Shown here: piece after piece, positions 1 to 47,669 of the stretch
How positions within the stretch are numbered: the first letter of the stretch is position 1
Layout of the letters: each line of letters opens with the position of its first letter
From: Dehalococcoidia bacterium
GTDB lineage: Bacteria > Chloroflexota > Dehalococcoidia > Dehalococcoidales > RBG-16-60-22
Reading direction: 5' to 3'
DNA length: 47,669 nt
Assembly (NCBI GenBank): GCA_003141235.1
Contig: PLLL01000069.1
Coordinates: 8,734 to 56,402 of the forward strand
Made by a program: the position numbers and the translations under genes
Notes under the pieces: model-generated
Database searches by the model: none
What the model saw: only the letters and a program-made list of their open reading frames with translations
What the model was told of the DNA's origin: nothing

Positions 1-14
1 GCTGCTGGCGAAGA

Positions 15-518
15 ATGGCAAAGGTAAACCGCCTGCAATTTAACCGGCGGGACATCGTCTTCGCCGCTATCGTGCTGCTGGTGATTATCGTTGACCAGCT
101 AAGTAAATTCTGGATATTAAACCACCTGCAGCCGGGAGAAGTTCTCTGGGATGCCCGTGTCTTCCGGATTATCCATGTCCTTAATACCGGCGCCGCTTTC
201 GGTATATTCAAAGGCCAAACTCCGATTCTGATTGTCGTTGATTTTATAGGTATCGCTGCCATTTTATTCCTCGTTTTCGGCATGCGCCGTCAGTGGCCGT
301 TTATCGATAAAATGCTGGTACGCACTAGTGTTGCCCTGATTCTGGGCGGCACCATCGGCAATATGATTGACCGCATCCGCGTAGGGCAGGTCACGGACTT
401 TATCGATTTTAAAATCTGGCCGGTATTTAATGTTGCCGATTCGTCGGTGACCATCGGCACGATTCTCCTCGCTTACTGCCTTATATTTTTGGCAGGACGG
501 GTGCAGACTAAGGAATGA
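15..518 (+). CDS. lspA: Lipoprotein signal peptidase (signal peptidase II)
   Basis: Motifs VDQLSKFW, NTGAAFGIF, GNMIDRIRVGQVTDFIDF, FNVADSS; about four TM segments. Confidence 0.96.
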   Translation: MAKVNRLQFNRRDIVFAAIVLLVIIVDQLSKFWILNHLQPGEVLWDARVFRIIHVLNTGAAFGIFKGQTPILIVVDFIGIAAILFLVFGMRRQWPFIDKMLVRTSVALILGGTIGNMIDRIRVGQVTDFIDFKIWPVFNVADSSVTIGTILLAYCLIFLAGRVQTKE

Positions 519-1414
519 GCAGGCAATACAGCTTTATCGCCGATACGCCGGGTATCCGTCTGGACAAGTTCCTCGGAGAGAAGTGCCCGGAGCTTTCCCG
601 CACCCATGCCCAGAAACTTATCGCGGAAGGGCTGGTCACCGTTAACGGGAAAATCGAAAAAGGCAGTCTCAAGCTCAATGCCGGTGATAAAGTTGACCTC
701 ACCATCCCTCCCGAAGCTCCCGCCCATCTGACCCCTGAATCCATACCTTTAAAGATAATTTACGAAGATAACGACCTGATGGTGATTGATAAACCGGCCG
801 GGCTGGCGGTTCATCCGGCGCCGGGACACCCGGAACATACCCTGGCCAACGCTGTAGTGGGTCATATGCCGGAACTGGCGGAAGAAGATGAAGATAATTT
901 AAGGCCGGGCATTGTGCATCGGCTGGATATGGACACCTCCGGCCTGATTCTGGTAGCTAAAAACCGCGTGGCGCAGGCTAATCTTTCCGACCAGTTTAAA
1001 TCGCGCGTGGTTTCCAAGTATTATCAGGCGCTGGTGCAGGGAAAACTAAAACCGGAAACCGGCATTATCGAAGCGAACATCGGGCGTGACCCGCGGAACC
1101 GCCAGCGCATGGCGGTAGTGACGGGCGGGCGTGAGGCGCGTACGGAATACCGCGTCATTAAATACATCGGCAATTATACACTGCTGGAGATTAAGCCCGA
1201 AACGGGGCGTACCCACCAGATAAGAGTGCACCTGGCGGCCATCGGCTTTCCCGTGGTGGGCGATACCACCTACGGCGTGCCATCCCCGCATATAGCGCGG
1301 CAGTTTCTCCATGCCGGCAAGATAAAGTTCAAACTACCCTCCACTGGCGAGTATGTGGAGTTCCAATCGCCTTTACCCCCCGACCTTGAGAAGGCGCTGA
1401 AAGACATTAGCTAA
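515..1414 (+). CDS. rluD: RluA/RluD-family 23S rRNA pseudouridine synthase
   Basis: S4-like N-terminus, HRLDMDTSGLILVAK catalytic motif, GRTHQIRVHLAAIGFPVVGD; 4-nt overlap with lspA. Confidence 0.94.
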   Translation: MSRQYSFIADTPGIRLDKFLGEKCPELSRTHAQKLIAEGLVTVNGKIEKGSLKLNAGDKVDLTIPPEAPAHLTPESIPLKIIYEDNDLMVIDKPAGLAVHPAPGHPEHTLANAVVGHMPELAEEDEDNLRPGIVHRLDMDTSGLILVAKNRVAQANLSDQFKSRVVSKYYQALVQGKLKPETGIIEANIGRDPRNRQRMAVVTGGREARTEYRVIKYIGNYTLLEIKPETGRTHQIRVHLAAIGFPVVGDTTYGVPSPHIARQFLHAGKIKFKLPSTGEYVEFQSPLPPDLEKALKDIS

Positions 1415-1515
1415 AACCTCTTGTATATTCCCTATTTGCATCCTTTCTTTAAACATGGCAAAATAGTGAATAGATATATCGTGATAGCTCTGGGATTCGC
1501 TTAAGGGAGGCGTCT

Positions 1516-2676
1516 ATGCAGTATCGTAAATTCGGCAAACTGGATTGGAAAGTATCGGCCCTGGGCTTCGGCTGTATGCGCCTGCCGGTCATCGGTGAAG
1601 ACCAGTCCAAGATAGATGAGCCCCTGGCTATTAAAATGATTCGTTACGCCATCGATAACGGCGTCAACTACCTGGACTCCGCCTACATGTACCACAATGG
1701 CAACAGCGAACGCGTCCTGTCCAAGGCGCTTAAGGACGGCTACCGCGAGAAGGTTAAAATTGCCACCAAGCTGCCTGCCATGATTATCCAGAAGGCGGAA
1801 GACTTCGACCGGATATTAAACGACCAGATTGAAAAACTAAACATCGGCAAGATAGATTTCTATCTCCTCCACGGCCTGCAAAAAACGTCCTGGACAAAAG
1901 TGCGCGATTTAGGTGTGCTTAAATGGGCGGAAAAACAGATGGCGGATGGGAAGATCGGCCGGCTCGGTTTTTCTTTCCACGATAAATTACCTGTCTTTAA
2001 AGAAATCATCGATTCTTATGATAACTGGGTGCTTTCTCAGGTGCAGTACAACTATATGGATATCAATAATCAGGCCGGTCGCAAGGGCGTGGAATACGCC
2101 GCGAGCAAAGGTCTGGCGGTGGTCGTTATGGAACCGTTACGCGGAGGCAAATTAAGCAAAGAACCGCCGCCTCCGGTAGCCAAAGTTTGGGAAACTGCTC
2201 ACCGCAAGCTCACGCCCGCCGAGTGGGCATTCCAATGGGTTTGGAACCAGCCGGAAATCTCGGTGGCTTTAAGCGGCATGAGCCTGATGGAGCAGGTGGT
2301 ACAAAATATAAAAACCGCCGGACGCTCCGGCCCCAACACGCTTTCTGAACAGGATTTGAAGCTCATCGAACGTGCGCGGAAGGCCTATCAAGGTCTGACT
2401 CCCATACCCTGCACCGACTGCAAATATTGCCAGCCGTGTCCCCACGGCGTAGACATACCGCGTTGCTTTCAGGCCTACAACGACGCCACGATTTATGATG
2501 ATTTAACCGTAGGGCGCAGGATGTATAATGCCCCGTTCTTTAAGCCGGAAAACCACGCCGATAAATGCGAAGAATGCGGCGAATGCCTGGAAAAGTGCCC
2601 GCAGCACATCGCGATACCGGACTGGCTCAAGAAAGTTGATATGGCGTTTAAAATGGATGCACCGCCGAGAGGATAA
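1516..2676 (+). CDS. Aldo/keto reductase with C-terminal 4Fe-4S domain
   Basis: AKR N-terminus MQYRKFGKLDWKVSALGFGCMRLP; C-terminal CTDCKYCQPCPHGVDIP and CEECGECLEKCPQHI; SD aagggagg. Confidence 0.93.
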   Translation: MQYRKFGKLDWKVSALGFGCMRLPVIGEDQSKIDEPLAIKMIRYAIDNGVNYLDSAYMYHNGNSERVLSKALKDGYREKVKIATKLPAMIIQKAEDFDRILNDQIEKLNIGKIDFYLLHGLQKTSWTKVRDLGVLKWAEKQMADGKIGRLGFSFHDKLPVFKEIIDSYDNWVLSQVQYNYMDINNQAGRKGVEYAASKGLAVVVMEPLRGGKLSKEPPPPVAKVWETAHRKLTPAEWAFQWVWNQPEISVALSGMSLMEQVVQNIKTAGRSGPNTLSEQDLKLIERARKAYQGLTPIPCTDCKYCQPCPHGVDIPRCFQAYNDATIYDDLTVGRRMYNAPFFKPENHADKCEECGECLEKCPQHIAIPDWLKKVDMAFKMDAPPRG

Positions 2677-2760
2677 AATAAGTAACAAAACTCAAGTAAC
2701 AAGTAACAATGAGAGGAAAGGGGAGGTTTGATACTTGATACTTGTCATTTGCTACTTATT
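2677..2760. repeat. 84-bp imperfect inverted repeat (33-nt arms, 18-nt loop) between convergent genes
   Basis: AATAAGTAACAAAACTCAAGTAACAAGTAACAA versus reverse complement of right arm AATAAGTAGCAAATGACAAGTATCAAGTATCAA (27/33 identical). Confidence 0.75.
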
Positions 2761-3319
2761 CCTTATATAGCCACTTGCGGAAAATGTACCGGCTGAACCA
2801 CGGCATCACCGCCCAGGTCAAAGCTCCCACTACCAGCGCGCTTGTCAGGATATTCAACAGGTAAAAGTTCCAGTTCAGCTTTAATAGTTCCTCTAACTTA
2901 ACGAACAGGACGGACATTGCGTAAACGGCTAGCGTGGTGATGAGAAACATCTTCCATTGCGGCGGCGTCGTCAGTTCCGGGCACTCAGGGATAGAAAACC
3001 ATGTCTCCATTCCGGTCGCTTCCTGTCGGCTCTTTACAGAGAAAGCGTCTGCCTCGTGCGATAGCTTCTGGCGGATATAGGAATCCTCCCACCTGTGTAC
3101 GGACTCAGCATCCGTAAAGCGCAGTATGGCATGGTATAATCCGGGTTTGCCGGGGCCGGGTGTGAGCATCGTCGCTCCCGTGTTGCCCGGGGCTTCTGTC
3201 GCTGCATCCACCAGCCGGTGCACCCAGGCGATATAGTCCCTGTCGTGCCCCGGTAATACCTGTCGGCTTATCACCACGGTCACCGGTTTTTCCTGAGGCA
3301 TATTAGTTTCATTTTCCAT
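2756..3319 (-). CDS. Antibiotic biosynthesis monooxygenase (ABM)-domain protein with C-terminal TM helices
   Basis: VTVVISRQVLPGHDRDYIAWVHRLVDAA plus two hydrophobic helices, ABM-TM architecture. Confidence 0.8.
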   Translation of the reverse strand: MENETNMPQEKPVTVVISRQVLPGHDRDYIAWVHRLVDAATEAPGNTGATMLTPGPGKPGLYHAILRFTDAESVHRWEDSYIRQKLSHEADAFSVKSRQEATGMETWFSIPECPELTTPPQWKMFLITTLAVYAMSVLFVKLEELLKLNWNFYLLNILTSALVVGALTWAVMPWFSRYIFRKWLYKE

Positions 3320-3649
3320 TGATAAATCTCCTGCGGAAAATTCAATTCTATTTTGATATTCTAATACCTTTTAAGTCTAAAGCATAGTACTAAAATCACA
3401 TTGTTGTCATTCTGACCCTGAGCGAAGCAGAAGGGGAAGAGGGTAGGGGATTGGTTCATTAATTAAAAATAACCTTGAAAACGAATCTAACTTAACATAA
3501 ACAAAAACAAATCGATGAAGCTAATTAGCTACGAATTGTTTCTAAAAATGGGAGAAATTAAATCCCCGGAATTCCATTTCTGGCAACTTCAGAAGCGGAA
3601 TGTTAAAATGTATCTTAAGGCCTGATTATAAATAGCAGAAAGGTTAACT

Positions 3650-5128
3650 ATGGATAAACCGGTTCGCGTTCGCTTTGCCCCAAGCCCCACGGGACGCCCT
3701 CACGTAGGCAATATACGCACGGCCATGTTCGATTGGCTCCTCGCCCGCCACACCGGCGGCACGTTCATCCTGCGTATCGAGGATACGGATGTCGAGCGCA
3801 GGGTGGAAGGCGCCGTAGAATACATGATGGACGCCCTCAACTGGCTGGGACTGGATTGGGATGAGGGGCCGGGAAAAGGCGGCGACTACGGTCCATATTA
3901 TCAGTCGCAGCGCCTCGAACTTTACCAGGATGCCGCCGCAAAACTTGTCGCGCAGGGCGATGCCTATTATTGCTATTGCTCCCCCGAACGCCTTGATGCG
4001 ATGCGCAAGGAGCAGGAAGCGCGCAAGCAGTCGCCGGGTTATGACCGGCTTTGCCGTAATTTAAGCCCGCAGGAAAGGGCGGCGAAAGAGGCCGCGGGCA
4101 TCAAACCGGTGGTGCGCTTTAAGGTGCCGCTTGAAGGGCAGACTAAATTCCACGATATCATCTACGGCGATATTACATGCGAGAACAGCAATATTGACGA
4201 CTTCGTGATGCTGAAATCGGATGGCTACCCGACCTATCACCTGGCGAACGTAGTTGACGACTACGCTATGAAAATCAGCCATGTCATTCGTGACGAGGGC
4301 TGGATATCTTCGGCGCCCCGGCATTTAATGATGTACAAAGCTCTTAATTACGAGCCGCCGCAGTATGTCCACCACCCGGTAATTGTAGGGTCTGACCGCG
4401 CTAAGTTAAGCAAGCGCCATGGCGCAACTTCACTTCTCGATTTTAGAAACATGGGCTACCTGCCGGAGGCTATGTTTAATTTTCTCGCTTTAATGGGCTG
4501 GTCGCTGGATGATAAGACCGAGATTATGACCCGCCAGCAGGTTGTTGAAAACTTTTCACTGGAGAGGATGGGGAAGACTGGCGCCTTCTTCAATATAGAA
4601 AAGCTCGACTGGATGAACGGGGTATATATCCGCGGTCTAACTGTTGAAGATTTAACGAACAGGGTACTTCCGTTTCTGGAAAAGGATTTACCGCCAGAGG
4701 TCAAGCGGCCCCTGGACATCAATTATATACGGCAAATAATGCCGCTGATACGGGAGCGGATAAAAACTCTAAAAGATGCGGCTACCTATGCTGACTTCTT
4801 CTTTGTAGATAAGCTGGAATATGAAGCTTCGATGCTTATAGGCAAGAAGATGACCACGGAAACCGCATTAGCGGCTTTGAAAGGTGCTGAAGAGAAACTA
4901 TCCTCACTGGAGAGCTTTGACCATGATCTGTTAGAAGATAGCCTGAGGCATCTCGCCGATGATTTGGGTATCAAGACGGGGCAGCTTTTTAATGTGCTCC
5001 GGGTAGCTTGCACAGCTCGTGATGCTACCCCGCCGCTCTTTGAGACGATGGTCGTGCTGGGTAAAGAAAGATGTCTGAAAAGGATAAAGATTGCGATATC
5101 CAAGCTGGGTAATAACTCGAATTTGTAA
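3650..5128 (+). CDS. gltX: Glutamyl-tRNA synthetase
   Basis: RFAPSPTGRPHVGNIRTAMFDWLLARH, KLSKRHGATSLLDFRNMGYLPEAMFNFLALMGWS. Confidence 0.97.
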   Translation: MDKPVRVRFAPSPTGRPHVGNIRTAMFDWLLARHTGGTFILRIEDTDVERRVEGAVEYMMDALNWLGLDWDEGPGKGGDYGPYYQSQRLELYQDAAAKLVAQGDAYYCYCSPERLDAMRKEQEARKQSPGYDRLCRNLSPQERAAKEAAGIKPVVRFKVPLEGQTKFHDIIYGDITCENSNIDDFVMLKSDGYPTYHLANVVDDYAMKISHVIRDEGWISSAPRHLMMYKALNYEPPQYVHHPVIVGSDRAKLSKRHGATSLLDFRNMGYLPEAMFNFLALMGWSLDDKTEIMTRQQVVENFSLERMGKTGAFFNIEKLDWMNGVYIRGLTVEDLTNRVLPFLEKDLPPEVKRPLDINYIRQIMPLIRERIKTLKDAATYADFFFVDKLEYEASMLIGKKMTTETALAALKGAEEKLSSLESFDHDLLEDSLRHLADDLGIKTGQLFNVLRVACTARDATPPLFETMVVLGKERCLKRIKIAISKLGNNSNL

Positions 5129-5157
5129 GACAGAAAGGGAGATAGTAAAGGAACTAT

Positions 5158-6849
5158 ATGACTACTGGCGATATAAAACCTGCACATGATTTCATCAGGG
5201 ACATTATCCGTCGAGATATCCAGACAAATAAGTACGATGGTCGGGTACATACCCGGTTTCCACCGGAGCCTAACGCCTACCTGCACATAGGACACGCTAA
5301 GTCTATTTATATCAATTTCAGCATTGCCAATGAGTTCAACGGTCTCTGTAATTTGCGGTTCGATGACACCAATCCCACCAAGGAAGAACAGGAATATATC
5401 GATGCAATCATACGAGATATACGCTGGCTGGGATTCGACTGGGGAGACCGTTTGCACTATGCCTCTGACTACTTTGAGCAAATGTGTGAATATGCTGTGC
5501 AGCTTATCCAGAAAGGCAAGGCATACGTTGATGAGTTAACTGCCGGGGAAATCAGAGAATATCGCGGCACCTTAACCGAGCCAGGTAAGCAGAGCCCATA
5601 TCGAGAACGTCCGATAGAGGAAAACCTTGATTTATTTAAACGCATGCGGGCCGGGGAATTCCCGGATGGCTCATATGTTCTCAGAGCGAAGATCGACATG
5701 GATTCTCCCAATATGAATATGCGTGATCCTGTCATGTATCGCATCCTGCGCGCCAGGCACCCACGCACCGGTGATAAGTGGTGTATCTATCCAATGTACG
5801 ACTGGGCCCACGGCCTCGAAGACTCCATCGAAGGGATTACCCATTCCATCTGTACACTGGAGTTCGAAGACCACCGTCCCCTGTATGACTGGTTTCTGGA
5901 TGAACTGGGAATCTATCATCCTCAGCAGATTGAGTTTGCCAGGCTCAATATAACCTATACCGTAATGAGCAAACGCCTGCTGCTGAAGTTGGTACAGGAC
6001 AAATCCGTACGCGGATTTGACGACCCCCGATTACCAACCCTGTCAGGGTTACGCCGACGTGGCTACACACCGGAGGTTATCCGGAATTTTTGTCAGCATA
6101 CGGGAGTAGCCAAGGCCAATACCACCATTGATGTTGCTTTCCTGGAACATTGCCTCCGGGAGGATTTAAACCAGAAAGCCCAACGTGTTATGGGTGTGCT
6201 GCGTCCGCTGCGTCTGGTAATTGATAACTACCCGGAAGATCAGGTGGAAGAGTTCGACGCAATGAATAATCCCGAGGACCACGCCACAGGAACACGAAAA
6301 GTGCCGTTTTCACGGGTTCTCTATATAGAGCAGGACGATTTCCGGGAGGAGCCACCACCAAAATACTACCGCCTGGCACCGGGCCGTGAGGTAAGATTGA
6401 GGTATGCCTATTTTATTACCTGTGTGGGTATAACAAAAGATGAAAGAAGCGGAGAGATAGTTGAGGTCCACTGTACTTATGACCCGGCTACGCGGGGTGG
6501 TGATGCCTCGGATGGACGCAGGGTCAAATCGACGTTGCACTGGGTCTCTGCCAGGCATGCACTCGAAGCTGAAGTGCGTTTGTATGACCTCCCGTTCAGC
6601 AAGGAAAATCCTATGGATGTGGAAGAGGGTACTGATTTCAGGGCTTATTTTAATCCGAATTCTCTTGAGGTATTGACATCGTGCCGTGTTGAACCCGCTC
6701 TTGCCGATGTTCCATCCGGGAGTAGATACCAGTTCGAAAGAATGGGGTATTTCTGTGTTGACCCCGATTCCTCACCGGGAAAATTGGTATTCAATCGGAT
6801 AGTTTCACTACGGGATACCTGGCTAAAGATACAAAAACAGCAGGAATAA
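5158..6849 (+). CDS. glnS: Glutaminyl-tRNA synthetase
   Basis: [36 protein letters not shown], GlnRS C-terminal anticodon-binding domain. Confidence 0.96.
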
Positions 6850-7256
6850 TGAATGACAGGGGTGAAATCTCCACTTTAAAAGCCTGGCTGCTTGTCCTGG
6901 CTTCGTTGTTGGACGAGGCTATCTTGCTGGTACTCATTATCCTGGCTTTAAGGTATTTCCATATACAAATTACTTGGCCGATTATCCTGGTAGCCTGGTT
7001 AGCAGTTATTATATTCTTCATTATCATCCACAAAGCGGTAGTGCCCAGCATGCGCCGTAGAAAGGTGACCGGCGCTGACGGAATGATAGGCCTTACTGGT
7101 GAAGTTTCTCAGCCGTTAAGACCACAGGGCGTTATCAAAGTAAAAGGCGAATATTGGAAAGCGAAATCGGTTGATGGTGATGTCGGCATAGGTGACGACG
7201 TAGAAGTGGTAGGGATAAAAGGATTGATTTTAGAAGTAAAGCGTAAAAAAGTATGA
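6849..7256 (+). CDS. NfeD-like membrane protein with OB-fold
   Basis: Two TM segments then GADGMIGLTGEVSQPLRPQGVIKVKGEYWKAKS; TAATG overlap with glnS. Confidence 0.8.
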   Translation: MNDRGEISTLKAWLLVLASLLDEAILLVLIILALRYFHIQITWPIILVAWLAVIIFFIIIHKAVVPSMRRRKVTGADGMIGLTGEVSQPLRPQGVIKVKGEYWKAKSVDGDVGIGDDVEVVGIKGLILEVKRKKV

Positions 7257-8260
7257 GCATCGAACCGGGATATTTAGCTCTATATCGTTCGGGCGAGCTG
7301 GAGCGCCGCGCCGTCGCGCTTGAAGCGCGTTTAGCCGAGTGCGATATCTGCCCCTGGGAATGCGGCGCTAACCGGTTGAAGGGTAAGTACGGCCATTGCA
7401 ACTCGGGCGCCCTGCCTATAGTTTCATCTGTCTGCGCCCATCATGGCGAGGAGCCTGTATTATCCGGCACGCATGGGTCCGGCACCATCTTTTTCGCTAA
7501 CTGCAACATGCGTTGCGTCTACTGCCAGAACTACCAGATAAGCCAGGACCCGAAAGTACAATACAAGAACACAATTGAAACCCGCATCCTGGCGGAGCGC
7601 ATGCTCTATCTCCAGGATGAGCTTAAATGCCACAATATCAACCTGGTGACGCCTTCGCACTTCGTCCCGCAGATTGTCCGCGCTGTATTTGAGGCGGTGG
7701 CGGGGGGACTGCACCTGCCCCTGGTTTATAACACCAGCAGCTATGATTCTCTGAAAACTCTACGCGAGCTTGATGGGATTATAAGTATATATCTAGCAGA
7801 TATACGCTACGCCTCTGATGAATTCGGTCTAAAATACTCGCATGCCCGCGGCTATGTCGAGGTCTCACGCGCTGCGATTAAAGAAATGTACCGGCAGGTC
7901 AGCAACATTGAGGTAGATGATGAAGGCATCGCGCAAAAGGGTTTGATTATACGCCACCTGATATTCCCCAACGGTATTGCCGGCAGCGAGGATGCTCTAA
8001 GCTGGCTCGTAAGGGAGGTTTCACCGGAAGTGACCGTCAGCATTATGTCCCAGTATTATCCGGCGCATAAAGCTGCACGCCATCGTTATCCCGAGTTGGG
8101 GCGTAAGATTACCCCTGAGGAATATAAAGAGGTAACTGACCTGGTGGAAAAACTGGGCATAGAAAACGGCTGGGTGCAGGAAATGTTATCGGCCGAGACC
8201 TATCGGCCCGATTTTTCGGCGGATGAACCGTTCGATAATAAAAAGCGGCGGCGGAGGTAG
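7253..8260 (+). CDS. Radical SAM protein, PflX/PflA-like
   Basis: CDICPWECGANRLKGKYGHCNSG; CNMRCVYCQNYQIS (CxxxCxxC); ATGA overlap with upstream gene. Confidence 0.88.
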   Translation: MSIEPGYLALYRSGELERRAVALEARLAECDICPWECGANRLKGKYGHCNSGALPIVSSVCAHHGEEPVLSGTHGSGTIFFANCNMRCVYCQNYQISQDPKVQYKNTIETRILAERMLYLQDELKCHNINLVTPSHFVPQIVRAVFEAVAGGLHLPLVYNTSSYDSLKTLRELDGIISIYLADIRYASDEFGLKYSHARGYVEVSRAAIKEMYRQVSNIEVDDEGIAQKGLIIRHLIFPNGIAGSEDALSWLVREVSPEVTVSIMSQYYPAHKAARHRYPELGRKITPEEYKEVTDLVEKLGIENGWVQEMLSAETYRPDFSADEPFDNKKRRRR

Positions 8261-8278
8261 TGAACCGGTTCCGATTGG

Positions 8279-8419
8279 CTACTTTTTCTTGCGTTTGGTA
8301 AATCCGAAAGTGATTTTCAGCCCGTTACGAATATCTTTTTTATTGATGTTCTCGATAAATGTCTTGAGAGGGGTAACGGGTTTTTCAATTGCGGTGGATT
8401 CCTTTTTACTCTTAACCAT
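8279..8419 (-). CDS. Possible small basic protein (46 aa)
   Basis: MVKSKKESTAIEKPVTPLKTFIENINKKDIRNGLKITFGFTKRKKK; TATAAT box just upstream of the ATG on the minus strand; no recognised family. Confidence 0.3.
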   Translation of the reverse strand: MVKSKKESTAIEKPVTPLKTFIENINKKDIRNGLKITFGFTKRKKK

Positions 8420-8519
8420 ACGGGGAGTATTATAACACATAGTAAGGCATGAAGCCAAGCGTTTGACGCACATTGCCATTGCCGACTAAAATAGCTAATC
8501 GACCGGTAAGGAGATTTAA

Positions 8520-8993
8520 ATGAAATATATCTGGGCGCCGTGGCGTATGCAATATATCAAGAGTGAAAAGCCGAAGGGGTGCATTCTCTGTGACTTGCCC
8601 GCGGAAGATAAAGATAAGCAGAACTATATACTCTATCGCGGCGTGAAAAATTTTATTATGTTGAACAGCTTTCCTTATAATCCCGGTCATCTGCTGGTAG
8701 CGCCTTACCGGCATACCGGGAATATGGATGAGCTTACCGCGGCAGAGCGGAACGAGCATTATGAACTGGTAAGCCGGTGTATTAAGGTTCTTAAAGAGGC
8801 GATGAACCCGGGCGGCTTTAATATCGGTTCAAACCTCGGGAAGATAGCCGGGGCCGGTATTGAGGAGCATTTTCACAGCCATATCGTACCGCGCTGGAAT
8901 GGCGATACCAACTTCATCCCTGTCCTGGCTGATGTCAGGGTCGTGCCGCAGGCGCTGGCCGATACTTATGATGCGCTTTTGGGAAAGTTTTAA
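8520..8993 (+). CDS. HIT-family protein (AP4A phosphorylase/hydrolase-like)
   Basis: HFHSHIVPRWNGDTNF HIT motif; CILCD N-terminal zinc site; SD aaggagat. Confidence 0.93.
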   Translation: MKYIWAPWRMQYIKSEKPKGCILCDLPAEDKDKQNYILYRGVKNFIMLNSFPYNPGHLLVAPYRHTGNMDELTAAERNEHYELVSRCIKVLKEAMNPGGFNIGSNLGKIAGAGIEEHFHSHIVPRWNGDTNFIPVLADVRVVPQALADTYDALLGKF

Positions 8994-9044
8994 AATACCA
9001 GGGAAAATCCCATTCCTACGAATATAGAATTACCCGCTTTCAGC

Positions 9045-9089
9045 TTGACAAAAAGACTTCTTTTCAAATATACTTGCAACTGGATGCAA
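9045..9089 (+). promoter_or_regulatory. Promoter of the metal-type ABC operon with dyad operator TTGCA-N6-TGCAA
   Basis: TTGACA (9045-9050), 18-nt spacer, TATACT (9069-9074), overlapping TTGCAACTGGATGCAA (9074-9089). Confidence 0.6.
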
Positions 9090-9123
9090 TAACAATAAGT
9101 TGCGTTAATTTATTATCATAGAA

Positions 9124-9984
9124 GTGAGCATCTGGAAAATGAAGAAGTCTGGTATCTGTCTTACAGTTGTCTTGCTACTAAGTCTGGCGGTGGGTATCTT
9201 TACCGGCGGATGCGCCGCAGAAAAATCCTCAAAATTACAGGTAGTCACCAGCACATCACTGCTTGCCCAGATAGTCGAGCGCATTGGGGGAGATAAAGTC
9301 AGCGTGGTAAGCATTATTCCCCCGGCGCAGTGCCCGGGGACTTTTGATATCAAGCCGGGCGATGTCCAGAAGCTGGTCGATGCCCGGCTTTTTTTCATAC
9401 ATAACTGGCAGGGCGAGAAATTTACCACCGATTTGATTGCCTCGGCCAATAATAAAAACATGACCACGGTTAGTATTGAGCTGGCGGGCAACTGGATGAC
9501 GCCTCAGGTACAGCGCGACGCCACCGATAAAATTGTGGCTGTTCTGGCGCAGATTGACCCTGACAACAGCGCGGTTTATCAAAAAGCCGCGAGTGAATAC
9601 AAAGCCGCGGTAACGGCCAAGGAAACTGAAGTTAAAAGCAGGCTGGCCAAGGTCAATCTTGCCGCGGTCAATGTTCTCTGTGATGAGCAGCAAGCCGATT
9701 TCGTTAAATGGGCGGGGCTAAATATTGTGGCCACTTACGGCAGGCCGGAAACCTTTACTCCCCAGGTAGTCAAAGACCTGGTGGACAAAGGCAGAAGTGG
9801 TAAAGTGACACTGGTTATTGATAATATGCAGACAGGCGGAGAATCCGGGAAGAGCCTGGCTGAACAGCTAGGGGCAAAGCAGATTACGCTGTCAAATTTC
9901 CCGGGCGGTTATGATAAAACTGAGACATGGGAAAAAGCCATCGATAAAAATATCGAGCTGGTATTAAACTCAACCGGGAAGTAA
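9124..9984 (+). CDS. ZnuA/TroA-like (cluster A-I) substrate-binding lipoprotein, divergent ligand set
   Basis: Lipobox FTGGCAA; LQVVTSTSLLAQIVERIGGDKVSVVSIIPP; KPGDVQKLVDARLFFIHNWQGE; canonical His ligands not conserved. Confidence 0.82.
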   Translation: MSIWKMKKSGICLTVVLLLSLAVGIFTGGCAAEKSSKLQVVTSTSLLAQIVERIGGDKVSVVSIIPPAQCPGTFDIKPGDVQKLVDARLFFIHNWQGEKFTTDLIASANNKNMTTVSIELAGNWMTPQVQRDATDKIVAVLAQIDPDNSAVYQKAASEYKAAVTAKETEVKSRLAKVNLAAVNVLCDEQQADFVKWAGLNIVATYGRPETFTPQVVKDLVDKGRSGKVTLVIDNMQTGGESGKSLAEQLGAKQITLSNFPGGYDKTETWEKAIDKNIELVLNSTGK

Positions 9985-9996
9985 AAGAACATCAGG

Positions 9997-10788
9997 ATGA
10001 ATGCAGGTAGTTTACATAACTATTCCATCGATATCGAGAATGCGGTGGTTTCTTACCGCGAGGATGTTGCCCTCCGCGGCGTATCGCTGAAAGTTAAAAG
10101 CGGGGAGTTCGTCGGCATTATCGGGCCCAATGGGGCCGGTAAGACCACGCTGCTCACTATCGTGAACGGGATGGGCAGACTGCTTCACGGTCAGGTGAGC
10201 GTCCTTGGCTATACCCTGACTAATGGCAATGGCCATTCCCTGAGGAAAAAGGTCGGTTATGTGGCGCAGGCGCAGACCATCGACCCCAGAATGCCGATAA
10301 GCGTTCGCGAGGTGGCGATGATAGGGCGATACGGTCGTCTCGGACTGTTCCGGAGGCCCGGCAAGCATGACTGGGAAATCGTGGATACGGCGCTGGATAT
10401 GGTGGGGATGACCCATCTTGCCCGGCGCCCGATAGGGCATCTTTCCGGTGGTGAGCAGCAGCGGGTAGCTATTGCGCGCTGCCTGGCCCAGGAACCGGAG
10501 ATATTCCTGCTGGATGAGCCGACAGCTTCACTGGACTGGAAGGCGAAGACCGACATTCTGGAGCTGGTGAAGCGGATTCATGACGCCAGAAAGCTGACCA
10601 CCCTGTTTGTCACCCACGATTTAAGCGCTCTTCCCATTGCCTGTGACCGCGTCGTGCTGATGAAAGACGGACTTATCCGGGACGAAGGCTCGCCCGGAGA
10701 CTTATTGACGGATGTAAAACTGGGGCAGCTCTATGATATGCCCGTGGCTGAGGTGGAAAAAAGACGCGGAGCGGCCGCGCTGGCTTAA
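9997..10788 (+). CDS. Metal-type ABC transporter ATP-binding protein (ZnuC-like)
   Basis: [43 protein letters not shown]. Confidence 0.93.
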   Translation: MNAGSLHNYSIDIENAVVSYREDVALRGVSLKVKSGEFVGIIGPNGAGKTTLLTIVNGMGRLLHGQVSVLGYTLTNGNGHSLRKKVGYVAQAQTIDPRMPISVREVAMIGRYGRLGLFRRPGKHDWEIVDTALDMVGMTHLARRPIGHLSGGEQQRVAIARCLAQEPEIFLLDEPTASLDWKAKTDILELVKRIHDARKLTTLFVTHDLSALPIACDRVVLMKDGLIRDEGSPGDLLTDVKLGQLYDMPVAEVEKRRGAAALA

Positions 10789-10806
10789 TATTACAGGTAT
10801 TAGCGT

Positions 10807-11655
10807 ATGGATTTCTCTATATTAACTTATCCGTTTATGCAGAATGCGCTCCTTTCCGCCTTCCTTGGCGGTATTGCCTGCGCTGTTATCGGCGTTTTTG
10901 TGGTGCTGCTGCACATGCCCTTTATCGGTGTTTGCATGTCGCACGCCGCTTTCGCCGGGGCACTGCTGGGGCTGTGGCTGGGTTTTGACCCGTTAATCGG
11001 GGCTTTCGCTTTCAGCCTCGGAGTGGCGGCTATCGTCGGTCCGCTGGCTGACCGCGGCGAGCTTAATCCGGAGACATCCGTTGGGGTATTATTTTCTTTG
11101 ATGTTGGGGTTAGCCTTTCTCTTCATGGGATTAATGCCCGGCCCGAAATCACAGGCTTTAGAGCTACTATGGGGCAGTATTCTCACCAATACACGGAGCG
11201 ATATTATAGTTTTAGCCGTAGTGGCTTTCCTGGTAGTAGGTATTGTATTATTGTTCTTCAAGGAGATTCAGGCCACGGTGTTCCAGCGTGATATGGCGCG
11301 CTCCGTGGGCATACCGGCGACGCTGATGCTCTACGGTATTCTTTTTATGACAGGAGCCACGATCACGGCATCATTCAGCTCTATCGGCGGGCTGCTTATT
11401 TTCAGCCTGATTTTAAATCCGGCTGCTGCGGCTTACCAGCTTACTTACAGCCTCAAGCGCATGTTTCTTCTCGCGGCGGCTTTCGGCGTCCTCTCCAGCT
11501 GGACAGGCTTGTTTTTTTCCTATCTTTTCAATATTCCCAGCGGCGCCACCATCGTTATAACTTCCTCGGTAATCTTTGCGATAGCGGTCATTTTTTCTCC
11601 CAAGAGGAAAGTGAAACGCTGGCAGAAGAAGCTGCTGGTGGAGAAAGCATCATGA
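10807..11655 (+). CDS. Metal-type ABC transporter permease (ZnuB-like)
   Basis: ABC-3 family TM protein, HAAFAGALLGLWLG, SSIGGLLIFSLILNPAAAAYQLT. Confidence 0.92.
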   Translation: MDFSILTYPFMQNALLSAFLGGIACAVIGVFVVLLHMPFIGVCMSHAAFAGALLGLWLGFDPLIGAFAFSLGVAAIVGPLADRGELNPETSVGVLFSLMLGLAFLFMGLMPGPKSQALELLWGSILTNTRSDIIVLAVVAFLVVGIVLLFFKEIQATVFQRDMARSVGIPATLMLYGILFMTGATITASFSSIGGLLIFSLILNPAAAAYQLTYSLKRMFLLAAAFGVLSSWTGLFFSYLFNIPSGATIVITSSVIFAIAVIFSPKRKVKRWQKKLLVEKAS

Positions 11656-12242
11656 GCAAAGAATTTTTTAATTCCCGGGCCGCAACCTGGGATGAAAAAG
11701 CGGCGGAAAGAGATACAACCAGGCTGGAAGCTATGGCGGCCCGCCTCGATATTAAACCCGGTGCGGCGGTGCTGGATGTGGGCACTGGCACGGGGGTGTT
11801 TGTACCCTATATCTTAAAGAAAATTGGGAGTGAAGGAAAACTTGTCTGCCTCGATTTTGCGGAGGAAATGCTCAAGATAGCGTGTGCCAAGGGCTTTCGG
11901 GGTAATATCGAGTATATATGTGCTGATATTGAAAATTGCCGGCTGCCGGATAAATCCTTTGACGCTGTTGTCTGTTATTCCGTCTTTCCCCATTTTTGTG
12001 ATAAGCCGAAAGCTTTAAAAAAAATCGGCCGCCTCCTGAAGGATAATAGAAAGTTATTTATCTGTCATACTTCAAGCCGTCAGGCCATTAACGATATTCA
12101 TCGGAGTGTGCCGGAGGTCTGCGACCATCTGTTACCCAGGAACGAGGAAATGCGCCGGATGCTGGCCGGGGCTGGATTTAAAGACATCAGCATTGCTGAC
12201 GGCAAAGACGACTATCTGGTAAGCGCCCGGAAGCCCGGCTAG
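11652..12242 (+). CDS. Class I SAM-dependent methyltransferase
   Basis: VLDVGTGTGVFVPYILKK, CADIENCRLPDKSFDAVVCYSVFPH; ATGA overlap with the permease gene. Confidence 0.9.
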   Translation: MSKEFFNSRAATWDEKAAERDTTRLEAMAARLDIKPGAAVLDVGTGTGVFVPYILKKIGSEGKLVCLDFAEEMLKIACAKGFRGNIEYICADIENCRLPDKSFDAVVCYSVFPHFCDKPKALKKIGRLLKDNRKLFICHTSSRQAINDIHRSVPEVCDHLLPRNEEMRRMLAGAGFKDISIADGKDDYLVSARKPG

Positions 12243-12293
12243 ATTTATCTGAATCGGTTGAAATAAGTATCAAGCTGCCTGGAAAACGATACC

Positions 12294-12938
12294 TTATTTA
12301 CCCTCGCTCAGCCCGTGTTGAATGGCTATAACGGCTGCCTGGGTGCGGTCGGATACGCCCAGCTTGGACAGAATGGCGCTGACATGATTCCGCACGGTGC
12401 CCTCGGAAAGAAATAGCCGGTCGGCGATATCCGTGTTGCTTAAACCTCTGGCGATTAAACGTAAAACCTCTATTTCGCGGTCGGTCAATTTGCTGGTAAT
12501 CAAGGTGGCCGGCTGGGTCTGGTGGCTGGAGGCCTGGCGCAGCACTTTCCCGGCTACCGATGGGTCGACAAATGTTTTTCCGGTTACCGTTCCCCTGATT
12601 GCCTTGACGACCTCATCACGGGGCGTATCCTTAAGAAGATACCCCGATGCTCCGGCCTGTATCGCGTCGAACACCCATTCATCGTCGTCGTAAGTGGTCA
12701 GGACAAGAATTTTTATCTCAGGATGCTTCGCTTTTATCTGACGAATAGCCTCGACGCCATTCATAATCGGCATCTTCAAGTCCATTAGAACCAGGTCGGG
12801 CATCTTTTTAGCTACTAACTCCACGGCAGCGGCGCCATCGTCGGCTACGCCGAGGATATCAATATCCGGCTCAAGCTTTAATAACATTTCCAGTCCGTCC
12901 CGGACAATAGCCTGGTCATCGCAAATTACAATTTTCAT
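12294..12938 (-). CDS. NarL/LuxR-family response regulator
   Basis: REC domain (DLVLMDLKMP) and HTH LTDREIEVLRLIARGLSNTDIADRLFLSEGTVRNHVSAILSKL. Confidence 0.95.
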   Translation of the reverse strand: MKIVICDDQAIVRDGLEMLLKLEPDIDILGVADDGAAAVELVAKKMPDLVLMDLKMPIMNGVEAIRQIKAKHPEIKILVLTTYDDDEWVFDAIQAGASGYLLKDTPRDEVVKAIRGTVTGKTFVDPSVAGKVLRQASSHQTQPATLITSKLTDREIEVLRLIARGLSNTDIADRLFLSEGTVRNHVSAILSKLGVSDRTQAAVIAIQHGLSEGK

Positions 12939-14287
12939 GGCCGTTCCACCTTTTTAATGACTAACCTGATGGTGGTGCCGGAACCGGGCTTACTGGTGAT
13001 ATTCAGCTCGCCGCCCACCAGTTGTGCGCGTTCCTGCATCCCCGCCAATCCAAAGTGACTGGTTTTATCGATTGTATCTGCGTTAAATCCGGTGCCGTCA
13101 TCACTCACGGAAAGGCTAACTTGACCCTCGATACATTCTAATTTAAGCGTAAGTTTCTTTGCGCTGGCATGTTTCACAGTGTTGGTGATCGCTTCCTGCA
13201 CCACCCGGTAAATACAATGCTCAACATCGGGTGACAGGAGCGGCATCATGATTATTTCCGGCATATCCAGGGTCAGACTGGCGCGTGACGCCGCATCTTC
13301 GGCCATTTTTCTTAAAGCCAGCGCCAAACCCATATCATCCAGAGGACTGGCGCGGAGCGATTTCAGCGCCCGGCGGGTTTCTTCCAGCCCGGAATGAGTG
13401 GCTGTTAAAGATTTTTCCAGTATGGAGTGCGCCGTTGGTTTATCAACGTCCCAATAAGCTTTAATTGTTTCTAACTGGACAGACAGGCCGCTCAGGGTAT
13501 GCGCCAGCGTGTCGTGCAGTTCCAGCGCCAGGCGGTTGCGTTCGCGGCTTGTGGACAACTGCTCCAGCGTGCTGGCATACTGCGTCAGCCGGCTGTTGGC
13601 TGCCTCCAGAGATTGCTGCTGGGCTCTCAACCGGCTCATGAGATAGCTGATGGAAAAACCCACTACCAGGAAAATAACAGTCTGAATCAAAAATACCCCC
13701 AGCACTCCCTGGAAAGGCTGTGTGCCCGGCCCGGCGGAAGACCACCTGACGGCCAGGTTTAAAGCGGTAATCCCCAGGATAATGAACAGGATATGCTGCC
13801 ACTTATATTGCCAGGCAACCAGCAGCAGCGCGACGAACAGAAAAGGAAACATTACCAGTACCGTGGCCTCCGGGGAGCCGAAACGCGGGCCGAGAGGCGA
13901 AAGTTGACCTGTATAATAATTGATAATAACCGGCGAAATAGCGGTAATGGCAATTACTACCGGGATAAACGCCTGCCTGAGCTTTCCCTGTAGCCACGGC
14001 CAGTAGGCCAGAACAAGGCAGAGAAGAGCGATACTCCCGTATAAAATATAGTAAAGATAACTATTATCTTGTACAGTGGCTTGTTGCGGCAACGCTAGCT
14101 GAAGAAATTGTTGAGGCAAAGTCTGGTTTACCGAGGCTTGTTCCAGTATTTGTCGCGGCAGTTGCTCTGATTGCGGTGATTGAAAAACCTGGTTAATAAC
14201 AAATAATACGATGACATAGCCGAGCAAGAGAAAGGCGGCCATACGTATCATCCGTACCGCATCCGAACGTGGAGTTGTAATCTTCAT
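12935..14287 (-). CDS. Membrane sensor histidine kinase (HisKA_3, DesK/NarX-like)
   Basis: RNRLALELHDTLAHTLSGL phosphoacceptor, HATPase QEAITNTVKHASA, multiple TM; ATGA overlap with RR; start chosen at MKITTPR (track ORF begins 14332). Confidence 0.93.
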   Translation of the reverse strand: MKITTPRSDAVRMIRMAAFLLLGYVIVLFVINQVFQSPQSEQLPRQILEQASVNQTLPQQFLQLALPQQATVQDNSYLYYILYGSIALLCLVLAYWPWLQGKLRQAFIPVVIAITAISPVIINYYTGQLSPLGPRFGSPEATVLVMFPFLFVALLLVAWQYKWQHILFIILGITALNLAVRWSSAGPGTQPFQGVLGVFLIQTVIFLVVGFSISYLMSRLRAQQQSLEAANSRLTQYASTLEQLSTSRERNRLALELHDTLAHTLSGLSVQLETIKAYWDVDKPTAHSILEKSLTATHSGLEETRRALKSLRASPLDDMGLALALRKMAEDAASRASLTLDMPEIIMMPLLSPDVEHCIYRVVQEAITNTVKHASAKKLTLKLECIEGQVSLSVSDDGTGFNADTIDKTSHFGLAGMQERAQLVGGELNITSKPGSGTTIRLVIKKVERP

Positions 14288-14323
14288 ACCTGCATTATAG
14301 TCCATGGGTATCCTCAATGCATG

Positions 14324-14423
14324 TAACTCCAATCATTAATTGTTAACTTTCTCCATGACACGTGTCATTATTGCCGGTTGTGTAAATCATGGCAAGGGTC
14401 ACTATTTAATGACACCGCACACT
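14324..14423. promoter_or_regulatory. Operator module A: conserved phased block with palindrome ATGACACGTGTCAT
   Basis: Gapless alignment with 16164-16263; palindrome at 14355-14368; sits between the HK gene and the 14616 gene. Confidence 0.75.
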
Positions 14424-14615
14424 ATTCCCTGATTATTTTCTATTATAAGCTGGAGATGAAAAGCAAAAATACAGCGATTAACCTTTGGGATGAAGTAACA
14501 AGGAATGAAAAATATAAAGATTTATAAGAATGAAACACACCGCGGCAAAAGTAATATTTTATTCATAAGTCAAGCGTATTATTAGATTTAAACAGTAAAG
14601 GAGGGAAAAACAGAT

Positions 14616-15440
14616 ATGAAAAATACACCATTTCTAATTGCCGTTATTGTTATCATCATCGGTGTGGTCGGATTCCTTGTTTACCATAGCCAGGCATCGT
14701 CAACTATTACCCTTAATGAAGCGTCTATCGCTTCTTTGGAGAGCCAGGCAACATCACTGGGAAACCAGCTTACGACTGCCAATACCGAGATTACCACATT
14801 ACAGACCCAGGCTCTTGCCGATGGCAACCAAATCAATACTTTACAGAACAATCTGAGTACCTCTACGGCACAGGCCGCTTCATTACAGGGACAGGTGACT
14901 TCGGCTAACGGTCAAATTACCACTTTACAGACCCAGTTGGCTACTATCACTTCGCAGGCTGCCTCGCTGCAGACCCAGTTCGATACCGCTAATGCGCAGC
15001 TTGCCACGCTTCAGACGCAGGTGGGCACCTCCAGTACGCAAATTACGTCCCTGCAAAATCAGCTCGCTACTGCCAATACCCAGATCGTCACGCTGCAGGC
15101 TTCTATTACTACTCTTCAGAGCACGCTTAGTCTGTCTCTTTCCACCACGGAGCTTAACGAGAGCGCTCTCACTCAGGCCGCCGGAGCGGAAACCATGATT
15201 GTCTCCTTTACGGCTGATAATGCAGGATATGTCTACGTAGCGGGCACGAGCTCGAGCGCTACGGCATTCATCCGGGTTACCGGCTCTTACGGCGGGTATA
15301 CCTACACCGGCAGCCACATTTTCGGTACAAGTAATACGGTAATCATACCGGTGTTGCCCGGTACAGTTTATGTCTATTTTGGAAATACGGATTCATCAGG
15401 TACTCCGACAGCTGATATCAGCGTCACTTATGACTATTAA
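14616..15440 (+). CDS. Secreted/membrane-anchored protein with charge-poor coiled-coil stalk and beta-rich C-terminus
   Basis: N-terminal TM; repeated T-LQTQ/SLQ-Q heptads; SD aaaggaggg. Confidence 0.85.
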   Translation: MKNTPFLIAVIVIIIGVVGFLVYHSQASSTITLNEASIASLESQATSLGNQLTTANTEITTLQTQALADGNQINTLQNNLSTSTAQAASLQGQVTSANGQITTLQTQLATITSQAASLQTQFDTANAQLATLQTQVGTSSTQITSLQNQLATANTQIVTLQASITTLQSTLSLSLSTTELNESALTQAAGAETMIVSFTADNAGYVYVAGTSSSATAFIRVTGSYGGYTYTGSHIFGTSNTVIIPVLPGTVYVYFGNTDSSGTPTADISVTYDY

Positions 15441-15547
15441 TCGAGCGAGGGGGAAACATGATAGTTACGCGGTTGTCTGTCAGTAAGAAGGAGGTAAAGT
15501 GAAAATAACTATCAAACTAACGAATTCAATAAGAAAGGAGGTGAGCT

Positions 15548-16012
15548 ATGTTACGAAATAAGAAATGGATAACCATCATAGTACTGGCAGCTACTTTAGT
15601 AATACTGCTTGGCGTCGTCGGCGGTATGGCTTATGCCGCGACTGGAACCACTACCACCGCTAATACCACTGCCAATGACCCGGCCAAGACCCTGTATGCT
15701 AAAGTCGCCACTATTCTGGGGATTGACCAGACAAAACTGGAAGCAGCGTTTACCCAGGCCCAGAACCAGATGCGTGATGAAGAACTGACCAACCGGCTTA
15801 AGAGTATGGTTGACCAGGGTACCATCACCCAGGCGCAATCCGATGCGTATCTGAAGTGGTGGCAGTCAAGACCTGATGTTGCCTCTCAAATCGATGCCGG
15901 AGGCGGACATGGAATCCCCGGAGGTCCTCAGGGTATGCAGGGACTAGGGGGTAATGCTCCACAGGGACCGGGCGGTAATGCGCCGTCCGCTCCAACCACT
16001 ACCACCAAGTAA
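15548..16012 (+). CDS. Small secreted protein, DUF2680-like, with Gly/Pro-rich tail
   Basis: Signal peptide; KVATILGIDQTKLEAAFTQAQNQMRDEELTNRLKSMVDQGTITQAQSDAYLKWWQSRP; SD aaaggaggtg. Confidence 0.8.
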   Translation: MLRNKKWITIIVLAATLVILLGVVGGMAYAATGTTTTANTTANDPAKTLYAKVATILGIDQTKLEAAFTQAQNQMRDEELTNRLKSMVDQGTITQAQSDAYLKWWQSRPDVASQIDAGGGHGIPGGPQGMQGLGGNAPQGPGGNAPSAPTTTTK

Positions 16013-16048
16013 AGTGATACCGTTTTACCTCTTTCTATACTGGCATTT

Positions 16049-16080
16049 GAGAGGGCGAGGTTACTCGCCCTCTCTTGTTT
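16049..16080 (+). terminator. Rho-independent terminator
   Basis: GAGAGGGCGAG-gtta-CTCGCCCTCTC followed by TTGTTT. Confidence 0.9.
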
Positions 16081-16163
16081 ATCCAGGAATTCCCTCGATC
16101 ATAATCGCTCTGTTTATACCTGTATGTCAACTATTTCATCATCAGGTTAGGCGTTTATAAGCA

Positions 16164-16263
16164 TAACTCCAGTCATGCCTTGTCGCCCCTCACCATGACA
16201 GGTGTCATATAAATCAATCAGGTAAATCATGGTTGAAATATCTATTTGATGATTGCAAACACT
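16164..16263. promoter_or_regulatory. Operator module B: conserved phased block with palindrome ATGACAGGTGTCAT
   Basis: Gapless alignment with 14324-14423; palindrome at 16195-16208; 115 bp upstream of the 16323 gene. Confidence 0.75.
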
Positions 16264-16322
16264 GTCTGGTGAATTCGGGTCTACGGTAAGCTGATGATGG
16301 AAACAAAAAACAGGAGGAAAAA

Positions 16323-16805
16323 ATGAACTGGAAAAAATCACTATGTGTAGCAATTCTTACCGGAGCAGCGTTGGCTGCCATGGCAGGCTGTGGTCAGGTC
16401 GAAACGACAATACCTGCCACAGTGCAGACAACGTCTGTAACACAGCAAAGCACTGCGGTTGCAGTGCAGACACAGTCCGCAACCAAGCAAGGAACTGCAC
16501 CCACAGGGCAGATGCCTCCATCTGGCGTCAGTATTAACGGTACCATGCCGGCTGCTCCAACCATGGATCTGGCAGCGGCGGCAGCCAAGCTTGGGATAAC
16601 CCAGGTCCAGCTGAGCGCAGCACTGGGCAATACCCAGTCGGGGTTTCCGGATCTGGCATCGGCAGCCACAAAGCTCGGCATAACTGAAGACGCGCTCCGG
16701 CAAGCGCTCGGGTTCTCAAATAATGGCACGATGCCGGGCGGTACTCAACAGGGGGGCCCTCCACCGAGTGGTACTCCACCGACTGGCACACTCCCGGCCA
16801 GTTAA
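16323..16805 (+). CDS. Small lipoprotein with two LGIT helical repeats and Gly/Pro tail
   Basis: Lipobox AAMAGCG; DLAAAAAKLGITQVQLSAALG and DLASAATKLGITEDALRQALG; SD caggagga. Confidence 0.8.
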   Translation: MNWKKSLCVAILTGAALAAMAGCGQVETTIPATVQTTSVTQQSTAVAVQTQSATKQGTAPTGQMPPSGVSINGTMPAAPTMDLAAAAAKLGITQVQLSAALGNTQSGFPDLASAATKLGITEDALRQALGFSNNGTMPGGTQQGGPPPSGTPPTGTLPAS

Positions 16806-16878
16806 ACAAAGTAGTCTGATGGAGCTCTGTGAAATATAAAACTGGTATTTACTTGAAAAGATAATATGAGGTGAAAAA

Positions 16879-18600
16879 GTGAAACTAATGAAAATGGCAA
16901 CCACAATCATGATTCTTTGCGCAGTTCTGTTTCTATCCGTGAGCTGCTCTTCCAAAGCGACTACCACGGTTAAGACACAGAATGTTACGGTCACAAAAGG
17001 AAGTATTTCCGTAGCCATCACCGGCACTGGCAATTTGGCTTTATCCCGCACTGAAAGTCTGGCTTTTGAAATGGCGGGATATGTTGAATCAGTCCTGGTG
17101 AGTGCAGGCGATTCTATCACGAAGGGGCAGAATCTGGCTACGCTGGATACTTCGGAATGGCAAACACAGCTGAAAACCCTGCAAAAAGCGCTGGTAACAG
17201 CGCAGCGTAATCAGACTACTAAGGAAAAGGCTCTTACCACGGCTGAAAAAGCGGTGATTACCAAGGAAAGCGCCGTAACCACTGCCGAGCGCCAGGTTAC
17301 CGCCAAGGGATATTTGGTGCAGCAGGCACAGCTTAATGTAACGTCAGCCAATGATACTCTTTACCAGATAGCAGTCGTGAAAAAAGCCCAGGACGAAATA
17401 GATAACGCTGAATATACTATAAAGTTTGCTACAAACGTGCTGGGGGGTGCGCTAGGGGGAGGACTAACCGGTGATACCGCCTATTGGACCCAGTTGAAAG
17501 CCCTTGCCGAGACAGAACTCATTCAAGCTAAGGCGGATCTGGCAGACATTTTAAGTGGCTACAACCTCACGGTTTCGACAGATGTGGCCCTGCAGGTAGC
17601 TAAAGACCAGCTGGCGGTGACGAAGAGCCAGATGGACCTCGAAGATGCCCAGATAGCGGTAGACACTGCCAAATTGGCTGTTACTGATGCCCAGTTGTCG
17701 GTAGACGATGCCAACTCCTCCGTGACAGACGCCAAACTGGATTTAGAGGATGCAAAAACCGCTGTGGCTGACGCTCAGAGCGCCTTAGATGATGCGAAAG
17801 GCCTCAGCCCGGTTATTACCGCTCCTTTCGACGGCTTTATCAGTAAAGTCAACGTGACCGGAGGAGCCGAAGTATATAAGGGCACAATAGCCATGGTAAT
17901 TGCCGACCCCGACCAGTTTTCGGCGAAGATATCGGTCACCGAAGATGATATCTCCTCTGTCAAACTGGGGTCGGACGCAACGGTTACTGTAACTGCTTTA
18001 TCCGATAGCTTCCCCGCCAAAGTAACTGTGATTTCACCTACGGCTACGATTTCTTCAGGTGTGGTCAGTTACTCAGTCACCGTGAACATAACCTCACTCA
18101 AGCCTATTACCACCACAACTACTACCAGTCAATTGCCGGCATCGGCTAATAGAACAATGCCCTCCGGGCTGCCGTCTGGTAATTTTACAATGCCTACGGC
18201 CGTTCCCCAAACTACTGCGTCAACGACTGCAACCGCCACCAGTACAGCTAACGTAACGCTGAAGGATGGTTTGTCGGCGACGGTTGAAATAGTCTCGCAA
18301 CAAAAAGACAATATCCTCATAATCCTCAGTAAGGCTATCACGAGTAAGAGCGGGGTAAGTACGGTCCAGGTAGTTACTACGGGTACCGCTACCGAGACAC
18401 GCACCATCACCACCGGCATCACCGATGGCACCTATACCGAGATAACCTCGGGGTTGACTGAAGGGGAACAGGTTGTTATTAAATCCAGCACCACTTCATC
18501 CAGTTCTTCTTCCAGTACTATGACAGTCAGTTCGCAGATGCAGCTGCAATCTTTAAGCGGTGGAATGCCGAGCGGCGGGCCGCCCGGAGGAGGGTTCTAA
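16879..18600 (+). CDS. RND/MacA-type periplasmic adaptor (membrane fusion) lipoprotein with extended coiled coil
   Basis: Lipobox LFLSVSCSS; biotinyl-lipoyl-like VESVLVSAGDSITKGQNLATLD; ITAPFDGFISKVNVTGGAEV; long DAQ-DDA-DAK repeats; GTG start. Confidence 0.9.
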   Translation: MKLMKMATTIMILCAVLFLSVSCSSKATTTVKTQNVTVTKGSISVAITGTGNLALSRTESLAFEMAGYVESVLVSAGDSITKGQNLATLDTSEWQTQLKTLQKALVTAQRNQTTKEKALTTAEKAVITKESAVTTAERQVTAKGYLVQQAQLNVTSANDTLYQIAVVKKAQDEIDNAEYTIKFATNVLGGALGGGLTGDTAYWTQLKALAETELIQAKADLADILSGYNLTVSTDVALQVAKDQLAVTKSQMDLEDAQIAVDTAKLAVTDAQLSVDDANSSVTDAKLDLEDAKTAVADAQSALDDAKGLSPVITAPFDGFISKVNVTGGAEVYKGTIAMVIADPDQFSAKISVTEDDISSVKLGSDATVTVTALSDSFPAKVTVISPTATISSGVVSYSVTVNITSLKPITTTTTTSQLPASANRTMPSGLPSGNFTMPTAVPQTTASTTATATSTANVTLKDGLSATVEIVSQQKDNILIILSKAITSKSGVSTVQVVTTGTATETRTITTGITDGTYTEITSGLTEGEQVVIKSSTTSSSSSSSTMTVSSQMQLQSLSGGMPSGGPPGGGF

Positions 18601-18601
18601 A

Positions 18602-19270
18602 ATGATACAGCTGCAAAATATCATTAAATCCTATCCTATGGGCAAAAGGGAACTGACCGTGCTGCAGGGCGTTAATCTCAACATCGAAAAGGGAGAAATG
18701 GTGGCCATCATGGGGCCCTCCGGCTCAGGCAAGAGCACCCTCCTTAACCTTATCGGTTTGCTGGATAAGCCCACCTCCGGCAGCTATTTGCTGGAAGGTA
18801 AAGAAGTCGGTCAACTCGGTGGCCGGGAGCTGTCTAAAGTACGCGCACAGAAGATAGGTTTTATCTTCCAGAGTTTTAATCTGCTGTCCTATCTTTCGGC
18901 CATCGATAATGTTGAACTGGGACAGGAATATGCCGGCCAAGACAATATTCAGGCGGCTAAAGACGCTTTGATTAAGCTAGGACTGGAAGACCGTATCCAC
19001 CACCGGCCTAACGAGCTTTCAGGGGGTGAACAGCAGAGGGTAGCCGTGGCCCGGGCCCTGGCCAAAGACCCGCCTATCATTATTGCCGATGAGCCGACGG
19101 GAAACCTGGACAGCAAGGCCAGCAAAGAAATAATGAATGTTCTGAGTAACCTGCATAACGAGCGAAATATTACGCTGATAATGGTTACTCACGACCCTAA
19201 TATTGCCCGTTATTGCCAGCGCATTATTCATATTGAGGACGGGCAGATACTAAGCGAGGAAAAGTTATGA
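18602..19270 (+). CDS. MacB-type ABC transporter ATP-binding protein
   Basis: [55 protein letters not shown]. Confidence 0.95.
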
Positions 19271-20505
19271 AAAGAAAGTTCCTTCGTCCGCTGTTTACTG
19301 CCTGGGTTACTATGATAACGCACAAGCTAAGAAGCTTTTTAACGATTCTGGGCGTCGTTATCGGCGTCGCCGCCGTCATTATCTTAATGTCGGTCGGTAA
19401 AGGGACGACGGCGAGTATCATCAGTAGTATCAGCAGCCTGGGCACGAATCTGGTCTATGTCCAGCCGGGTTCAACCACGTCGGGGGGAGTCAGGTCGGGC
19501 TTCGGCTCGGCCAGCACTTTAACCCTGGAAGATGCCAAAGCTATTGCCAATGAAATTTCGAATATCACGGCGGTCGCTCCTTATGCTACCTCGAACGCGC
19601 AGGTCATTTTCGGCAGCAATAATATGAATGTCAGGATTACCGGCGTGACGATAGAATACCAGGAGGTGTTAAACATCGTCGTGACCGAGGGTGATTTTTT
19701 CACTCAATACCAGTATGACACCAAGGCGAAGGTAGCGCTTCTCGGATCCCAAGTCGCCAGCACGCTTTTCGGTACGGATGACCCCGTCGGACAGAAAATA
19801 AAAATGAGTAATACCGTTTTTACTGTTATCGGCCTTTTGGAGAGTAAAGGGTCATCCATGATGAATTCAACCGATCAGACTATCTTAATCCCTTTAACTA
19901 CCTTGCAGGGGATGATGTCGAGTTCGGTTACTGCCACGGGTCAACACACCATCAATTCCATAGACGTGCTGGTTACCGATAAAGATCAGATGAGTACGGT
20001 AAAAGACGATATCACCGCTTTATTGCAGACCCGTCATAAAATCGCCTTAGGTGCTGATAACGACTTTTCCGTGAGCTCCTCGGATGAACTCATCAGCACC
20101 ATCTCCTCGTCAACGGAAAGTATGACTATGTTGCTGGGAGCCATCGCCGGTATTTCTCTTCTCGTGGGCGGTATCGGCGTGATGAATATCATGCTGGTAT
20201 CCGTCATGGAGAGACGCAGAGAAATCGGCATCCGTAAAGCCCTGGGCGCCCAGGAATCGGCTATCTGGATTCAGTTCCTGATTGATTCGGCGCTGCTGAC
20301 TTTTGCCGGCGGTATCATCGGGGTCGCCATAGGCTGGGGAGGCTCGTACCTGGTTAATTATATGGGATGGTATACGACCGTCGTCACGACGAATGTCATA
20401 ATCCTGGCGGTATCAGTCTCGGTTGGTATCGGCCTTTTCTTTGGCACTTACCCCGCCTGGAGCGCCTCCCGGCTTAACCCCATCGAAGCGCTCAGGTCTG
20501 AATAA
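19267..20505 (+). CDS. MacB/FtsX-family ABC transporter permease
   Basis: MacB_PCD plus FtsX domains, GIGVMNIMLVSVMERRREIGIRKALGA; ATGA overlap. Confidence 0.95.
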   Translation: MKRKFLRPLFTAWVTMITHKLRSFLTILGVVIGVAAVIILMSVGKGTTASIISSISSLGTNLVYVQPGSTTSGGVRSGFGSASTLTLEDAKAIANEISNITAVAPYATSNAQVIFGSNNMNVRITGVTIEYQEVLNIVVTEGDFFTQYQYDTKAKVALLGSQVASTLFGTDDPVGQKIKMSNTVFTVIGLLESKGSSMMNSTDQTILIPLTTLQGMMSSSVTATGQHTINSIDVLVTDKDQMSTVKDDITALLQTRHKIALGADNDFSVSSSDELISTISSSTESMTMLLGAIAGISLLVGGIGVMNIMLVSVMERRREIGIRKALGAQESAIWIQFLIDSALLTFAGGIIGVAIGWGGSYLVNYMGWYTTVVTTNVIILAVSVSVGIGLFFGTYPAWSASRLNPIEALRSE

Positions 20506-20537
20506 TAAATATGCTAACAGTTGGATAACGAAATCTC

Positions 20538-20560
20538 GGGAGTGAAAAACTCCCTTTATA
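20538..20560 (+). terminator. Rho-independent terminator of the efflux operon
   Basis: GGGAGT-gaaaa-ACTCCC followed by TTTATA. Confidence 0.75.
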
Positions 20561-20573
20561 TAACCCAAAGAAT

Positions 20574-20605
20574 GCTGGCCTCCTTTTTCAGAGAAGGAGG
20601 CCAGC
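20574..20605. terminator. 12-bp perfect hairpin between convergent genes
   Basis: GCTGGCCTCCTT-tttcagag-AAGGAGGCCAGC. Confidence 0.7.
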
Positions 20606-20631
20606 GCAATTTCCAATATACCTTTTAGATT

Positions 20632-22029
20632 CTATTTCTTGTCAGGCATCGGGAAACCCTGGGCTTTCAGTGCCTTTTGCAGGGCTTTATAATCTACTTT
20701 TCTTGGTTCAATCTTGTTCTTAACCGCAATAGCAGCGGCTGTGCCGGCGGCCTGGCCTGTCGCGACGCAGTGGGGGATAAGGTTGGCCATATTATTGGCG
20801 AATGCGTCGGATGAGAAGCTGCGTCCGGCGGTAAGAAAGCCGTCGACTTCCTTGGGAACCAGGGCGCGGTAAGGGAAGCATGAGGCGGAAGGTCCTTGTC
20901 CCGGGGGACCCATACGGCGGAACATAACCACGGTGTCTTCATGAACCTTCGGAGACATTAAATCATCTTTAGTGATGAAATATTCACCGGTAAGACGCCG
21001 TCCACCGCGTGTGCCGAGCTGTGAGGCAGTGTCCATGATCCAGGCTTTTTCATAGCCGGGCATATTGGCTTTAACGAATTTTAACCAGATGCGCATTGCC
21101 TTCCTCATGTTCACTTCCACCCAGGTCAAGTCATCGACATTGGAGGTACTGCGGTTTTGAATCCAGTTGTTGACCCAAACAACATCAGGGCGAGGCGTTG
21201 CTTGCGGGACGAGATGATAGGGGTTCATCGTGCCGGGTTTTAATGCCGCTTTAAATTCTTCGCTCCAGATGCCGTCCATTTTCTCTTTCAGTACTTTATG
21301 TTTCTCTGGATTATCCATTCGCCATGTATTGAACTTTACAACGTCTACACCGGCTACGCGGAAGACCAGCGCAAGTGCCGAGCTGCGGAGGTTATCCCCT
21401 TTGGATTCATCAAAAGCCGCGCCGGCGGAGGGGAACAGGTCGCCATCGCCGGTAGTGTCGATAATTACCTTGCCTAAAATGGCCTGGCGGCCGGATTTAC
21501 TTTCAAACGCGATGCCTTTGACTTTATTCTTATCGACGATAGCGCGGGCGGCCCAGGAATGCAGCAGCAGTTTGACCCCGGCTTCTTCGATGAGGTCATT
21601 CAGCACGCACTTGAGCATTTCCTGGTCGAAATAGACGGAATATCTCATTTCGCCGCCGATCATGCCAAAGGTGCGCATCGCCCAGTCCTTAATGATTTTT
21701 GGGTCTTTAGAGCCGACTTCTTCTTTTTTAGGATGCAGACAGCCATCCAGAGGTTCACACCTGTCTACCCACTCCTGGCAGACACCTAACAGTTTCCAGG
21801 GTTCGATGCCGGCAAATACCTGCGGTACCATTAGTACCTGCCCACCTGTCGCCATGCCGCCCAGGTGACCGTACCTTTCTACCAGGATTGTCTTGGCCCC
21901 GCTCCTGGCGGCTGACAGCGCAGCACCGATACCACCCGGACCGCCGCCTACCACGACTACATCCGCTTCGTGGTAAATTTTAATATCCTGGCCTGGTTCG
22001 CTATAAGTCTTGTTTGCCTTTGTTGCCAT
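20632..22029 (-). CDS. FAD-dependent oxidoreductase
   Basis: ADVVVVGGGPGGIGAALSAARSGAKTILVERYGHLGGMATGG; C-terminal GFLTAGRSFSSDAFANNMANLIPHCVATGQAAGTAAAIAV. Confidence 0.9.
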   Translation of the reverse strand: MATKANKTYSEPGQDIKIYHEADVVVVGGGPGGIGAALSAARSGAKTILVERYGHLGGMATGGQVLMVPQVFAGIEPWKLLGVCQEWVDRCEPLDGCLHPKKEEVGSKDPKIIKDWAMRTFGMIGGEMRYSVYFDQEMLKCVLNDLIEEAGVKLLLHSWAARAIVDKNKVKGIAFESKSGRQAILGKVIIDTTGDGDLFPSAGAAFDESKGDNLRSSALALVFRVAGVDVVKFNTWRMDNPEKHKVLKEKMDGIWSEEFKAALKPGTMNPYHLVPQATPRPDVVWVNNWIQNRSTSNVDDLTWVEVNMRKAMRIWLKFVKANMPGYEKAWIMDTASQLGTRGGRRLTGEYFITKDDLMSPKVHEDTVVMFRRMGPPGQGPSASCFPYRALVPKEVDGFLTAGRSFSSDAFANNMANLIPHCVATGQAAGTAAAIAVKNKIEPRKVDYKALQKALKAQGFPMPDKK

Positions 22030-22374
22030 ACTTCACATCTCCTTAAGAATTAATAGTGTGCGAATTAATTCTTTGGGTATTATAATCTATTATCGGTTAT
22101 ATTCTCAAGTAAATATGAAATAATATTTTAAAATGTGAACCGTAATATCAATTAAGATACTAAATAGCTTGAAGTCTCGACTAACTGATACATATCAGCT
22201 ATATACGCTATGGTGTTCCCAACGGGGGTTTTAGCTTAGTCAGATGTTATTTATTTGATCGCATAAATATAAAAATGGAAGAATATCATTATCCGGAGTA
22301 TTGACGATAGCTTAATATGCAGTATGAGGAAATGGCAAAAATAACTATCTGACCCTAAAAAACTGGTCCAGTTA

Positions 22375-22548
22375 TTACGTGATAATGCTTACGACTGGAC
22401 TATGCATTTTTGCCCTGCGAATGGTTATACGTGTCTTCTCTTCTTCTCTTAGTTTTTCAAAATCTCTTGTGGCGCCGCACTTTTTGCAGTGACCTACCAA
22501 ATAATCTCCGATTATCCACCAATGAACACAACTGGAGTCTATAATCAT
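22375..22548 (-). CDS. Small putative zinc-binding protein, 57 aa (below the ORF-track cutoff)
   Basis: MIIDSSCVHWWIIGDYLVGHCKKCGATRDFEKLREEEKTRITIRRAKMHSPVVSIIT; SD GGAGGT 4 nt before the ATG. Confidence 0.7.
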   Translation of the reverse strand: MIIDSSCVHWWIIGDYLVGHCKKCGATRDFEKLREEEKTRITIRRAKMHSPVVSIIT

Positions 22549-22623
22549 AATACCTCCGTTTCATTTCCGGGTAATGGACATGTTATGGATTGTGCCTGTG
22601 TGCCTTGCCAATCATATCTATGC

Positions 22624-22755
22624 CTAACGAACTGGCGAATATAAGCCGCTAATCAATTTTTCCTGTTCTTTAAAATCAAAAATATTCCGGCGAATCCGGG
22701 CTTTCTCTCTGCGAATAAATATTTTCCTTGATCTTGATAAAACATTCGTATTCAT
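22624..22755 (-). CDS. Small basic protein, 43 aa (below the ORF-track cutoff)
   Basis: MNTNVLSRSRKIFIRREKARIRRNIFDFKEQEKLISGLYSPVR; SD AGGAGGTAGAAG-ATG. Confidence 0.6.
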   Translation of the reverse strand: MNTNVLSRSRKIFIRREKARIRRNIFDFKEQEKLISGLYSPVR

Positions 22756-22813
22756 CTTCTACCTCCTATAAAAAGAATAAGGGAAATACCTCTAACTGTA
22801 TCTCACCAATTAT

Positions 22814-22865
22814 CCTGGAGGGCAGACAATATAAAACAATTATTCACATTGCCTGCCCTTCCAGG
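22814..22865. repeat. Long imperfect hairpin between small ORFs
   Basis: CCTGGAGGGCAG ... CTGCCCTTCCAGG, extended inward by CAAT/ATTG. Confidence 0.65.
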
Positions 22866-22907
22866 GATATTTCATTTTATATGCAACACTGGCTATACGC
22901 AGAAGGT

Positions 22908-23096
22908 CTAGTACCGTGACGCGTAGCTGTTGCTGCCGTTGTCGGAACGCTGCGCTTTATTGGTTCGGCGGCATGAGGAACAACGCTTAGGCTCATTGGT
23001 AAAGCCTTTAGTCTGGTAGAATTCTTGTTCCCCGGCGGTGAAAGTGAAGGTAGTCTTGCAATCGGAACACTGGATAGACTTGTCCTGAAAACTCAT
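22908..23096 (-). CDS. Zinc-ribbon domain protein
   Basis: QDKSIQCSDCKTTFTFTAGEQEFYQTKGFTNEPKRCSSCRRTNK, typical bacterial zinc-ribbon (CxxC...CxxC). Confidence 0.88.
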   Translation of the reverse strand: MSFQDKSIQCSDCKTTFTFTAGEQEFYQTKGFTNEPKRCSSCRRTNKAQRSDNGSNSYASRY

Positions 23097-23269
23097 TGGA
23101 TGATCTCCTCTCTTCTAAGTTTTAGTTAGAGCTCGGGTCATCCAATACTTGATATAAATCTAAAGGGATTCTAAGAAGCAGATAACAACCTAAACCGGAA
23201 CTATACATAAAGTATATCTTTAAATGAATCCATTTGTCAAATTGACCCACTACCAAACGCTTATGTCCC

Positions 23270-23298
23270 TTGACTTATTGCGGCAGTTAGCCTAATAT
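23270..23298 (+). promoter_or_regulatory. Sigma-70-like promoter upstream of the coiled-coil gene
   Basis: TTGACT, exact 17-nt spacer, TAATAT. Confidence 0.6.
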
Positions 23299-23420
23299 AA
23301 CGCGAGTTAGGTCAGGGGTGCTTTGGCAGTGGCTATCGCTCTTGGCGTAAATATCTTTGTCGAAAACTTATATGCTATACTTTACCTGTCTGGATAATAA
23401 CGTAATTGAAGGAGGCTACA

Positions 23421-24152
23421 ATGAAAGCACTGTCTAAGGGATTATTTTATTTATCGATTTTACTGATAATCTACGGTATTGTCGCTGCCCTTTACGGAAT
23501 TAATCTGTTCATAGAATCTCCAAAATATGCTGAAGCCGCTATACTCGGAGGTCTTGGTCTCGTTATATTAATTGCCAGATTTGAAATAACGTCAGACAGG
23601 CAAAACAAAAGCGTGACGGCACTCACAGCGAATGCAGAGGAGATTCAATTAAGAGTCGAGCAACTTCAATCAGAGGTTGGTCGGATTCAAACGGGAATCG
23701 TAGACACTAGATCAAATGTTGAAAAACTCCAGACGAGCGTTGGCGAACTTCAATCGAATGGCAAGTCGCTTCAAGCTAAAGCCGCAGCACTTGAATCAGG
23801 TGTTCAGATATATCAAACAAGAGTCATTGCGCTTGAACCGGGTGTTGAGACACTACAAGCCAGAGCCATTGCGCTTGAATCAGGTGTTGAAACACTCCAA
23901 ACGAAAGTAGTGGGACTTGAAGCTAATGTTGACGGGCTTAATCGCGGCTTTGGCGAGATTCATGGTGACTTTGGCGGTCTTCATGAGGATTTTGGGTCAC
24001 TTCATGGGAACGTTGGTGGTCTTCATGGAGAGTTTGGAACTGTTCACAAGAATTTAGGAGAGCTTCACAGAGACGTCGGAGAAATTCGTAAGGACGTCGT
24101 AGGAGTCCAGGAAGATATACGGGAAATTCTAGAGAAGCTACAGGCTGAATAG
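23421..24152 (+). CDS. Membrane-anchored coiled-coil protein with His/Gly heptads
   Basis: Two N-terminal TM segments, heptad repeats, SD ggaggctaca before the ATG at 23421 (track ORF begins 23406). Confidence 0.85.
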   Translation: MKALSKGLFYLSILLIIYGIVAALYGINLFIESPKYAEAAILGGLGLVILIARFEITSDRQNKSVTALTANAEEIQLRVEQLQSEVGRIQTGIVDTRSNVEKLQTSVGELQSNGKSLQAKAAALESGVQIYQTRVIALEPGVETLQARAIALESGVETLQTKVVGLEANVDGLNRGFGEIHGDFGGLHEDFGSLHGNVGGLHGEFGTVHKNLGELHRDVGEIRKDVVGVQEDIREILEKLQAE

Positions 24153-24280
24153 ACCTGGCACGGCAGTAAACAAAGCGTAGGGAAAGAATAAAGTAAAGAT
24201 AAGAAGGTAATCGTACCGGATATTCAGGTACTCCCGGCGGAGTGCAATCCCCAAAGTTGGGTTATTCAATAAACAAGACT

Positions 24281-27232
24281 CTATTCTTTGAGTCGGCCGA
24301 ATTGGCTGAAGAAACTGAGCAGATGGCTTCGCTGCACCTCTAACTGGGTGAGCATGGACACAACTACTCTAGTCTTACTATTCTCCCTGTAGGCGCGGCG
24401 CAGATTAAGGTGAAGAGAGCGGAGGCGCAGGGTTTCCTCTTCACTGGAGGCCTGCATAATCGGGCCAGCGAAAGACGTGATATCCTCACTGCTTAACCAG
24501 AGTGCCTTTATCTCGGACTCACGACCACCTTGAGGTTTTATAGTGTAGTCCCGCTCCGAAGGCTCATGCAGAGACTTTCCACGGAACCAATTCACGGCGT
24601 CAGAGTAAGCCGAGGAGATAAATGCCCAACCATCCTTATCCATAAAGTCCGGGGGGACTTCCGCAACTGTATCGTGGTAGATATCCTGTAATAGCGAAAC
24701 TGCCTGCAAGGCGCACTGGTTAACCGCATCAACAAACCCGTTCATGTCCTGTAAAATTGGCTGCCCATCCAGTAAGGACAACAGGTCCTGGTATGTAGGA
24801 TGGCGCATCCATTGCGGCTCATAGCTCGCCTGGAGTTCACCCTTAAGTAACTGCTCGCAGATCTGAGCTGATACTTTAGTACCCATCGTGGTTTCTATCA
24901 GGTCAACCACCCAGTTTACGTCATAACCGGGTTCCACCAGTGGTAAAGACTGAGCGAAGTCTATGATAACCAGAAGACGGGCCCTGTCTTCGGTAGATAA
25001 CGTCTTTGCCCCTTTTGCCGGCTCGGGTAGAGCCAGTCTCCAGGACAACTGGTGGTCTTTAAGAGCTTCCTCACCAGTTCCAATTTCTCGCCACTGCCCT
25101 GTGACAATCTGGGGCACCGTGATTTCAGGAACAGTAACAACTTCTCGTTCTCGACGACGCGCCTTCAGACGACGCCAGCCAAAGTAGGCGCCTCCGCCAA
25201 CGACCGCGATGCCGGCCAGGATTATAAGCAACAATGCCCACAGCGGCATGAGCCCCGCTTTAAGTAAGCGGACCTGTGACCATGAGCTTTCGTTAGAAGC
25301 ACCATTAATAGCTTTAACTCTCCAGTAGTAATGGCCGCGCGGTAAGGCCTCTGTCGCTGTTAGAGTATAATGGCTGGTTGGGATATCCGTCTTGTCTAAT
25401 AAAATCTGAGAGAAATCAGAATATGTATCCACTTGAAGCGAGTAAGTGACGCCGCTGGGGTCGGCGACATTGGACCATGAAAAAGTTGGGGTAATGTTCC
25501 CCAGGATACTGATTCTGGCAGCATCTCCGGGAGACAGCGGGACAGGTGCCGGCGGCGGGGTGTTGTTCATGCTGAAAGTAGCTTTGGCGCTATTCTTTTG
25601 CCCGTCAGTGACGCCGACGGTATGGTCGCCGGCCTTCGACTTGGGTACTACGAATGACTTAACAAAACTACCGGTAGCATCGGTGGTGGCTCCTTCTACC
25701 GGAATCTCCTTATCTTCATAGGTAAATGTCAGGGGACTGTTAGGGGCAAAGCCGAAGCCGCTGATTTGAACTGTACCCCCAACATAGCCGGAGGCAGGAT
25801 TTAAAGAAATGCCTGCTGAGACCTTGAAATTGGTTCCGCCAAGACTGCTCGCTTGGGTAATCGAGCCCTTAGCTCCGATGTTGTGAGACCCTAAGGAGGA
25901 GGCGGGAACAGTGAATGTACCGCTCCAGTTTCCCAGGGAATCGGCTGAAATACCTGAGCTAATAGAGTTACTGTCAAAGGTTATCATTACACCGGTTTCA
26001 CCGGCGCTAAAGCCGGAACCGGTAACGGTTGCCGAACTGCCCGGAGGCCCGCTTGTCGGATTGACGGCAATGGTAGGGTTTACCACAAAGGTTATGCCGG
26101 GAAGAGATCCGGCCAGGGTAGAGGAGCCGTAGGCGCTGACACTATGGGAACCGGAGGGTGAAGCAGGAACAGTGAATTTACCACTCCAGTTTCCCAGGGA
26201 ATTGGCCGAAGTACCTGAGGTAATAGGGTTATCGTCAAAGGTTATAATTATACCCGTTTCATTAGTGCCAAAGCCGGAACTGGTGATGGTTACCGCACTG
26301 CCCGGAGGCCCGCTTGCCGGATTAACGGTAAGGGTGGGGTTTACCACGAAGGTTATGCCGGGAAGAGAGCCTTCCACGGTAGAGGAGCCGTAAGCGCTGA
26401 CACTATGGGAACCGGAGGGTGAAACGGGAATGGTGAAGGTGCCGCTCCAGTTACCCAGGGAGTTGGCTGACTTAGCCGAGGCGACCGGGCTATCATCAAA
26501 GGTTATCGTTATGCCCGTTTCATTAGTGCCAAAGCCAGTACCGGTAACGGTTACCACGGTGCCCGGAGGCCCGTTTCTTGGGTTGATGACGAGGGTGCGA
26601 TTCGGTACTGTGAAGATAACAATGGGAACATAGTCAGACGGGGTAACGGGACCGTAAGCGCTGATATTGTGGGCACCGGAAAGTGAAGTGGGGACAATGA
26701 AGGTATCGCTCCAGCTCCCCAGAGAGTTGGCTGACTTAGCCGAGGCGACCGGGTTATTATCAAAGGTTATCGTTATGCCCGATTCATTAGTGCCAAAGCC
26801 AGTGCCGGTAACGGTTACCACGGTGCTCGGAGGCCCGCTTCTCGGGTTGATGGAGAGGACGCGATTCGGTACTGTGAAGAAAACACCCGGAGCAGAGCCG
26901 GACAGGGTAAGTGGACCGTAGGCATTGACACTGTGAGAACCGGAGGGTGAAACGGGAACGGTGAAGGTGCCGCTCCAACTCCCCGTGGAGCCGGCTGACT
27001 TAGACGAGGCGACCGGCTTATCATCAAAGGTTATCGTTATGCCCGTCTCACTGGCTTGAAAGCCGGTGCCGGTAACGGTTACCACGGTGCCCGGAACCCC
27101 GGTAGTTGGGCTGACGCTGATGGTGGGGGTGATGGTGGCCGCCTGAGCTGTAACCGAAATGACGCCGGTTATTATCAGCACCCAAGCCAGTATCAGTTTT
27201 AGGATAATCGCACGATTTAATGTTCTTCGCTT
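24281..27232 (-). CDS. Surface receptor-like protein: signal peptide, six IPT/TIG-like repeats, FnIII-like domain, TM helix, ~300-aa C-terminal helical domain
   Basis: Repeated NPxSGPPGxxVTVTGxGFGxNETGITITFDxxPVxS motif; TM MPLWALLLIILAGIAVVGGGAYFGW; start chosen at MKRRTLN. Confidence 0.88.
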   Translation of the reverse strand, partial: KRRTLNRAIILKLILAWVLIITGVISVTAQAATITPTISVSPTTGVPGTVVTVTGTGFQASETGITITFDDKPVASSKSAGSTGSWSGTFTVPVSPSGSHSVNAYGPLTLSGSAPGVFFTVPNRVLSINPRSGPPSTVVTVTGTGFGTNESGITITFDNNPVASAKSANSLGSWSDTFIVPTSLSGAHNISAYGPVTPSDYVPIVIFTVPNRTLVINPRNGPPGTVVTVTGTGFGTNETGITITFDDSPVASAKSANSLGNWSGTFTIPVSPSGSHSVSAYGSSTVEGSLPGITFVVNPTLTVNPASGPPGSAVTITSSGFGTNETGIIITFDDNPITSGTSANSLGNWSGKFTVPASPSGSHSVSAYGSSTLAGSLPGITFVVNPTIAVNPTSGPPGSSATVTGSGFSAGETGVMITFDSNSISSGISADSLGNWSGTFTVPASSLGSHNIGAKGSITQASSLGGTNFKVSAGISLNPASGYVGGTVQISGFGFAPNSPLTFTYEDKEIPVEGATTDATGSFVKSFVVPKSKAGDHTVGVTDGQKNSAKATFSMNNTPPPAPVPLSPGDAARISILGNITPTFSWSNVADPSGVTYSLQVDTYSDFSQILLDKTDIPTSHYTLTATEALPRGHYYWRVKAINGASNESSWSQVRLLKAGLMPLWALLLIILAGIAVVGGGAYFGWRRLKARRREREVVTVPEITVPQIVTGQWREIGTGEEALKDHQLSWRLALPEPAKGAKTLSTEDRARLLVIIDFAQSLPLVEPGYDVNWVVDLIETTMGTKVSAQICEQLLKGELQASYEPQWMRHPTYQDLLSLLDGQPILQDMNGFVDAVNQCALQAVSLLQDIYHDTVAEVPPDFMDKDGWAFISSAYSDAVNWFRGKSLHEPSERDYTIKPQGGRESEIKALWLSSEDITSFAGPIMQASSEEETLRLRSLHLNLRRAYRENSKTRVVVSMLTQLEVQRSHLLSFFSQFGRLKE

Positions 27233-27543
27233 CATGCCTCTAAGCCTTGTCCACAATCATGTCTTGAAACTGACCATCCGTTTTTGGTTACGAAAAACCA
27301 GATAAGCGACGTAACGTTAACTAAAGCAAGAGTAGTTCCAGCAAGAACAAGTAACACGCTTATCTCTATAACCTTATATAGAAGTTTTTCATTACAGATG
27401 ATTATTTCCTCCGAAACTCTCCTGGCTACCACTCCAACTTTTTGCTAATGTGTTAATTTTACCCTAGAAAACATCAAATAGCAACCAATTTTTGAAGGGC
27501 TGGCAAAATCAAACGTTAAAAGGTAACTTAATAAAACATCTTT

Positions 27544-27668
27544 TTGTTCAATCTCGCTCTATCCAACAAAACTCGGTTTTGTTCAACCGGCTCCACCCAA
27601 CAAATAATCTCCCAAGTTTGCGGGAGGCTGGCGGTAAAATTCTAGCCCTGCCTGAGAATTCTTCAGGC
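27544..27668. other. Consecutive stem-loops and imperfect ~35-nt direct repeat in an AT-rich intergenic region
   Basis: AACAAAAC-tcg-GTTTTGTT; CTCCC-N8-GGGAG; GCCTGA-gaattct-TCAGGC; TTGTTCAA...CCAACAAA twice. Confidence 0.5.
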
Positions 27669-28025
27669 GTTACTTAACGATGGTAAGTTACTTCCAGGCC
27701 ATGACTGTGGGTTTTAGGAACTTCTAAATTACCTCTTTTTCAAGTTTCCTATTTCTCTTAAACATCCTGTAGCCTCTTAATTTTGGTAGCTACAAGATAA
27801 ATCAGATTATACCTTTACGCAAGAGAACCATTACGAAGTAAACGGTTTACTAGACAAATCCGATGTGTTAGAATAGGCTAAATATTCTATATCGCACATC
27901 AGGTATATTGTAAAATTTAGAAAGGAGGTGATAGTACACTCAAGACAAATTAAAAACGAGTTATTCTTTTTCAGTGATTTATTCTGGCAATACGGAAGTC
28001 CAAAATAGTACAGGAGGATAATATA

Positions 28026-29684
28026 GTGAAAAAGGGCCTATTTATTTTAATAGCTACTTTGTTAGTAGCTGTGCTCGCCCTGGGCGCTTGCAGTAAAACG
28101 ACGCCCACCACGACCACCGTTCCTGTTATAACTACCACCACTGCTGCCACCACGACAGTAGTACCCAAACCCACCACAACCACTCCAGCCGTCACGACCA
28201 CACCAGCCGCTACTACCGTAACACCCAAGTACGGCGGAGTGCTGAGGTTAAGCCGCTTCACCAGTGAAGGCCCCAGCGTCGGCGACCCGGCGAAACATGC
28301 AGGCATGAACAGCTACTATGAGGCTACCCCTTGCCTGGAGACATTGCTCCGTGCCGATGCCAGTGGTGCGCTGATACCCTGGCTGGCCACGGGCTGGAAG
28401 GAAGATGTTGCCAACAAGTCGATTACCCTTACCATCAGGCAGGGCGTGAAATTCCATGATGGTACACCGTTCGATGCCGAGGCGGTACGGTGGAACCTGC
28501 AAAACCGGATGGATGCGAAAATGGCGGCCATGAAAATGTTCGCTTCCGTAGCCGCTACGGATAACTACACCGTTGTCATCAAACTCGCCTCGTGGGATAG
28601 CACTATCGAGGGTAACCTGGCTTCCGGTCCCGGCATGATGATATCACCCACTAACTACACCAAGAACGGTGCAGATTATGCTGCCAATAATCCCGTGGGC
28701 ACTGGCCCGTTCGTGTTCAAATCCTGGCAAAAAGGCAGTGTTATAACTTATGACAGAAATCCCAACTACTGGCAGAAAGGGAAACCCTACCTTGACGAGA
28801 TTCAGTGGCAAACCGTCCCCGATATGAATACCAAAGCGATGAGTTTCATGGCGGGTGAACTGGATGTCGTTATGACTATGGACCTGCCCCAGATACAATC
28901 GATTAACGCCGCCGGCTTTACCACGCTGCACCAGGTAATCGGGTCGGGCGCCGATGGCTTCGTTTTCTCCTCGGCTAACGCCAGTTCCCCCTGGTCCAAC
29001 CTTAAAGTTCGCCAGGCGGCGATGTATGCCTTCAATGCCGCTGAATATACTACGGCGCTCTTCGGGAATGAAGCTGCGCCTGCCAACCAGATGGTAGGTG
29101 TGAGCAGCTGGGCCTACAATAAGGACGTAGTCGGCTACCCTTATAACCTGGACAAGGCCAAACAGCTGATGAAGGATGCCGGCTACGCGGACGGTTTTAA
29201 GTCCGTCATCTACGGCAGCCAGGATCCCACGACGAACAAGCGCGCCCTGGCTGTTCAGGCGTACCTGGCCAAGATAGGTATCACCCTGGACGTACAAATC
29301 ATCTCGACTGCACAGCTGATGCAGATGTATAGCCAGGGCGTAGGCTGGGAAGGACTTATCGGTGATTCGCTGGGGCAAAGTACCGATGTGGTAGATACGA
29401 TGAACAGGTACTATGCCGGTGGTGGCCTGATGTTCGCATCCATGGCTACCCCACCCGATTATCTCCAGCTAATCAAGGACGCTGTGGCCGCCCCGGATTT
29501 TGCGACCAAGCAACTTAAGTCCCAGGCATTGATGAAGATGACGACGGATACGTATTGTCTGATAATGACCCAGGATACCCGGTTCGATAACGGTTTTGAA
29601 CAGAAATACATCCGTAACTCCGGTATCTTAAAGAGTGTCAATACTCAGATGTGGACGCCGGAAGACTGCTGGATAGATAAATAA
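28026..29684 (+). CDS. Peptide/oligopeptide-type ABC transporter substrate-binding lipoprotein (SBP_bac_5)
   Basis: Lipobox LGACSK, Thr-rich linker, SBP_bac_5 signature KSITLTIRQGVKFHDGTPFDAEAVRWNLQN. Confidence 0.94.
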   Translation: MKKGLFILIATLLVAVLALGACSKTTPTTTTVPVITTTTAATTTVVPKPTTTTPAVTTTPAATTVTPKYGGVLRLSRFTSEGPSVGDPAKHAGMNSYYEATPCLETLLRADASGALIPWLATGWKEDVANKSITLTIRQGVKFHDGTPFDAEAVRWNLQNRMDAKMAAMKMFASVAATDNYTVVIKLASWDSTIEGNLASGPGMMISPTNYTKNGADYAANNPVGTGPFVFKSWQKGSVITYDRNPNYWQKGKPYLDEIQWQTVPDMNTKAMSFMAGELDVVMTMDLPQIQSINAAGFTTLHQVIGSGADGFVFSSANASSPWSNLKVRQAAMYAFNAAEYTTALFGNEAAPANQMVGVSSWAYNKDVVGYPYNLDKAKQLMKDAGYADGFKSVIYGSQDPTTNKRALAVQAYLAKIGITLDVQIISTAQLMQMYSQGVGWEGLIGDSLGQSTDVVDTMNRYYAGGGLMFASMATPPDYLQLIKDAVAAPDFATKQLKSQALMKMTTDTYCLIMTQDTRFDNGFEQKYIRNSGILKSVNTQMWTPEDCWIDK

Positions 29685-29726
29685 AACTGGTTTACTTTAA
29701 GCTTTGCCAGAATTGAAATAGCTTTA

Positions 29727-29770
29727 GGGGAAGCGCCGGTCGCACAGAATAAAGCCGCCGGCGTTTCCCC
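29727..29770 (+). terminator. Intercistronic hairpin between SBP and permease genes
   Basis: GGGGAAGCGCCGG ... CCGGCGTTTCCCC, one G-T pair. Confidence 0.6.
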
Positions 29771-29861
29771 GGGGCTTGACATCAGAATATATACCTTAGC
29801 TTGTAGCAGTGGCCTGTTAATTCAGGCAAGACATCAACCAAATTGAAAGGCGGAGACAAGC

Positions 29862-30806
29862 TTGGCAGCTTTTATTATCCGCAGGCTCTTACAGACTGTC
29901 GTCGTCGTTTTTCTGGTTACGCTGATAACTTTTATGCTGCTTCAGTTGGTGCCGGGAGACCCGGTGGTGGCTATGCTCGGCGGACAAGCGACACAGGAGC
30001 AGATTGTCGCCCTACAGAAGGAGCTATGGCTGGACCGGCCGGTGGTAGTGCAATACGTACACTGGCTGACGAACGCTTTACATGGCGACCTGGGCAGATC
30101 CATAATGCTGAATGACAGGGTAACCACCATTATCTTCCAGCGGTTACCTTATACTCTCTATTTATCTTCAATTGCTTTTATCATCAGTCCTATCATCGGT
30201 ATTTTCCTGGGTGCGTGGGGCGCGATAAGACGGGGTAAGTTTGTCGACCCATTCATCAGCCTGTTCGCTAATATAGGTATAGCCGTACCTATATTCTGGC
30301 TGGCTATCCTGGGCGCCTATTTCCTGGGTTTCAAGCTTCACTGGTTGGGCATTCAGGGTTTCGTCTGGCCGACCGAAGACCTGGTGAGGAGTATTAAACT
30401 AACTGTCATGCCCGTCATTTGCCTCGCCATTCCTGCTGTAGCGGTGATGGCACGCCAAACGAGGTCGAGCGTGCTGGAAGTAGTGCGTCAGGACTACGTA
30501 AGAACTGCCATGTCGAAAGGCTTGACAGAACGCACCGTAGTATTTAGACACGTTTTAAAGAATGCCCTTATTCCGGTGGTCACTTTACTGGGCCTTCAGG
30601 TACGGGTGCTTTTCGGCGGCTCGGTGCTTGTCGAGCAGGTGTTCAATATCAACGGTATGGGCAGATTGCTGGTCAGTGCCGGTTTTGGCAAGGATTTCCC
30701 GGTTTTGCAGGCTGAGGTTCTTATCATTGGCCTTGCAGTCAGCATAACCAATCTTCTGGTAGACATCTCTTACGGCTGGCTCGACCCCAGAATAAAGTAT
30801 GAGTGA
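29862..30806 (+). CDS. Peptide-type ABC transporter permease (DppB-like)
   Basis: AAFIIRRLLQTVVVVFLVTLITFMLLQLVPGDP, BPD_transp_1; TTG start. Confidence 0.94.
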   Translation: MAAFIIRRLLQTVVVVFLVTLITFMLLQLVPGDPVVAMLGGQATQEQIVALQKELWLDRPVVVQYVHWLTNALHGDLGRSIMLNDRVTTIIFQRLPYTLYLSSIAFIISPIIGIFLGAWGAIRRGKFVDPFISLFANIGIAVPIFWLAILGAYFLGFKLHWLGIQGFVWPTEDLVRSIKLTVMPVICLAIPAVAVMARQTRSSVLEVVRQDYVRTAMSKGLTERTVVFRHVLKNALIPVVTLLGLQVRVLFGGSVLVEQVFNINGMGRLLVSAGFGKDFPVLQAEVLIIGLAVSITNLLVDISYGWLDPRIKYE

Positions 30807-30816
30807 GTAATGGATT

Positions 30817-31713
30817 ATGTCTGAGGTTAAAATCCCTCTAGCAGAACCAGGAACCGCTCCGCAGCACGTCAGCGAGCTTCGCCGTATGGTTAAGGTGATG
30901 TTAAGCCGCTGGATAGTTGTTTTTGGTACGGTTATCATCCTGATATTAATACTCGTTGCTATTTTCGCGCCCTTATTAGCCCCCTATGACCCTAATGAAC
31001 AGCATCTAAGTATTACTCTACAACCTCCTTCAAAGGAGTTCCGTTTGGGCACGGATGACCTCGGAAGAGATTTGCTAAGCCGCATCATCTGGGGCTCGCG
31101 GATATCGATGCTGGTAGGTATTGTAGCGGTAAGCATCGCCGGCGTCTTCGGCATGGGACTGGGACTGATAGCTGGCTATTACGGCAAATGGACTCAGAGC
31201 ATTATCATGAGATTTATCGATGCCCTTATGGCTATCCCGCCCCTCGTGTTAATCCTTGCGATAGCGGCAGTGCTAGGCAGTGGTCTTTTCAACGTACTGT
31301 TGGCTATTGGTGTGGGTTTGATGCCGACCTACTGCCGCCTGATGTGCGGCCAGATACTATCTTTAAAAGAGAATGATTACGTCATTGCTGCCAGGTCGGT
31401 AGGCGCCAGTAATGCGCGTATCATGCTCCGGCATCTTCTTCCCAACTCCTTCCCCCCGCTGCTGGTATTGATTACGCTTAACATGGGTTCGGCTATCCTG
31501 ATGGAGGCGACCTTAAGTTTCCTGGGCATCGGCATCAGTCCGCCCACAGCGACCTGGGGAGCCCTGATCAGCGACGGACAAACTCATATACTTAACAGTC
31601 CTATGCTTTCTTTCCTGCCGGGTATCTGTATATTGCTTGTCGTCCTTTCGTTTAACATGGTAGGTGACGGCCTGAGAGATGCTTTAGACCCCAGGCTGAG
31701 GGGGACATTATAA
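30817..31713 (+). CDS. Peptide-type ABC transporter permease (DppC-like)
   Basis: LGTDDLGRDLLSRIIWGSRISMLVG; MVGDGLRDALDPRLRGTL C-terminus. Confidence 0.94.
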   Translation: MSEVKIPLAEPGTAPQHVSELRRMVKVMLSRWIVVFGTVIILILILVAIFAPLLAPYDPNEQHLSITLQPPSKEFRLGTDDLGRDLLSRIIWGSRISMLVGIVAVSIAGVFGMGLGLIAGYYGKWTQSIIMRFIDALMAIPPLVLILAIAAVLGSGLFNVLLAIGVGLMPTYCRLMCGQILSLKENDYVIAARSVGASNARIMLRHLLPNSFPPLLVLITLNMGSAILMEATLSFLGIGISPPTATWGALISDGQTHILNSPMLSFLPGICILLVVLSFNMVGDGLRDALDPRLRGTL

Positions 31714-31853
31714 TTAGGTCGATGTAATTCTTGCGGTTAATGCAATAATTCTTTGAACAGGCTTAATCTGTATTACCAGCAAGGTGATATACTTTCACAG
31801 TATTATCATAAAACAGATTCCATTTTCTGAAGGTATCTATTGAAGGAGGTAAA

Positions 31854-33953
31854 GTGACCGGAAAAACCAAGTTTCAAAAGATACTGGAACCTTGTAACCT
31901 GGGGCCGCTGCAGCTTAAAAACCGTATGATAAAAACGGCATCAGGAACAGCCAGCAGTTACGACATGGGCGGCTTCGTAAATAAAAGGCACCTCGCCATG
32001 TATGAAGCCATCGCCAGAGGCGGCGTGGGTCTCATCATCGTAGAAATGGGCGGGATTGACCCTCCCCTGGGCCTGCATAATCGCAATCAGCTGCTTCTCA
32101 ACGATGATGAGCATATTTCCGGCTTCAGCGAATTGACCCAGATTATCCACAAACATGGCTGCTATACATTGCAGCAGTTGTTCCATGCCGGGCCATGGCA
32201 TGACCCCCATTCCGGTTTTCAGCCGATTTCCTCTTCATCCATGATGGCGGATGAAGTACTAGGGCTTATTCCGTCTGAAGTGCCCACGGCGCTATCCGGC
32301 AACCAGTTGCCCCGTGGTATAACCATTCCGGAGATTGAAGACATTGTGGATAAGTTCGCCATGACAGCCGAACGGGCGAAGAAGGCCGGGTTTGACGGCG
32401 TGGAGGTAAATTGCGGCACCGGCCACCTCGTTAATAGTTTTCTATCACGCATCTGGAACAAGCGCGAGGATTCCTATGGCTGCCAGAACATGGAAAACCG
32501 AACCCGGTTTGCGGTTGAAATCATACGCGAAATTAAGAGGCGCCTGGGACAGGATTTCGTGATTTCGGCGCTGGTTAATGTCATGGAACTCGGACACGCC
32601 AAAGGCACGACAATCGGTGAAAGTCAACAGATTGCCCGGATTTTACAGAAGGCCGGCGCTGATTGTATCCATGCCAGAGCCAATGCATATTCCGGCCTGC
32701 CTGAAATTATCAGGGCGGAGCAATATTTCTATCCCGAGCCTCCGAAACCATTAATAAAAGAGCTCGATTGGAGGCGTAAAGGGGCAGGGGCGCTTGTCCC
32801 CTTAGCGGCCGCCATTAAAGAAGTAGTCTCGATACCGGTTATTACCGTAGGCAGACTCGACCCGGTCATCGGGGAAGAGGTTCTACGTCAGGGCAAGGCA
32901 GATTTGATTGGTATGACCAGGCGTCTGCTGGCGGACCCGGAGCTCCCGAATAAAGTAGCTTCCGGTAAAATGGAGGAAATACGCCCGTGCACCGCCTGCC
33001 TGTTTTGCACTTCACGGATACGCACTTACCTTCCTATTGCCTGCCAGGTGAACGCCGCTTTAGGTAACGAAGCGGACTACATCATCAAACCGGCGGAGAA
33101 AAAGAAAAGAGTACTGGTAATCGGCAGCGGCCCGGCCGGCATGGAGGCGGCCAGAGTGTCCGCGATTAAAGGGCACGACGTAATACTTTATGAAAAAGGG
33201 CATAGATTGGGGGGCCTGATGCCCTTGGCTTCACTGGTAAAAGGGCATGAAGGTGAATTTTTAATGGAATTTGTTCACTATCTTGAGAGCCAGATTATCA
33301 AGCTGGGTGTGGATATCAGGATGGGGAAAGAACTTAATCTCAAAATAATCGAGGAACTTAAGCCGGATGCCGTCATCGTGGCGGCGGGCGGTATTCCCAC
33401 CGTTCCGGATATACCCGGAATTAATCGCCGCAATGTGGTCAGCGTTCCCAAACTGCACCGCATGCTCAAGTTTTATTTAAGGTTCCTCAGCCCGATGTTT
33501 CTGGGGCAGCTCACAAAACTCTGGATGCCCATCGGTAAAAAGGTGGTTATTATCGGCGGCGGCTTGCAAGGCTGCGAGCTGGCCGAATTCCTGGTCAAAC
33601 ACGGCAGAAAGGTAACCATCGTTGAATCAGCCGAGACTCTGGGCAATGGAGTCCCCGAGCGCAAGCGGCACCCTCTTTTCCGGTGGTTGAATAAAAAGGG
33701 AGTGACCATGATGGCCGGAGTGAAATACGAGGAGATAACAGCAAAAGGGCTGACCATCGTTACAAAAGAAGGCGAGAGGCAGACTATTGAAGCGGATACC
33801 ATAGTGCCGGCGGAGCCGTTACTGCCAAACCCCGGGCTTCTTGAAACTCTTAAAGGTAAAGTCGCCGAGGTCTATCTCATCGGAGATTGTGCTGAGCCCA
33901 AGGTAATAATCGATGCCGTGGCGGCCGGTTACCGCGTGGCCAATTCTCTTTAA
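31854..33953 (+). CDS. OYE-family NADH:flavin oxidoreductase / 2,4-dienoyl-CoA reductase-like (FMN, 4Fe-4S, FAD)
   Basis: OYE TIM barrel, CTACLFCTSRIRTYLPIAC Fe-S motif, RVLVIGSGPAGMEAARVSAIKGHDV; SD gaaggaggtaaaGTG. Confidence 0.93.
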   Translation: MTGKTKFQKILEPCNLGPLQLKNRMIKTASGTASSYDMGGFVNKRHLAMYEAIARGGVGLIIVEMGGIDPPLGLHNRNQLLLNDDEHISGFSELTQIIHKHGCYTLQQLFHAGPWHDPHSGFQPISSSSMMADEVLGLIPSEVPTALSGNQLPRGITIPEIEDIVDKFAMTAERAKKAGFDGVEVNCGTGHLVNSFLSRIWNKREDSYGCQNMENRTRFAVEIIREIKRRLGQDFVISALVNVMELGHAKGTTIGESQQIARILQKAGADCIHARANAYSGLPEIIRAEQYFYPEPPKPLIKELDWRRKGAGALVPLAAAIKEVVSIPVITVGRLDPVIGEEVLRQGKADLIGMTRRLLADPELPNKVASGKMEEIRPCTACLFCTSRIRTYLPIACQVNAALGNEADYIIKPAEKKKRVLVIGSGPAGMEAARVSAIKGHDVILYEKGHRLGGLMPLASLVKGHEGEFLMEFVHYLESQIIKLGVDIRMGKELNLKIIEELKPDAVIVAAGGIPTVPDIPGINRRNVVSVPKLHRMLKFYLRFLSPMFLGQLTKLWMPIGKKVVIIGGGLQGCELAEFLVKHGRKVTIVESAETLGNGVPERKRHPLFRWLNKKGVTMMAGVKYEEITAKGLTIVTKEGERQTIEADTIVPAEPLLPNPGLLETLKGKVAEVYLIGDCAEPKVIIDAVAAGYRVANSL

Positions 33954-33990
33954 ATTACAACGGCACATTAAAATAAATAAAAAAATCGAT

Positions 33991-34016
33991 AGTCAATATA
34001 GACAGTCAATATAGAA
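33991..34016 (+). repeat. 13-nt tandem direct repeat AGTCAATATAGA(C/A)
   Basis: AGTCAATATAGAC AGTCAATATAGAA read directly. Confidence 0.7.
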
Positions 34017-34129
34017 TGCTCTTTGACATCCAAGGGTGTGTATTATACAATTTGTGAACTTGTTCTCAGATGAAATTTTGAAAGGACTTTCTCCACCACT
34101 TCAGAATCCCGGAACATTTTAGAAGATAA

Positions 34130-35573
34130 ATGCAGACATTTATTATTGAAAACCCGTAGGGCAGAAGACCACGCACTTGTGCGTGGATGAATGAAAGCCA
34201 AACGAGCGAAAGCTCGAAACGTTAAAGAACCACGCGCTTGCGCGTGGGTATCTATTAAACGGTTATTACAGAGTGTATTAGTACTTCTTGTACTTACCTT
34301 CCTCGTGTTTCTGGTTATCCATTTATTACCTGGTGACCCCCTATTGCTTTACACCGGGCAAAGCAATGCCGCCACTTTATCAACCGAGCAGCTCCATAGT
34401 CTACGGGCGGAGTATGGATTGGATAAACCATTGCTGGTGCAGTATTTTGTCTGGATATATAACGTTCTCCACGGCGACATGGGAAAATCAATCTTCTATA
34501 ACGATAAGGTAAGCACCCTGATTATTCAACGCATGCCGGTGACTATTCATTTGGGGTTAACGGCCATCCTGATAGGCGCTATTGTCGGTATCACTTTCGG
34601 TGTAATTTGCGCTCTAAGGCGCGGCAAATGGATTGACTCATTGTTAACTTTCATTGCCAACATCGGGATAACAGCGCCTGGATTCTGGGTGGGTATTTTG
34701 ATGATTTATCTTTTTCCCTCCAGCTGCATTGGCTGCCTACCAATGGCTATACCTCGCCCTTTCAGGATTTCTGGAAAGAAGGTGATGGTCATCGGCGGCG
34801 GCCCGGCCGGTATGGAAGCCGCGCGGACTCTGGCAGAACGCGGTCATGAAACTTCTCTCTATGAAAAGTCCGATAAACTCGGCGGTCAATGGAAACTGGT
34901 TTCCAACTTTCTGCCTGATGAGGCGAAGCTTATCAACTATCTGTCAACCGGCATGCGGAAAGCCGGCGTAAAAGTCTTCTTGAACCGGGAGGTAACCGCC
35001 GCGATGGTTGAAGAAATGAAACCGGATGTGGCGGTAGTCGCCACCGGGTCTGACCCGGTCCCTCTGCACGTACCGGGGGCTGACGGTAAAAATGTAGTCC
35101 AGGCTACTGGTGTTTTGGCTGGAAACATTGAACTGGGAAATGAGGTAGTGATAATCGGCGGGAGGCTGGTCGGCCTGACGACTGCCCTTTTCCTGGCTGA
35201 ACAGGGTAAGAAGGTCTCAGTAATCACCCGGAATAAAATTGCCCGCGGACTAATGCATAATACCAAAATGGTCTTCCATGAATACCTGTTGAAAAATAAT
35301 GTCCGCCTGTTTCCTAACTGCACGCCGGAAAGTATTACGGAAAACGGCGTTAACTGCTGGTGGGATAGCGGAGAGCCTCCGGAGAAGGATAATATATTCT
35401 TTTTCTTAAAGGCGGATAACGTAGTTTTGGCCGTCGGGGCGGTTAATAATTACCGGCTGGGCGACCTGATTACCGGAATCGTACCCGAGACCTATAAAAT
35501 AGGGGACTGTTCGGGGAAGCGCAGCGTTTTTGCGGCCATGCGCGAAGGCTCGGAAATAGCGCGGAAGATTTAA
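34130..35573 (+). pseudogene. Degraded chimera: DppB-like permease N-terminus (interrupted and frameshifted) fused to the C-terminal FAD/NAD(P) half of an OYE/FadH-like reductase
   Basis: MQTFII (34130-34147) + insert + IKRLLQSVLVLL...; out-of-frame FSLQLHWLPTNGYTSPFQDFWK after the T5 run at 34711; KKVMVIGGGPAGMEAA from ~34777. Confidence 0.85.
34148..34253. mobile_element. ~106-bp hairpin-rich insert resembling an IS200/IS605-type right end or non-autonomous derivative
   Basis: Hairpins CCACGCA-CTTG-TGCGTGG (34169-34186), CGAGC-GAAA-GCTCG (34203-34216), CCACGCG-CTTG-CGCGTGG (34230-34247); splits the dppB-like 5' end. Confidence 0.5.
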
Positions 35574-36460
35574 CCGGAAGTCGGAATGAGTGGACTGTAT
35601 AACCCGCATCTCAGTATCAAATAACGCATGGACAGGTCACCGAGCAATCCGAAAATGATGGCCGCATAAAGTATAACCAGCGGGCTTGCTTCAAGACCAA
35701 CTATGAAGCTGTAAATTACTACCGTCATTGGCACGACCATGCCCAGAATAACCACCACGATCCAGAATAAAAGCGACCATTTTCTCAGAACCATATATTT
35801 TACCGATGCCTTACCGGCTTGAGATGTATACCTTACACTAATTAGATACACGGGGATGAGCAGAACGAAGCCTATCAGCAAGATACGGATAGCTTCCTCT
35901 ACCGGTATTCCGGCTACTATCTTGCCTTGAGTTAAATAGATGCCTAAAGTTAATTCGGCCCCTCCCCAGAGTCCGCTGACGACATACAGTATGGGCAGCA
36001 GCGCCGTGTTCCATAGCGGAATCCCGTTGACAGTATTCATGGCAAACCCGCCGTAGATTACCGTCAGGAAGGCGAATATATTTGTTGCTATCAATAAAAA
36101 AGTGAGTGGATTCGACCAGAGGGTTAAGCCCATATGCGCTAATCCTGAAGCGAGGAAAAGAATGACGAAAATTAACCCACGGGAAATCCAGGAGGTCTTC
36201 CAGCCTGATGAAAATACCATCCGCCAGAACCTCAAAGGTTTACCCAGGAAGATAAGGTGGAATCCGCCGCCTAACAAAGCGCAGATGAGCCAGCCAACCA
36301 GCATCCCTGGTAAACTGCCGAAGATAGAAGAGACCATGAATGTTCCTGCCCCCAACTCAATAAAAAAGAAGGCGAACCAGAGCAGCGCCCCTCTCTTTTC
36401 TATCCACTCCCTTTGGGGGGTATAGCTGGCCATAAACTCATAGGGTCTGGTCTGGATCAT
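35570..36460 (-). CDS. NrfD/PsrC-like membrane quinone-interacting subunit
   Basis: Polytopic protein; FFFIELGAGTFMVSSIFG; follows the FeS subunit gene. Confidence 0.85.
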   Translation of the reverse strand: MIQTRPYEFMASYTPQREWIEKRGALLWFAFFFIELGAGTFMVSSIFGSLPGMLVGWLICALLGGGFHLIFLGKPLRFWRMVFSSGWKTSWISRGLIFVILFLASGLAHMGLTLWSNPLTFLLIATNIFAFLTVIYGGFAMNTVNGIPLWNTALLPILYVVSGLWGGAELTLGIYLTQGKIVAGIPVEEAIRILLIGFVLLIPVYLISVRYTSQAGKASVKYMVLRKWSLLFWIVVVILGMVVPMTVVIYSFIVGLEASPLVILYAAIIFGLLGDLSMRYLILRCGLYSPLIPTSG

Positions 36461-36488
36461 TTATTCCGCCTTTGCTAACTGGTATTTT

Positions 36489-37136
36489 TCATCCCATAAC
36501 GTAATATATGGAGGTATCGGTACCATATTCCGGATGGAATTGTACAGCTCGCCATTTCCTGATAAGTATTGAAATCTCACTATCAGGGTCATCCAGGTCT
36601 CCGAAGTATCTTGCCTTGGCCGGGCAAATATTAACACAGGCGGGAGTCGCTTCCCGGTCGATACCCGGTTTCAGTCCCAGCGCCATTCCGGCGTCAATTC
36701 TTTCCATGCAAAAATTGCATTTTAAGACCGTACCGATTTGATGAGGATACAGCTTTTTACCCAGTTTCTCAAACTCGGTCAGACCCTGACCGGGATAATA
36801 TTCTAACTCTTTGGAGTAGTAGGTACGAACCTGAAAAGGACAGGCTACCAGGCAGTAGCGGCAGCCAACGCACTTATTACTGTCAATCCAGACAATCCCA
36901 TCCTCACGCCTTTGCGTAGCCCTGGTCGGGCAAGCATCAACACACTTTGCTTCCTTACAGTGATTGCATAATACCGGATAGACATGCTTGGTAGCTCTGG
37001 GATACACGCCTGTTTCTGAAAACAGCAGCCTCCCCCACAAAACGCCCGGCGGTAAAAAGTGCTCCTGCTCGCACTTGACGGCACAGCTATTACAGCCGAC
37101 GCACTTTTCCAGGTTAATCAGCATACCCCATCTCAT
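36489..37136 (-). CDS. 4Fe-4S ferredoxin-type electron-transfer subunit (DmsB/PhsB-like)
   Basis: CVGCNSCAVKCEQ, CNHCKEAKCVDACPTRA, CVGCRYCLVACPF, CNFCMERI...CVNICPAKA (four clusters). Confidence 0.94.
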   Translation of the reverse strand: MRWGMLINLEKCVGCNSCAVKCEQEHFLPPGVLWGRLLFSETGVYPRATKHVYPVLCNHCKEAKCVDACPTRATQRREDGIVWIDSNKCVGCRYCLVACPFQVRTYYSKELEYYPGQGLTEFEKLGKKLYPHQIGTVLKCNFCMERIDAGMALGLKPGIDREATPACVNICPAKARYFGDLDDPDSEISILIRKWRAVQFHPEYGTDTSIYYVMG

Positions 37137-39823
37137 TTTGTCAATTTCACCTCAGATTGAGTATTTTTGTAGGCTTTGACCCTTACCGTCGGTTCAGCCG
37201 AGCCCGATATAGGACAAAAATGATGCTGGTCGTACCGGATCAGGGCATTAGGGTTAACGCCTTTACCCCGCGAAATCGGGTTGCCCTTAGCCCAGCTCCC
37301 CAGGCCGACCGCGGCTATCACCCTGGGGTGTATCAACTGAGTAAGTTTTACATTCCCCGTTATCTTATCTCCCCAGTGATTTTCAAGACAGATGCTATCG
37401 CCTTCTTTTATGCCTTTTGTGCGGGCTGTTTCCACGTTCATGGCGATATTATAAGTAAAAGGATTGAATGAAGCCACCTGGTTTATATATGGATTTTGCG
37501 CTGTGAATCTATAAGTCATCAGCGGGTCCCGCTGCGAGATGAAAAACAGGTCATATTCTGAATCAGGCGGCAATTCGGTGTGAATAACCGAGGGGAAATA
37601 GCTTGTCAGCGCGGTAAAATAGTCCCAGTTCAGATCAAAACCTATTTTCCCGGCTTTCTCTTTTGTGTCCTCCCTGTCCGCCTCGACACCCTCAAAATAT
37701 ATCGGCACCCGGGCCTGTATGAACCACCGCCAGTAGCATTCTTCGGGTCTCTTATTCCAGTTCATAAAGCCGTTATCGCGGAACCATTCCAGGCCTCGCT
37801 CCGCGCCGAAATGGTATTTCAGTATGCGGTCGACGAACTCTATATTGGTCACTATGTCCTTCGTATCGATAATACTGGGTATTTCCCGGTTCGTGCCTGC
37901 CTGCCTGCACTTCCGGAACGTATAAAAATCATCCAAACGCGCATTATAGGTCGGTCTGATTCCCACCCTGTCGGCGAGGTCGTTCATCACGTCCTGAATG
38001 TCTCTGGCCTCGCCGGTCGGCGCGGTGACCGGCATCCTGACGTGAAAGCTAAATTTGTCCATGCCTAGAGGGTAGTTATAGGTGACGCCGAAAGCGCTGG
38101 AGATATCCAGGGTTTCCAGATAATGAGACTCGGGCAAAACGATATCGCAAAAGCCTTCTGTGGTCTCGTTATGGAACGGCTGTAAGGCAAAGGAAAATGG
38201 GACCTGTCCGAGAAACTTTGCGGCGGATTCCGGTCTGGTATTATTCATTAATGTATTGGCGCCGTAGGTGAAAAAGACTGCCGGCTCAAAAGTGCGGCCG
38301 GCTTTGGTCCATAATTCTTCCCAGTCCTCGGCATAGGGGTAAATATTAGAACTGGAGTGTGATAATACGTCGGAAAAGTTCATCGCGGTGCCCGCGTCCG
38401 CCACTTTCCGGGGCGGCCACGCCGCCTGACCGATAGGCCAGGGGCCGGGGGTCAGCATACCGTCCACGCCGCCAAAAGGTGCATATTTGAAACCGTCTGT
38501 TCCGGCGTAACCAAGACTTCTGGCTGCCCCTGAACCCAGCAGACCCCCGCAGACATCCTGATTACCCAGTAAAATATTTATCTGGTGCATTGCGCTGTAC
38601 TGGTGAAAGGAATTCTGATGGGTTTGCAGCCCTTTATATCCCACCACGCAGGCGGGCCTGTAAGGAACTTTTACACCTTCGATTTCAATAAAGCTTCCTA
38701 TTCTGGCTTCGTCAACGAGTTCCCTTGCCAGCCTCCGTATTGTAGCGGCGGGCACTGTGCTTATCGTGGAAGCCCAATCGGGCTGGTACTGTTTGAGATG
38801 CTCTTTTATCAGGACGAAAGCCGGCTGGCAGGCTAACCCCTGAGCCGTGTATTTCCCCTCAATCGCCGGATGCGTTAACGTCGGGTCATCATAGGTTTTC
38901 ACTTTACCGTCGGCTTCATCGAAAAGCAGCGGCTTTTTAGTCTGTGCGTCCCGCACATACAGGCGGTCAGGGCCAACCAGGTAAGCGCCGTTGGTCTTGT
39001 GCCTGAGGTATTCCTTATCATAAATACCTATCTCGTTAACAATGAGGTTGGCTATCGCCAGAAAAACCGCTATATCCGTCGCGGGTAAAATCGGTATCCA
39101 TTCTTCGCCCTTTGTAGCCACGGTGAACCCCTGCGGGTCCATGACCTTCATTTTCAGGCCTCTCTCCCGGGCCGCCGCCGCCATGCGTATACTCGTACTG
39201 GCGCTACGCCCACCGCCCCACCCTTCATTACCTCCGCAGCGAAGCACATAGTTACAATAACGGTAGTCCGGGATGATGTCCCAGGCCGCATATTGTAAAG
39301 CCCCCAGGTGATGGGCGCTGGCGCCGCACATAACGCCGGGCCCGCCGGAAGCGCCGCTGCCGCCAAAAGCCATCATAAAGCGGTAAAATGATACGTTGGC
39401 CCTCATGCCGCCGGTAGGTCCGGGGGTAAAAGCGAAAAATGCCGACCTCGGGTCTTTCTTTCTGGCCGCGGTAAGCTTATCGGTAATAACATCGAAGGCC
39501 TCTTCCCAGGAAATACGCTGCCATTTCGGGTCTTCGTACAGCCCTTTCTTTGGGTTAGTCCTTTTAACCGGATAAAGAATCCTGTTGGGATTATACCAGT
39601 CCATGAGGGCGCTAACTCCCCTGGCGCAAAGCCCCCCTTGAGCCCCGCGGTCGCTATCGGGAACGCCCTCTATAGCAATCGGCTTCCCGTCAAGAACCCT
39701 GACACGTATAGCGCACTCGTTATAGCAGAGAGAACAGATGCTGTGAACCCAGTGGTCTTTTTGTTTATCTCTTTCCCCGAAGACTTTCCGGTAGCGCTCA
39801 CGGTCATTCTCAACAATACCCAT
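37133..39823 (-). CDS. Molybdopterin oxidoreductase catalytic subunit (DMSO reductase family), no recognisable Tat signal
   Basis: CSLCYNECAIRVRVLDGKPIAIEGVPDSDRGAQGGLCARG; LLGNQDVCGGLLGSG; C-terminal molybdopterin dinucleotide-binding domain; 4-nt overlap with FeS subunit. Confidence 0.94.
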   Translation of the reverse strand: MGIVENDRERYRKVFGERDKQKDHWVHSICSLCYNECAIRVRVLDGKPIAIEGVPDSDRGAQGGLCARGVSALMDWYNPNRILYPVKRTNPKKGLYEDPKWQRISWEEAFDVITDKLTAARKKDPRSAFFAFTPGPTGGMRANVSFYRFMMAFGGSGASGGPGVMCGASAHHLGALQYAAWDIIPDYRYCNYVLRCGGNEGWGGGRSASTSIRMAAAARERGLKMKVMDPQGFTVATKGEEWIPILPATDIAVFLAIANLIVNEIGIYDKEYLRHKTNGAYLVGPDRLYVRDAQTKKPLLFDEADGKVKTYDDPTLTHPAIEGKYTAQGLACQPAFVLIKEHLKQYQPDWASTISTVPAATIRRLARELVDEARIGSFIEIEGVKVPYRPACVVGYKGLQTHQNSFHQYSAMHQINILLGNQDVCGGLLGSGAARSLGYAGTDGFKYAPFGGVDGMLTPGPWPIGQAAWPPRKVADAGTAMNFSDVLSHSSSNIYPYAEDWEELWTKAGRTFEPAVFFTYGANTLMNNTRPESAAKFLGQVPFSFALQPFHNETTEGFCDIVLPESHYLETLDISSAFGVTYNYPLGMDKFSFHVRMPVTAPTGEARDIQDVMNDLADRVGIRPTYNARLDDFYTFRKCRQAGTNREIPSIIDTKDIVTNIEFVDRILKYHFGAERGLEWFRDNGFMNWNKRPEECYWRWFIQARVPIYFEGVEADREDTKEKAGKIGFDLNWDYFTALTSYFPSVIHTELPPDSEYDLFFISQRDPLMTYRFTAQNPYINQVASFNPFTYNIAMNVETARTKGIKEGDSICLENHWGDKITGNVKLTQLIHPRVIAAVGLGSWAKGNPISRGKGVNPNALIRYDQHHFCPISGSAEPTVRVKAYKNTQSEVKLTK

Positions 39824-40131
39824 TACCAGATCTCCTTCCTACCCCCACACTAATCAGAACAAGGTTGCCCCAAAACCATCCTTAATTTGATGTTTAACCT
39901 TTTGATACGATTATAAACGCCTGTTAAAAAAAATAGCAAATAGGATGTTCATACTTAACTGCCTGATGTTGCTTCATTAGTTTTCCCCACTACTTAAAAT
40001 ACGCATACGCTTCTTTCTGGGTAATCTTACTTTTGCAGCTAACTGCTTCAATGCTCTAACCGGCATCAAAAAGGCTATAGATTTGATAATCATGCTCCAG
40101 TTAACATAAGGGCTTTATTAGCTACAAAAAG

Positions 40132-40196
40132 TGGTGGGCGATAATGGACTCGAACCAATGACCCTCCCGATGTTATCGGGATGCTCTAACCAGCTT
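40132..40196 (-). tRNA. Truncated tRNA-like fragment (3' ~65 nt including CCA)
   Basis: Reverse complement AAGCTGGTTAGAGCATCCCGATAACATCGGGAGGGTCATTGGTTCGAGTCCATTATCGCCCACCA; no matching 5' acceptor strand upstream. Confidence 0.5.
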
Positions 40197-40371
40197 GGTG
40201 GTATATGGTGGGCCACAGTGTACAATACGCAGAACTTTTAAACTGTCGTTCAATCTGGCTATTTAACTTAACGCTCCTATAACGTGATTATAAATGGTAA
40301 ACTGCACAGTCTGCAACGGGCAATCTTTCCAGTTTCAGTGGTCATTGACTGGAGGAAGCCGGTGGTAGAAT

Positions 40372-40388
40372 CTTATAAGCCTTATAAG
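40372..40388. promoter_or_regulatory. Tandem CTTATAAG palindromes upstream of the C2H2 gene
   Basis: CTTATAAG-C-CTTATAAG, 25 bp upstream of the start codon. Confidence 0.5.
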
Positions 40389-40412
40389 ATAATCCTAAAT
40401 TGGAGGTGGAAC

Positions 40413-40697
40413 ATGAGCAGAACTAATCTCCAGCCAAAAAATAAAAAAGCCATTCAATGCCCAGATTGTGGCAAATGGCTTACTCTCCAGGGTTATGGCG
40501 GTCATCGTCGTTTCTATCATGGCGAATACCAAAAGGATTTGAAGCGACAACTTTTTAATCGATTAATTGCTTTGAAAAAAGCTAATAAAATATCTCAACC
40601 CATGTTGGCAGCTATGTCTACCACTTTAGGCGATTACTCAAAGTCCACAATGGAAGAGATTTTGGAGATAAGGGACTTCATTGATAGTATTCCGTAG
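40413..40697 (+). CDS. Small C2H2-like zinc-finger protein (94 aa)
   Basis: QCPDCGKWLTLQGYGGHRRFYHG (C-x2-C-x11-H-x4-H); SD ggaggtggaac-ATG; start revised from the track ORF at 40284. Confidence 0.8.
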   Translation: MSRTNLQPKNKKAIQCPDCGKWLTLQGYGGHRRFYHGEYQKDLKRQLFNRLIALKKANKISQPMLAAMSTTLGDYSKSTMEEILEIRDFIDSIP

Positions 40698-40705
40698 GTG
40701 CCTAT

Positions 40706-40757
40706 CTACCGGGGGAGGGCTGCAGGCAAACCGCTACAGCCGGGTAGCGATGTTTTT
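40706..40757 (+). terminator. Nested hairpin followed by T-run, likely terminator of the C2H2 gene
   Basis: CTACC / GGTAG outer and GGCTG / CAGCC inner pairs, then cgatgTTTTTT. Confidence 0.55.
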
Positions 40758-40872
40758 TCCTCCACCGTTGTCTCTGGAAATTGGCTAACTGATTGGCCCC
40801 TTATACGTTTCACCGGAACGGGTTAGGCAGATCGGCCTGCTACTGAACATTACGATGTAAAGTTCAAGTGTC

Positions 40873-41949
40873 TCAAAGCCCATCACTGGAATACTGTGTT
40901 GGTGATTTACCTTGCTTCTTCACCACCATGGGGTAACTGGCACGAGTAACCCTTTCGGTTACACTTATCAACTCGACTTCGTGCCACAATTCATCGCCAT
41001 AGTCGAAGAGATAGAGGATTTTCGGGCCGCCGTACAGGGCAAGGCTGTCAATTCTGATACGGGTGGCAAGTTTTTTCGTTCCGTCGGTATCAATACCGGG
41101 TGAAGTATATTCACTCTCCCTGTCATAGGGCTTGTTGCTTAAGAAGAAGCTGTACTGATGTTCCTCAGAACGGTCGAAGGCTTTGAATATGGCTTTGTGC
41201 AGACTGGAAAGCATCTGGTTTCCTTTTATATCGATAATCCGCCAGATATCAGGTTTGTCTCTGAGTGATACTTTAAACCTGTGGACGAAGTGGGTGTTAG
41301 TATAGGCTGAGGGTCTTGTCTTTACTTTAGCTGCTCTCTCATCCTGTTGACTGAATCCCTTACTAAAGCTGAGAACTTTATTCCAGACATCCTGAGCTAC
41401 AGCATTGGTGGGGTCCAGCCTTACAGCTCTTTCCGCATATTCCCTGGCCTTGTCTATATTGACTGAGGATAGATAAGCCACGGCCAGGTCGGTCAGGATA
41501 TTAACGTTGGCCGGCGCCAGACGGCTTGCCTTTTCAAGAGAAACTAATCCCTTGGCTGCATCGCCATTTTCATATAAAGCCCAACCCAGCCCGCGTAGAT
41601 ACTCGCCATTGTTCGGCTCCTTTTTAACCGCTCTCTCAAATTCTGGAATAGCCTTGTCCCATTGTCGCTTGTAGGAATAGACGAAACCCAATATGTAGCG
41701 GTAGCCAGGGTTCTCTGGCTTGAGGTTTATCGCTTTCTTAACGTGTTCCTCAGCCAGGTCAAGCTTCTGTAACGTGAGAAATATATCCCCGAGATAGGCA
41801 TTGGCATACTCGACGGCAACCGTGTTATCACCGTACCTCACTAGGATGTATTTATAGATTTCGATGGCTTTATCAAAATCGCCGCGTTCGATAAAACCTC
41901 TGGCGTCATCCCATATTGAATTTAATTCTGGAAGGTCCTCTTTACCCAT
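40873..41949 (-). CDS. TPR-repeat protein with C-terminal PRiA4_ORF3-like domain
   Basis: TPR units; YTNTHFVHRFKVSLRDKPDIWRIIDIKGNQMLSSLHKAIFKAFDRSEEHQYSFFL...YLFDYGDELWHEVEL. Confidence 0.85.
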   Translation of the reverse strand: MGKEDLPELNSIWDDARGFIERGDFDKAIEIYKYILVRYGDNTVAVEYANAYLGDIFLTLQKLDLAEEHVKKAINLKPENPGYRYILGFVYSYKRQWDKAIPEFERAVKKEPNNGEYLRGLGWALYENGDAAKGLVSLEKASRLAPANVNILTDLAVAYLSSVNIDKAREYAERAVRLDPTNAVAQDVWNKVLSFSKGFSQQDERAAKVKTRPSAYTNTHFVHRFKVSLRDKPDIWRIIDIKGNQMLSSLHKAIFKAFDRSEEHQYSFFLSNKPYDRESEYTSPGIDTDGTKKLATRIRIDSLALYGGPKILYLFDYGDELWHEVELISVTERVTRASYPMVVKKQGKSPTQYSSDGL

Positions 41950-42094
41950 AGTTCGTCCTCATGCAGTTGATGTTGATTCAATGATACCATACGGTAAAAA
42001 GTGAGGGTAACTTTCAGATGAAAAGTATCACTAGGTAACATTACAAGCTTTTGTTACATCTAATTTAGCGTCATTCCTGTGGATAGCAAAAAGG

Positions 42095-42628
42095 TTAATC
42101 CTTGGCCGTTCGTTTTAAAAAAGGTGGTTTATAATCTAAACCGAGCAAGCTACGGGCCTGTTTCTGCAATTGATTTAAATATAAAACGAGCTTCCGTTTA
42201 TCCGCCGCTGACAGGGAAGAAAATATCATTTCGATTGACTCTCGAGTCACACCTTCGTATCTGTCCTTCCCCTTTTTCGTCATGATGACTTTAAAAACCT
42301 TTTCCTTAGATACTTTTACCTTTTTTACCAATCCGGCCTTTTCCATTCTGTTGACTAGGGTGGATACCGAATGGCGTTGACGCAGGGTAAAAGAGGCTAT
42401 CTGGTTCATCGTTGCCGAGCCACCCCGGATTTTCAACACGTATAAAACCTGGGCCTGTTCCTTGGTAAGATTATACTGGGCGAGTTCCAGTAACCGCGAT
42501 CTGGTCACCGCGAAGTGTGCTTGGTCCAAGAGTACCCATATATCGTGGTCATTATCCGGATTAAAATTGGTATCCTCTGCGGGCGAATCTCGATTAATGC
42601 GGTGGCTCTGTTTCTGGTGCATTTTCAT
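42095..42628 (-). CDS. MarR-family transcriptional regulator
   Basis: TKEQAQVLYVLKIRGGSATMNQIASFTLRQRHSVSTLVNRMEKAGLVKKVKVSKEKVFKVIMTKKGKD. Confidence 0.88.
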   Translation of the reverse strand: MKMHQKQSHRINRDSPAEDTNFNPDNDHDIWVLLDQAHFAVTRSRLLELAQYNLTKEQAQVLYVLKIRGGSATMNQIASFTLRQRHSVSTLVNRMEKAGLVKKVKVSKEKVFKVIMTKKGKDRYEGVTRESIEMIFSSLSAADKRKLVLYLNQLQKQARSLLGLDYKPPFLKRTAKD

Positions 42629-42672
42629 AAATTGTTATTACCACCCGTTTTTAGAAATGGCGTTATCCATTT

Positions 42673-42686
42673 TGGCATAGTTGCCA
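42673..42686. promoter_or_regulatory. Dyad TGGCA-tagt-TGCCA upstream of the marR-like gene
   Basis: Perfect 5-bp arms, 45 bp upstream of the start codon. Confidence 0.4.
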
Positions 42687-42750
42687 CCAATGTTCAAGTT
42701 ACCGTAGCTATGGAGCGGGCGGTACTGAAATATATGGTGATGGACATTTG

Positions 42751-43653
42751 TTAGAGTGTGCCTCGGAGTCTGGGATCTAAAGCGTCCCTCAAGCCATCGC
42801 CCACCATATTGAAGGAGAGTACTGCGAGTGTAATGGCAATACCCGGCGCAAAAGAAAGCAACGGATTGAGGAACAGGTAATTGTATCCATCACTCACCAT
42901 AGAGCCCCAGGTGGCCGTCCCCGGCTCAACGCCGATGCCCAGAAAACTTAAGCCGGCCTCGGACAAAATCGCCGAGCCTATCGTGAGAGTCAACAGCACC
43001 AGCAGGGGCGGAAACGAGTTAGGCAGGATGTGTCGGAGCAATATGCGGGTATCCGTCGCTCCGAGTGAGCGCGCTCCGGTGATATAATCGTCCTCTTTAA
43101 TAGAAAGCACCTGTCCGCACATCAACCGGCAATATCCCGGCACCATCGCTATGCCCAGCGATAGAATCACGCCCTTCAGACCGCCTCCGATAGCCGTGGC
43201 GATGGCCAAAGCCAGCACCAGTGGTGGCAGAGACATCATAGCATCGGTGATTCTCATGATGATATTATTTGCCCAGCCTCTGAAATACCCGGCCAGAATG
43301 CCCAGGGACATGCCTATTAAGCTGGCGATACCGATGACCAGGATACCTACCATGAGCGAAATACGCGAGCCGTAAATGACGCGGCTAAGCACGTCCCGGC
43401 CAAGCTCATCGGTACCGAGGAGGTGTTCGCGCGAAGGCTGCTGCAGCCTTGTTTCCAGCGACTGCTTATCAGGGCTATAAGGGGCCACGAGCGGGGCAAA
43501 TACCGCCATGAAAATAATTCCCAAGACGATAACCATGCCAACCACTACTATCCACCGGCTGAACATTACCCTGAAGATGCGTCTGGCCTCGCTGGCCTGG
43601 CGTATTGCCGGCCCCGCCCCGGCATTTTCTTCAGCTATCGGTGTGGGTTGCAT
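42751..43653 (-). CDS. Peptide-type ABC transporter permease (DppC-like)
   Basis: LLGTDELGRDVLSRVIYGSRISLMVG; MVGDGLRDALDPRLRGTL. Confidence 0.94.
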   Translation of the reverse strand: MQPTPIAEENAGAGPAIRQASEARRIFRVMFSRWIVVVGMVIVLGIIFMAVFAPLVAPYSPDKQSLETRLQQPSREHLLGTDELGRDVLSRVIYGSRISLMVGILVIGIASLIGMSLGILAGYFRGWANNIIMRITDAMMSLPPLVLALAIATAIGGGLKGVILSLGIAMVPGYCRLMCGQVLSIKEDDYITGARSLGATDTRILLRHILPNSFPPLLVLLTLTIGSAILSEAGLSFLGIGVEPGTATWGSMVSDGYNYLFLNPLLSFAPGIAITLAVLSFNMVGDGLRDALDPRLRGTL

Positions 43654-43667
43654 GATTTCATATCTCC

Positions 43668-44609
43668 CTAGTTATAGTGTATCCTGGGGTCAAGCCAGCT
43701 ATATGATATATCAACCGCAAGATTGGCCAGCACTACCGCCAGCGCGATTACCAGCGTACAGGCCTGGACAACAGGAACGTCCTTGTTCGTGGCGCCCTGG
43801 ACCAGGAATCTTCCCATGCCGGGGATGTTAAATACCCTCTCGACCAGCACCGAGCCCCCGAAAAGAAAACCGAGCTGCAAACCGAGCAGCGTTATCACCG
43901 GAATGAGGGCATTCTTTAAAGCATGCTTAACGACGACAACTTTTTCCAGGAGGCCTTTAGCCCTGGCCGTGCGGATATAGTCACGCCGCAGCACCTCGAG
44001 CATGCTGGAGCGGGTCTGGCGGGCTAAAGCCGCGACGGCGGGAATCGCCAGGCAGATGATAGGCATAATCGCATGCTTGATGCTTAGCCAGAAATTGTCA
44101 AAAGGAGATATATATCCCTGGATAGGAAGCCAGCCCAGCTTAAGCCCGAAATAATAGATTCCCAGCGCGCCCAGCCAGAAAACGGGAACCGAAATGCCGA
44201 AGTTGGCGAAAAACGTTATCAGAGAGTCCAGCAGGCTGGCCCGCTTAACCGCGCAGATGATGCCGGCGGCAATGCCGAGTACGCTGCCGAAGACCAGCGC
44301 AATCAAAGAATAATAGAGGGTAATCGGCAATCGGGTGATTATCGCTTTACCGATATTCTCATGGTAGATTGATTGCCCGAACTGAAAATGAATCGCGCCT
44401 AAAAGCCAGTGCTCGTACTGCACGGGCAGGGGACGGTCCAGCCAAAGCTGTTTTCTTACATCTTCCAGCTGTTCTTTACTGGCCTGTGGGCCGAGCATTG
44501 TAATCGCGGGATCTCCGGGTATCAACTGTATGAGAAAAAAGATAATGATTGTGACCAGGAAAAGGACGACGAGACCTAAAAGTAATCTCCGGACGATGTA
44601 GCTTGCCAA
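43668..44609 (-). CDS. Peptide-type ABC transporter permease (DppB-like)
   Basis: ASYIVRRLLLGLVVLFLVTIIIFFLIQLIPGDP; TTG start with GGAG SD. Confidence 0.94.
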   Translation of the reverse strand: MASYIVRRLLLGLVVLFLVTIIIFFLIQLIPGDPAITMLGPQASKEQLEDVRKQLWLDRPLPVQYEHWLLGAIHFQFGQSIYHENIGKAIITRLPITLYYSLIALVFGSVLGIAAGIICAVKRASLLDSLITFFANFGISVPVFWLGALGIYYFGLKLGWLPIQGYISPFDNFWLSIKHAIMPIICLAIPAVAALARQTRSSMLEVLRRDYIRTARAKGLLEKVVVVKHALKNALIPVITLLGLQLGFLFGGSVLVERVFNIPGMGRFLVQGATNKDVPVVQACTLVIALAVVLANLAVDISYSWLDPRIHYN

Positions 44610-44755
44610 TTTACTCCGTCTTACTCTCCGGTGGATTTAAAACAGTTGAAAATATTAGGTTGATTTGATAATAAATAAAGTTCAAGCGCATGTCAACTAA
44701 ATAGAAAGACAAAATGCTCTTTTCAATCTGGTCCTATTAACGCGCCAAGGAAGCA

Positions 44756-44783
44756 GGGGTGGGCCGGCCTCCCGACCCACCCC
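44756..44783 (-). terminator. Intercistronic hairpin between SBP and permease genes
   Basis: GGGGTGGG-N12-CCCACCCC. Confidence 0.55.
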
Positions 44784-44800
44784 CAGTATTCAAGTTCGGG

Positions 44801-46417
44801 CTAATGCTCCATCCAGGCATCTTGCGGCGTCCACTGTCCGCCTTCAATCATGTCCAGTCCATCGTTATGGACTTTCGTTTGCCTGAAGGTAATATCATCG
44901 ACTACCCATAGTGGAATCATGACTGACTGTTCGCCGAAGACCCTGTCCTGGACTTTCCAGGTAAGCGCCTGCTTGGTCTTGTCGTCCGGAGCGGCCTTGG
45001 CGTCCTTAATCATCTGGTCGGTCTGGGCCGTATACAGTACACAGGGCATCAGCGGGGCGCCTGTCTGCACCCATCCCAGCCTCGAAAGGACATCACCATC
45101 GGGCTGTACCGAGATCAGAAGCAGGCCGTTGTCCCAGCCCTTCATAATGGGAGCGAACAGGCCGGCAACGTCGAGGACCCTGATATCAAGGTTGATGTTT
45201 ACCGCCGCCAGCATATCTTTTACCGCCTGCAGCACCGTAACATGGACCGGGTTGCACTGGATGTAGGTGTTGAACCCGTTCGGGTAGCCGGCGGCCGCGA
45301 GAAGCGCTTTGGCTTTAGCGGGGTCGTAAGGGTGTCCTACCATATTGGGGTCATAACCGAAGTTGCCGGGCGGGCCCCACTCGTTGGTGACCACAGCGTG
45401 GCCATAAAAGAGGTTCTTCGCAATTGTGTTCTTATCAATGGCGTACTCCAGAGCATTGCGGACGCTTTGATTGGCATAGACAGAATCCGCGTTGCCGCCA
45501 TCAGGGACTATCATCCACTGTACTGTGCCGTTGCCGTTTTTGATGGCAGTCTCGGTATACTTATTTCCCACCTCCAGCGTACTGGCCTGAAGCGGCGACA
45601 CCGCGAAAATGGCATTCGTCTCGCCCGCCTGGAAAGAGGCTTGGCGCGTGGTATCATCAGCGATAAAGACGAATTTGATTCCGTCAAGATAGGGTTTGCC
45701 TTTCTGCCAGTAGTTATCGTACCTCTTGTAGATGATAGACACGTCGTGCTGCCAACTGACGAACTGGAAGGGGCCGGTGCCTACCGGGTTCGCCTGGATC
45801 CAGGTCTCGTCGTGCGCGTTCGCGGCGGTAGGCGAAATCATGCCGCCGGCTGACCAGCACACATCATACACAATAGAGCTGTCCCATTGTTTGAGATTAC
45901 AACGGACGGTAGAAGTATCGACCACGTCGATGGATGCGACGCTCTGCATCTCTTGTTTTTTCATGGCTATCTCGTGGTCGAGGTTCCACTTCACGGCCGC
46001 AGCATCGAAGGTGGTGCCGTCATGGAAGGTGATGCCTTTTTTAATCGTGATGGTCAGGGTCTTGGCCACGGGGTCGGTTTTCCAGCTATCCGCCAGCCAG
46101 GGCACTATGTTGCCATTGTTATCAAAGATAGCGAGGTACTCGATGGCTGGTTTCTGCATCAGTTTGGAGGCTTTCTGCGTCCCTGACGGGTCGCCGATCA
46201 TGTTAGTATCGGCGTTTAGAGAAATTACCAGAGTGCCGCCATACTGCGGCGTCAGTGTCGTGGTAGCGGCTGCCGGCTTAGTCGTGGCTGCCGCAGTTGT
46301 TGACGCCGGGGTCGTTGCCGCGGACTTCGTGCCGCAACCGGGAATCAGCATCAACAAAATGATTGATAGCGCTATTGCCAGGTAGGCGAGCTTGAGGATG
46401 GGTCTTTTCTTTATCAC
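44801..46417 (-). CDS. Peptide/oligopeptide-type ABC transporter substrate-binding lipoprotein
   Basis: Lipobox LIPGCGTK, Thr/Ala linker, KTLTITIKKGITFHDGTTFDAAAVKWNLDH; GTG start after aaggaggtgccctg (track ORF begins 46456). Confidence 0.93.
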   Translation of the reverse strand: MIKKRPILKLAYLAIALSIILLMLIPGCGTKSAATTPASTTAAATTKPAAATTTLTPQYGGTLVISLNADTNMIGDPSGTQKASKLMQKPAIEYLAIFDNNGNIVPWLADSWKTDPVAKTLTITIKKGITFHDGTTFDAAAVKWNLDHEIAMKKQEMQSVASIDVVDTSTVRCNLKQWDSSIVYDVCWSAGGMISPTAANAHDETWIQANPVGTGPFQFVSWQHDVSIIYKRYDNYWQKGKPYLDGIKFVFIADDTTRQASFQAGETNAIFAVSPLQASTLEVGNKYTETAIKNGNGTVQWMIVPDGGNADSVYANQSVRNALEYAIDKNTIAKNLFYGHAVVTNEWGPPGNFGYDPNMVGHPYDPAKAKALLAAAGYPNGFNTYIQCNPVHVTVLQAVKDMLAAVNINLDIRVLDVAGLFAPIMKGWDNGLLLISVQPDGDVLSRLGWVQTGAPLMPCVLYTAQTDQMIKDAKAAPDDKTKQALTWKVQDRVFGEQSVMIPLWVVDDITFRQTKVHNDGLDMIEGGQWTPQDAWMEH

Positions 46418-46511
46418 CAGGGCACCTCCTTCTTGATACTCCGGATGATCATTCATGCAGGAATATCGTTGCCTAATATCATACCACTTTTTAGATATTT
46501 GTAAAACATAT

Positions 46512-46545
46512 ATGATATCTTACTTGATAAATATATTGATATCAT
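46512..46545. promoter_or_regulatory. Inverted repeat ATGATATC-N18-GATATCAT in a divergent promoter region
   Basis: Perfect 8-bp arms in AT-rich DNA between the SBP and cupin genes. Confidence 0.5.
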
Positions 46546-46623
46546 GTTTAAATTGATGCTAGAATGTGGTAACAATCATCGAAAAGTTAATCACAAGTAA
46601 ATTTGAAAAGGGGGTCTCAAGGA

Positions 46624-47028
46624 ATGGGTAAATACGATAAGTACTTTTATTCCAAGGCGCAAGGCATTGCGGGACCGTCCCGTCCGGAAATTAAAGGAAG
46701 CAGCATCTTAGTGGACAAAGGCAAGCTAGGGGATTTCGGCATAGGCTGGGTACCCATCACCCAACCTTTCAAAATGGTAGATACCGCTCACAAGCATGAT
46801 TACGCCCAGATTTTAGCTTTCGTTGGAGGTAACCTGAAGGACTTGTTCGATTTTGACGCTGAAATAGAGCTTTATGTGGGAGGCGAAAAACACATCATCA
46901 CCCAAACTACGGTGGTGTATATTCCCGGTGGAGTGATGCACTGCCCTTTGTATTTTAATAAAGTGGGCAAGCCGTTACTGTTCAATAATATGTATTTTAC
47001 AGACGAATACATGAAGAAGACAGATTGA
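46624..47028 (+). CDS. Cupin-like protein
   Basis: HKHDYAQILAFVGG...GGEKHIITQTTVVYIPGGVMHCPLYF. Confidence 0.65.
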   Translation: MGKYDKYFYSKAQGIAGPSRPEIKGSSILVDKGKLGDFGIGWVPITQPFKMVDTAHKHDYAQILAFVGGNLKDLFDFDAEIELYVGGEKHIITQTTVVYIPGGVMHCPLYFNKVGKPLLFNNMYFTDEYMKKTD

Positions 47029-47260
47029 AGAATATAAAGAGAATGTGGGCTGACTCCCCCAAAGCAAAAGATACCAACCAAACTGATCAGGGAGCTTGTA
47101 TAGTCACCTGCCTGTATGGTCTGTTCCGGTATAACAGAAACAATCAAGGGTAGTGGACTCGGTTGGATTTAGGTTACCCAAAACGCTAGATCGTGCAATA
47201 TGGTAACAAAGTACTATAAAGTTACTTTGGCTAACAATATGGGCAGATGTGACTTATTAA

Positions 47261-47669
47261 TTATGGTTTGGCACGGCTATTCAGTGTCTGTTGAAAATAT
47301 TGTCCCAGGGTACTTAGTTTGTCTTTCCCGAGATTGGCCATGGAAGCCTGATTTATCAGGCGGTTGTATTCGGCGGTAGTAAGATTATGGGGTGTGCTGT
47401 CATAATCGAGGTAGGAAAAAAGGTTCCGGGTCCAGAAGAAAGAGATAAAATCCATGCCGGTGGCATCAGCCAGGTTCGTCACGTCCTGGATGAAACGTTT
47501 ATCCAGCGGATACCAGAAACTATAGACATCCCGGTTCATGGCTTTTTCGGTATCACCAAGGCCGTTTCCAAGCTCCGTCGCCGAGGCTTTCCATAGCCAC
47601 GACTCACTTATGGTAACGCGCTTTCCGGCGGCTTTAGCTTGCTGGGCATAGCTCAAGGCGCGTTCGAGC
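47261..47669 (-). CDS. C-terminal part of a hypothetical protein, N-terminus beyond the window edge
   Basis: Open frame into the right edge; LSYAQQAKAAGKRVTISESWLWKAS... Confidence 0.6.
   Translation of the reverse strand, partial: LERALSYAQQAKAAGKRVTISESWLWKASATELGNGLGDTEKAMNRDVYSFWYPLDKRFIQDVTNLADATGMDFISFFWTRNLFSYLDYDSTPHNLTTAEYNRLINQASMANLGKDKLSTLGQYFQQTLNSRAKP

Follow-up and report, generated by a model that had tools for sequence, protein, structure and literature searches.

The locus and its two intergenic modules

Within the window, the whole stretch of 47,669 nucleotides analysed here, two intergenic segments resemble each other closely. Module A is located between a minus-strand pair of genes for a HisKA_3 kinase and a NarL-type regulator and a gene for a coiled-coil protein. 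Module B follows a terminator (16049-16074) and precedes genes for a lipoprotein, an HlyD-type adaptor, an ABC ATPase and a MacB-type permease. The features are listed below; the dyads have no strand.

12294..12938, minus strand: response regulator, predicted to be the array-binding protein (Pfam Response_reg and GerE)
12935..14287, minus strand: sensor histidine kinase (Pfam HisKA_3 and HATPase_c; predicted leaderless start at ATG 14287-14285)
14294..14299, minus strand: -10 hexamer TATAAT of the kinase/regulator promoter (TAnnnT at the exact offset in 27/28 four-dyad loci)
14323..14336: module A kinase-side outer dyad GTAACTCCAATCAT (array position +32; centred at about -42.5 from the predicted kinase transcription start)
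14355..14368: module A central perfect dyad ATGACACGTGTCAT (ATGACN4GTCAT conserved upstream of the kinase)
14377..14390: second inner dyad of module A GTTGTGTAAATCAT (spaced 22 bp from the central one)
14409..14422: outer dyad of module A facing the coiled-coil gene ATGACACCGCACAC (array position -54)
14446..14451, plus strand: TAAGCT, the divergent -10 hexamer facing the coiled-coil gene (26/28 four-dyad loci have TAnnnT at the mirror position)
14616..15440, plus strand: membrane-anchored coiled-coil repeat protein, the first divergent target (ORF; coiled-coil Pfam matches)
15548..16012, plus strand: 154-aa protein, probably secreted, with no Pfam family, upstream of the terminator
16049..16074, plus strand: intrinsic terminator between the two transcription units (8 GC pairs in an 11-bp stem, then a tail rich in T)
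16163..16176: module B dyad at the kinase-side outer position ATAACTCCAGTCAT (module A coordinates +1840)
16195..16208: module B central dyad ATGACAGGTGTCAT (module A coordinates +1840)
16217..16230: module B second inner dyad ATCAGGTAAATCAT (module A coordinates +1840)
16249..16262: module B efflux-side outer dyad ATGATTGCAAACAC (module A coordinates +1840)
16287..16292, plus strand: -10 hexamer TAAGCT of the efflux operon (1 bp off the consensus position)
16323..16805, plus strand: first efflux-operon gene, encoding a lipoprotein with KLGITxxQL repeats (ORF and Pfam scan)
16879..18600, plus strand: HlyD-type membrane-fusion adaptor (PF16576/PF13437, TIGR01730)
18602..19270, plus strand: ABC transporter ATPase (PF00005)
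19267..20505, plus strand: MacB-type permease (PF12704 and PF02687)

The terminator at 16049, noted previously from the sequence alone, is strong, with its 11-bp stem followed by a T-rich tail. The coiled-coil gene (14616-15440) has its own Shine-Dalgarno sequence at about 14600. This gene contains 21- and 42-nt direct repeats, and the C-terminal part of its product belongs to no Pfam family. Beside the kinase/regulator pair, positions 9124-11655 hold what looks like an operon for a metal-type ABC transporter, with genes for a binding lipoprotein, an ATPase and a permease, and then a methyltransferase gene; these genes were named from their sequences, the methyltransferase alone by Pfam.

The sequence-only reading had aligned 14324-14423 with 16164-16263, and this alignment is real: the two segments share 64 of 100 positions without a gap, whereas the best 100-bp ungapped match between shuffled pairs of the intergenic regions reached 49 (mean 43, 300 shuffles). 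Directly beyond the 100-bp borders, the identity drops to chance level. Every sequence block named in that reading is found in both copies, and the TCAT/ATGA motifs do fall at offsets 9, 31, 41, 63 and 85 in modules A and B. However, they are not five separate half-sites but parts of four 14-bp dyads spaced 32, 22 and 32 bp. Similarly, the shared ACACT block is present and is reassigned here as the far half of the fourth dyad.

Within the 2.15 Mb genome, the arrays are nearly restricted to this locus. A pattern search found ATGACANNTGTCAT at three sites, namely module A, module B and one site on contig C72, and did not find it in any of the 60 related genomes sampled. An array profile gave 50.4 bits for module A and 53.8 bits for module B, plus their reverse-strand echoes, followed by a partial site on C72 (20.6 bits, E 5e-4); the next match had an E value of 0.2. 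Thus, a repeat family scattered across the chromosome, which would have spoken against an operator, is not what we see: the strong matches are A, B and one partial site only. Among 393 genomes of the class, the profile matched in just two others. The detection of module B needed the pattern search and the array profile, since module A, used to query the genome by DNA similarity, returned only itself as a strong match and missed module B. With a held-out profile, whose training set left out the window and its closest relative, module B scored 40.2 and module A 35.4 in the window, where the mean was -102 (sd 17.5) and the best unrelated site reached -20.9. A strict two-dyad pattern with three mismatches gave only chance-level matches. 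Exact palindromes are uninformative alone, as they occur 1-14 times per genome in 12 relative genomes, many with GC-rich cores. Two single palindromes elsewhere in the genome (L005 and L007) were rejected, with no array around them.

Conservation of the array upstream of related kinase operons

We collected 80 loci with the response regulator as a query (51-88% identity), mostly from Chloroflexota. Within the order and the class, the kinase is seldom found: as a query, it retrieved no relatives from the collection of genome contigs and few in the order or class. The palindrome ATGACN4GTCAT, allowing one mismatch, precedes the kinase gene in 63 of the 75 testable loci, whereas the other windows of these loci predict 2.3; testable loci are those with enough upstream sequence, and the palindrome window reaches from 1.15 to 1.75 kb ahead of the regulator start, in front of the kinase. 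Two of the misses (L068 and L096) do carry the array, but were lost to the distance window or the palindrome cut-off. No array match at the cut-off used was found in the genomes G031 and G410, where kinase homologues are present. Thus, the blocks and their spacing, which the sequence-only reading had expected to recur in relatives, are kept ahead of related kinase/regulator operons across Chloroflexota. The closest regulator (88%), together with a four-dyad array, is found in a record labelled Planctomycetota (L087, JACNGQ010000285.1), which could reflect either mis-binning of a Chloroflexota contig or a transfer.

The loci were aligned on the central palindrome in the kinase orientation, and the dyad score peaks at 0, +32, -54 and -22. 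The +32 position scores at least 6/8 in 43 of 52 loci. A four-dyad class (28 loci including the window) has dyads at -54, -22, 0 and +32, and a three-dyad class (16 loci) has dyads at -32, 0 and +32, with a spacing of 32-32. In non-redundant sets, half-sites other than the central dyad show 63-72% identity between loci, compared with 34-38% for the spacers. Loci whose regulators are less than 60% identical keep just the 22-bp dyad pair.

Promoter geometry and the kinase start codon

The promoters, the mirror symmetry and the direction of activation are additions to the sequence-only reading. Although hexamer positions played no part in defining the dyad classes, the kinase side has TAnnnT at +69 in 27/28 four-dyad and 12/16 three-dyad loci. 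The opposite strand has it at -83 in the four-dyad class (26/28 loci) and at -61 in the three-dyad class (15/16 loci). In other words, the divergent -10 of the three-dyad version is nearer by exactly 22 bp. The mirror symmetry is exact in both versions, with 33 bp from the outer-dyad centre to the hexamer centre on each side, which corresponds to about -42.5 from the expected transcription start.

Module A has -10 hexamers at both predicted positions, TATAAT (14299-14294, minus) and TAAGCT (14446-14451, plus). In module B, the kinase-side position reads ATGAAA, which is not a -10, and no gene there needs one; nevertheless, the outer dyad on the kinase side is retained (7/8). On its right-hand side, an alternative hexamer, TACGGT, lies 5 bp from TAAGCT. 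The -35 positions of all three window promoters match only 1-2 of the 6 bases of the sigma-70 consensus by direct reading, and because of these poor -35 elements, a sigma-70 consensus scan found none of the predicted window promoters.

Autorepression is common among regulators, and the outer dyads abut the promoter region, so that occlusion is conceivable; the regulator could then bind the arrays as a repressor, for example by blocking RNA polymerase at both promoters until phosphorylation or release. We consider this quite unlikely, as the sites lie at -42.5 and further upstream, with none over the -10 or the start, and the poor -35 hexamers without a match in the sigma-70 scan suit activator-dependent promoters.

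The ATG at 14287 lies 6 nt past the kinase -10 hexamer. An in-frame start 6 nt after this hexamer is found in most of the 52 loci, and at +81 to +83 in 45 of 52. The kinase mRNA is therefore probably leaderless, beginning at its own start codon. A start at TTG 14332, inside module A, was rejected: the conserved -10 and ATG 14287 place the start of the ORF downstream, and translation from this TTG would begin upstream of the promoter, making it an unlikely true start. The same geometry makes it highly improbable that the modules act as RNA, as leader structures or attenuators. The palindromes could fold, but all dyads lie upstream of both predicted -10s and are thus transcribed from neither promoter; they are outside both predicted transcripts, and the kinase start codon coincides with the predicted transcription start.

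Secondary arrays and further genomes

In six Anaerolineae loci, a second array lies further along the target operon. All six of these secondary arrays keep the dyads at -54, -22 and 0 and the target-side -10 at -83, and all six have lost the +32 dyad and the -10 at its expected position. More generally, one-promoter secondary arrays have no -10 on the unused side, and most also lack the outer dyad of that side. These losses fit an arrangement where each outer dyad serves its own promoter and the inner pair is common to both.

The genome G499 (apparently the same contig as locus L041) encodes a regulator with 78% identity and has an array before the kinase and another before an HlyD-HlyD-ABC-MacB-lipoprotein operon. 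The efflux-side array has dyads at 709, 741, 763 and 795, with TAAACT at the predicted 832-837. G499 thus reproduces the kinase and efflux arrangement of the window in another genome. The partial site on contig C72 (C72:19530-19609; L006, and L154 with the palindrome at 3086) contains three dyads, and at the mirror positions GATAAT and a leaderless ATG precede an alpha/beta-hydrolase-like gene, named from its sequence. This site is plausibly a third target of the regulator.

With these loci at hand, a recent local duplication without regulatory meaning is an exceedingly improbable account of modules A and B. They do have the same orientation, lie about 1.8 kb apart and are 64% identical. However, such a duplication is already contradicted by the phylogenetic footprint: conservation between loci is limited to half-sites and -10 hexamers, with diverged spacers, and second arrays appear at equivalent places in independent loci.

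The regulator and its link to the arrays

The regulator has the domains of the NarL/FixJ (LuxR-type) family (PF00072, E 1.8e-27; PF00196, E 5.6e-21), and the adjacent gene encodes its cognate HisKA_3 kinase (PF07730 and PF02518). Compared with named NarL-family equivalogs (MadR, NarL, NarP, UhpA and others), the best score was 184.6 bits for MadR, below the NCBIfam cut-off of 300. Clustering of ORFs placed the kinase in 63/63 array loci and the regulator family in 58/63, followed by a gene family with 30, although the presence of the regulator is partly by construction because it served as the query that gathered the loci. The recognition-helix region EGTVRNHVSAI is nearly constant among the array loci. 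The closest solved relatives are VraR (5hev, E 1.5e-48) and, also among them, DevR; for the DNA-binding domain alone, the best is 4wsz, which we take to be LiaR. One case counts against the adjacent regulator as the binding protein: in G460 (L153, G460:C90, 577-1885), an array precedes DUF4405 and Cthe_2159 genes, and the best regulator is just 48% identical.

Binding of the dyads by another transcription factor, such as a CRP/FNR-family protein, is unlikely. The 5-4-5 geometry is also that of the FNR-like HcpR sites TTGACnnnnGTCAA (PMC1274295), and the outer dyads lie near -42.5, close to the class II positions near -41.5 that are typical of this family. However, the outer palindrome bases are A/T, not the T/A of HcpR/FNR-type sites, in 94%/88% of the loci, and no regulator other than the kinase's partner is conserved beside the arrays. 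The genome has just three notable array matches, unlike what a global regulator would show, and the form of the array follows the divergence of the regulator, with the 22-bp pair alone below 60% identity.

Probable target genes

The 77 divergent or target genes include 30 PMT_2 glycosyltransferases (27 YkcB-like), 9 GtrA and 9 YHYH genes, as well as Lcl_C, HupE, HlyD, DUF4405 and CotH. In L087, CotH-VTC-DUF4956 genes are divergent to the kinase. Most Anaerolineae loci have glycosyltransferase, GtrA or YHYH genes and not efflux genes, so the regulated function varies between lineages. Since the target products are mostly membrane or secreted proteins, the signal is likely envelope-related. The KLGITxxQLxxALG repeat of the lipoprotein (16323-16805) is also present inside the CotH-kinase protein of L087 (3766-5586) and in L081 (305-421), and it is probably common to products of one regulon.

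Proposed mechanism and its meaning

Modules A and B are very probably operator arrays of the adjacent NarL/LuxR-type regulator, with cooperative binding, class II activation, autoregulation and control of the efflux operon. The results thereby support the sequence-only reading, which had proposed cooperative binding by this regulator and autoregulation. We infer from sequence that phosphorylated regulator dimers would occupy the four 14-bp dyads spaced 32, 22 and 32 bp. Binding would be nucleated by the central dyad (consensus CCATGAC-N4-GTCATGG), with weaker RTGA-type dyads outside. These spacings are near whole helical turns, which would place the dimers on one face of the DNA and make cooperative binding possible. 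As the promoters have a good -10 without a recognisable -35, a dimer on the outer dyad (about -42.5) would substitute for the -35 contact, as in class II activation. The module A array, flanked by the kinase and coiled-coil operons, would be bidirectional and autoregulatory. Module B would be a one-sided copy that brings the lipoprotein-adaptor-ABC (MacB-type) operon under the same control.

A broader reading can be put forward tentatively, as a serious possibility rather than a probability, namely that this is an operator grammar of the whole phylum. Four (or three) dimers on a strictly mirror-symmetric scaffold would drive two promoters, and a 22-bp unit would be added or removed as a block with the outer-dyad-to-promoter geometry fixed on both sides. 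One-sided versions would recruit operons, and the kinase transcript would be leaderless.

The recognition sequence and promoter geometry derived here are precise and testable, and they concern a two-component system that is widespread in Chloroflexota and for which we found no description in the literature searched. The array can be used as a tag for target operons in uncultured genomes (efflux pump, PMT_2/YkcB glycosyltransferase, GtrA, YHYH and CotH/VTC/DUF4956). Its exact mirror symmetry and 22-bp step also offer a natural series on regulator oligomers, phased sites and two-promoter activation.

Comparison with known systems

The closest described arrangement is that of DevR (DosR) on narK2-Rv1738 of Mycobacterium tuberculosis, where four sites are common to two divergent promoters, with cooperative binding and the proximal site over the -35 (PMC7018068, PMC3029386). 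Both cases involve a NarL-subfamily regulator and several palindromic sites of unequal strength, cooperative in DevR (PMC7018068, PMC3029386) and predicted to be so here. The arrays have a DevR-type multi-site layout, that is, four dyads, of which the two outer lie at about -42.5 of the promoters with the divergent -10 hexamers. They differ in their fixed spacing (32-22-32 or 32-32) with mirror symmetry around both -10s, and in having the kinase/regulator operon itself on one side of the divergent pair. Dev boxes are 20-bp palindromes, and their recognition sequence probably differs from ATGACN4GTCAT.

VraR and LiaR belong to autoregulated kinase/regulator pairs acting on envelope functions and are the closest solved relatives of the window's regulator by sequence. 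Their recognition helix is LKTVKTHVSNI versus EGTVRNHVSAI here, and the published VraR/LiaR site is probably a different sequence from the array site. LiaFSR three-component systems include a membrane inhibitor, LiaF, beside LiaS/LiaR; in the array loci, clustering of ORFs revealed no conserved third component besides kinase and regulator. DesR of Bacillus subtilis, another NarL-family regulator, has a membrane-sensing kinase and binds as two dimers to two adjacent sites of unequal affinity. The Streptomyces regulator BldM is a NarL-type protein acting on a 16-bp palindrome, consistent with a dimer, according to the accessible part of its description (PMC4125116). The consensus given there, TCACcCgnncGgGTGA, has its half-sites in the opposite order to the array dyads, and this group I palindrome is not the consensus of our loci, which is ATGACNNNNGTCAT; the same part of the paper describes no phased multi-dyad array (PMC4125116). 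Our literature search returned no paper describing this motif for a NarL-type regulator. The regulator is a NarL/FixJ member outside every named equivalog tested, and its operator layout is unusually clear, symmetric and modular.

Follow-up and report, generated by a model that had tools for sequence, protein, structure and literature searches.

A short hairpin-rich insert in a dppB-like gene of a Dehalococcoidia bacterium is best explained as a transposase-less, PATE-like derivative of an IS200-type insertion sequence

What interrupts a dppB-like gene near its 5′ end in this Dehalococcoidia bacterium, and is it a guide-RNA element or a piece of mobile DNA? In the window, by which we mean the whole stretch of 47,669 nucleotides analysed here (contig PLLL01000069.1), the ATG at 34130 reads MQTFIIENP* and the stop codon lies within foreign sequence. 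Excising positions 34147-34255 brings ATGCAGACATTTATTAT next to TAAACGG and yields MQTFIIKRLLQSVLVLL (MQTFIIKRLLQ), so that the reading frame is back. The comparison with uninterrupted genes that the first-pass annotation had proposed is available from about 18 homologues in related genomes, which start with MTTYIIRRLLQ or similar and lack the insert. The hairpin-rich insert reported in that annotation is thus real, although its size, put at about 106 bp, has to be corrected to 109 bp. Folded as single-stranded DNA the insert forms four stems (z −4.9 against shuffled sequences; z −4.4 when folded as RNA), namely the two CTTG-capped hairpins and the GAAA-capped one already described, plus a small CCC/GGG stem on the left that had been missed. 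With a probability of about 95%, the insert is a PATE-like derivative (PATE, palindrome-associated transposable element), produced by internal deletion, of an IS200-type insertion sequence that carries tnpA only. Its parts, all on the forward strand, are as follows.

34130-34146, forward: 5′ end of the dppB-like gene, the left flank (MQTFI plus 2 bases), from the reading frame and homologues with MTTYIIRR.
34143-34146, forward: target tetranucleotide TTAT, the predicted left cleavage site C_L, kept in the left flank (IS608 guide rule, foot AAGA; gene exactly restored when joined to 34256).
34147-34255, forward: 109-bp non-autonomous element of the IS200 type (PATE-like), complete (79% identity to L010 over almost its full length; ends common to the tnpA-bearing L025, L037 and L038).
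34153-34161, forward: CCC-GTA-GGG mini-stem of the left end, kept in 11 of 11 distinct aligned left ends.
34165-34168, forward: left guide G_L (AAGA), which by the guide rule predicts TTNT.
34169-34186, forward: left-end palindrome CCACGCACTTGTGCGTGG, with compensatory changes at 3 pairs.
34203-34216, forward: GAAA-capped internal stem, a relic of the tnpA 3′ end (CAAGCGAAGCTTGA, coding ..QAKLE in the parents), from alignment to the parents.
34226-34229, forward: right guide G_R (AGAA), which by the guide rule predicts CTNT.
34230-34247, forward: right-end palindrome CCACGCGCTTGCGCGTGG, with compensatory changes at 3 pairs.
34252-34255, forward: predicted right cleavage site C_R (CTAT), the last bases of the element (guide rule; GTATCTA(T/C) is conserved in all right ends).
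34256-34778, forward: remainder of the dppB-like pseudogene, then a Pyr_redox_2 flavoprotein fragment, with the frame lost at about 34715 (SLQLHWLPTNGYTSPFQDFWK).

The insertion halts dppB after six of its own codons. An in-frame ATG at 34191, within the insert, opens a frame that runs through it into the rest of dppB, and this is what could be said for chance hairpins or a native regulatory leader of dppB that starts at 34191. However, homologous dppB-like genes lack the sequence, homologues of the insert occupy unrelated places in other genomes and the gene downstream of the insert is frameshifted, which together already contradict a leader or chance hairpins and leave this reading hardly credible. 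The dppB-like remnant loses its frame at about 34715, where SLQLHWLPTNGYTSPFQDFWK goes on in another frame, and is fused beyond that point to a Pyr_redox_2 flavoprotein fragment; it is therefore a pseudogene whatever is made of the ATG at 34191, and the insert is not its sole lesion. The element broke a transporter gene already in decay. As to the surroundings, in positions 34700-35573 the dppB-like remnant is joined to the C-terminal half, the pyridine-nucleotide part, of an OYE/BaiCD-like flavoprotein, and the region looks like a deletion within a second dppB-dppC-OYE cluster, beside the intact one at 29862-33953, with a flavoprotein part 31% identical to that of the intact cluster. With 13 matches to the dppB-like protein in the source genome, the dipeptide/nickel-type permeases are markedly expanded, as they are in some other members of the family.

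The origin of the insert is revealed by its relatives. Further copies in the same genome, to which the first-pass annotation had looked, are lacking, as the source assembly returns a single match to the insert region; relatives are instead present in other genomes of the order, of which 156 were surveyed. The insert alone retrieves a full-length relative, L010, in genome G036 (79% over 105 bp), and its left and right parts are found at larger spacing in an element of about 190 bp (G138) and in one of about 530 bp (G133, L025). In the latter the space between the same ends is filled by a protein of 142 amino acids that scores 103.9 bits with Pfam Y1_Tnp (PF01797) and 115.6 bits with NCBIfam transpos_IS200 (NF033573), has HIH as its HUH motif and a C-terminal tyrosine in NYVRWQ, and is matched by the solved transposases 2ec2 and ISHp608 TnpA. 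Two more complete elements with the same plan occur in G085 and G087; the three complete relatives in the order thus each contain one gene, a tnpA of the Y1 (IS200-type) class for 142 amino acids, between ends like those of the insert. This gene content makes the parents IS200-type elements with tnpA alone, about 540 bp long, of which the insert in the window is an ends-only derivative. Short CCCGTAGGGCAGAAGACCACG matches in several genomes (L011, L012, L013, L014 and L019) were discarded, being ferredoxin-like coding sequence (..FCPTG.. on the other strand).

These parents also decide the origin of the third hairpin. In them the final tnpA codons (..QDSGQAKLEL stop) reach into the right end of the element, so that CAAGCGAAGCTTGA is both coding and stem; CGAGCGAAAGCTCG of the window aligns with it, and one base pair has changed in a compensatory way (A-U to G-C). 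On this alignment, the GAAA-capped hairpin is read as the tnpA 3′ end and not as an omega-RNA. A stem, CAAACGAAGTTTG (coding QTKFE), also lies at the tnpA 3′ end of a more distant IS200 element in G106 (L041, 1380-2120), which suggests that the structural role of such a stem beside the right end may be conserved.

The first-pass annotation had offered two readings, a non-autonomous IS200/IS605-family element or the lone right end of a TnpB element (IS605/IS1341 type), with an omega-RNA guide reading into dppB. The former holds, as both ends are common to tnpA-bearing relatives. The latter drew on a superficial resemblance between TnpB right ends and GATGAATGAAAGCC with its terminal hairpin; it is very improbable, and so is a relic of such a TnpB element. 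The insert also has a left end, guide included, and hence both ends with cleavage sites and guides, so that it is no solo right end, and the full-length parents are tnpA-only. Moreover, GATGAATG (or GGTGAATG), part of the feature taken for a TnpB right end, stands directly 3′ of the left hairpin in 11 of 11 aligned left ends. Neither tnpA nor tnpB is present in the window, as had been noted, and the source assembly contains no tnpB that could end in the insert sequence; among the 156 genomes surveyed in the order, the cut-off for tnpB is passed in only 3, and no convincing match to these elements was seen at the tnpB loci there, which also speaks against derivation from IS1341. A search of the insert against Rfam (cmscan), which may not cover all omega-RNAs, gave no meaningful match. 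The insert is an ordinary relic of mobile DNA, not a guide-RNA element.

Across the copies, the subterminal palindromes are kept by base pairing, with compensatory changes in both stems. Covariation amounts to 0.253 in the left stem (0.088 when shuffled) and to 0.168 in the right stem (0.049 when shuffled), and neither value is reached in any of 500 shuffles. Such compensatory variation is as expected of terminal hairpins that are read as single-stranded DNA. Some right ends have turned into perfect palindromes (ATAGATACCCACGCGCTTGCGCGTGGGTATCTAT; L035 1-140 in G114, L015 and L020); in G114, AAAGAA is replaced by GATACC in one of four copies, which is what a template switch at a hairpin would produce. 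Perfect palindromes standing alone (GTAGATACCCACGGGC..GCCCGTGGGTATCTAC) are present in G008 and G038.

Each hairpin of IS608 is preceded on its 5′ side by a guide of four bases that recognises the cleavage site by base pairing (GL AAAG with CL TTAC and GR GAAT with CR TCAA), and the pairs include A+16:T-3 and A+17:T-4 (PMC5934647). This puts guide base 1 opposite site base −3 and guide base 2 opposite −4; the pairing of guide base 4 with −1 is our own reading of the two IS608 guide/site sets. With the four bases that immediately precede each stem on its 5′ side taken as the guide, this rule predicts the flank in 13/13 left ends (4.2 expected with guides dealt anew, in an 11-nt window) and in 12/13 right ends (7.1 expected), figures that are indicative and whose P values are optimistic, as the register was picked after inspection from the two tried and the copies are related. 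The one exception is the right end of L030. Left guides AAGA or AAAA go with TTAT, AGTT with CTAA, AGTC with CTAG and GGTT with CCAA; right guides AGAA or AGTA go with CTAT and AGTG with CTAC. The register one base further 5′ (GAGT with TCNA) suits some copies, but fails for the AAGA/AAAA left ends, and the adjacent register was retained. In the window, the target TTAT and the right cleavage site CTAT define an empty site that exactly restores the gene, and the element sits 3′ of the TTAT tetranucleotide with no target duplication.

Under the IS200 derivation, both ends fold as single-stranded DNA into hairpins to which a Y1 HUH transposase acting in trans would bind, the four bases ahead of each hairpin pair with its site (AAGA:TTAT on the left, AGAA:CTAT on the right), and the single-strand circle, once excised, would have inserted directly 3′ of TTAT, within codon six of the dppB-like permease gene, without duplicating the target. 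Mobilisation by TnpA in trans and its timing are inferred; for the former there is an indirect hint in G087, which harbours both the autonomous copy L038 and the mini-element L030, with identical left guides. A cognate TnpA was not found in the source assembly (92% complete). The assembly does encode one IS200 TnpA (C116), which shares 34% identity with the G133 protein; mobilisation by C116 is not favoured, as the palindromes in its flanks differ. The genome also encodes a REP-type Y1 protein (C15; 68 bits, under the NCBIfam cut-off of 80), which could make the insert a REP/BIME-type palindromic repeat mobilised by that RAYT-like protein. However, the palindromes beside the RAYT-like gene are of the GTAGGGGCAGG type, unlike the CCACG stems of the insert, which is unrepeated in the genome and carries a left and a right end of the IS200 type, each with a cleavage site of its own; the IS200 parents already contradict a REP/BIME origin, which is thus highly unlikely. 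Neither the resident IS200 TnpA nor the RAYT-like protein is likely to serve the element. Because the copy is single in the assembly, where no insertion polymorphism was seen, and the matching TnpA is absent, it is probably stranded and immobile now.

Among known systems, the transposase-less IS200 derivative most resembles PATEs, which have been described in Haloquadratum (PMC3119063), with a PATE-like sequence in Halanaerobium (PMC7290912). As in PATEs, the sequence is too short to encode a transposase, has no terminal inverted repeats or target duplication, has near-terminal palindromes in common with IS200/IS605 elements and has arisen by deletion of the core. The 52-bp terminal-only form of the Haloquadratum PATEs (PMC3119063) has a counterpart in L017 (G038, around 1485), a version about 50 bp long whose left and right ends merge through one shared palindrome. 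Unlike PATEs, the parent here is a tnpA-only IS200-type element and not IS605/IS1341, the window element is single-copy in its genome and the host belongs to a different bacterial order. IS200-type insertion sequences (IS200/IS605 family, tnpA only) share their ends with it, as seen in the three tnpA-bearing elements of related genomes, and it obeys the IS608 guide/cleavage-site rule, whereas it lacks the transposase gene. IS608 of Helicobacter pylori, the model of guide-directed single-strand transposition (PMC5934647), likewise has a hairpin per end, a 5′ tetranucleotide guide and the same pairing scheme, but it has tnpB and targets TTAC, whereas the copies described here target TTAT, CTAA, CTAG or CCAA. 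REP/RAYT systems (REPtron; PMC8266576) have in common palindromes processed by a Y1 HUH protein; in contrast to them, the window element lacks dispersed palindromes tagged with GTAG, has two different ends and derives from a true insertion sequence.

In all, a would-be guide-RNA element is replaced by a precise account, in which the insert is an IS200 derivative reduced to its ends and the cleavage sites are mapped. Whether this IS200 clade and its mini-elements form a natural retargeting series, in which changes in the left-hairpin guide switched the target (TTAT, CTAA, CTAG, CCAA), is in our judgement evenly balanced; the same even judgement applies to the accompanying idea that the stem overlapping the tnpA 3′ end, kept by pairing even where the gene is gone, may have an extra role in end recognition. 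The set of copies lends natural support to the DNA-guide rule established with IS608, here in another bacterial order, and it supplies pairs of tnpA and ends with different natural target tetranucleotides that can be assayed directly.
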